From assembly GCA_009923495.1 (NCBI GenBank), contig RFTJ01000012.1, positions 1-40,020 of the forward strand: a stretch of DNA of 40,020 nucleotides. Direction: 5' to 3'. The translations under genes and the position numbers were made by a program. Shown here in pieces: positions 1-40,020 of the stretch. The stretch comes from Actinomycetota bacterium (lineage in GTDB: Bacteria > Actinomycetota > Actinomycetes > S36-B12 > UBA5976). The notes beneath the pieces are model-generated. The model was given only the letters and a program-made list of their open reading frames with translations. It did no database searches and was not told the origin of the DNA. Each line of letters starts with the position of its first letter. The stretch's first letter is position 1.

Positions 1-193
1 CCCTGCCGACATCGTATTGATTACACCAGGTGTTCGCCCTGCTGGAAGTGATGTAGGGGATCAAAAGCGTATTGCAACTCCCGAACAAGCACTTGCTGAT
101 GGCGCGAACTTATTGGTAATTGGTCGGCCAATCACGGGTGCTACCAACATCGGCGAAGCTGCTGCTGAAATTGCTGCAAGCATCAAGTCCTAA
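1..193 (+). CDS. pyrF: Orotidine 5'-phosphate decarboxylase, C-terminal part (window cuts the 5' end)
   Basis: The final step of UMP synthesis is decarboxylation of OMP to UMP. Only the last 63 residues are present, read in frame from base 2 to a TAA at 191-193. They contain the C-terminal phosphate-binding motifs of the family: [16 protein letters not shown], then the TPEQAL segment and LVIGRPIT, which grips the phosphate of OMP. In Streptomyces and Mycobacterium pyrF is followed by mihF and gmk; here gmk follows after only 39 bases. The family call rests on these motifs, and nothing can be said about the N-terminal catalytic residues, which lie outside the window. Confidence 0.9.
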
Positions 194-232
194 ACTGCTA
201 CTAACCTTGGGCTACAAGAAAGGACTAGATTA

Positions 233-778
233 ATGACAACTCAGTTGGTCGTCCTGTCTGGTCCAAGTGGCGTTGGTAAAAGTTCAGTCGTTCAAGCCGC
301 GTTAGCTCAACTCCCACAAACTTGGCTTTCTGTTTCGGTCACTACTCGCGCACCTCGACCAGGCGAAGTGCACGGTGTCAATTATCTCTACATCTCCAAT
401 GCCGAGTTTGATCAAATGTTGGCTGGTGACGAATTACTTGAGTGGGCAGAATTTGCTGGCAATCGCTACGGCACACCTCGCCAGCCCGTTCTAGAGCGAT
501 TATCGTCTGATATTCCGGTACTTCTGGAAATCGAAGTTCAGGGCGCTAAGCAAGTTCGAAAAAATATGCCCGAAGCAGTTTTAGTGTTTTTGGTGCCACC
601 TTCTTGGCAAGATTTGGAATCGCGGCTCGAAGGCCGGGGGACCGAAACCCCAGAACAAGTGGCTCTGCGCCTTGAAAAAGCCCAAGATGAGTTGGATTCT
701 GCCGATTTCTTTGACTATGTCATCACAAATGACGATGTCGCGCGGGCAGCCGACGAGTTGGTATCATTTCTAAAGTAG
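233..778 (+). CDS. gmk: Guanylate kinase
   Basis: Phosphorylates GMP to GDP with ATP in the cytoplasm, feeding GTP and (p)ppGpp pools. The 181-residue protein has the usual length for the family. It starts with a P-loop, GPSGVGKS at residues 10-17, followed by the GMP-binding segment [11 protein letters not shown] and a YLYI stretch, then the lid region with Arg-rich GRGTE. The ATG at 233 is preceded by an AAAGGA Shine-Dalgarno about eight bases upstream. It sits between pyrF and rpoZ as in other actinobacteria, but the integration host factor gene mihF that usually precedes it is missing. Confidence 0.97.
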
Positions 779-801
779 TTTTAATCCCTGAAGGAGCCCC
801 C

Positions 802-1062
802 GTGTCCGCTGCCACTGCTGAAGGCATTACAAATCCACCAATTGACGACTTGCTTGAAGTCGCCGATTCGAAGTATGCCCTAGTTATATACGCAGCAAAG
901 CGTGCTCGTCAGATCAATGCTTACTACTCGCAGCTCGGTGAAGGTCTGCTTGAGTATGTTGGACCACTTGTTGAGGCGGGCAATCAGGAAAAGCCGTTGT
1001 CAATCGCCCTTCGTGAAATTAATGAAGGCAAATTGACTATCGAAGCCGAGACTGCGTCCTAA
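802..1062 (+). CDS. rpoZ: DNA-directed RNA polymerase omega subunit
   Basis: Small RNA polymerase subunit that wraps the C-terminus of beta' and helps its folding and assembly. The 86-residue length is typical of actinobacteria. The conserved core is recognisable: [17 protein letters not shown], then AAKRARQIN and, near the C-terminus, [15 protein letters not shown]. The GTG start at 802 is set by AAGGAG at 791-796. It lies 23 bases after gmk and 27 bases before coaBC, so the three are very probably co-transcribed, as in Streptomyces and Mycobacterium. Confidence 0.96.
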
Positions 1063-1089
1063 ACTTCATCCCGACCATCGGGAGTTATC

Positions 1090-2319
1090 GTGGATAATCA
1101 ACAGCAACTCAAGATCGTTGTCGGTGTCGGTGGCGGCATTGCTGCATACAAAATTGCCGCGTTAGTTCGCCTACTCACCGAAGCTGGTCACACTGTTCAT
1201 GTCGTGCCAACTGCCGCATCTCTAAATTTCGTTGGCGCAGCTACTTGGGAGGCGCTATCTGGAAATCCTGTCATCACGGATTTGTGGGAGAGTGTTGCAA
1301 ATGTTCCGCATGTTCAGCTTGGTCAGCAAGCCGATTTAGTTATCGTTGCTCCTGCTACTGCCGACCTGCTGTCTCGAGCTAGTTCTGGATCAGCAAATGA
1401 TGTCTTAACAAATGTGCTGCTGACCGCGACTTGTCCCGTTGTATATGCCCCCGCGATGCACACGGAGATGTGGTTGAATCCAGCGACACAAACAAACGTT
1501 GCAACATTGCGGGCTCGTGGCGCTACGGTAATTGATCCAGCAGTTGGAAGACTAACTGGCAGTGATTCTGGCGTAGGTCGGTTGCCAGAGCTCGCAGATA
1601 TCACCACCATTGCGCTGGCGGTTGCCAGCAAGCAAACTCAAGATTTAAGTGGCAAGCGAATTGTGATTACTGCTGGAGGTACTCGTGAGTACTTAGATCC
1701 AGTGAGATTTATTAGCAATCGATCATCTGGCAAACAAGGAATTGCACTAGCAACTGCAGCCGTTAGTCGCGGTGCAAAAGTTACTTTAATTGCCGCAAAC
1801 ATTACCGAGCCTATTCCGTCCGGTGTCTCGGTGATCTCGGTTGAAACAGGTCGTGAATTGGCACATGAACTTTATGCGCAAAGTCGCATAGCCGATGTGG
1901 TCATTATGGCGGCTGCCATTTCTGACTTTGCTCCTGTCCAGACCAATCCAACAAAAATTAAAAAGCGGCCAGACCAAGAGTCGATCACCCTAGAGTTCAA
2001 TCAGACGCCAGACTTGCTACATTCACTTACACATCAACGCGATCATTCCGGAACACCTAAAGTTGTAGTTGGTTTTGCAGCTGAAACTGGTGACGAGACG
2101 GGCAGTGTGCTTGAGCATGCGCGAGCCAAACTCCTTAGTAAGGATTGCGATCTGCTGGTCGTCAACGAAGTAGGCCATGGTCTCGGGTTTGGCACACCCG
2201 AAAATCAGGTCACGATACTTAGTAAGAGCACTAGCGAAGAGATTGTGGTTCCTCGAGCACCTAAGCTGGAAATTGCTCACGCCATTCTTGATGCGTTAGT
2301 TGCCTACCAGCCACGCTGA
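1090..2319 (+). CDS. coaBC: Bifunctional phosphopantothenoylcysteine decarboxylase / phosphopantothenate-cysteine ligase
   Basis: Makes 4'-phosphopantetheine for coenzyme A in two steps: ligation of cysteine to phosphopantothenate (CoaB half) and FMN-dependent decarboxylation (CoaC half). Residues 1 to about 180 are the flavoprotein CoaC domain, with GVGGGIAAYK at the N-terminus, a VPHVQL segment carrying the probable catalytic His, and APAMHTEMW, where His124 stands in place of the Asn of the enterobacterial PAMN motif. The same PAMH form occurs in mycobacteria, so it is a lineage variant rather than a defect. CoaB starts near residue 185 (DLSGKRIVITAGGT) and has FISNRSSGKQG, KIKK and VGFAAETGD. 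The start is the GTG at 1090 with GGAG just upstream. Confidence 0.96.
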   Translation: MDNQQQLKIVVGVGGGIAAYKIAALVRLLTEAGHTVHVVPTAASLNFVGAATWEALSGNPVITDLWESVANVPHVQLGQQADLVIVAPATADLLSRASSGSANDVLTNVLLTATCPVVYAPAMHTEMWLNPATQTNVATLRARGATVIDPAVGRLTGSDSGVGRLPELADITTIALAVASKQTQDLSGKRIVITAGGTREYLDPVRFISNRSSGKQGIALATAAVSRGAKVTLIAANITEPIPSGVSVISVETGRELAHELYAQSRIADVVIMAAAISDFAPVQTNPTKIKKRPDQESITLEFNQTPDLLHSLTHQRDHSGTPKVVVGFAAETGDETGSVLEHARAKLLSKDCDLLVVNEVGHGLGFGTPENQVTILSKSTSEEIVVPRAPKLEIAHAILDALVAYQPR

Positions 2320-2326
2320 CTGCGTG

Positions 2327-2362
2327 TATCGGCGCGATTGTCGATTCTTACACCGATAAGAT
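2327..2362 (+). promoter_or_regulatory. Possible promoter/inverted repeat ahead of metK
   Basis: The 86 bases between coaBC and metK hold a six-base inverted repeat, TATCGG at 2327-2332 and CCGATA at 2353-2358. The right arm overlaps a -10-like TAAGAT at 2357-2362 (fits TANNNT). No good -35 box is visible at the right distance and no SAM riboswitch fold was recognised. A transcript from here would carry a leader of roughly 37 bases with an AAAGG ribosome-binding site at 2394-2398. Confidence 0.25.
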
Positions 2363-2405
2363 TGTGCCTCGTTGGACTTTTTGTCGAAATAGTAAAGGTA
2401 AGTAA

Positions 2406-3596
2406 ATGTCAGGTCGTCTTTTCACTTCCGAATCCGTTACTGAAGGCCATCCAGACAAGATGGCAGATCAAATCTCAGATGCCATTCTTGATGACTTGTT
2501 GAACCAAGACCCAACAAGTCGAGTTGCCGTAGAGACACTGCTTACCACGGGCCAAGTTCACGTGGCAGGTGAAGTCACCACTGAAGGCTATTGCGACGTA
2601 ATGAGTATTGTGCGCGAAGTGGTTAATTCGATTGGGTACGACTCGTCCACCAAAGGTTTTGATGGCAACTCTTGTGGAGTTTCAGTATCAATTGGCACGC
2701 AGTCACCAGATATTGCCCAAGGTGTTGACGATGCATTTGAAGAACGGGTTTCCGGATCTGCCGATCCGCTTGACCGACAAGGTGCAGGCGATCAAGGTCT
2801 GATGTTTGGCTACGCCTGCGACGACACCCCAGAATTGATGCCGCTACCAATTACCTTGGCGCACCGACTAGCGCAACGACTTACTGAGGTGCGAAAGTCA
2901 GGGGAGTTGGCCTACTTGCGACCAGATGGCAAAACTCAAGTCACTATTGAGTACGCCGAAAACCGCCCAGTTCGACTCGAAACAGTTGTCGTGTCCTCTC
3001 AGCACTCAGAGAATGTCGATCTAGATAAAACTCTGGTCCCAGAAATCCAGAAATTTGTTGTAGAGCCAATTTTGGCCGAGTTTGACTTAGCATCCGATGA
3101 CTATAAGTTACTGGTGAATCCAACTGGCAAGTTTGTCGTTGGCGGACCAATGGGCGATGCTGGCTTAACTGGTCGCAAAATCATCGTTGACACCTACGGT
3201 GGGATGGCTCGTCATGGTGGCGGCGCATTCTCGGGCAAGGATCCATCCAAAGTCGATCGCTCAGCTGCTTATGCCATGCGCTGGGTGGCTAAGAATGTAG
3301 TTGCGGCCGGCCTAGCTAAGCGCTGCGAGGTGCAAGTCGCCTACGCAATTGGCAAAGCCCAGCCAGTTGGAGTATTTGTCGAAACCTTTGGAACCGGAAC
3401 TGTTTCAGACGAGAAAATTCAGCAGGCCATTCACAAAGTATTTGATTTGCGTCCAGCTGCAATCATTGCTGATTTAGAACTTTTAAATACCGATGTCGTT
3501 AAGTATCGCCCAACATCAGCCTATGGACATTTTGGTCGTCCCGGCTTTACTTGGGAGCGCACCAATCGGGCAACAGAGTTATCCGCGGCGCTTTAA
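2406..3596 (+). CDS. metK: S-adenosylmethionine synthetase
   Basis: Makes S-adenosylmethionine from methionine and ATP, releasing phosphate and pyrophosphate; acts as a cytoplasmic tetramer. The 396-residue length is standard. The three family signatures are intact: the N-terminal [17 protein letters not shown] with His15 and Asp17, the central [12 protein letters not shown] hexapeptide region, and the P-loop-like [19 protein letters not shown]. The C-terminal [10 protein letters not shown] is also present. The ATG at 2406 has AAAGG about eight bases upstream. It follows coaBC and precedes priA in the usual actinobacterial order. Confidence 0.98.
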
Positions 3597-3629
3597 CAAC
3601 TGTCGCAGCCATCTGACAGACTCAAGAAT

Positions 3630-5588
3630 GTGACCGAGTCAGAACTTAGTTTGTTTCCGACCCCGCGTAAACGGGTTAAGGCGGCGACTCCGCTAGCTGC
3701 CGAGTTACCGGTGGCCACAGTTCTGATAGACAACTCTTTGCCACACCTCGATCGATTATTTGACTATTCGGTTCCCGAAAAATTTTCGGAAAGTGCCCAG
3801 CCTGGTGTACGGGTGCGAGTCCGATTCGCTGGAAAACTGGTCGACGGCTTTTTGATTGAGCGATTGGCCGAGTCAGATCATCCTGGGACTTTACTTCCGC
3901 TGTCGGTGGTTTCTGATGAGCAGGTTCTGACTCCAAAACTCTTTGACTTAGTAACCCAAGTTGCGCAGCGAAATGCTGGCGTGCGTTGGGATGTGGTACG
4001 TAGCGCCATCCCGCACCGCCATGCCCGAGCCGAAGCCCAGGTTGGTCAAGTGGCTGATTCCTACCCAAATCCAGCGACCGAATTACTTAATCAGTATTCA
4101 GGTGGGCAGGCATTGTTAACGCGCACAGTTGCTCGCCAAGCACCACGGGCAGTCATGCCTACAGGAGCAGATGATCCTGCCAAAATCCTCACTGAATACG
4201 CACTTACTGTCGCAAACAGCAATCAAGGCATCATCATTTTGGTGCCTGACCGGACAGCTCTTGATCGTGTAGTCGCCATACTTCAAAGTGCTGGCTGCCA
4301 ACTCGAATCACTGGCAGTAATTTCAGCCGACGATGGTCCAGAACTTAGATATCGAAACTGGCTTCGGGCACTTAGGGGTCAAGCACGCATTGTCGTTGGG
4401 ACGAGATCTGCGGTATTCACGCCAGTACCTAACTTGGCAGCAATCTGTATTTGGGACGACTGGAATGAAACCTTTTTAGAGCCACACGCTCCTTATTGGC
4501 ACACTCGCGAAGTTGCAGTGCTCAGAAGTCAGCTGGAAGAGACCGCTCTCTTGGTACTGGGTAGCTCGCCTTCAATAGATGCAGTCGCTCTCATGCCCTG
4601 GTTAGCAGCAGTAAGTCGGCCGGCCGAACAGGCTCGTAAAAGCATGGCTCGAGTGCGCAGTGCCTTAGAAGAGCCATACGCCATGCAGGCAGCAGTACGG
4701 ATTCCGGAACTCGCATTCAAAGTCATCGCTACCGCAGTCAAACTAGGGCCAGTCCTGATTTCAGTACCGCGTGCCGGTTACGCACCTCGCCTGGCCTGCC
4801 AAAAATGTCGCACCCTTGCAATTTGTCGAGAATGCAGCGGGCCTTTAGTGCAAACGGGGCGCTCAAGCGCACCTACCTGTCGACTCTGTGGGCATCTTGA
4901 TCCAACATGGCAGTGCATAAAGTGTTCCCTAACGGAACTCAGGGCAACGGTAATTGGCAGCACGCGCACTGCTGAAGAGTTAGGTCGAGCATTTCCTGGC
5001 GTCCCTGTTCGCTCTTCATCGGCTGATCACATAGTTCGTCGAATCGATAGCCGGCCGAGCATCATTGTTGCCACGCCCGGAGCTGCTCCAATTGCCGAGT
5101 CTGGATATCAAGCAGCAGTTCTCCTCGATGGCAACTCCATGCTGGCTCGACCAGATTTACGGGCAAGCGAAGATACTTTTGCTAAGTGGATGGAATGCGC
5201 CTCATTAGTTCGTGCCGAAGGTGAAATTGTCGTTGTTGCGGACGCTGCACATCCTGCTGTTCAAGGATTGATTCGCCACGACCCACTTGGATTTGCCACC
5301 CGCGAATTGAGCGAGCGAGCTGCAGTCGCCCTTGCGCCTGCAGTACGGCTTGCTGTCTTAACTGGTACCCAGGCAGATATTGATGATCTAATGGCGCTTA
5401 CCGAGCTTCCGGCTCAAGTCCAGACGCGCGGACCAGTGCCTACGCCAACTGGAGTGCGCCTACTCCTTTCTATTGATCGAGCACACGGGCTCGACTTAGC
5501 CTGTGCACTCAAGGATGCTTCAGCAGTTCGTAGTGCCCGTAAGCGCGGAGAGCCTGTGAACATCAGATTTGATCCGTACGATCTTTAG
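3630..5588 (+). CDS. priA: Probable primosomal protein N' (PriA-like, helicase motifs lost)
   Basis: PriA reloads the replisome at stalled forks. The order of regions fits PriA: an N-terminal DNA-binding domain (about residues 25-105), a helicase-like core, and a zinc-binding block with eight Cys in four C-x2-C pairs between about residues 390 and 432 (CQKC, CREC, CRLC, CIKC). The ATPase motifs are gone. Where Walker A should stand the protein reads RAVMPTGADDPAKIL (about 173-187) with no GKT, and the DEAH box position reads WDDWNE (about 274-279). Loss of these motifs is known for actinobacterial PriA, which is thought to act without helicase activity. The reading frame is intact at 652 residues, so this is not a pseudogene. 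The GTG at 3630 has no obvious Shine-Dalgarno. Confidence 0.9.
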   Translation: MTESELSLFPTPRKRVKAATPLAAELPVATVLIDNSLPHLDRLFDYSVPEKFSESAQPGVRVRVRFAGKLVDGFLIERLAESDHPGTLLPLSVVSDEQVLTPKLFDLVTQVAQRNAGVRWDVVRSAIPHRHARAEAQVGQVADSYPNPATELLNQYSGGQALLTRTVARQAPRAVMPTGADDPAKILTEYALTVANSNQGIIILVPDRTALDRVVAILQSAGCQLESLAVISADDGPELRYRNWLRALRGQARIVVGTRSAVFTPVPNLAAICIWDDWNETFLEPHAPYWHTREVAVLRSQLEETALLVLGSSPSIDAVALMPWLAAVSRPAEQARKSMARVRSALEEPYAMQAAVRIPELAFKVIATAVKLGPVLISVPRAGYAPRLACQKCRTLAICRECSGPLVQTGRSSAPTCRLCGHLDPTWQCIKCSLTELRATVIGSTRTAEELGRAFPGVPVRSSSADHIVRRIDSRPSIIVATPGAAPIAESGYQAAVLLDGNSMLARPDLRASEDTFAKWMECASLVRAEGEIVVVADAAHPAVQGLIRHDPLGFATRELSERAAVALAPAVRLAVLTGTQADIDDLMALTELPAQVQTRGPVPTPTGVRLLLSIDRAHGLDLACALKDASAVRSARKRGEPVNIRFDPYDL

Positions 5589-5592
5589 TGCC

Positions 5593-5612
5593 GTCGCATA
5601 AATCTTGGCGAC
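5593..5612 (+). terminator. Short hairpin after priA
   Basis: GTCGC at 5593-5597 is perfectly complementary to GCGAC at 5608-5612, with a ten-base loop, starting four bases after the priA stop codon. No T-tract follows. It could be a weak intrinsic terminator of the U-less kind described for actinobacteria, or chance; the stem is only five pairs long. Confidence 0.25.
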
Positions 5613-5648
5613 ATTAGACTTAACTAACTGCGGTAATCAGGAGGAAGC

Positions 5649-6191
5649 ATGGGAGTTCAGGAAATACGACTCTTGGGTGACCCAATTCTCGCCACGCCAG
5701 CTTTAGAAGTTAAAACTTTTGACAAAGAGTTACGCAATTTGATTGCTGATTTAACTAGCACCATGCTCGAAGCTGGTGGGGCTGGCCTAGCCGCGCCACA
5801 AATTGGCGTGTCGCTTCGAGTGTTTACCTACGATGTGGATGATGTGATTGGCCACCTGATCAATCCAGTACTAACACTTTCCAAAGAGACACAGGATGGC
5901 GAGGAGGGCTGCCTTTCTATCCCAGGCCTAGCCTTCGACTGCATTCGCGCTGAGCATGTAATCGCACATGGTTTCAATATGCACGGTGAACCAGTCGTAA
6001 TTGAAGGAAGTGACTTGCTGGCTAGGTGTCTGCAACATGAAACTGACCATCTTGATGGCATTGTTTTTATTGATCGACTTGATGAACAAACTCGCAAAGA
6101 AGCCATGAAAGCAATCCGGGAAACTGATTGGTTCGGACAAGCGCCGCAAATAAAACTGAGCCCACATCCACTGACAAACGGACTGCTGTAA
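5649..6191 (+). CDS. def: Peptide deformylase
   Basis: Removes the formyl group from the N-terminal formyl-Met of new proteins; a ribosome-associated metalloenzyme. All three family motifs are present: GAGLAAPQIG (about 44-53), EEGCLS with the metal ligand Cys88, and QHETDHLDG with ligands His130 and His134 and catalytic Glu131. The length of 180 residues is normal. The ATG at 5649 follows a strong AGGAGGA Shine-Dalgarno at about 5640. The next gene, fmt, adds the formyl group that this enzyme removes, so the pair controls both ends of N-formylation. Confidence 0.97.
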   Translation: MGVQEIRLLGDPILATPALEVKTFDKELRNLIADLTSTMLEAGGAGLAAPQIGVSLRVFTYDVDDVIGHLINPVLTLSKETQDGEEGCLSIPGLAFDCIRAEHVIAHGFNMHGEPVVIEGSDLLARCLQHETDHLDGIVFIDRLDEQTRKEAMKAIRETDWFGQAPQIKLSPHPLTNGLL

Positions 6192-6193
6192 CT

Positions 6194-7099
6194 GTGCGCA
6201 TCGCTTTTGCTGGGACTCCCGAAATTGCTGTTCCGATTCTTACTGCCTTGACTGAAGCGGGCCATGAGCTCGCCTTTGTGCTTACGCGCCCAGATGCACC
6301 GGCCGGCAGGGGACGAGTGCTCACAGAAAGTGCTGTTGCCGCCAAAAGTCGCGAACTTGAACTTCGCTGCTACAAAACTACTGATTTGACCTCCTTGACC
6401 GAGCAAATTAAAGAAGTTGAATGCGTTGTTGTGGTTGCTTTTGGTGCGCTGATTCCACAAACTCTTCTCGGGTTGCCAAAACATGGCTGGATAAATCTTC
6501 ATTTCTCTTTGCTTCCACAGTGGCGAGGCGCAGCCCCCGTACAACACGCAATCAAGTCTGGTGACGACGTTACCGGTGTAACCGCCTTTCAAATTGATTC
6601 CGGCTTAGATACCGGACCAATCCTTAGTTCGTTAGCCACAAATATTAAGCCGGATGAGACAGCCGGTGAATTGCTGGATCGTCTTGCCCTTGAAGGCACA
6701 GGATTAATCAACTCAACTTTGGCTGGGTTAGCCCAGGGCAAGCTATTTCCGGTTACGCAGAGTTCAGTGGGAGTATCACTTGCGCCGAAAATTACTAAGG
6801 AAGATGCCCGCATTGATTGGCAAATGCCAGCATTGGCAATTGAGCGACACATTCGTTCGGTAACTCCAACACCAGGCGCATGGACTGAATTTGCCGATGA
6901 ACGAATTCGCATTTTCCCGGTTAATTTAGCACCTGAAATAACTCACTTATCGCCTGGCCAAATAGTCTCAAGCGATGGTTTGGTGCTCGTTGGAACTGGT
7001 AGCCATGCAATCGCGCTCCAGCAAGTTCAGCAGGCTGGGCGAACTGCAGTTTCGGCTATGCAGTGGTTTAGCAATCAGTCTGGTGATTTCTTTTCATGA
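6194..7099 (+). CDS. fmt: Methionyl-tRNA formyltransferase
   Basis: Transfers a formyl group from 10-formyltetrahydrofolate to Met-tRNAfMet for initiation. I take the GTG at 6194, two bases after the def stop, because the protein then begins VRIAFAGTPEIAVP, the normal N-terminus. The frame stays open further upstream to 6128, but those extra 22 residues lie inside def and match nothing. The 301-residue protein has the folate-binding and catalytic stretch NLHFSLLPQWRGAAPVQ with its Asn and His, and then DSGLDTGPIL with the catalytic Asp. The C-terminal tRNA-binding domain runs from about residue 205. Its TGA overlaps the rsmB ATG (ATGA), indicating translational coupling. Confidence 0.96.
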   Translation: MRIAFAGTPEIAVPILTALTEAGHELAFVLTRPDAPAGRGRVLTESAVAAKSRELELRCYKTTDLTSLTEQIKEVECVVVVAFGALIPQTLLGLPKHGWINLHFSLLPQWRGAAPVQHAIKSGDDVTGVTAFQIDSGLDTGPILSSLATNIKPDETAGELLDRLALEGTGLINSTLAGLAQGKLFPVTQSSVGVSLAPKITKEDARIDWQMPALAIERHIRSVTPTPGAWTEFADERIRIFPVNLAPEITHLSPGQIVSSDGLVLVGTGSHAIALQQVQQAGRTAVSAMQWFSNQSGDFFS

Positions 7100-8463
7100 C
7101 CACTGCTGCCCGAAAAGTTGCCTATTCGGTAATACATTCAGTCCATGTTGCTGACGCATATGCAAATTTGATGCTCCCTACAGCCTGCAGTAATGCAAAC
7201 CTGACCACTAGAGATGCAGCTTTTGCCACTGAACTTACCTATGGCACATTGCGCCGACAAGGAAGTCTGGACGCAGTTATCAAAGCATGTGCTGATCGAG
7301 ATAATTTAGATTCAGAGGTGCTCGACGTTTTACGTTTAGGCGCGTATCAACTACTTTTCCTACGAACGCCAGTACATGCTGCGATAAACGAAGCCGTCTC
7401 GTTGGCAAATGCCGAAGTTGGCCGCAGTGTTACCGGTTTTGTCAACGCAGTACTGCGCCGAATTTCCGAGAAAACCTGGCAGCAGTGGTGCACAGAGTTG
7501 ACCACGGGAATACCTGACGTGGAGCGACTTGCCATTGAGTACTCGTATCCTGTTTGGGTAATCAGAGCGCTAGCAGATGCCTATGAGTGTGATGCAAGGA
7601 GCATCGTGCCAATTTTGGCCACTGGCAATGAGCCAGCAAACATTACGCTGGTCGCAAGACCTGGACAAGCAACGCTAGCGGAGTTACTCGAACTGCCGCA
7701 TGTAGTTGCCGGTAATTGGTCGCCGATTGCCGCGACTTTGGTTCGAGCAACGGATATTGAGAACCCATGGTCGTCGAATCCAGGCGATTTGTTTTTAGTG
7801 CAAACAAATAGAGTTGGGGTCCAAGACGAGGGTAGCCAACTTGTGGCCCTCGCGCTTGCTCAAGTACCGATTGACGGAGCCGAAAGCAACTGGCTGGATA
7901 TGTGTTCTGGCCCAGGCGGTAAGGCAGCAATTTTGGCTGGCTTAGCTGCTGAACAAGGAATTCACTTCACAGCGTTAGAGCCGAACGAGTCCCGAGCAAA
8001 TTTAGTTAAAAATGCCCTGTGGAATGCACCAGGCAACCCAAAAGTAGTAGTTACTGATGCTCGGGAATTCAACCCCGATCTTGAATTCGATCGGATTCTG
8101 GTCGATGCGCCATGTACTGGACTGGGTGCACTGCGTCGAAGACCTGAAAGTCGCTGGCGTAAACAGCCCAGCGACATCGGCCCACTCACGCAATTGCAAA
8201 GAGAATTACTAGCTCAGGCAGCCAAACTAGTTCGCGTCGGTGGACTGATTGCATATGCAACCTGCTCTCCGCATATTTCCGAAACAGATTTAGTCATTGC
8301 TGCTTTCTTACGAGAACATTCAAACTTTGCCGAAATTGACCTGGCTCCAGTTTTGCCCAGACTTAAATTGCCCAGTGGCACCAAAAAATTGCGACTGCGA
8401 CCAGATGTTCATGGCACTGATGGCATGTATCTAACTATTCTGACCCGCACGGCAACTGCTTAA
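7096..8463 (+). CDS. rsmB: 16S rRNA m5C967 methyltransferase
   Basis: SAM-dependent methyltransferase that places 5-methylcytosine at position 967 (E. coli numbering) of 16S rRNA. Residues 1 to about 140 form the NusB-like RNA-binding domain (ATELTYGTLRRQGSLD, then RLGAYQLLFL). The methyltransferase domain has the SAM-binding motif MCSGPGGKAAIL, the motif IV DAPCTGLGALRRRPE with Cys340, and the motif VI ATCSPH with the catalytic nucleophile Cys390. The 455-residue length is slightly above the E. coli protein. It overlaps fmt by four bases. The same fmt-rsmB-rpe order is found in mycobacteria. Confidence 0.96.
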   Translation: MTTAARKVAYSVIHSVHVADAYANLMLPTACSNANLTTRDAAFATELTYGTLRRQGSLDAVIKACADRDNLDSEVLDVLRLGAYQLLFLRTPVHAAINEAVSLANAEVGRSVTGFVNAVLRRISEKTWQQWCTELTTGIPDVERLAIEYSYPVWVIRALADAYECDARSIVPILATGNEPANITLVARPGQATLAELLELPHVVAGNWSPIAATLVRATDIENPWSSNPGDLFLVQTNRVGVQDEGSQLVALALAQVPIDGAESNWLDMCSGPGGKAAILAGLAAEQGIHFTALEPNESRANLVKNALWNAPGNPKVVVTDAREFNPDLEFDRILVDAPCTGLGALRRRPESRWRKQPSDIGPLTQLQRELLAQAAKLVRVGGLIAYATCSPHISETDLVIAAFLREHSNFAEIDLAPVLPRLKLPSGTKKLRLRPDVHGTDGMYLTILTRTATA

Positions 8464-8468
8464 TCCCG

Positions 8469-8474
8469 TAAACT
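8469..8474 (+). promoter_or_regulatory. -10 element for leaderless rpe
   Basis: TAAACT fits the actinobacterial -10 pattern TANNNT and is followed by exactly six bases before the GTG of rpe at 8481, placing the transcription start on the first base of the start codon. There is no Shine-Dalgarno in the 17-base gap after rsmB. No convincing -35 box is seen. Readthrough from rsmB is also possible. Confidence 0.55.
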
Positions 8475-8480
8475 GCCTAT

Positions 8481-9167
8481 GTGGGTTTACGGATTTCGCC
8501 AAGCATTCTTTCTGCAGACTTTGGCCAATTGACCGCCGAGTGCGCGCGCGTGGCAGCAGTAGCCGACTGGATTCACGTCGATGTTATGGATAACCATTTT
8601 GTACCTAATCTGACGCTTGGTTTGCCGGTCGTTGAGTCGCTAGTCAAGACAGTTACCACACCGATTGACTGCCACCTAATGATTGCCGACCCTGATCGAT
8701 GGGCGCCAGGCTATGCCGAGGTTGGAGCGGGCAGCGTCACCTTTCACATCGAAGCGGCAAAATCTCCTAAGCAGATTGCGAGCGACATTAGAGCTCAAGG
8801 CGCTCGCGTAGGCATTGCACTCAAGCCCGGAACTGCACTTGAAGAATATGTTGATTTGCTGCCACACATTGACATGCTGTTAATCATGACCGTTGAGCCA
8901 GGCTTTGGTGGACAGTCATTCATGGCTGACCAAATGAGCAAAGTGCGAATGGCCCGCGAACTCATCAAGGCAGGCGATTTATCCGTTTGGATTCAAGTCG
9001 ATGGTGGAGTTTCGGCGGCAACCATTCAAGAATGTGCTGATGCCGGAGCCGACACTTTTGTTGCCGGATCTGCCGTCTATCAAAGTGCCGATCCAGCGTC
9101 GGTAGTTTCAACGCTAAGGGAGTTAGCAACTGCTGCCACAAATACTTCATGGTGGTGCGCACACTAA
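8481..9167 (+). CDS. rpe: Ribulose-phosphate 3-epimerase
   Basis: Interconverts ribulose 5-phosphate and xylulose 5-phosphate in the pentose phosphate pathway. A TIM-barrel protein of 228 residues with the family motifs [45 protein letters not shown] and VDGGVS; the catalytic Asp pair lies in the HVDVMD and VDGG segments. The GTG at 8481 has no Shine-Dalgarno and appears to be read from a leaderless transcript. The TAA stop shares one base with the ribD ATG. The product ribulose 5-phosphate is a precursor of the riboflavin pathway encoded just downstream, so the placement makes metabolic sense. Confidence 0.97.
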
Positions 9168-10168
9168 TGTCGCATGAGCAATTCATGGCGCAAGCAATCG
9201 ACTTAGCTAAACAAGTTGACCTGTCGCGGGATGTAAACCCGAGCGTTGGTGCCATAGTCGTTTCGACGTCTGGGAAAGTAGTTGGAACTGGGGTGCATCG
9301 CGGTTCAGGCACCGACCACGCTGAAGTAGTAGCCCTGAGTGCTGCTGGCCAAAGTGCTAATGGCTCAACTGTTTATGTAACTCTTGAACCATGTGCTAGT
9401 TCAGGGAAACGACCCCCTTGTGTTGATGCACTAATTTCCGCGGGTGTTTCCCGAGTGATTTATGGACAACGTGATCCAAATCCAAAAATGGCAGGTGGAG
9501 CAGACTTGCTTAAATCTGCTGGCCTGGCGATTGAATCATCGGTGCTTTCTGACGAATGTGAATCACTGAACCCTTCTTGGACTTTTGCACATGAACAAGG
9601 ACGACCTTGGGTTATTTGGAAAACTGCAACCACACTTGATGGCTTTATCGGTGCCACCGATGGCACTAGTCAATGGATTACTGGCGAACCAGCCCGAGAA
9701 TACGTGCAACGAATCCGAGCAACAGTAGGAGCGATTGTTACGGGAACTGGAACGGTGCTCGCCGACAATCCACACTTAACTGTTCGCTCACTTAGTGCTC
9801 AAGACCAGCCGCTTCGTGTAGTTGTTGGCAATAGGGCGATCCCAGATGATTCAAATGTCAATAAGTTTCCAAAGCCCGCAGTGAAATCAACAGCAGACAT
9901 TTCGGATGTTATTCAGCAGTTGTGGGCAGACTATGGTATCCACCGAGTACTTATCGAGGCAGGATCTGGACTTTCAACTAGTGCGTGGCGAGCCGGGCTA
10001 GTTGATGAAGTGTACTGGTTTCAAGCCCCGGCAATCGCCGGTGATGGCATCAAAGTGCTGGGGGATATTGGCGTTAAAACAATGTCAGATGTTCGACGAT
10101 TTTCCCAAATGACCGTTAATCGTGTTGGATTAGACCTAGTGGTTCATTTCACCACACGGCAGGATTAA
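9167..10168 (+). CDS. ribD: Bifunctional riboflavin deaminase-reductase
   Basis: Carries out deamination of the pyrimidine intermediate and reduction of its ribosyl side chain in riboflavin synthesis. I place the start at the ATG at 9167, where TAATG joins it to the rpe stop; an ATG at 9149 in the same frame lies inside rpe. From 9167 the 333-residue protein begins [15 protein letters not shown]. The zinc deaminase domain has HAE at residues 51-53 and C-x8-C with Cys76 and Cys85. The reductase domain starts near WVIWKTATTLDGFIG, with TGTGTVLADNPHLTVR after it. It is three bases from ribE. Confidence 0.95.
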   Translation: MSHEQFMAQAIDLAKQVDLSRDVNPSVGAIVVSTSGKVVGTGVHRGSGTDHAEVVALSAAGQSANGSTVYVTLEPCASSGKRPPCVDALISAGVSRVIYGQRDPNPKMAGGADLLKSAGLAIESSVLSDECESLNPSWTFAHEQGRPWVIWKTATTLDGFIGATDGTSQWITGEPAREYVQRIRATVGAIVTGTGTVLADNPHLTVRSLSAQDQPLRVVVGNRAIPDDSNVNKFPKPAVKSTADISDVIQQLWADYGIHRVLIEAGSGLSTSAWRAGLVDEVYWFQAPAIAGDGIKVLGDIGVKTMSDVRRFSQMTVNRVGLDLVVHFTTRQD

Positions 10169-10170
10169 GT

Positions 10171-10761
10171 ATGTTCACTGGGATTGTTGAAGAACTCGGG
10201 GAAGTTCTTGCAATAAAGCAGTTGCCAGACAATGCTCTGCGATTAAGTATCCGAGGCCCACTTGCAGTGAGCGACAGCCAACTCGGCGATTCAATTGCAG
10301 TCAATGGCGTTTGCTTAACTGCAATTGAAATCAGGGATGACACTTTCAGTGCCGATGTAATGCAGGAAACCGTTCAGCGTACAACTATCGCCAAACTTGA
10401 AATTGGCGACCAGGTAAATCTAGAACGTCCAATAACTCTGGCAACTAGATTAGGTGGACATCTGGTACAAGGCCATGTGGATAGCGTCGGAACTATTGTC
10501 AGCCGAACCAAATCAGAAAATTGGGATATTGTCACGATTGCCGCCGATCCCACAGTTCTCAAATACATCGTAGAAAAAGGTTCCATTACTGTTGACGGGG
10601 TCTCACTAACAGTAAGCGCAATTACATCTTTGGACTTTAGTGTTTCGCTAATTCCAGCGACTTTGTCGAAGACGACTCTAGGAAATAGAACGGTTGGCGA
10701 ATCAGTAAATCTTGAAGTTGACTTGGTTGCCAAATACATTGAAAAGTTGGTCCAGCGATGA
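10171..10761 (+). CDS. ribE: Riboflavin synthase alpha chain
   Basis: Dismutates two molecules of 6,7-dimethyl-8-ribityllumazine into riboflavin and the pyrimidine precursor. The 196-residue protein shows the internal duplication of the family: [12 protein letters not shown] with [10 protein letters not shown] in the first half, and [12 protein letters not shown] with [11 protein letters not shown] in the second, each half a lumazine-binding barrel. The end overlaps the ribBA start by four bases (ATGA). Some annotations call this gene ribC. Confidence 0.96.
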
Positions 10762-11978
10762 CCAGGAATTTTGATTCCATTGATAAAGCCATCAGCGAAA
10801 TTGCAGCAGGACGGGCGATTGTCGTTGTTGATGATGAAGATCGTGAAAATGAGGGCGATTTAATTTTTGCCGCAAGTAAAGCAACTCCAGAACTTGTTGG
10901 TTTTATGACTCGTTACACATCAGGCGTGATTTGTGTTGCTATGGAAGGCGCTGAACTTGATCGCCTGGATCTACCCCCGATGACCGTAGTTAATGAAGAT
11001 CGCAAAGGCACCGCATATGCCGTCAGTGTTGATGCTCGCAACGGAATTACTACGGGAATTAGTGCAGCCGATCGAGCCCACACCATCAAAGTCATGTGTG
11101 ATTCTGCTACCGAAGCTCGTGACTTAACCCGACCTGGCCACGTTTTTCCATTAAGAGCAATGCCAGGTGGCACATTGCGTCGTCCTGGTCACACTGAAGC
11201 AGCGGTTGATTTAGCCAGAATGGCCGGCCTAACCCCAGCAGGCGTTATTTGCGAAATTGTTCATGATGACGGATCCATGATGCGTGGCGATGCATTACGT
11301 GAGTTCGCCGATACCCATGGTTTGGTTTTGATTTCTATTGAAGATTTAATCGCTTATCGTCGACGCACCGAATCACAAATTCAGCGGGTCGCGAGTGCGC
11401 TGCTGCCAACTGAAGTTGGAAATTTCACTGCAGTTGGTTACCGGAGCATCTTTGACAACATTGACCACATTGCGCTGGTTATGGGTGAAATCGGCGATGG
11501 TGAAGAAGTTTTAGTTCGCGTGCACTCTGAATGTTTAACTGGAGATGTACTTGGTTCGCTACGTTGTGATTGTGGGCCGCAGCTGCATGCCGCTATGCGC
11601 ATCGTTGCTCAGGCAGGAGGTGGCGTAGTACTTTACATGCGCGGCCATGAAGGGCGCGGGATTGGTCTGCTACATAAATTGCGGGCATATGCACTCCAGG
11701 ATCAAGGTGCCAATACGGTCGAAGCAAACTTGGCCTTAGGCTTGCCAGCAGATGCTCGTGACTACGGCACCGGAGCGCAAATTCTTGCAGATCTGGGTAT
11801 CAAATCGATGCGACTGCTCACAAATAATCCAACCAAACGGGTTGGATTAGACGGTTATGGACTTAGGATCACAGAGCAAGTGCCTATCGAGATCGAACCA
11901 AACGATTACAACCTTGGCTACTTGCGCACTAAGCGTGATGAAATGGGCCATGATCTGAATTTAAGGGAGTCCTTATGA
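10758..11978 (+). CDS. ribBA: Bifunctional 3,4-dihydroxy-2-butanone-4-phosphate synthase / GTP cyclohydrolase II
   Basis: Supplies both branches of riboflavin synthesis from ribulose 5-phosphate and GTP. Residues 1 to about 200 are the RibB domain: [13 protein letters not shown] with the acidic metal-binding loop, [22 protein letters not shown] and [16 protein letters not shown]. Residues about 205-406 are the RibA domain with [11 protein letters not shown] and the zinc ligands in LRCDCG, then GHEGRGIGL and a LTNNPTKR segment. The 406-residue length fits the fusion. Start and stop overlap ribE and ribH by four bases each, so the set is translationally coupled. Confidence 0.97.
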
Positions 11979-12451
11979 GTTCTTCAGGTAGCCCCGATAT
12001 TTCAGTGCAGTTGCCCGCTAACACCAAAGTGACAATCGTGGCCGCATCTTGGCACGAAGAAGTCATGAATGGCTTGATCGCCAGTGCAGTTCGCACAATC
12101 GAACTTTCCGGTGCCAGTGCCAACTTAGTCCGGGTTCCAGGCACCTTTGAACTTTCGCTTGGGGCCCAGGCAGCCATTTCCGCTGGGGCGGATGCAGTAG
12201 TTGCCCTAGGAGTTGTCATCAGAGGTGGAACGCCACATTTTGATTATGTTTGCCAAGCAGTAACGGATGGCATAAATCGAGTCAGTCTCGATACAAATGT
12301 GCCCATCGGTTTCGGGGTGCTAACCTGCGACACCGAGGAGCAAGCACTAGACCGCGCCGGCTTGACACAAAGTAAAGAGGATAAGGGTGCTCAAGCTGCT
12401 CAAGCTGCCCTGGCAATGTTGCAAGTTCTGAATAATTTCAAAAACGCCTAG
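11975..12451 (+). CDS. ribH: 6,7-dimethyl-8-ribityllumazine synthase
   Basis: Condenses the two riboflavin precursors to lumazine and usually assembles into pentamers or icosahedral shells. The 158-residue protein has [12 protein letters not shown], the [15 protein letters not shown] segment with the catalytic His, and [24 protein letters not shown] overlap joins it to ribBA, and an in-frame AAGGGAG-type ribosome site lies just upstream. Its TAG stop at 12449-12451 is also the first half of the -10 element of hisE. No FMN riboswitch is present before ribD or rpe. Confidence 0.97.
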
Positions 12452-12454
12452 GCT
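12449..12454 (+). promoter_or_regulatory. -10 element for leaderless hisE, built on the ribH stop codon
   Basis: TAGGCT fits TANNNT, starts on the TAG stop of ribH, and is followed by exactly six bases before the hisE ATG at 12461. An AGAGG lies one base before the ATG, too close to work as a normal Shine-Dalgarno. This points to a leaderless hisE transcript, possibly in addition to readthrough from the rib genes. Confidence 0.55.
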
Positions 12455-12460
12455 AGAGGC

Positions 12461-12724
12461 ATGAAAACCTTTGATGAATTGCATGCTGAACTACTAGCAC
12501 GCGTGGCAAGTGGCGACCCAGAGTCGGGAACCGTTGCCATGGTCAATGCTGGAGTCCACGCAATCGGTAAGAAGGTAATTGAAGAGGCCGCCGAAGCTTG
12601 GATGGCCGCTGAACGCGAATCAGATGAGGCCGTAGCAGAAGAAATAGCCCAACTTTTGTACTGGGCGCAAGTTTTGATGATTGCTCGGGGCATCAGCCTT
12701 AATGATGTGTACGGAAAGTTGTAG
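12461..12724 (+). CDS. hisE: Phosphoribosyl-ATP pyrophosphatase
   Basis: Second step of histidine synthesis, hydrolysing phosphoribosyl-ATP to phosphoribosyl-AMP. An 87-residue all-alpha protein of the MazG-like NTP pyrophosphohydrolase family. The metal-binding helices are recognisable in [11 protein letters not shown] and [14 protein letters not shown], ending in a DVYGKL tail; mycobacterial HisE is very similar in both segments. It lies two bases before hisG, whose product makes its substrate. No other his genes are in the window. Confidence 0.95.
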
Positions 12725-12726
12725 TC

Positions 12727-13572
12727 ATGCTGCGTATTGCGATTCCAAACAAGGGCCAGTTATCAGATCCAGCTCGCGAAATGTTACGCGAAGCGGGCTA
12801 CGCCGTAGCGGCAACCACCCGTGACCTGGTAGTACAAGATCCAGAAAATGACGTGGAGTTCTTCTTCTTGCGACCACGCGACATTGCTACCTATGTAGCT
12901 AGTGGAACATTAGATGTGGGAATCACTGGTCAAGATATGCTTGCCGATTCTGGTGCCGCCGCCGCCACCGTACTTGAACTTTCATTTGCTCCGTCAACTT
13001 TCAGACTTGCTGCACCCGCTGGCTTGGTTTCGGACCTTAAAGACATCTCAGGCAAGCGCATCGCCACTTCTTATTCGGGTATCTTGACCGAATGGCTTAA
13101 CAGTCAGAACATTCAAGCCCAAATTGTGAAGCTCGATGGGGCGGTTGAGAATGCAGTTCGCCTTGGAGTAGCTGACTTGGTTGCTGATGTTGTGGCTACT
13201 GGCACAACACTGAAGCAAGCAGGACTAGAAACAATTGGTGATCCGATTTTTACCAGCCAAGCAATCTTGATTACCCGCCCCGACATAGAAGATCAGGGTG
13301 CACTTGATGTCTTTATCCGGCGGCTACAAGGGGTCATCGTTGCTCGTACCTATGTTTTGGTGGATTACGACATCCCAAACACCTTGCTGGATAGCGCCTG
13401 TGCCTTAACGCCAGGTATTGAGTCACCTACAATCTCGGCGCTTCAGGATTCACAGTGGTCAGCAGTTCGGGCCATGGTTCCGCGAAAGGCGGTGCACGCA
13501 ATTATGGACGAACTCTATGACTTAGGCGCCCGCGGCGTTCTGGTGACCGACATCCATGCGTGTCGCCTGTAA
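12727..13572 (+). CDS. hisG: ATP phosphoribosyltransferase, long form
   Basis: First, feedback-regulated step of histidine synthesis: joins ATP and PRPP. At 281 residues it is the long form, so it needs no HisZ partner. The N-terminus MLRIAIPNKGQLSDP and the DVGITGQDM segment belong to the periplasmic-binding-like catalytic domains, DLVADVVATGTTLKQ is the PRPP-binding loop, and from about residue 205 there is the C-terminal ACT-like domain that senses histidine (ending RGVLVTDIHACRL). Its TAA shares a base with the ATG of the next gene. Confidence 0.96.
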   Translation: MLRIAIPNKGQLSDPAREMLREAGYAVAATTRDLVVQDPENDVEFFFLRPRDIATYVASGTLDVGITGQDMLADSGAAAATVLELSFAPSTFRLAAPAGLVSDLKDISGKRIATSYSGILTEWLNSQNIQAQIVKLDGAVENAVRLGVADLVADVVATGTTLKQAGLETIGDPIFTSQAILITRPDIEDQGALDVFIRRLQGVIVARTYVLVDYDIPNTLLDSACALTPGIESPTISALQDSQWSAVRAMVPRKAVHAIMDELYDLGARGVLVTDIHACRL

Positions 13573-14261
13573 TGAGCGACTTCACCAACTCGGAAATTCC
13601 AGAAACTGATTTCGCCCAAGATTTGGGAGAACCCAGCCTCGCCTTGCGCTTAGCCATGACAAGTTTCGCTGGAGAGCGCACTGATGAAACAGTCAAGGCA
13701 TTGGTTGGAAATCTCGCCCATCAACGATTACTCATCCCCGTACTTGCTCGAGTTGACTCCAAACTGGATGGCGTTGAAAAAGATAGCAGTATGCAGGCTG
13801 TTGAATTTGTGGCCAAAGATGGTCGTCGGGCGTTGTTGGCATTCACCGGTGTCGATTCGGTTGCTCTTTGGGATAACTCTGCACGACCAATCCCCAGAGC
13901 GGCCCACGTAATTGCACAAGCAGTATTAGAGCAAGAGCTTGATGCGCTCATTATTGACATCGCTGGTCCAACTCCGACAGCACTTGATGGGGCACTTCTA
14001 GTGCGTGTGGCCATGAGTGAACATCAACGTCAGTATCTGGAATCGGCCCTAAATTCAGTTTGTGATGCCATTGAAGATCTTGACGGCGTCGAAGAGGCGC
14101 TTTGGGAAATTACCGAAGAAGAGGTAGAGCTCGAATTGTTTGTTTCGCAGGTTGCCACCGATCTTGGTCAGCAGATAGCCGAGTTATTGCAGGATCCGAC
14201 ATTTACAGTGGTGCTTGATCGCCCCCTAAGTGTTCAGGTAACGCAGACCAAAGCCAATTAA
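13572..14261 (+). CDS. SseB-family protein
   Basis: A 229-residue protein with an SseB-type N-terminal domain, starting from the ATG at 13572 joined to the hisG stop as TAATG (an in-frame ATG 12 bases earlier lies inside hisG). Visible landmarks are LLIPVLARVD, followed by a strand that includes ALLAFTGVDSVALWD and a segment DALIIDIAGPTP; the C-terminal part is strongly acidic. Homologues sit beside the DUF1844 gene and infC in Streptomyces and relatives, which supports the call. No function is established for the actinobacterial family, and the type III secretion name of the domain should not be taken literally. It ends three bases from the convergent DUF1844 gene. Confidence 0.85.
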   Translation: MSDFTNSEIPETDFAQDLGEPSLALRLAMTSFAGERTDETVKALVGNLAHQRLLIPVLARVDSKLDGVEKDSSMQAVEFVAKDGRRALLAFTGVDSVALWDNSARPIPRAAHVIAQAVLEQELDALIIDIAGPTPTALDGALLVRVAMSEHQRQYLESALNSVCDAIEDLDGVEEALWEITEEEVELELFVSQVATDLGQQIAELLQDPTFTVVLDRPLSVQVTQTKAN

Positions 14262-14264
14262 CCG

Positions 14265-14615
14265 CTAATAGACCGGTCCGGTGTATTGCTCGCCAGGTCC
14301 CATGCCGGGCTCGTCTTTGATGACCGAGCGCTCACGAAATGAGCGTTGCAGAGTCTGTAATCCATCGCGCATTGGGGCGGCGTGGTGTGCCCCGAGATCT
14401 GGAGCGCTGGCATCAACCAATCCCGCTAATGCAGTTATCAGAATCCGAGATTCCGCTAAATCAGTGCTAGTACCCTCAAATTCGCCTAGTTTCACCGCGG
14501 CGGCAGTCATCAGGTCAACGATGTGCAAACTAAGGATTTCCACGGCTGAAAGGGCAGCTAAGTCTCTGGCCGCGGTAATCCCGGCTTTTTCTGGATTAGT
14601 GTTCTGGCTGGTCAC
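14265..14615 (-). CDS. DUF1844 family protein
   Basis: A 116-residue protein of the DUF1844 family. The conserved pattern known from Streptomyces is visible: AVEILSLHIVDLMTAAAVKLG, then ALAGLVDASAPDLGAHHAAPMRDGLQTLQRSFRE and the C-terminal GPGEQYTGPVY. The start is a GTG at 14615; an in-frame TGA lies five codons upstream, so no earlier start is possible, and the ribosome-binding site is poor. It converges on the SseB gene with a three-base gap and is divergent from infC. In the relatives I remember it runs in the same direction as infC, so this orientation may be a local inversion. Function unknown. Confidence 0.85.
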   Translation of the reverse strand: MTSQNTNPEKAGITAARDLAALSAVEILSLHIVDLMTAAAVKLGEFEGTSTDLAESRILITALAGLVDASAPDLGAHHAAPMRDGLQTLQRSFRERSVIKDEPGMGPGEQYTGPVY

Positions 14616-14617
14616 CT

Positions 14618-14626
14618 TGCTACAAT
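14618..14626 (+). promoter_or_regulatory. Extended -10 promoter of the infC-rpmI-rplT operon
   Basis: TGC-TACAAT matches an extended -10 element (TGN followed by a TATAAT-like hexamer at 14621-14626). Transcription would begin at about 14632-14633, on or next to the ATG of a 28-codon reading frame, giving a leader of about 170 nt ahead of infC. No clear -35 box is seen, which is acceptable for an extended -10. Confidence 0.6.
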
Positions 14627-14631
14627 CTCAC

Positions 14632-14718
14632 ATGACCGATGTTTCCGCTACGGCGGGCTCATCTACAAGCGGATTCACATCCCACCCGCACCGCCGAGCA
14701 GGCGTCGGGTCGGTCTAG
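14632..14718 (+). CDS. Candidate leaderless upstream ORF in the infC leader (28 aa)
   Basis: An open frame of 28 codons beginning ATGACCGAT and ending TAG at 14716-14718. Its ATG lies five bases after the -10 hexamer TACAAT, so the mRNA would start on or within a base of it; no Shine-Dalgarno is present. The peptide begins MTDVSATAG and ends HPHRRAGVGSV. Its last ten or so codons form both arms of the strongest hairpin in the leader (14684-14710), so a ribosome translating it would open that structure. I do not recognise the peptide. It may be a regulatory leader peptide or simply a by-product of a transcript that starts at an ATG. Confidence 0.4.
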   Translation: MTDVSATAGSSTSGFTSHPHRRAGVGSV

Positions 14719-14803
14719 AGCAGTCGCGTAAGTGACTTGTGCCTACGGGCCTGCCTCTGGTTGATGTGATTTCACTTGCCACATTTCGACCACAGGAGGA
14801 CAT
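14632..14803 (+). ncRNA. Structured 5' leader of infC (candidate cis-regulatory RNA)
   Basis: About 170 nt without any other gene. Three local hairpins can be drawn. (1) 14684-14710: ACCCG and CGCC pair with GGCG and CGGGT around a GAGCA loop. (2) 14722-14737: AGTCGC pairs with GTGACT (one G-U pair) around a GTAA tetraloop of the GNRA class. (3) 14741-14750: GCC pairs with GGC around TACG, a UNCG-class tetraloop closed by C-G. An alternative pairing joins 14728-14735 to 14772-14779 over eight positions and excludes hairpin 2. CCTCT at 14754-14758 can pair with GGAGG of the infC ribosome site (14795-14799). There is no T-tract terminator, so any control would be translational or Rho-dependent. 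Pairings were drawn by eye. Confidence 0.5.
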
Positions 14804-15598
14804 ATCAGTATCGAAACCCGCATCAATGATCGAATTCGCGTTCCAGAAGTTCGACTTGTAGGGCCAGCCGGTGAACAAATCGGCATAGTCGCAATCGAAG
14901 ATGCACTGCGGTTAGCTTTTGAAGCAGATCTTGACTTGGTCGAAGTATCGCCCGAAAGCAAGCCTCCTGTCTGCAAACTAATGGACTTCGGCAAATTCAA
15001 ATACGATGCAGCGGTTAAAGCACGAGAGTCTCGTAAGAATCAGGTCAACACCGTTATCAAAGAGATGAAACTTCGCCCCAAGATTGATAACCATGACTAT
15101 GAGACCAAGAAAGGTCACATCTTACGCTTCTTGAATGCCGGCGATAAAGTCAAGATAACCATCATGTTCCGCGGTCGCGAACAATCGCGTCCAGAACTTG
15201 GATACCGACTATTGCAGCGACTTGCTGCTGACATCGGTGAGATGGCAATAATTGAGTCATCGCCCTTGCAAGATGGTCGAAACATGACCATGGTGCTCGC
15301 ACCAGTTCGCAAGAAGACCGCACCTACTAAGCCAACAAAGCCAGCCGAAACAGTTGTGCAGCAACCCGTTGTGCCAGCTGAAGTGGCTGTTAAGCCAGAA
15401 GTTGTTGCAACCGAACCTGAAGTTGCTACGACCGAGACAGCAGAGCAAGCGGTTGTCGCACCAGCTAAGAAGGCTGCGGCCAAGAAAGCGCCGGCCAAGA
15501 AGGCGGTAACCGAGGCAACAGATGCTACTCCTGCGAAGAAAGCTCCAGTGAAGAAAGCGGTAGCCAAGAAAGCAGCCACCAAGAAAGCCGAGTCGTAA
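14804..15598 (+). CDS. infC: Translation initiation factor IF-3, AUC start, long Ala/Lys-rich tail
   Basis: IF-3 binds the 30S subunit, keeps it apart from 50S and checks start codons. The conserved N-terminus ([20 protein letters not shown]) begins at an ATC at 14804, four bases after AGGAGG at 14794-14799. Between the upstream in-frame TGA (14762-14764) and this point there is no ATG, GTG or TTG, and the first in-frame ATG at 14936 would delete 44 conserved residues, so a rare start codon is required. Rare AUU-class starts are the known device by which IF-3 represses its own synthesis. The core (residues 1 to about 172) is followed by about 92 residues rich in Ala, Lys, Pro and Val, with repeated AKKA/PAKKA units resembling histone H1-like tails. 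Downstream are rpmI and rplT. Confidence 0.95.
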
Positions 15599-15642
15599 GA
15601 CTCACCCGAGATTTGTAAGACAACGAACAAGGAGAAAAAGTA

Positions 15643-15837
15643 ATGCCGAAGAATAAGACGCACAGCGGTGCAAAAAAACGTTTCCGGGTTACTGGTTCCG
15701 GCAAGTTAATGAAGGAACAGTCAAATAAGCGCCATCTACTTGAAAGTAAATCAAGTAAGCGCACTCGTCGACTTTCTGTTGATCAGGTTTTGTCCCCAGG
15801 CGATGCCAAGAAGGCAAAGAAATTACTCGGTCGCTAA
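15643..15837 (+). CDS. rpmI: 50S ribosomal protein L35
   Basis: A 64-residue, highly basic ribosomal protein recognised by [21 protein letters not shown] and the C-terminal [11 protein letters not shown]. The ATG at 15643 is preceded by AAGGAG at 15629-15634. It stands between infC and rplT in the order conserved across bacteria, with a 44-base gap to infC and a 27-base gap to rplT. Confidence 0.98.
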
Positions 15838-15864
15838 CCGCGAACTCGAAAAGGAGAATGAATC

Positions 15865-16227
15865 ATGGCACGTGTAAAAAGAGCAGTTAACGCAGCAAAG
15901 AAGCGTCGTGAAGTTTTAGAGCAGGCAAGTGGCTACCGTGGTCAGCGCTCACGCCTGTACCGCAAGGCAAAAGAGCAAGTTACCCACTCGATGGTGTACG
16001 CATATGCAGATCGCCGTACTCGCAAAGGCGACTTCCGCAAGCTTTGGATTCAGCGCATCAACGCTGGCGCTCGAGCGAATGGACTTACTTACAACCGCTT
16101 CATTCAAGGATTGAAGATTGCTGAAGTTGAGGTTGACCGTCGGATGCTCGCCGAGCTTGCGGTTAACGAGCCAGCAACTTTCGCTCAATTGGTACAGGTT
16201 GCAGCTAACGCTCTGCCAAAGGACTAA
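15865..16227 (+). CDS. rplT: 50S ribosomal protein L20
   Basis: L20 binds 23S rRNA early in 50S assembly. The 120-residue protein has the family signature throughout: [55 protein letters not shown] and a conserved NRFIQGLK. A good AAGGAG lies at 15849-15854. In several bacteria L20 represses this operon by binding a leader RNA, which makes the structured leader ahead of infC relevant. The TAA stop is also the first half of the -10 element for the next gene. Confidence 0.98.
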
Positions 16228-16230
16228 CTT
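16225..16230 (+). promoter_or_regulatory. -10 element for leaderless TrmH-family gene, built on the rplT stop codon
   Basis: TAACTT fits TANNNT, begins on the rplT TAA stop and is followed by exactly six bases before the ATG at 16237. The nine-base gap contains no Shine-Dalgarno. The arrangement repeats that of ribH/hisE at 12449-12461. Confidence 0.5.
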
Positions 16231-16236
16231 TCAGAC

Positions 16237-17040
16237 ATGACATATGTCGAAACAAACGTGCGTGCACTCAAAGTAGTGCGCGCACGTCGCTTATTAGAAA
16301 GCAAATTCAGGGCAGCGCAGCAGGCTTTCTTGGCTGAAGGACCACAAGCAGTCCGCGAAGCGATTAATTCCGGATTGGTTCGAGAGCTATTTATCACCGA
16401 GGATTCAGCCGATAGGTACCAAGATATTTTGCAATCAGCACAACTCCAAGCTGTCGAAATCACTCTGGTAATTCCGGAAGTCATTGAAGTTTTAGCCAGT
16501 GCCGTAACACCGCAAGGCATGGTTGCCATCGTCAATAGTCCCGATTCGGCCCTTGAGTCGGTGCTAAATTCAAATAGCAAGCTGGTTGTGGCCTTGGCAT
16601 CAGTTCGTGACCCAGGAAATGCTGGCTCAGTGATTCGAGTAGCGGATGCAGTTGCCGCCGATGGCGTACTAACCACAACAGACTCGGTAGAACTACAAAA
16701 TCCCAAGGTAGTTCGCTCAACTGCTGGTTCGCTTTTTCACCTGCCCTGTGTTGAAGGGGTCGATCTTCATGAAGCAATTGCTCGGGCTCGGCTATTAGGA
16801 CTTCAAGTCTTGGCCGCCGACGGCAGCGGAGAGCCGTTTGATGTAGCAGCTGATCTGACTAAACCAACACTCTGGATTTTCGGAAATGAAGCTTGGGGTC
16901 TGCCACAGGATTTACTTAATGCTGTGGACCAGGTGGTTGCAATCCCAATATATGGCAAAGCCGAATCATTGAATTTAGCAACGGCAACCGCAGTCTGCCT
17001 CTATGCCAGTGCCAGTGCCCAGCGGTCCACAAACTCTTGA
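16237..17040 (+). CDS. TrmH/SpoU-family RNA 2'-O-methyltransferase
   Basis: SAM-dependent methyltransferase of the SPOUT class acting on rRNA or tRNA ribose. Residues about 10-95 form the substrate-binding domain (AFLAEGPQAVREAI). The catalytic knot domain carries the three SpoU motifs: ALASVRDPGNAGSVIRVADA with the catalytic Arg, IFGNEAWGLPQ, and IPIYGKAESLNLATATAVCLY. The length is 267 residues. The gene occupies the place of tsnR after rplT in mycobacteria and streptomycetes, but the exact RNA target cannot be read from sequence. It probably has its own leaderless promoter. Confidence 0.93.
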   Translation: MTYVETNVRALKVVRARRLLESKFRAAQQAFLAEGPQAVREAINSGLVRELFITEDSADRYQDILQSAQLQAVEITLVIPEVIEVLASAVTPQGMVAIVNSPDSALESVLNSNSKLVVALASVRDPGNAGSVIRVADAVAADGVLTTTDSVELQNPKVVRSTAGSLFHLPCVEGVDLHEAIARARLLGLQVLAADGSGEPFDVAADLTKPTLWIFGNEAWGLPQDLLNAVDQVVAIPIYGKAESLNLATATAVCLYASASAQRSTNS

Positions 17041-17086
17041 ATCCAACCCGCTAAACTTGAAAAAGTTAAATTTTAGGAGTCTGGTC

Positions 17087-18196
17087 GTGTCTGCCCCAAA
17101 TAAGTCCTTCGACCCGGTTGAGGTCAGCACTTTGGCGCCAGAATATCTCGACGAACAAGTAGCGATCGCACTCTCGGCAATTGCCAACGCTGCCAATCTA
17201 GATGAGTTAAAGGCGGTTCGGCTAGCACATGCTGGAGACCGGTCACCACTGGCACTTGCTAACCGCGAAATCGGCGCACTACCTCCAGCAGCCAAGGCTG
17301 AAGCCGGAAAGCGCATGGGTCAGGCCCGCACTGAGGTGAATCAAGCACTGGAAGTTCGGTCAGCTGAGCTAGAGGCTGAGCGAGACGCTCTAATTTTGCT
17401 AACTGAGCGAGTAGATGTCACGGCCGCTGCTCAATCATCCGTGCGTGGCGCACGTCACCCGCTAACTACGATTCAAGAACAAATCGCCGACATCTTTATT
17501 GCGCTTGGTTATGAGATGGCCGAAGGTCCTGAAATTGAAGCTGAGTGGTTTAATTTCGACGCCTTAAATATTCCAGCTGACCATCCAGCTCGAACTATGC
17601 AGGACACATTTTTTATTGAAAATGAAGAGTCTGGCTTAGTTTTACGCACTCACACTTCACCTGTGCAAATTCGGACAATGCTAAATAAGCAGCCTCCGAT
17701 TTATGTCGTTTGTCCTGGTCGAGTTTTTCGCACTGACGAGTTAGATGCGACGCACTCGCCAGTCTTTCACCAAGTCGAAGCTTTGGTCGTGGATAAAGGC
17801 ATTACTATGGCCGACCTGAAAGGCACACTTAATCATTTTGCTAGTGCAATGTTTGGCCAAGGACTCGTGACTAGACTTCGTCCATCATTTTTCCCATTCA
17901 CCGAGCCATCCGCAGAAGTCGATCTTCAGTGCTTTGCCTGCCGTGGTGCATCAGTAGACAATCCAAGTGCGCCATGTCGTACTTGCCGCAGCGAGGGCTG
18001 GATCGAGTGGGGTGGCTGCGGAATGGTGAACCCCAAAGTCCTTATCGCATGCGGAATTGACCCCAATGAATTCACGGGATTTGCATTCGGCATGGGACTC
18101 GAGCGCACATTGATGTTCCGGCACGGCATAACTGATTTGCGCGATATGTATGAGGGCGATGTGCGTTTCACTCGGGCATTTGGGCTAGGTGGGTAA
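17087..18196 (+). CDS. pheS: Phenylalanyl-tRNA synthetase alpha subunit
   Basis: Catalytic subunit of the (alpha-beta)2 enzyme that charges tRNAPhe. The start is the GTG at 17087, seven bases after AGGAG at 17075-17079; the frame is open back to 17003, but that part overlaps the previous gene and matches nothing. The 369-residue protein has an N-terminal coiled-coil arm for tRNA (to about 110), then class II motifs: IFIALGYEMAEGPEIE, the motif 2 VFRTDELDATHSPVFHQVE, and motif 3 GFAFGMGLERTLMF. A Cys-rich insert (Cys282, 285, 297, 300) lies before WGGCGMVNP; the same insert is found in Streptomyces PheS. It shares one base with pheT. Confidence 0.97.
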   Translation: MSAPNKSFDPVEVSTLAPEYLDEQVAIALSAIANAANLDELKAVRLAHAGDRSPLALANREIGALPPAAKAEAGKRMGQARTEVNQALEVRSAELEAERDALILLTERVDVTAAAQSSVRGARHPLTTIQEQIADIFIALGYEMAEGPEIEAEWFNFDALNIPADHPARTMQDTFFIENEESGLVLRTHTSPVQIRTMLNKQPPIYVVCPGRVFRTDELDATHSPVFHQVEALVVDKGITMADLKGTLNHFASAMFGQGLVTRLRPSFFPFTEPSAEVDLQCFACRGASVDNPSAPCRTCRSEGWIEWGGCGMVNPKVLIACGIDPNEFTGFAFGMGLERTLMFRHGITDLRDMYEGDVRFTRAFGLGG

Positions 18197-20688
18197 TGCG
18201 CATTCCAGTTTCCTGGCTCAGAGAATTTGCCCCATTGCCCGAAGATATATCCGGTCGTGAATTGGCAAGCCTACTTCTTTCTGTTGGCTTTGAAGTTGAA
18301 GGGGTAGAGACGGTTGGTGATGTTCGTGGCCAACTAGTAGTGGGCCGAGTGCAATCAATTGAAGAACTTACCGAATTTAAGAAGCCTATTCGGTGGTGCC
18401 AGGTTGAAGTAGGTTCAGCAAATGGCGCTCAGGATACGCCTGGGGTCCGGGGCATAGTTTGTGGCGCCCGCAATTTTGAAGTCGGCGATCTTGTCGTGGT
18501 CGCGCTACCAGGAACCACCCTTCCAGGTGATTTCACCATTGCAACTCGCGAAACCTATGGACATATTTCGGATGGAATGCTGTGCAGTGTCCGTGAGCTC
18601 GGATTAGGGGATGACCATTCGGGAATCATTGTCCTTCCTGCCGACAGAGCCGAAGTAGGCGACGATGCCTTCCCAATCCTTGGCCTAGGTGAAGAGGTAC
18701 TAGAAGTTGCCGTAACTCCAGATCGCGGATACGCCTTAAGTATCAGAGGTATGGCTCGCGAAGCAGCGATAGCCGCAGGTGTTCAATACTCAGACCCCGC
18801 AAATGCATTGCCTGAATTGGCGCTCGCATCTGGAATCGCAGTTGAAGCAGCAAGTGCAGATTTGCAGGCCTGCGATTTATTAGTGCTGCGAACTTTAGAA
18901 AACTTTGATCCCAAAGCACCTACTCCTGATTTTATGAAAGCAAGGTTGGCGGCCGTTGGCGTTCGGTCCATTTCGTTGGCTGTAGATGTGACCAACTATG
19001 TGATGTTCGAGTTAGGTCAGCCGCTACATGCCTTTGACGCAGACAAAATCTCGGGAACAATCCACGCTCGTCGCGCTAAGCCTGACGAGCTGCTCGAAAC
19101 TCTCGATCATGTCAAGAGAAAATTGTCGCCCGATGACTTAGTTATCGCAGACGATTCGGGTGCACTCTCATTGGCGGGTACCATGGGCGGGTCTGCAACT
19201 GAAATCACTGACTCCACTACTCGAATCGTCATTGAAGCAGCGCACTTCGACGCCACGGTTGTGGCCAGAATGAGTCGACGCCATAAACTTTCAAGCGAGT
19301 CATCGCGCCGCTTTGAGCGCGGTGTTGATCGAATGATTCCGCCCGTTGCAAGCGCTCGGGCCGCACAATTACTAATAGAGCATGGTGGAGCAACGTATGC
19401 CGGAACATCTGCTATCGAATCTGCTCCTGACGCTACAGTTATCGATTTTGACCCAACTTTGACAGACACCATTTCGGGCCACACCTATGACCTAGAAAAA
19501 TCAAGACGGATTCTGGAAGCCTTAGGTTGCAGTGTTTCGGATAGTGCACACGCCTGGAAGATACGACCTCCATCTTGGCGACCGGACTTGGCTCAAGCTA
19601 TTGATCTTGTCGAAGAGATTGTTCGCATCGATGGGTATGACAAGGTTCCTGCCACTTTGCCAACTGCTCCAGTCGGACCAGGGCTAAGCGCTGAACAGAA
19701 AGTGCGTAGGCGTATTGGTTCATTCCTAGCCGGTCGTGGCCTAGTTGAAGTGCAAAATTATCCGTTTACCGCAGAGAGCGATTTACAGAATCTGGGCATC
19801 ACCAGTGACGACTTGAGGTACAAAGCAGTTAGATTAGCAAACCCACTTTCAGACGAGCAGCCTTTACTTCGAACCACTTTGCTGCCGGGCCTAGTAGGCG
19901 CGGTAAACCGCAACATCTCGCGGGGATTTTCAGATGTCCCACTTTTTGAAATCGCAAGCGTTAGTTTTTCGGCGGGATCTGCACCGCCAGCTAATAAAGT
20001 GCCAACCACTTCGCGCCCAAGTGACAAAGATCTTGATTATTTAGCGAGCTTAGTTCCGGTACAGAAGCGCCATTTAGGCATCATGATCGCCGGATCTATG
20101 CACAGTGCTGGTTGGTGGGGCAGTGCTGACCAAGCCACTTGGCGTGACGCCATTGACCTAGTTGTAGCACTTGGTGCTGAACTTGGACTGACCCTTGATG
20201 TGAAACCGGCAGATTCCGCTCCGTGGCACCCAGGTCGCTGCGGACAAATTTTCCTTAGTGAGCAATCTCTCGGTTTTGCCGGTGAGTTAGCCCCAAGAGT
20301 AACCGCTGAGCTAGGTCTGCCAGAGCGGACTGTATCTGCGGAAGTCGATCTGGATACATTAATTGCTTCAGCAAATGTAACTCCTAAAGCGCCGAAGGTT
20401 TGGACCTTCCCGGTTGCCAAAGAGGACATCGCCTTGATCGTTGACGAATCTGTTGCAGTTGCCGATTTGATGTCTTGTATCTCGCAGTCAGCTGGAGATT
20501 TGCTTGAAGAAGTAAGACTTTTCGACATTTATCAAGGTTCTCCCATTCCAGAGGGTAAGAAATCTCTGGCATTTTCCTTAAGATTTCGTGCGCCTGACCG
20601 CACTTTATCTGCCGAAGAAGTTGCTAAATCAAGAATGGCAGCGGTCGAAGCGGCAAACACTCAATTTCAAGCAACCCTTCGTGGCTAG
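18196..20688 (+). CDS. pheT: Phenylalanyl-tRNA synthetase beta subunit
   Basis: Beta subunit, 830 residues, providing tRNA binding and the B3/B4 editing site that hydrolyses Tyr-tRNAPhe. In order: the tRNA-binding OB fold (about 40-155, with CGARNFEVGDLVVVALPG), the B3/B4 region (VTNYVMFELGQPLHAFD and SSRRFERGVD), the B5 domain (about 425-495, with WRPDLAQAIDLVEEIVRIDGYD), a synthetase-like core, and the C-terminal anticodon-binding FDX-ACB domain (about 740-830, starting FPVAKEDIALIVDE). The ATG at 18196 overlaps the pheS TAA by one base. A hairpin 17 bases past the stop probably ends transcription. Confidence 0.97.
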   Translation: MRIPVSWLREFAPLPEDISGRELASLLLSVGFEVEGVETVGDVRGQLVVGRVQSIEELTEFKKPIRWCQVEVGSANGAQDTPGVRGIVCGARNFEVGDLVVVALPGTTLPGDFTIATRETYGHISDGMLCSVRELGLGDDHSGIIVLPADRAEVGDDAFPILGLGEEVLEVAVTPDRGYALSIRGMAREAAIAAGVQYSDPANALPELALASGIAVEAASADLQACDLLVLRTLENFDPKAPTPDFMKARLAAVGVRSISLAVDVTNYVMFELGQPLHAFDADKISGTIHARRAKPDELLETLDHVKRKLSPDDLVIADDSGALSLAGTMGGSATEITDSTTRIVIEAAHFDATVVARMSRRHKLSSESSRRFERGVDRMIPPVASARAAQLLIEHGGATYAGTSAIESAPDATVIDFDPTLTDTISGHTYDLEKSRRILEALGCSVSDSAHAWKIRPPSWRPDLAQAIDLVEEIVRIDGYDKVPATLPTAPVGPGLSAEQKVRRRIGSFLAGRGLVEVQNYPFTAESDLQNLGITSDDLRYKAVRLANPLSDEQPLLRTTLLPGLVGAVNRNISRGFSDVPLFEIASVSFSAGSAPPANKVPTTSRPSDKDLDYLASLVPVQKRHLGIMIAGSMHSAGWWGSADQATWRDAIDLVVALGAELGLTLDVKPADSAPWHPGRCGQIFLSEQSLGFAGELAPRVTAELGLPERTVSAEVDLDTLIASANVTPKAPKVWTFPVAKEDIALIVDESVAVADLMSCISQSAGDLLEEVRLFDIYQGSPIPEGKKSLAFSLRFRAPDRTLSAEEVAKSRMAAVEAANTQFQATLRG

Positions 20689-20705
20689 TCGATTCGGGCC
20701 CAGAA

Positions 20706-20728
20706 ATTGCCCTGATTTTAAGGGCGAT
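20706..20728 (+). terminator. Hairpin after pheT
   Basis: ATTGCCCT at 20706-20713 pairs with AGGGCGAT at 20721-20728 (eight pairs including one T-G) around a seven-base loop. No T-run follows, as is common for actinobacterial terminators. It lies 17 bases past the pheT stop, in the 108-base gap that marks the left edge of the glycan island. Confidence 0.5.
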
Positions 20729-20796
20729 GGCTGGAGTACGATTGGGAAGTAGGCACAAGTGGCGGGTTTCTTTAAGGTGATTGGGGTGGTGATGCG

Positions 20797-22995
20797 TTGA
20801 GCACAATAGTTGCAAAATTCATCTCACGCCAAAACCGGCCAGGCTTCCGCTACGACATAGCTGGCCTGCGGGCAATCGCGGTATTAATGGTGGTACTTTG
20901 CCACTTCGAAATCCCTGGTTTCACAGGCGGCTTCATCGGCCCTGACATTTTCTTCGTCCTGTCAGGCTACTTAATCACCGGAATTTTGTACCGAGAGTTT
21001 TCGGCATCCAAATCCGAGGTGTTTATGCCTGGTCGGATCTCAATGTCTAAGTTCTATCTCAAACGTGTTCGCAGGATCTTGCCTGCTGCTTTTTTTGTGC
21101 TCATTGCGGTAAACATCTATGCGCTTGCTAGGCTCAACACCCTACAGTTTGAGCAGATAAAAGCAGATTCCATCTGGACAGTATTCTTTGCCGCAAACAT
21201 TAATTTCATGCATCAAGCCACTGATTATTTTGCCCAGACTCAAGATGCCTCGCCACTCCAGCACTACTGGTCGCTTGCAGTTGAGGAGCAGTTTTATTTG
21301 ATCTGGCCAATGTTCTTCTTGTTCGTATCGAACATTCGTGGTCGGGTCTCACCAAAAACTAATCGCGTCTCGAGCATTCCTCGAACGAATCTGTTTTTTG
21401 CTCTCGCGATAGCCGCTTCGGCAATCTGGTTGATCGTCGACTTCAGTCGAAATCCGAGTGTTGCATATTTCTCGACATTTGGGCGTGTCTGGGAGTTAGC
21501 ACTTGGTGGGGTATTGAGTTTGGTGCGACCTCAAGTCCTGCGTGAGAAACTGGGAGACTCCTTCTTGCCACTTCGCTGGGCGGCACTCGCGGTGTTACTG
21601 GCCTCGATGGCGCTAGTTACGCCAAATAACTTTGGCATCACGCTATTTGTCCCAGCTCTGGCAACCGGGTTTTTACTGCTATCGGGAGCAGACCAGGACC
21701 AGCCAGATGCGGTAAATAGATTTCTCTCTTTCCCAATATTTGTTGGCATTGGTGCAATCTCATATTCGCTTTACCTCTGGCATTGGCCACTAGTAGTTTT
21801 TGGCAAGCAATTGGGCTATCTAGACTCGTTGGGTCAACGATTTTTGGGAATCCTGGTTGCCCTGGCGATAAGTACGATTACGTACTTCCTGATTGAGAAA
21901 CCTGCACTTCGCATACCGTTGTATGAGAGTAAGCGCAAGCAAATGAGGGCGGCGCTTCGGCCACATGTACAGCAGTCGCCATGGCGCACTGGAACTATTT
22001 CTTTTATTTTGGTGGCCGCCCTGGCTTATGCACTCTATCCGCCAGCAAAAGCTGATGACAGCGGCTGGGCCCCACCGCCTTCGGCAATACAGTTCGATCC
22101 AAATCCAAACCCAAGCACTTTGCTTGATGACACGAACGCTGATTCGTCAGCTATTTCTCAGTGGCGTCAATTAGTTGCGAAGTCCTTGTCGCTTACTGAG
22201 CTTCCAAGTGATTTGGACCCAGATTTAAAGACCATGACCAAAATTGCGAGCACCGGAGGATTTGGCCCCTGCCAAGGCAAGAGCAATGATCCCGTCACGC
22301 TTTCATTTGTTTGTGAGTCAAGCGCAGCAGAGCCCAAGACTGCTCGAACGGCAATCATTCTCGGCGACAGCCATGCCCGTACTTTGTGGCCAGCTATTTT
22401 GCGAAGCCTGAATACTGATAAGTGGAACATAAAACTTTTAGCGATGCCTGGTTGTCCGGTTCCGGTACTTAAACCCAGAAAGCTTAATGAATTCAATGTT
22501 CGCTGTGCCGAACACAGAGAGAAGACACTTCGATATCTTGAATCTGCTAAGCCAGATCTAGTATTTCTCAATGATGCAGTAGATGCCTTTCCTACAACTG
22601 GTGAATACCGAACCGCATATTTAAAAGTTATGCCTCGAATTACCGCAGCAAGCAAGTATGTTTTCATAATCGCAAAGACACCCAAATTTCCAAATCTAAA
22701 AGAGTGTTTGGATACTAAAGGCTCGCTAGAAAAATGCAAGCCAATCAAGTACTCGTTGGGCCCATTAGGCAAGGTACAACAAGAGATAGTCAATCGATTT
22801 AGGACTGGCTTCTGGGATGCTAGCGAGGCGCTTTGTACTCCAACAGGCGTCTCGATCCTATGTCCTGCCATTATTGGAAAATCTCCAGCAACGGCAGACG
22901 GAGGACACCTCATCCCTAGTGTCAGCGAAAGTATCGCGCCATTTCTCAGAAGGTCGCTGGATAAGCAAGGAGTTTTAGATCTGGCTGATCAGTAA
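20797..22995 (+). CDS. OafA-type acyltransferase: AT3 membrane domain fused to an SGNH domain
   Basis: Membrane O-acyltransferase expected to acetylate a surface glycan. Residues about 15-415 are the acyltransferase-3 domain with about ten or eleven membrane segments. It has the family R-x10-H motif (Arg25, His36), IGPDIFFVLSGYLITG, RVRRILPA and HYWSLAVEEQFYLIWP. A proline-rich linker leads to an extracytoplasmic SGNH domain with GDSH (Ser525, His526) and a D-x2-H (Asp701, His704) that complete the hydrolase-like triad. This fusion is well known from Salmonella OafA. The start is a TTG at 20797 with a weak GGTGG site; its TTGA overlaps the stop of a seven-codon frame, so coupling is possible. 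It stands alone on this strand, with an ABC exporter converging on it 70 bases later. Confidence 0.9.
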   Translation: MSTIVAKFISRQNRPGFRYDIAGLRAIAVLMVVLCHFEIPGFTGGFIGPDIFFVLSGYLITGILYREFSASKSEVFMPGRISMSKFYLKRVRRILPAAFFVLIAVNIYALARLNTLQFEQIKADSIWTVFFAANINFMHQATDYFAQTQDASPLQHYWSLAVEEQFYLIWPMFFLFVSNIRGRVSPKTNRVSSIPRTNLFFALAIAASAIWLIVDFSRNPSVAYFSTFGRVWELALGGVLSLVRPQVLREKLGDSFLPLRWAALAVLLASMALVTPNNFGITLFVPALATGFLLLSGADQDQPDAVNRFLSFPIFVGIGAISYSLYLWHWPLVVFGKQLGYLDSLGQRFLGILVALAISTITYFLIEKPALRIPLYESKRKQMRAALRPHVQQSPWRTGTISFILVAALAYALYPPAKADDSGWAPPPSAIQFDPNPNPSTLLDDTNADSSAISQWRQLVAKSLSLTELPSDLDPDLKTMTKIASTGGFGPCQGKSNDPVTLSFVCESSAAEPKTARTAIILGDSHARTLWPAILRSLNTDKWNIKLLAMPGCPVPVLKPRKLNEFNVRCAEHREKTLRYLESAKPDLVFLNDAVDAFPTTGEYRTAYLKVMPRITAASKYVFIIAKTPKFPNLKECLDTKGSLEKCKPIKYSLGPLGKVQQEIVNRFRTGFWDASEALCTPTGVSILCPAIIGKSPATADGGHLIPSVSESIAPFLRRSLDKQGVLDLADQ

Positions 22996-23065
22996 AAAGT
23001 CTGCTGTTGCGCCGGGATAGAACAAACGGAATACAGATCCTCTGCTCAGTGCCATGCCGTTAAAT

Positions 23066-24898
23066 CTAAAGACCTAAGAGTTTGGCCTGTTGATCAAATT
23101 CAGGTACGGCTTGTCTGACTTCCTGGAAAGTACCGGTGGCAAGGACCCTTCCAGAATCTAGATAGATAACTTGATCTGCATCCATTACAGTTGCCAAGCG
23201 ATGAGCAATCGTTACTCGAGTGACATTACTTCCCATCTCAGATATGGCCTGGCTAACCGCTGACTCGGTCTCAGAGTCCAAAGCACTGGTGGCTTCGTCA
23301 AGAACAAGTAATTTCGGATCCGTGTACAGAGCACGAGCTAGGCCTAACCGCTGGCGCTGGCCACCACTGAATCGTAGCCCGCGTTCGCCAACCTCGGTAT
23401 CAAGTCCTTCGCGAGAATTTCTGAGCAACTCAGCAAGTCGAACCTGCTCTAAAACCGCCCATACCTTGGCGTCGTCTATCTCACCAGGCTTTAGGCCGAT
23501 GGCCACATTTTCCCGAACCGATGCTGCATTCAAAGAAACTGTTTGTGGGACGAAACCAATTTGCCCGGGCCATACTTGTACAGCTTGGCGCGGCGGCATT
23601 CCACTAATGCAGAGCACTCCACTAATTGGGTCACTTACTCCAAGGATTAAGTCAACCAATGTTGATTTACCTGAGCCAGTAGGTCCGACTATTGCAACAA
23701 AGCTACCGACCGGAATTTCTAAACTCACACTGTCGATAATTAAATCGCTGTCCGACCCATACTTGAAAGAAAGATTTTCTATTCTAATTTCTGGGACAAA
23801 CTTTTCAGTCTCTCGAATTTTCTTAAAGTCCAAATCAGGTTGAAAATCCTTTTGTCGCAGTTCGCGATCTTTCATAATTGCCAGAAGTTCTGTGGAATAT
23901 CGGGCGGCGGAGCTGGCTGCCCTAATTGAAGTAGCTGATCCCTGAATTCTGATTAGTGACGGAAACATTCTAGATGCTGCGGACATGAACAAAACCAATG
24001 TGGAGATTGCCTTGGTTGGAGTTTGGGTGCTGAATTCGAATACCGTAAGTAGGCCAGCGCCGGTGATAAGCGCTGCTTCGAGGGCATATTTCGGAATGTA
24101 ATTGATTAACTGCAAAGTGGATTGCGCGGCTGCGCCACTGCGCCTAATGTGGCTAAATTTATCGACATAATATTCAACGTGATTCCCGACGAATACCTCT
24201 CGAAATGATCCGACGAGTTCGACCACAGCGCTAGCCCCGGCAATGTCGGCTGCGTATCGACGCTTTGCCGCTCGACTTGACTTGCGACCAAGCCATTTTT
24301 GCATGAAATAGACCACAATCATGAAATAAATCAGTGTGAAAATAGTTATTCCAGGTGCAATGATCAGCAGCGTGATACTGAGCATCACCAGCAACGATGC
24401 CTCCGCTACTAAAACCACCCAAGCGCCTAATGTGTCAGAGATTGTGGCGCTAATTCCCGAGCCAAGGGCAAACGCGGTGCGCTGACTAGTTGCCCACTGC
24501 ACTTCCTTAAGGCTCTGATTAAAGTGTTTACGAGTTAGTTCACCGGAGATTTCCGCGCTTCGACTAGTTAGAAACCGTAAGATTTTGCGCAGCAGAAGTG
24601 GTGCGATGATACTGCGACCCATAAATAGAATGATCGCAATCACGCCAAGAATGGCCAGAAGTTTATTGGCTTGAACGCTCTCAAAACCCAATTTCGCCAG
24701 AACTGATTCCACAGATTTGGGCACGCCATTTCCTTCTGTGGTGGAGCTCGCTATGTAGGTGATTGCGCCAATTAAAAGCACTCCAGCCGTGTCGAGAAGC
24801 GAGATGCAGACTTGGGCCGCCATGCCAAGGTAGAGGCGCCTGTGGTCGCGAGGTTTTAGTAGCTCTAAGGCCCGTTTTAGCGCGGCAATTATCGGCAT
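23066..24898 (-). CDS. ABC exporter with fused membrane and ATPase domains (PglK/MsbA-like)
   Basis: Type IV ABC transporter half-molecule of 610 residues, which would act as a dimer. The N-terminal 330 residues contain about six membrane helices (for example YLGMAAQVCISLLDTAGVLL and LLAILGVIAIILFMGRSI). The ATPase domain has Walker A GPTGSGKS with Lys411, signature FSGGQRQRLGLARAL, Walker B LLVLDEATSALD (near residue 534) and the switch His in IAHRLATV. Given its glycan neighbours it is most likely a lipid-linked oligosaccharide flippase like PglK; lipid export is the alternative. I prefer the ATG at 24898 over an in-frame upstream start at 24946, because it lies six bases after TATGAT, fitting a leaderless message, and because 24946 lies inside the divergent gene. 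Confidence 0.88.
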   Translation of the reverse strand: MPIIAALKRALELLKPRDHRRLYLGMAAQVCISLLDTAGVLLIGAITYIASSTTEGNGVPKSVESVLAKLGFESVQANKLLAILGVIAIILFMGRSIIAPLLLRKILRFLTSRSAEISGELTRKHFNQSLKEVQWATSQRTAFALGSGISATISDTLGAWVVLVAEASLLVMLSITLLIIAPGITIFTLIYFMIVVYFMQKWLGRKSSRAAKRRYAADIAGASAVVELVGSFREVFVGNHVEYYVDKFSHIRRSGAAAQSTLQLINYIPKYALEAALITGAGLLTVFEFSTQTPTKAISTLVLFMSAASRMFPSLIRIQGSATSIRAASSAARYSTELLAIMKDRELRQKDFQPDLDFKKIRETEKFVPEIRIENLSFKYGSDSDLIIDSVSLEIPVGSFVAIVGPTGSGKSTLVDLILGVSDPISGVLCISGMPPRQAVQVWPGQIGFVPQTVSLNAASVRENVAIGLKPGEIDDAKVWAVLEQVRLAELLRNSREGLDTEVGERGLRFSGGQRQRLGLARALYTDPKLLVLDEATSALDSETESAVSQAISEMGSNVTRVTIAHRLATVMDADQVIYLDSGRVLATGTFQEVRQAVPEFDQQAKLLGL

Positions 24899-24933
24899 GT
24901 CCCAATCATACCTGCTTGCCCTAGTCTTAACTT
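24899..24933. promoter_or_regulatory. 35-bp divergent promoter for two leaderless genes
   Basis: On the minus strand TATGAT (plus-strand 24905-24910) is followed by six bases and the ATG of the ABC gene at 24898. On the plus strand TAGTCT (24922-24927) is followed by six bases and the GTG of the glycosyltransferase at 24934. The two predicted start sites are 36 bases apart and neither gene has a Shine-Dalgarno. Each -35 region would fall on the other gene's start site, so two polymerases could not occupy the region together. Confidence 0.6.
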
Positions 24934-26043
24934 GTGGCCAAGTCAACGACCAGTCGGAAAAAAGTAATCCACTATGTCTGGATCAACAATCAACATGTGG
25001 TCTCTCTGGTCGCAGGCATCTCTAGCTCTGGCATCGCAACCAAAAAGAGTGAACCCAAACTTTCAAAAATTGCCCTGCTCGTACTTCTTTCACCAATCGC
25101 TCCGCTTTATTATCGGTTACTTGGTTATCGAATCATGCACATACATTGGGTCTCTGGTCAGTTCCGGCCGCCAAGACCAAAAGGCGCGTTAGCCGACAAA
25201 TTCTTTTATTTATGGCATAACTTATTTTTCTTTGGATTAAAAATTTCCGGACTCTACCTTGTCTGGACGGCGCACAATTTTCTACCACACGACAAAGTTT
25301 TTCCAGATGACATTGCTGCCAGAAAACTGCTGGCTAGAAACTGCGATTGCGTTATCGCATTGAATGAGGAAAATTTCTCAGCAATCCAAAACTCATTTGC
25401 ACCTAAAAAGCTGGTTCTGATTTCTGCTGCTGAACCGTCCCTTGTCCCAACAAAGGATTATGACACTGTTCGAAGTGAGCTCCAAATTATTGATGGCCAA
25501 CTGAATTTTTCAGCGCTTGGCCATGTGAGGCCATACAAGGGCCCCGACATTTTTCTCAAAGCGGTTTCATTACTACAAAGTGAAAACGTGTTCACTTTGG
25601 CAGGATCGGCATCCGAAGGACCTTTTAAGACTGAAATTCTCGCGTTGTCAGATTTGGTGAGAGCACAACATAAGTTGAACCTAAATCTCAACTTTCTCAG
25701 TGACGATGAGTTGGCAAACTTGTTGCTCGCAACAGATTTTCTAGTTTGTCCTTTCAGGCAAATATCGAATTCCGGATTTGTTAATCTAGCCATGCAAATG
25801 GGGGTGCCGCTGATCTTGCCTAATTTGCCAAGCTTGACTTGGGTGCCACGCGATGCTGCCGTCTGGTTTGACGCAGAGCTAGGTCATGAGGGACTCGCAG
25901 CTGCCATTAGCCAGGCTGAGATACTTTCCAAAGCGGCTCGTGAGCACATGAGTCAGGCTGGAAAGGACTTTATGCAAGGCAAGACTTGGGATGATTACAT
26001 TGCGGCCCATGTAGGGCTTTATCAAGAGTTGCTTAGTCGGTAA
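24934..26043 (+). CDS. Glycosyltransferase, GT-B fold
   Basis: A 369-residue putative cytoplasmic or membrane-associated sugar transferase. The N-terminal half has a hydrophobic stretch near residues 45-60 (ALLVLLSPIAPLYYRLLG), IMHIHWVSG, and VWTAHNFLPHD, a segment typical of GT4-like enzymes. The C-terminal half has ALGHVRPYKGPDIFLKAV, the nucleotide-sugar side of the cleft, and LLATDFLVCPFRQISNSGFVNLAMQMGVPLIL, corresponding to the acceptor/donor loop. Donor and acceptor cannot be deduced. The GTG at 24934 has no ribosome site and fits a leaderless message. Its last 11 bases overlap the 3' end of the pyruvyl transferase gene on the other strand. Confidence 0.83.
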   Translation: MAKSTTSRKKVIHYVWINNQHVVSLVAGISSSGIATKKSEPKLSKIALLVLLSPIAPLYYRLLGYRIMHIHWVSGQFRPPRPKGALADKFFYLWHNLFFFGLKISGLYLVWTAHNFLPHDKVFPDDIAARKLLARNCDCVIALNEENFSAIQNSFAPKKLVLISAAEPSLVPTKDYDTVRSELQIIDGQLNFSALGHVRPYKGPDIFLKAVSLLQSENVFTLAGSASEGPFKTEILALSDLVRAQHKLNLNLNFLSDDELANLLLATDFLVCPFRQISNSGFVNLAMQMGVPLILPNLPSLTWVPRDAAVWFDAELGHEGLAAAISQAEILSKAAREHMSQAGKDFMQGKTWDDYIAAHVGLYQELLSR

Positions 26044-27169
26044 TCCCTTTAATGCTTGCTAGCGCTAAGTCAACAGGAACTCTTGCGCTGGCAGTAACAT
26101 CCGGCAATTGCTGCAGAATATTTGCTCGTAGTTCAGCATTAGTGGCAACAATCTCATCAAATGCCGGAAGGAACTTTGCGCTGAACTCTTCGGGTTTGAT
26201 GGCAAATCTCTCCAAGCCGAAAACCTTGAAGGCGCCTTCAAACTTTCCCTGATATTCCAGGCCAACCGAAGGCAAACCGGCAGCAAATCCAATCAGACAA
26301 CAGTGCATACGAGCCGAGATACTGAACTCCGACCGTTCTGCCATCCAGCGCAACTCGCTTGGGGTTGGCAGTTTAGGCAGGACCCAGCCAGTTACCTCGT
26401 TTGCTAACTTTGTGCAGGCAACGGTGTCGGTGTTTGCGCCGTAGTGAACCATTGGCACATAGAGAATTTCATAGTCATCTCCTAGCGAGCTAAGAGCACT
26501 TATCAGTCCTGTAAACATCGTCGGATCGTCAGTTACCCAATCACTAACATTTACCAGGACTTTCTTAGTTGGCCGATTAAACCAAGCTTGTACTTCGTCG
26601 TTAGGTTCAACGTAATTTGAACGCAGAAATGAAACGTCAGCTGCAAACTCTGCTTTAACCCCTAAATCACGCAATCGTCGCACTGAAAGTTCATCGCGAC
26701 TAAAGGTGGTTACGCCATTTTTACTTGCGCTAAGTGCGGCCTGCTTGGCTGCACTGGTAGGGGAGGTATTCCAACTCATCGAAAAAAGTTGAACTTTTAC
26801 TTTTTGGTTAGCTAACCATTTGGCAATAATTTTTACAAAATCAATGAAGCGACCAGCTTCTGAAGTTTGCGGAAAGGTAAACACCTTCGCCAAGCTGTCT
26901 GCATATTCCTGTCCGTCACGGGCGATAAGCAGACAGTTGGAGTCTGGGATTAGGTTGATCGAACCCTCGGTCAGAGCGCGATCCCCGACATTGTTTGTAA
27001 TTCGAGGTGCGGTCCACACTGCAACCAAATTGCGATTTTCTGGGACTTTCTGGTAAGGCAGATAAAGATATATGGTCTCTGCCGTTTCTCGAAGTGAGCG
27101 TCTGATTCGTTTCCATTTGGTAAGCAAAGCTTTTTTCACAAGGTCAATCTTATCCGTTGCCCAATTCAC
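26033..27169 (-). CDS. Polysaccharide pyruvyl transferase family protein
   Basis: A 378-residue member of the CsaB-like family, which adds ketal-linked pyruvate from phosphoenolpyruvate to a surface polysaccharide, giving it negative charge. Seen in the sequence: an N-terminal NVGDRALTEG motif, FSRDELSVRRLRDLGVKAEFAADVSF in two short conserved pieces, and the C-terminal SISARMHCCLIGFAAGLP and VGLEYQGKF with the conserved Arg-x-His. The start is GTG at 27169 with GGGGA seven bases upstream; an in-frame stop eight codons up rules out an earlier start. An 11-codon frame with a strong AGGAGG ends one base before this GTG. The acceptor is unknown; the island's glycan is the natural candidate. Confidence 0.85.
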   Translation of the reverse strand: MNWATDKIDLVKKALLTKWKRIRRSLRETAETIYLYLPYQKVPENRNLVAVWTAPRITNNVGDRALTEGSINLIPDSNCLLIARDGQEYADSLAKVFTFPQTSEAGRFIDFVKIIAKWLANQKVKVQLFSMSWNTSPTSAAKQAALSASKNGVTTFSRDELSVRRLRDLGVKAEFAADVSFLRSNYVEPNDEVQAWFNRPTKKVLVNVSDWVTDDPTMFTGLISALSSLGDDYEILYVPMVHYGANTDTVACTKLANEVTGWVLPKLPTPSELRWMAERSEFSISARMHCCLIGFAAGLPSVGLEYQGKFEGAFKVFGLERFAIKPEEFSAKFLPAFDEIVATNAELRANILQQLPDVTASARVPVDLALASIKGITD

Positions 27170-27170
27170 G

Positions 27171-27206
27171 TTAGATTCCCCGACATCTCGTTGCTAACTC
27201 AAACAT
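27171..27206 (-). CDS. Possible 11-codon upstream ORF of the pyruvyl transferase gene
   Basis: On the minus strand AGGAGG (plus-strand 27208-27213) is followed by one base and an ATG at 27206 opening MFELATRCRGI and a TAA at 27171-27173. One base after that stop comes the GTG of the pyruvyl transferase. The stop/start proximity suggests coupling. The Shine-Dalgarno is unusually close to its ATG, so efficient initiation is doubtful and this remains a weak candidate. The 84-base gap also holds the promoter of the glycosyltransferase at 27254, perhaps TACTAT at 27221-27226. Confidence 0.25.
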   Translation of the reverse strand: MFELATRCRGI

Positions 27207-27253
27207 TCCTCCTGATTGATTACTATTAGGTAGTCCCAGAAGAAGCGGTCACT

Positions 27254-28393
27254 GTGAAATTAGTAGTAATTGCCAACGAGTCACCATGGCCAAGTAACCA
27301 TGGTGGACGGATTCGCATTGCCCAGGTCTTGCAAGTATTTGGATCACACCACGAGGTTTACTTGGCGGCACCAAGCGGGCAAGATTTTCAAGCCCCAGAT
27401 TTCATAGCTGGTTCAATTCGCCTCGTGAAGCAAGCCAGTAGCAGAAACAAATTTTCGTTCCGGCCTAAACTCGGTGCTGATCTTTTGGGCCACAATCAAG
27501 CAAGGTTACGAGAGTTCATCGATCAAGTTCAGCCTGACCTCATTTATTGGACTCATTCCTATCTACCAGCAGGTGCGCCGGCACTCTTTGCAGAGTTCGC
27601 TGACATTAGTTTTGTTGAGTTCGCAAACATTGAAGGCGAAAGATTTGCCTCTATGGCCAAGTCACAAAAAATGCGCGGGAAATTTAGGTTGATGCTTGAA
27701 TCACTTAAGGCGAAAATATGGGAGCCAAAAGTCGCCCGAAAAGCCAAGGCCGCTGTAGCACTGAGTGAAAAGGATGCGTGTCGCTTATCTGAATGGGATG
27801 CAAATGTTCTGCTTGCGCCAAATGGGGTCAATTATCAGCCTCTGGCCACAACGGGATCAGATGCCTATCTGCTGATTTTTGCCTCAATGAATTATGCGCC
27901 GAATATTGAGTCAACTTTGGATTTCGTCGAAAACTTTTGGCCAAAAGTCTCGGCAGTCTTTCCAGACCTTGAATTAGTAGTTGCAGGACGCTCTGCCAAT
28001 AAGTTGAACTTAATGGAGAGCGTCAATCTAAGGATAGTTTCGGATCCAGAGTCACAGGAGGCCATTTATCAAGGCGCGCTTGCCTCCGTTATCCCAACCA
28101 CTTCTGGCGGCGGTAGTCAGTTAAAGATCACCGAATCACTGCAGAGAAATAGGCTGTGTTTAATTTCTCCTTACACGCTGAGTACCGCGCCGCCCGAGCT
28201 CAGTGGATATCTTTCTAAATTCACTTTTAGTAATGCAGATGAGTTAATTGAGAAATTAAAGCCACTGCAAAACTTGCAAATTAGGGCTCAGCAAGAACTG
28301 GCAATCGAAGGTGAACTTCGAACTCTGTCCTGGGAGAACGCCATGGACCAAGTCTTGGTAGAACTTACTAAATTATCAACGTCAAAGAACTAA
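27254..28393 (+). CDS. Glycosyltransferase, GT4-like
   Basis: A 379-residue GT-B glycosyltransferase. The N-terminus MKLVVIANESPWPSNHGGR has the Gly-Gly loop found in GT4 enzymes that act on lipid-linked acceptors. The C-terminal Rossmann domain has FASMNYAPNIESTLDF, a VVAGRSANK segment, and GGGSQLKITESL, matching the donor-binding GGGxxLKxxEAL signature of the family. These features resemble the TIGR03087-type exopolysaccharide sugar transferases; sugar specificity is unknown. The GTG start at 27254 has only a weak AGAAG upstream. It converges with the nitroreductase-family gene, leaving 14 bases between the stops. Confidence 0.85.
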   Translation: MKLVVIANESPWPSNHGGRIRIAQVLQVFGSHHEVYLAAPSGQDFQAPDFIAGSIRLVKQASSRNKFSFRPKLGADLLGHNQARLREFIDQVQPDLIYWTHSYLPAGAPALFAEFADISFVEFANIEGERFASMAKSQKMRGKFRLMLESLKAKIWEPKVARKAKAAVALSEKDACRLSEWDANVLLAPNGVNYQPLATTGSDAYLLIFASMNYAPNIESTLDFVENFWPKVSAVFPDLELVVAGRSANKLNLMESVNLRIVSDPESQEAIYQGALASVIPTTSGGGSQLKITESLQRNRLCLISPYTLSTAPPELSGYLSKFTFSNADELIEKLKPLQNLQIRAQQELAIEGELRTLSWENAMDQVLVELTKLSTSKN

Positions 28394-28407
28394 TCTCCGC
28401 TAGCCGT

Positions 28408-29373
28408 TTAATCCATCTGCGGCGTTGGCCAAATGAGGATTTCTTCGCCTAACTTTTTCTCGGACTTGGCGAATCTGATGTTTGTTTCCGGGTGGCCAAC
28501 TGCCATGAGCATCATTACTTCTTCGTTATCTGGCATGTGTAATTTTTGACGCAGTCTCTCTGACTGTGAATTCAAGACTGACCAGTTGAGCATGCAGGTG
28601 CCTAAGCCAAGACCATGCAATGCCCAGGCGAGCGACATTGAAAACAGTCCGCCGTCTATCCATACCTGATTGCGTTCGCCTGCTCCGCTGAATTTGTTCA
28701 GGTCTGATGTGATCACCAACGCCATCTTGATTTCAGACCTAAAACTTTCATTCCCATTCTGAAGCGGCAGGACTGCCTCGAGTAACTCACTCTGGTCAAT
28801 TGCATACACTTGCCAAGATTGCCGGTTACATACGGATGGAGTATTTCTTGCTAGGTCTACCGCCTGAGAAATTAATTCCCGATCCACTGGTCTATCCGAA
28901 AAAACTCGGAGACTCTTGCGACTCCAGAAAAACTTTTGCAAATCGAAATTTTCTGGAATTTTGTATTCTGCATACTGAGGAGCCGAATTTTCTGAAGGTC
29001 CTGAACCAGAATTCCATTCCGTCAAGTCATCAATAGCACCTTGGAGCGAAGTTCGAAGGTTGCTGTTCTTTGAAGGCAATTTTGCTAAAAGGAATTGCAG
29101 TCGGATGAGTAAGTCTTTTCCAAACGGTCTTTTGGGATTGCGCAAAGCTAACCCCTTTTCGACCCGATGGACATCTCTATCTATTTGGGTTCTAAATTCG
29201 TGTTCCAATTTCGCCGCCTGGTACAACGAGTCCTTTGGTGTGCTGTGCCGTAGATATCGGTCTTTGTCTAGTTCAAATTCTCTTTTGATTTGATTGCCTT
29301 CTAATCGAATTTGCTTGCGAAGGCGAAAATTCCTTCTAGCAGTCTTGAGAAATTTGGTTGCAGCAGTGAGCAT
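28408..29373 (-). CDS. Nitroreductase-family protein with a long basic N-terminal region
   Basis: Residues about 145-315 are a nitroreductase-type flavin domain: FFWSRKSLRVFSDRPVDREL is the FMN-binding Arg-rich start, then ARNTPSVCNRQSWQVYAI, a segment with WIDGGLFSMSLAWALHGLGLG, and a C-terminal MLMAVGHPE. Before it lie about 145 residues not found in ordinary nitroreductases, beginning with a very basic helix (residues 1-35, many Lys and Arg) and containing a second helical block. Such a region could bind membrane lipid or a partner. In glycan loci of other bacteria nitroreductase-like proteins occur beside pyruvyl transferases, but a reaction has not been assigned as far as I know. The ATG at 29373 lies seven bases after TAGTAT, which would give a nearly leaderless message. 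Confidence 0.8.
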   Translation of the reverse strand: MLTAATKFLKTARRNFRLRKQIRLEGNQIKREFELDKDRYLRHSTPKDSLYQAAKLEHEFRTQIDRDVHRVEKGLALRNPKRPFGKDLLIRLQFLLAKLPSKNSNLRTSLQGAIDDLTEWNSGSGPSENSAPQYAEYKIPENFDLQKFFWSRKSLRVFSDRPVDRELISQAVDLARNTPSVCNRQSWQVYAIDQSELLEAVLPLQNGNESFRSEIKMALVITSDLNKFSGAGERNQVWIDGGLFSMSLAWALHGLGLGTCMLNWSVLNSQSERLRQKLHMPDNEEVMMLMAVGHPETNIRFAKSEKKLGEEILIWPTPQMD

Positions 29374-29374
29374 A

Positions 29375-29396
29375 CAGAAAATACTACCTTTTTCTG
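29375..29396. promoter_or_regulatory. Inverted repeat over the promoter of the nitroreductase-family gene
   Basis: CAGAAAA at 29375-29381 is a perfect inverted match to TTTTCTG at 29390-29396, eight bases apart. The repeat covers the predicted minus-strand -10 (TAGTAT, plus-strand 29381-29386) and the transcription start, where a repressor would act. It could also be chance in an AT-rich spacer. The rest of the 183-base gap up to the GH16 gene shows no gene. Confidence 0.3.
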
Positions 29397-29511
29397 CGGA
29401 TCATATTTCTAGTCAGCTTCTTTGCCCCAATGGCCACTTGCCGCTGAGTCCTTAGATTTGCCTGTGAATAGCGAATCCCCTTCTGAATTGCCTACGCCGT
29501 TAATTTCCTGT

Positions 29512-29546
29512 GGTTAAATGAATTTAGCCAATCGGTTCAAATGAAT
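29512..29546 (+). repeat. Direct repeat upstream of the GH16 gene
   Basis: GGTTAAATGAAT at 29512-29523 recurs as GGTTCAAATGAAT at 29534-29546, 22 bases later or about two turns of the helix, ending 10 bases before the ATG at 29557. The spacing on one face of the DNA suggests a regulator site, for instance for a glucan-responsive factor, but no regulator gene is in the window. Confidence 0.3.
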
Positions 29547-29556
29547 GTGAGAAATA

Positions 29557-32523
29557 ATGACGCGCATTTCGCTCACCAGAAGTGTCGCTTTGATCGGATT
29601 AGTTTTTTCCTTACTAATCTCTAGCGCAGCACTTTCAGCACCATTGGTATCCGTGCCCGATGCACCACAAAATATCCAGGCTACGCGCGGAAATGCTTCG
29701 GTAACCATTCGCTGGCAAGCAGGGTCCGACGGCGGAAGTAATTTGAGTGCATTTCAGATTGTTGGCACAAATGGCATAACCGAGGTTCGGGCGACCCCAG
29801 CGCCAACGGCTACCGCACATACATTTACCGGACTAACGAACAATAGTCTCTACGATTTTGTAATCCGCGCCCAAAATTCAGCGGGCTGGTCTGCTGCCTC
29901 TGATCCAGTTTTTATGTCGCCGTCAACGACTTCGGCCAAGGTTCCAAGCATTCCAGTCATCCAGTCGGTGGGAACTAGCATTTCACGCACGCTAAGTGTG
30001 AATTACATATTAGGTAATCCAAATGGTTCCACGATTACCAATGTCAGCTTTTCACTCGATGCTGGGGTTACCTGGAATCCGGTTTCATCGAATCCACTAG
30101 TTATTTCAAATCTTACGAATGGATTGACCTATGCCTTACGACTGAGGGCTACTAATTACTTGGGCAATAGCCCGATCGCTAGCAAGTCAGTAAAAGCAGT
30201 TGCGGCCAGAAATGCAATTAGATTTGTCGCTCCTGCATCAATTAAATACGGACAGACGCAGTCTCTCGACATAACACAAACAGGCGGAGAAACGGTTGTA
30301 TCAACTCTTACGCCAGCTATTTGCTCAGTAAGCGGATTTGAAGTTTTCGCACTTAAACCAGGAACTTGCAGTCTGCGTGCAACAAACCTCGGCGATGCCG
30401 ATTTTGCTCGTGCCACTGCGGTAACTAGGGGATTTGCAATAACCAAAGCCGGAAATGAAATCACCTTCGATTCGCTAACAAATATGTCTACCGATTCGGC
30501 AAATCAAACCTTGTCTGCGAGTTCAATTGGCGGGACCGTTAGCTACCTAAGTCTTACTCCTACTGTCTGTGCAGTGATTGCCGGGGCCGTAAAGGCAATC
30601 AAAGCTGGAACATGCACGCTCCGGGCTAGTAACAGCGGAAATGTATATTATTCAGCCGCTACGCCTGTCACTCAGTCATTTTCAATTTCCTCCGGAACCG
30701 CTACGGCAACGCCTACACCAACACCGACTGCAACTGCATTATCTTGCGTCGAGGATGCAGCACAACTTTGTGGTCCCATCACGAATGTTTCGATCTCCGT
30801 TGATGGTGTAATTCGCACGATTTCTAATAGTGCGGTCTCCGTCCCCGTAGGGCGACCGGTTCGCATTAATTACAACTCGAATTCGGCAAACGCTGGCAAA
30901 CGAGTATTGATCACCCTTGACTCATTCTCAGTAGGTATGACCTCAAGTGTTCCGCACACCGAACTGTCTGCGCCATGGTCCAGTAGCAGTTGCTATCCAG
31001 ATGGTGCGACAACACAGTGCCAATTGATGCTTGATTCCAGCGGGAGCGGTTATTTCTTGGCAACCTTCACGGGAAGCAACATCGGCTCCACCTTTGAAAT
31101 CCGCCAGCGCGGACCGGGGTACACATCAGCAGCGTTAAATGCAACCTTTGTCGCAGGTGGAGCGACCCCAACCCCAACCGCGTCAGCGACGCCGTCAGCT
31201 ACCGCATCGCCGGCCAGCGGTGGACCTTGGACGGTTAGGCAAACGACTTTCTCAAATTCAGAATTCGCCCAGAATCTTGGTGATGCGGCGCTTTGGGTAA
31301 GTAATGGCTGGTATGCGAATGGTTTGCGTTATGGAACCGTCCACTTGCCCGTGAGTTACACCAAGACCGTCAGCTTCAATGTGAAGGACAAACTGGGCAA
31401 TGTGGCAGCGAACAAGACTGTTACTTTGATTCTGGGCAAGGGGTACAGTAACTCAACCGCACACGTTCGAGTCGGGTCTGTAACAACAAGTGGAACAGAA
31501 GCAGGAACCGGCACACATCAAGGCACAGTTACCGGAATTACAGATACCAACGGCAACGTTAGTTTTGCAATTACAAACTTGGATGCTGTGGGCAGTTTCT
31601 TATATACACAAATTTCGGCATACGTCGCCAATGTCGGGACAGACATCGTGGACATCATAAACATTGCCTATGACCAAGCTCCGCCGGCCGATCCTTCACC
31701 GTCCCCAACAATGTCCTTGCTCTGGCAAGATGATTTTTCCGGAACATCGGGCACCGGTCCTAATTCAAGTTACTGGACTGCAGATTTAGAGGACGGCTGC
31801 AACATCGGTAATTGCGGCTGGGGAAATGGCGAACGTCAATGGTATGTCTCCGGCGCAAATAAGCTCAATGGATCATCAAGTCTTGTCATAACCTCCAACC
31901 GTCTCTCAGGTAGCAGTGCACCAAATTGCTATTACGGCAAATGCGAGTGGAGTAGCGGCAAAATAACTTCTTATGGAAAAGTGAATTTCACATATGGATA
32001 TCTAGAAGCTCGGATTAAGAATCCTGCTGGTGGTGGCACCTGGCCCGCGTTCTGGATGCTGGGCCAAGACATTGCAATCCGACCATGGCCGGTGTGCGGT
32101 GAGATTGACATCATGGAAGGCGAAGGAAACGCCCCATATACCAACTGGGGAACGGCTCACTGGTCGACCACAACGCAAGGTAGTCATATCCAAGGGCCGA
32201 ATCAAAACACAACGACTCTGCCTGTCAAACTCTCGGACGACTATCACACGTACGGCATCCTGTGGACTCCAACCTCGCTTACTTGGTATATCGATGGAGT
32301 TGCTCGCTACTCGCTTAATAAGGCAAATGTGCCAAATGCAGTGTGGCCATTTGGACCACAAGCAAATGGCTCAGCACCAAAGTTTTATGCGATTTTCAAC
32401 GTTGCGATGGGTGGAAGTATGGGCGGTGTCATTGATCCCGCATTGAGTTCTACCAGCATGAGTGTTGATTACATCCGGTACTACTCCGTAAATGGTCAAG
32501 GTAGCGTAACCATAACCCCGTAA
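29557..32523 (+). CDS. Secreted modular glycoside hydrolase family 16 beta-glucanase
   Basis: A 988-residue exported enzyme. A signal peptide (residues 1 to about 28) is followed by two fibronectin type III domains (about 35-130 and 130-220), two Cys-paired Ig-like repeats (about 220-300 and 300-382, each with a C...GTCxLRAxNxG pattern), a Thr/Pro linker (383-396), an unassigned domain with Cys pairs (397-535), a second Thr/Pro/Ser linker (535-557), another unassigned beta-rich domain (558-708) and the GH16 domain (about 720-980). The catalytic E-x-D-x2-E is present as GEIDIMEGEGN with Glu849, Asp851 and Glu854; GGGTWPAFWMLG is the usual preceding strand. This subgroup cleaves beta-1,3-glucans such as laminarin. 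No sortase motif or C-terminal anchor is seen, so release or non-covalent binding is likely. Confidence 0.9.
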   Translation: MTRISLTRSVALIGLVFSLLISSAALSAPLVSVPDAPQNIQATRGNASVTIRWQAGSDGGSNLSAFQIVGTNGITEVRATPAPTATAHTFTGLTNNSLYDFVIRAQNSAGWSAASDPVFMSPSTTSAKVPSIPVIQSVGTSISRTLSVNYILGNPNGSTITNVSFSLDAGVTWNPVSSNPLVISNLTNGLTYALRLRATNYLGNSPIASKSVKAVAARNAIRFVAPASIKYGQTQSLDITQTGGETVVSTLTPAICSVSGFEVFALKPGTCSLRATNLGDADFARATAVTRGFAITKAGNEITFDSLTNMSTDSANQTLSASSIGGTVSYLSLTPTVCAVIAGAVKAIKAGTCTLRASNSGNVYYSAATPVTQSFSISSGTATATPTPTPTATALSCVEDAAQLCGPITNVSISVDGVIRTISNSAVSVPVGRPVRINYNSNSANAGKRVLITLDSFSVGMTSSVPHTELSAPWSSSSCYPDGATTQCQLMLDSSGSGYFLATFTGSNIGSTFEIRQRGPGYTSAALNATFVAGGATPTPTASATPSATASPASGGPWTVRQTTFSNSEFAQNLGDAALWVSNGWYANGLRYGTVHLPVSYTKTVSFNVKDKLGNVAANKTVTLILGKGYSNSTAHVRVGSVTTSGTEAGTGTHQGTVTGITDTNGNVSFAITNLDAVGSFLYTQISAYVANVGTDIVDIINIAYDQAPPADPSPSPTMSLLWQDDFSGTSGTGPNSSYWTADLEDGCNIGNCGWGNGERQWYVSGANKLNGSSSLVITSNRLSGSSAPNCYYGKCEWSSGKITSYGKVNFTYGYLEARIKNPAGGGTWPAFWMLGQDIAIRPWPVCGEIDIMEGEGNAPYTNWGTAHWSTTTQGSHIQGPNQNTTTLPVKLSDDYHTYGILWTPTSLTWYIDGVARYSLNKANVPNAVWPFGPQANGSAPKFYAIFNVAMGGSMGGVIDPALSSTSMSVDYIRYYSVNGQGSVTITP

Positions 32524-32542
32524 CTGATTGGACTCTGGCTAA

Positions 32543-32571
32543 TTATGCAATTATGCATGTTTATGTATAAT
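32543..32571 (+). promoter_or_regulatory. argC promoter with overlapping ARG boxes, leaderless start
   Basis: TATAAT at 32566-32571 is a perfect -10 and is followed by six bases and the argC ATG, so the message should be leaderless. Just upstream ATGCA-ATTA-TGCAT (32545-32558) is a perfect palindrome around a four-base centre and matches the TGCAT half-sites of known ARG boxes. A second, overlapping copy, TGCAT-GTTT-ATGTA (32554-32567), has one mismatch and runs into the -10. ArgR bound here would cover the -35 to -10 region; argR is the fifth gene of this operon. Confidence 0.75.
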
Positions 32572-32577
32572 TGAGAA

Positions 32578-33609
32578 ATGCCAAAGGTAGCAATTGTCGG
32601 AGCTTCGGGATATGCCGGTGCTGAACTCATTCGTCTAGTGCATAGTCATCCAGATTTTGAACTACGCACAATTACTGCGGGCTCGTTGGCCGGTAGTCGA
32701 CTAGCGCAGGTGCACCCGCAATTTTCTGCTCAAGCTGAGTTGGCGGACCTGATGTTTGCCCAAACTTCTGCTGACGCACTTGCCGATGCCGAGTTAATTT
32801 TTCTAGCCCTACCGCATGGTCAGTCCGGTGAATTGATAACAACCTTGCCAGAGTCCGTAAAGGTGGTCGATTTAGGTGCAGATTTCCGACTGACGGACGC
32901 AGGGCAGTGGGAGAAATATTATGAAGGCGCTTATGCGGGTTCATTTGTTTACGGTCTTCCAGAATTACCTGGACGCAGAACACAAATTGCAGCTAGTAGC
33001 AAAGTGGCCAATCCAGGTTGCTACGCCACTGCCATTGAGCTTGGCCTAGCTCCTCTGATTTGTGCTCAATTAATCGAAGTAAATGACATCATCGTTGTCG
33101 CCGCATCAGGGACTTCAGGCGCAGGTCGCAGAGCAACAGCAAACCTGCTCGGCAGTGAAGTTATGGGCGCAATGTCTGCTTACAGAATCGGTGGAACACA
33201 TCAACACACCCCAGAGATCGAGCAAGAATTACAGGGGCTCACCTCAGAATCTGTGGCAATAAATTTCACGCCAATGCTAGCGCCTATGCCCAGAGGGATT
33301 TTGGCCACGATTAGCGCAAAGGCTAATGCGAACGAACAAGCGATACGCAAAGCACTCATTGATGCATATCAAGGCGAGTCTTTCGTCCGAGTACTTCCTG
33401 CTGACCAACTACCTAACACCGCCGCGACGCTTGGCAGCAATGCCGTTCACCTTCAAGTTGCGGTAGATCCGCACACGAATCGGGTCACAGTAGTAACGGC
33501 TTTAGATAATTTAATAAAGGGTGCGGCTGGACAAGCCGTACAAAATGCAAATCTCATGTTTGGCCTACCAGAAGGAGCAGGGCTCACTGCGATAGGAATC
33601 GCACCGTGA
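32578..33609 (+). CDS. argC: N-acetyl-gamma-glutamyl-phosphate reductase
   Basis: NADPH-dependent third step of arginine synthesis. The 343-residue protein has the Rossmann motif GASGYAGAELIRL, the active-site NPGCYATAIELGLAPL with nucleophile Cys148, and HQHTPEIEQEL with the catalytic His. It is the first gene of the arginine operon; the ATG at 32578 directly follows a strong -10 and lacks a Shine-Dalgarno. Its end overlaps argJ by four bases (GTGA). In many actinobacteria argC lies close after pheT; here 11.9 kb separate them. Confidence 0.97.
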   Translation: MPKVAIVGASGYAGAELIRLVHSHPDFELRTITAGSLAGSRLAQVHPQFSAQAELADLMFAQTSADALADAELIFLALPHGQSGELITTLPESVKVVDLGADFRLTDAGQWEKYYEGAYAGSFVYGLPELPGRRTQIAASSKVANPGCYATAIELGLAPLICAQLIEVNDIIVVAASGTSGAGRRATANLLGSEVMGAMSAYRIGGTHQHTPEIEQELQGLTSESVAINFTPMLAPMPRGILATISAKANANEQAIRKALIDAYQGESFVRVLPADQLPNTAATLGSNAVHLQVAVDPHTNRVTVVTALDNLIKGAAGQAVQNANLMFGLPEGAGLTAIGIAP

Positions 33610-34760
33610 GCGTAACTTTTCCCAGGGGCTTTCGCGCAACCGGTGTGGCTGCTGGCTTAAAGGAGTCTGGCAAGTCAGATGTTGCTTTAGTAGTAAATGA
33701 TGGTCCGCATTTTTCAGCAGCAGCAGTGTTTACTCGCAATCGCATAAAAGCAGCACCTGTGCTGTGGTCGCAGCAGTGTCTAAAAAACGGTATGGCAAAA
33801 GCGGTAATTATCAATTCAGGTGGAGCTAATGCCTGTACTGGACCAGACGGGTTTGCTGATACCCATCACAGCGCTGAATTGGTGGCCAAGTTATTAGGCA
33901 TTGGCGCAATTGAGGTAGCGGTCTGCTCGACTGGTTTGATTGGCAAGCGACTGCCAATGGATAAATTGACCACAGGTATTCATTTGGCGGCAGCAGAAAT
34001 TTCTGACCAAGGGGGTATTGCCGCTGCAAATGCAATCATGACTACCGACTCAGTACCCAAACTTGCTTCTTTTGAGTCAACTTCTGGTTGGCGGATAGGG
34101 GCGATGGCAAAAGGCGCTGGCATGTTGGCTCCTGGTTTAGCAACCATGCTGGTGGTTATTACCACCGATGCAAACCTTGATGCAATGACGGCCGACAATG
34201 CATTGCGAAAAGCCACTCGCTTAACATTCGACCGAATAGATTCAGATGGCTGTATGTCGACCAATGACACCGTATTGCTACTCTCGTCCGCGGCATCAGG
34301 ATTTACTCCCGAAGTCACTGACTTTGAATCAGCATTGACTGCGGTTTGCTTAGATCTAGCAGCTCAATTGATTGCCGATGCCGAAGGCGCTACCAAGGAA
34401 ATCAAGATTTCAGTGAGTACCGCAGCAACTGAGTCGGATGCCCTGGAAGTCGCAAGAGCAGTTTCGCGAAGCAACCTGTTGAAATGTGCGATACATGGTG
34501 AAGATCCAAATTGGGGCCGAGTGTTAGCCGCACTTGGCACCACCGCTGCAGCATTCGAGCCTGATGGAGTTGATGTTTACTTTAATAAAGTTGTTGTTTG
34601 CCGAAACGGTGCAGCGCTCTTATCTGAGCCACAAGTTGATTTGAGCCATCGTTTTGTAGAAATTGATATCTCACTCAACAGCGGCTCAGCAGAAGCCACA
34701 CTTTGGACCAATGATTTGAGCCCGATGTATGTACATGAGAATTCGGCGTACTCATCATGA
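33606..34760 (+). CDS. argJ: Glutamate N-acetyltransferase / amino-acid acetyltransferase
   Basis: Moves the acetyl group from N-acetylornithine back to glutamate, and in bifunctional forms also uses acetyl-CoA for the first step. The 384-residue precursor contains the self-cleavage site [13 protein letters not shown], with Thr180 as the new N-terminal nucleophile of the beta chain. [12 protein letters not shown], near the N-terminus, forms part of the oxyanion region. GTG start inside the argC stop, and ATGA overlap with argB, show translational coupling. With this gene the operon follows the cyclic acetyl route. Confidence 0.97.
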
Positions 34761-35635
34761 TTAGCCATCTAACGCCCGCGCAAAAAGCTTCAGTGTTAGT
34801 AGAAGCACTGCCATGGTTAGAGCGTTTTCGCGGAACTACTATCGTCGTAAAATTCGGTGGCAATGCCATGGTCAGTCAGGAATTAATCGAGGCGTTTGCC
34901 GCTGATGTAGCCTACTTACGCCTTAGTGGCCTGCGTCCCGTTGTTGTCCATGGCGGTGGGCCACAAATTTCAGCCGCACTTACAGCTCGTGGTATGACTA
35001 GCGAATTTAAAGGTGGCTACCGAGTAACTACCGCCGAAACGATGCAAGTTGTCCGTGAAGTCCTGGTCAATGAAGTTCAGGCACAACTCGTCAGGTTAAT
35101 TAATCAGCACGGAGACTTCGCCGTTGGTTTATCGGGAGACGAGCAGGGGATTTTAAATGCGGTTCACCGAGATGTAATTGTTGACAGCACACCAGTAGAT
35201 ATCGGATTCGTCGGCGATGTGACTGAAGTTAATCCGCAGCCGATTCTTGAGGTAATTTCATCGGGCAAGATTCCGGTGATTTCGACTGTAGCCGTGGGAA
35301 CCAAAGGCGACCTTTTTAATGTCAATGCAGATACTGCAGCATCTGCAATCGCAGTGGCACTGAAAGCTGAGAAGTTAGTTGTGCTAACCGATGTGCCTGG
35401 ACTTTATCGGAACTGGCCGGACACATCAGATCTGATTTCGCAAATTTCAGTCTCCGAGCTGATCCCGATGCTCAGCACATTTGGCTCTGGGATGGTGCCC
35501 AAGATGGAAGCTTGCGTTCGGGCCGTAGATCAGGGAGTGCCCGAGGCCACAGTCGTTGATGGGCGACAGGAGCACTGCTTGTTACTCGAAGTGTTCACCG
35601 ATGAAGGCCTAGGCACGATGGTGGTGCCGGGATGA
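34757..35635 (+). CDS. argB: Acetylglutamate kinase
   Basis: Phosphorylates N-acetylglutamate; usually the arginine-inhibited step. The 292-residue protein has the amino-acid kinase motifs [23 protein letters not shown] and LSGDEQG, followed by [15 protein letters not shown] and a VLTDVPGLY strand. An N-terminal helix of about 20 residues precedes the kinase fold, as in arginine-sensitive hexameric forms, so feedback inhibition is likely. It overlaps argJ and argD by four bases each. Confidence 0.97.
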
Positions 35636-36810
35636 GCACTGCTTTGGCACTAGCTGGTTGGAATTCAACAGTCATGCCTACCTATGGCACTCCTAAACTC
35701 GCATTAGTTAAGGGTCAGAATGCTACTGTCTGGGATGCAGATGGAAAGCAATACATAGATTTTCTTGCCGGAATTGCCGTAAACACTTTGGGCCATGCAC
35801 ATCCGGCATTGGTACAAGCGGTAACTGAACAGGTTTCCACACTGGGACATACGAGTAACTTCGCGACGCATCCGCAAGTACTGAAGTTAGCGCAGCGATT
35901 AGTTGAATTGACTCATCCAAGCGCTCGAGTCTTTTTCTGCAACTCAGGCGCAGAGGCTAATGAGGCGGCAATAAAACTATCTCGCAAGACCGGTCGCACA
36001 CAAATCGTTTGCCTCAAGAAAAGCTTCCATGGGCGCACAACTGGCGCTTTATCGCTAACTGGTCAGCCAGAAAAATCGCAGCCGTTTTATCCACTGCTTT
36101 CTGATGTGGTTTTCATTGAACCAAACAATCTGGCCGAACTGCGCAAAGCGGTGACGGACAAGACGGCAGCAATTTGGCTTGAGCCTATTCTGGGCGAGGG
36201 CGGTGTCATTCCACTTTCTTCCGAATTTCTGCAAGCGGCCCGCGAGATTTGTGATGTCACTGGCGCATTACTTGTTTTAGATGAGGTACAAACTGGAATT
36301 GCGCGCTCTGGAACAATGTTTGCATACGAGCAGGCGAAGATTGCACCAGATGTCTTACTACTGGCAAAAGGTTTGGGTGGCGGATTGCCCATTGGAGCTT
36401 GCGTAGCTTTTGGCCAGGCGGCTTCATTCTTAATACCCGGACAGCATGGATCTACTTTTGGCGGAAATCCAATTTCTTGCGCTGCAGCAAACGCGGTACT
36501 CGACGTTGTTGCCAGCGATGACTTAATGAATCGGGCAAGATTCCTGGAACATACAATACGATCTGAAATTGCCGGATTGCCGGGCGTGCTTGAGGTTCGT
36601 GGCTCTGGTGCAATGTTAGGAATAGTGCTTGCTGATACTTTTGGACCAGATGTTGTGGATTTGGCAGCGAGTCTGGGTCTAATTACAAATAGTCCGGTAG
36701 CAAATATTTTGCGCCTGGTCCCGCCGCTAACGATTTCAAATGAAGAACTGTCCCAAGGTCTACAGATTCTTAAAACCGCCATCGTTCAAAGTTTTAAGGA
36801 GCAGTCATGA
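35632..36810 (+). CDS. argD: Acetylornithine aminotransferase
   Basis: PLP-dependent transamination of N-acetylglutamate semialdehyde to N-acetylornithine. The 392-residue class III aminotransferase has [19 protein letters not shown], the [15 protein letters not shown] segment whose Asp binds the pyridine nitrogen, and [14 protein letters not shown] with the PLP lysine Lys246. It overlaps both neighbours by four bases. The next gene is argR rather than argF, so the ornithine carbamoyltransferase of the pathway is not encoded here. Confidence 0.97.
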
Positions 36811-37304
36811 GTTCACGAGCTAATAGATTGCACAAGATTGCACAAATTATTTCAACTACTCAGATTTCATCTCAGGCGGAACTGGTTAAGTTGCTAGCGA
36901 AGTCTGGTGTATCGATTACCCAAGCGACATTGAGTCGCGATTTGGAAGTCCTGGGTGCAATCAAAGTTCATGGCGCTGGGGGAGTCATTCAGTATGCGAT
37001 TCCCGAAGACAGCACAGGAGCGATTCCAAGTAAAGATAATTCTCGGCTAGCCAGAACTTTGGCGGACCTGATGGCAAACATGGAGTACTCAGGCAATATC
37101 GTGGTATTGAGAACTCCACCAGGAGCTGCGAGTTATTTGGCATCTGCCATTGATCGAGCAGGTCTTGATTCAATAATTGGCACCGTTGCCGGTGATGACA
37201 CGGTCCTGGTAATAACTCGGGATCCACAGGGCGGCAAAAAAGTGTCTGGGCAATTACAAAAATTAGCTGGACAAGTTCAGACTAGAAATAAGCAGGGAGA
37301 ATAA
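36807..37304 (+). CDS. argR: Arginine repressor
   Basis: Hexameric repressor that uses arginine as co-repressor. The 165-residue protein has an N-terminal winged helix-turn-helix (about 1-70, with [24 protein letters not shown]), and a C-terminal arginine-binding, oligomerisation domain with [16 protein letters not shown] and [15 protein letters not shown], where the two Asp residues contact arginine. It overlaps argD by four bases and precedes argG by one base. The ARG boxes upstream of argC imply autoregulation of the whole operon. Confidence 0.97.
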
Positions 37305-37305
37305 A

Positions 37306-38502
37306 GTGGCGGATCGGGTGGTACTTGCGTATTCAGGTGGTTTAGATACCTCAGTTGGCATCGGTTGGATTTCTGAAGCAACGGGAGCCGAAGTGATCGC
37401 CTGTGCTGTTGATGTCGGTCAAGACGGCGAAGACCTTGAGGTAATTCGCGAGCGTGCCCTGGCCTGCGGAGCAGTCGAGGCAGAGGTAGTTGATGCTCGC
37501 CAAGAGTTCGCTGACGAATATTGTCTACCTGCGCTCAAAGCTAATGCGCTATATATGGATCGTTATCCGCTGGTTTCGGCACTTTCGCGGCCAGTCATTG
37601 TTAAGCACCTAGTTGCAGCCGCAAAAAAACATGGTGCAACAATCGTGGCCCATGGTTGTACCGGCAAAGGTAATGATCAAGTCCGTTTTGAAGTAGGTAT
37701 TCAAAACCTGGCCCCAGAGGTTACATGCATTGCTCCTATTCGTGATTTAGCACTGACTCGAGATAAGGCAATCGAATATGCACAAGCGCACAATTTGCCA
37801 ATCGATGTAAATAAGAAGTCACCGTATTCAATTGACCAAAATGTTTGGGGTAAAGCGGTCGAAACCGGATTTCTAGAGGACATCTGGAATCCACCGATTG
37901 AAGACCTTTACACCTACACCCAAGATCCAACAGTTTCGCGCCCAATTGATGAAGTGACGATCACTTTTGAAAGTGGCAAGCCAGTTGCGCTAGATGGCCA
38001 GAAAGTCTCCATGCTGGAAGCAATTGAGATTTTGAATCAGCGCGCAGGCGCACAAGGTGTCGGCCGTCTCGACATGGTAGAAGATCGACTTGTCGGCATC
38101 AAGAGCCGCGAAGTGTACGAAGCACCCGGTGCAATCGCCTTAATCACAGCACATCAAGAGTTAATGAACGTAACAGTTGAGCGCGACCTTGCTCGATTTA
38201 CTAGGCAAGTTGAGCAGCGCTGGGCGGAGTTGGTTTATGACGGCCTATGGTTCAGTCCACTGCGCCGCGCACTTTCAAACTTTTTTGATGAAGTTAATTC
38301 CGTTGTATCTGGGGAAGTCCGACTAGCAATGAATGGTGGTCGTGCTTGGGTTACTGGTCGACGTAGTCCAAAGTCACTTTACGACTTTGACTTAGCAACA
38401 TATGACACTGGAGACACATTCGACCAGTCGCTAGCTAAAGGTTTTGTCGATCTCTGGGGCCTGCCAAGCAAGATTGCCGCACGACGGGACCTGGAATCAT
38501 GA
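37306..38502 (+). CDS. argG: Argininosuccinate synthase
   Basis: Joins citrulline and aspartate with ATP. The 398-residue protein starts [18 protein letters not shown], containing the PP-loop SGGxDTS that binds ATP, and has [14 protein letters not shown] and [13 protein letters not shown], both part of the substrate sites. The start is a GTG at 37306 with AGGGAGA upstream. Citrulline must come from an argF located elsewhere or from uptake. It overlaps argH by four bases. Confidence 0.97.
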
Positions 38503-39917
38503 CTAAATTGTGGGGCGGCAGATTCAGCGATGGACCAAGTGATGCCATGGCGGCACTGAGTGAGTCGATCCATTTTGATTGGGTACTAGCGCCTTACGAC
38601 CTAGCGCAAAGCAAAGCACATGCGCGAGTTTTGCATCGCGCCGGATTGTTAACAGATGATGAACTCGAAACTATGGTTATTGGACTAGACAACCTAATGA
38701 CTCAGGTTCTTTCAGGACAGTTCCAGCCGGTTCCTGCTGACGAGGATGTACATACTGCTCTAGAGCGTGGACTCATTGACCAAATCGGATTCGAAGTCGG
38801 CGGAAAACTCAGGGCAGGTCGAAGCCGTAACGATCAAGTAGCTACCGATTTACGAATGTACCTGCGAAATACAGCTCGGGACATCGTTGAAAACATTTGT
38901 GCGCTAGAAGTTGCCCTGCTAGATCAAGCGACCAGACACGTTAATTCGCCCGCACCAGGGTTTACGCACTTGCAGCATGCTCAACCAGTCTCATTTGGGC
39001 ACGAATTGGCAAAGCATATTCATGCATTCAGCCGCGACATTGAACGCCTACAAGATTGGGATAAGCGCGCAGGAAAGTCACCGATGGGAAGTGGAGCACT
39101 TGCTGGCTCAAGTTTGAAACTCGATCCACACGCTGTAGCAGAAGAACTTGGCTTCACTGAAATTGTTGAGAACTCAATAGATGGAGTTAGCGATCGTGAT
39201 TTTGTCGCTGAATTCTTATTCGTAACTGCACTAATTGGTGTTCATCTATCCAGGCTTGGTGAAGAAATCTGTTTATGGGCAAGTAAAGAATTTGGCTGGG
39301 CAAAATTAGCTGATGGCTGGTCTACTGGCTCCTCCATAATGCCGCAGAAAAAGAACCCTGATGTTGCCGAACTGGCTCGAGGTAAGTCGGGCCGACTTAT
39401 CGGAAACTTGACTGCTGTACTTACCATGCTCAAGGGATTGCCATTTGCCTACAATCGCGACTTGCAGGAAGACAAAGAGTCGGTCATAGATTCGATAAAA
39501 ACGTTGCAACTAGTTTTGCCAGCGATGGCAGGATGCGTCGAAACCCTAGAATTCGATACTGAGCGTATGGCTAACTCCGCGCCTGAAGGTTTCGCACTCG
39601 CCACTGAAATTGCAGATTGGCTCGTGCAGCAAAATGTGCCATTTCGGCAGGCTCATGAGATCGCGGGCTCCTGTGTTAAAGCCGCAGAAACAGCCGGTGT
39701 GGAACTCAACGAACTCTCTACCGAACAGTTGATGACAGTTGATTCGCGGCTAACTTCCGAGGTACGCAAGGTGCTATCTGTCGAAGGATCGCTCGCGGCG
39801 AAGTCGACTGTCAATGGGACAGCCCCCAACTCCGTGTCAGCACAACTATCAACCGCTAAGACTCTGATTGGGATACAGCGGATTTGGTCACATTCAAAAC
39901 CTCACGAGATTTTTTAA
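38499..39917 (+). CDS. argH: Argininosuccinate lyase
   Basis: Final step, splitting argininosuccinate into arginine and fumarate. The 472-residue fumarase/aspartase superfamily protein begins [14 protein letters not shown] and has [33 protein letters not shown] with the catalytic His, and the signature [20 protein letters not shown] with the mobile-loop Ser278-Ser279. The ATG overlaps the argG stop (ATGA). It is the last gene of the operon in the window. Confidence 0.97.
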
Positions 39918-40020
39918 CAACAAGAATGTTGCGAAATTGATGACCAGGTTGCCAACAAGAATTACCTTGAAATAATTTTTGGACCGAAAAGCGAATTTGC
40001 ATAATTGTAGCCCCTTCTTA
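39918..40020. promoter_or_regulatory. Intergenic end of window: weak hairpin and ARG-like site
   Basis: Directly after the argH stop, CAACA (39918-39922) and TGTTG (39927-39931) form a five-pair hairpin with an AGAA loop and no T-tract, a poor terminator. CAACAAGAAT at 39918-39927 recurs at 39953-39962. Near the edge, TTGCA-TAAT-TGTAG (39997-40010) shares TGCATAATTG with the reverse complement of the first argC ARG box but has a degenerate right half; it overlaps a -10-like CATAAT at 40000-40005. These may belong to a gene beyond the window. Confidence 0.3.

Follow-up and report, generated by a model that had tools for sequence, protein, structure and literature searches.

What controls the infC-rpmI-rplT operon of this actinobacterium, whose genome comprises 1.45 Mb, and how widely is that control shared? 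The window, a stretch of 40,020 nt from contig RFTJ01000012.1 (assembly GCA_009923495.1), carries the three genes in this order, with a divergent DUF1844 gene as the upstream neighbor (Table 1). The initial annotation had proposed that the infC leader is a lineage-specific translational switch, set by translation of a 28-codon open reading frame or by binding of ribosomal protein L20. For comparison within the genus, we used leaders of 17 members, 13 of which were aligned for an eight-helix structure.

Table 1 Features of the infC leader and operon, with window positions
Feature	Positions	Strand	Details
Extended −10 promoter element TGC-TACAAT	14618–14626	+	TGNTANNNT 5′ of core (counts in text)
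Open frame ATG..TAG	14632–14718	+	28 codons; judged incidental; unconserved in genus
P0, 5′ strand GACC	14634–14637	+	Probable RNA start; genus helix 100% paired
P0a, variable hairpin	14638–14663	+	7/10 pairs with both-side changes in genus
Segment A, CAAGCGGA	14666–14673	+	AA dimer (14667–14668) and 5′ side of P1; alternative partner is segment C
Hairpin P1	14671–14682	+	14671–14674 × 14679–14682; 97.5% of cells paired in A1, 99.4% in A2
C, then P2 (ACC..GGT)	14683–14710	+	Contains the nine-pair hairpin of the initial annotation
P0, 3′ strand GGTC	14712–14715	+	
Closing helix	14716–14760	+	TAGAG 14716–14720 × CTCTG 14755–14759; G14760 × C14715; around P3a and P3b
P3a, GTAA loop	14722–14737	+	Inside closing helix
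P3b, TACG loop	14741–14750	+	Inside closing helix
Terminal hairpin	14754–14796	+	Predicted to cover start of Shine-Dalgarno sequence; segment C in loop
Segment C, TTCACTTG	14771–14778	+	Conserved partner of A; homologous to 5′ arm of relatives' terminator
infC Shine-Dalgarno AGGAGG	14794–14799	+	GGAG ≤16 nt from start in 175/180 leaders
infC	14804–15598	+	Start codon ATC; Pfam IF3_N and IF3_C
rpmI (L35)	15643–15837	+	Pfam Ribosomal_L35p
rplT (L20)	15865–16227	+	Presumed feedback ligand; Pfam Ribosomal_L20

The promoter element was found as annotated. Among 180 leaders, 114 carried TGNTANNNT 5′ of the conserved core versus about six by chance, mostly 7–10 nt ahead of GACC. A transcription start near 14632–14634, and hence on or next to the ATG at 14632 as first suggested, is thus well supported by comparison, and the RNA 5′ end probably coincides with the first P0 strand.

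Folded alone, the window leader was moderately more stable than shuffled sequences (z −2.1), with 5 of 200 shuffles as good. Because this single-sequence evidence is weak, the case for the structure rests on comparison. In the 13 aligned genus leaders, the eight helices (P0, P0a, P1, outer P2, inner P2, closing helix, P3a and P3b) had 92.6% of cells paired, compared to 29–43% for slid controls, and 18 of 43 pairs showed changes on both sides versus 7.7 after shuffling. None of 500 shuffles matched the structure on pairing or covariation score. Pairing reached 82–96% of cells in the last three helices, with CTCTGG in the 3′ part of the closing helix pairing with CTAGAG, and P2 contains two invariant, consecutive G–C pairs (14685–14709 and 14686–14708). 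The initial annotation's nine-pair hairpin at 14684–14710 and its two hairpins capped by GTAA and TACG are all present in the window, and neither loop sequence is retained in relatives. Absent from that annotation were the GACC/GGTC helix (14634–14637 × 14712–14715), P1, the invariant AAGYGG...CCCACC motif and the closing helix. Three members of the same genus (L004, L007 and L018) have a different 5′ part without the GACC/GGTC helix and keep P1 and P2.

The structure extends far beyond the genus. Leaders from the same order contained the core AAGNGG-P1-CCAYY in 98 of 99 cases. Both-side changes also exceeded shuffled expectation in alignment A1 of 40 leaders (70 cells versus 28.9) and in A2 (107 versus 50.8), which makes the covariation strong. 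R1, a model built from A1, detected the element on the sense strand within ~300 nt 5′ of infC at 79 of the 80 loci taken from named actinobacteria, including those of Mycobacterium, Nocardia, Rhodococcus, Amycolatopsis, Kribbella and one Streptomycetales metagenome-assembled genome; the element is therefore not lineage-specific as had been assumed. Of 396 genomes sampled evenly over the phylum, 74 matched at an E value of 0.01 under strict filters, and all 30 inspected matches preceded infC. Among 109 dereplicated leaders, 47 contained both GACC and GGTC, where independent occurrence would give 29.8; P0 as a universal helix was rejected, its support covering many lineages and not all. On this comparative basis, the leader is a conserved structured RNA beginning at the predicted transcription start, with GACC/GGUC around AAG-Y-[P1]-C-ACC-[P2]-GGU.

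A known Rfam leader was rejected as its identity: the window gave no match at the gathering threshold, and 20 leaders gave no relevant one at E values up to 10. For RF00558 (L20_leader) specifically, there was no match in the window at gathering, in the 20 leaders at E values up to 10 or in the window's own genome. A search of open-access journal papers likewise retrieved no described actinobacterial infC leader structure, in agreement with the initial annotation, which knew of no described family of this form.

Competing pairings, also anticipated in the initial annotation, do exist in the leader, but the conserved one differs from that named. The proposed pairing of 14728–14735 with 14772–14779 has 8/8 pairs in the window, but in the genus 69.9% of cells were paired versus 68.5% in shuffles, and we rejected it. 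The conserved alternative joins CAAGYGGA (14666–14673, segment A) to 14771–14778 (segment C). This A:C pairing comprises 7/8 pairs with one mismatch in the window and 8/8 in most of the genus, where 90.8% of cells were paired versus 37–47% when slid. Nearly all leaders contain a downstream segment that can base-pair with the 5′ arm of P1 (A, CAAGYGGAG). Set against all downstream sequence, A scored z −5.4 with its own compared to permuted partners; A also paired better with its own terminator arm than with other leaders' arms (z −4.4), with an upstream control at 0.37. Composition accounts for part of the A:C signal, as a control with reversed sequences gave −2.0. In relatives, a terminator-like hairpin with a T run has segment C as its 5′ arm and loop. 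Such hairpins were detected in 23 of 67 leaders at the order level (6.5 expected), 38 of 58 at the class level (10.9) and 16 of 24 at the phylum level (5.1). The two states, P1 with the terminator versus A:C, are mutually exclusive. One distant member of the phylum (L221, 1500–1660) shows the core followed by a clear hairpin and T run just 5′ of infC, forming a compact attenuator.

The output appears to differ in the window's own genus. The scan for terminator-like sites gave none in the window's leader, and we rejected an intrinsic terminator as its output; terminator-like hairpins across the genus showed little excess (4 of 17 versus 1.9 expected). In predicted folds with a generic infC start appended, the window's Shine-Dalgarno sequence was unpaired at 0.04 with P1/P2 enforced versus 0.62 with A:C enforced through the homologous C segment; the corresponding genus means were 0.24 and 0.46, from relatives that are not independent of one another. 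Masking of the ribosome site, as first suggested, is thus consistent with these state-dependent values to the extent that the predicted folds hold. The strand assigned to it, CCTCT at 14754–14758, either closes P3 or, alternatively, covers the Shine-Dalgarno sequence. It fits the model in the window and its nearest relative, but perfect 5/5 complementarity to the Shine-Dalgarno sequence occurred in 2 of 13 aligned leaders and the rest mostly had 4/5 or worse. Given the missing terminator and the lower accessibility in the P1/P2 state, the output in this genus is probably translational, the least certain step of our model. That the leader acts here on transcription instead, in a Rho-dependent manner or by pausing, we regard as unlikely, though a serious competitor: relatives use terminator-like hairpins and the terminator scan is blind to Rho-dependent sites, but the window leader lacks such a hairpin, the genus has little excess of them, and ribosome-site accessibility differs between the states.

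Which ligand might operate the switch is suggested by the core itself. In RF02541, the H39/H40 site of 23S rRNA reads GGU-CCCUAA-G-U-[H40]...[H40]-C-ACC-GAA, with G pairing with the C after H40 and ACC with GGU. The leader core matches these letters in a permuted strand order, a likeness noticed after the fact. The pattern AAGY-helix-C[AG]CC lies at the H39/H40 site in 3/3 actinobacterial 23S genes (0.2–0.3 per gene by chance), with one further match elsewhere in each; genes of relatives were used because the organism's own 23S gene is assembled only in its 3′ part. E. coli 23S rRNA has identical letters at this site. L20 touches helix H40/41 in the ribosome (PMC2672003), and known L20 leaders conserve an AA dimer and two consecutive G–C pairs of the rRNA site, which are separated by a helix in a newly reported case (Eckert and Weinberg, PMC7247131). 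Here, the AA dimer is invariant and the C–G pairs occur in 40/40 and 38/40 leaders of A1. The broader hallmarks of L20 leaders, a location 5′ of genes including rplT and a conserved structure with covariation, are likewise present. Counting against mimicry, Y opposes A as C·A in about half of the leaders. The H40/H41 junction AAGUGGG was also considered as the model for AAGYGG and rejected, since it agrees in no more than six letters and offers no CACC side, H39/H40 being the better match. These data argue strongly that the core imitates the H39/H40 site and that L20, already named as an effector in the initial annotation, is the putative ligand.

Gene context cannot separate L20 from L35 or IF-3, since infC is invariably accompanied by rpmI and rplT in these genomes. 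The same switch might therefore respond to IF-3, L35 or a combination; infC leads the operon, and in E. coli IF-3 regulates its own gene (PMC10931766). We nevertheless consider a ligand other than L20 quite unlikely: the invariant motif carries the published L20-leader hallmark and is similar to the rRNA site of a 50S protein, L20, whereas IF-3 is known to exert its control at the start codon, where the ATC of infC can serve IF-3 separately.

Taken with L20 as ligand, we favor with reasonable confidence an L20-responsive switch, conserved among actinobacterial infC leaders, that would use a terminator in relatives and Shine-Dalgarno masking in the window's genus. Surplus L20 would bind the core through its imitation of the H39/H40 site and keep A inside P1, so that A could not pair with C. 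For most relatives, this would let the terminator form and stop transcription; in the window's genus, without a terminator, the C-containing hairpin would form and hide the infC ribosome site. With little L20 present, A would pair with C and the operon would be expressed. The sequence data are best read as an L20 autoregulatory leader of a new structural class, one whose output stage can be exchanged. The further-reaching proposal of a phylum-wide L20 sensor of independent origin, in which H39/H40 was rebuilt in permuted order, AAGYGG became the switch strand and the output was swapped from terminator to ribosome-site masking in the window's lineage, stands in our view at an even balance.

Among known systems, the Firmicutes L20_leader (RF00558) of the B. 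subtilis infC operon is alike in its place 5′ of infC-rpmI-rplT and in mimicking the L20 site. Its terminator forms on L20 binding (PMC6097659), and most actinobacterial relatives resemble it in the competition between a terminator-like hairpin and an alternative pairing. It differs in that its model finds no match here, the actinobacterial scaffold consists of P0 enclosing P1 and P2 and the window's genus lacks a terminator. A deltaproteobacterial L20 leader candidate (Eckert and Weinberg, PMC7247131) shares the AA dimer and the two consecutive G–C pairs, separated by a helix, but belongs to a different lineage and, as listed in that paper, a different gene context. Control of E. coli rpmI-rplT also involves L20 feedback at translation by rRNA mimicry (PMC10931766). 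There, however, L20 acts through a long-range pseudoknot and an irregular hairpin and leaves infC outside its control, whereas the actinobacterial element precedes infC.

In M. tuberculosis, the infC 5′ UTR is 326 nt long and abundant in a transcriptome study (PMC3207917), whose passages on this UTR describe its expression and similarity to the infA 5′ UTR and propose no L20 site or switch. Since R1 matches mycobacterial infC leaders, this UTR is very likely the same element. The study gives a ratio of UTR to coding region of 2.6 and 4.9, an abundance that fits attenuation. A constitutive, stabilizing 5′ structure without any switch, its sequence conserved for another reason, is improbable in view of this excess and because terminator-like hairpins and pairings that exclude one another are both conserved across the phylum. 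If the L20 switch is correct, actinobacteria including Mycobacterium and Streptomyces-type organisms would gain an L20 autoregulatory leader missing from Rfam, which would help to explain the long, abundant M. tuberculosis UTR. It would also add one more scaffold carrying the same small L20 recognition motif, whose invariance makes direct mutational tests easy.

The leaderless 28-codon frame is present in the window (ATG at 14632, TAG stop at 14718) but unconserved. Among the aligned leaders of the 17 same-genus relatives, most lack the homologous ATG, which occurs only in the window's own genome, the closest relative and one other genus member. Two stops at codons 22–23 break the frame in the closest relative, and a stop follows after three codons in the other. 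The conservation of the short frame expected initially thus failed to appear, and the genus leaders contain no conserved short coding frame of the kind that marks a leader-peptide attenuator. As judged from these comparisons, the frame is a coincidence and not part of the mechanism, and translation of an unconserved frame cannot be the general trigger; we rejected it as regulator. That it sets which pairing forms is very improbable even with its ATG at the predicted transcription start, given the absence of this ATG from most of the genus, the two stops that interrupt the frame in the nearest member and the poor conservation of the pairing proposed for it.

A second layer of control, dependent on IF-3, is likely to reside in the infC start codon, which is non-AUG at the homologous place in 99/99 order-level leaders (96 ATC, two ATT and one ATA). 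The C-terminal tail of IF-3 (15320–15598) is long, with lysine-alanine repeats (AKKAPAKKA), and infC open frames of relatives differ widely in length, from 195 to 408 aa.
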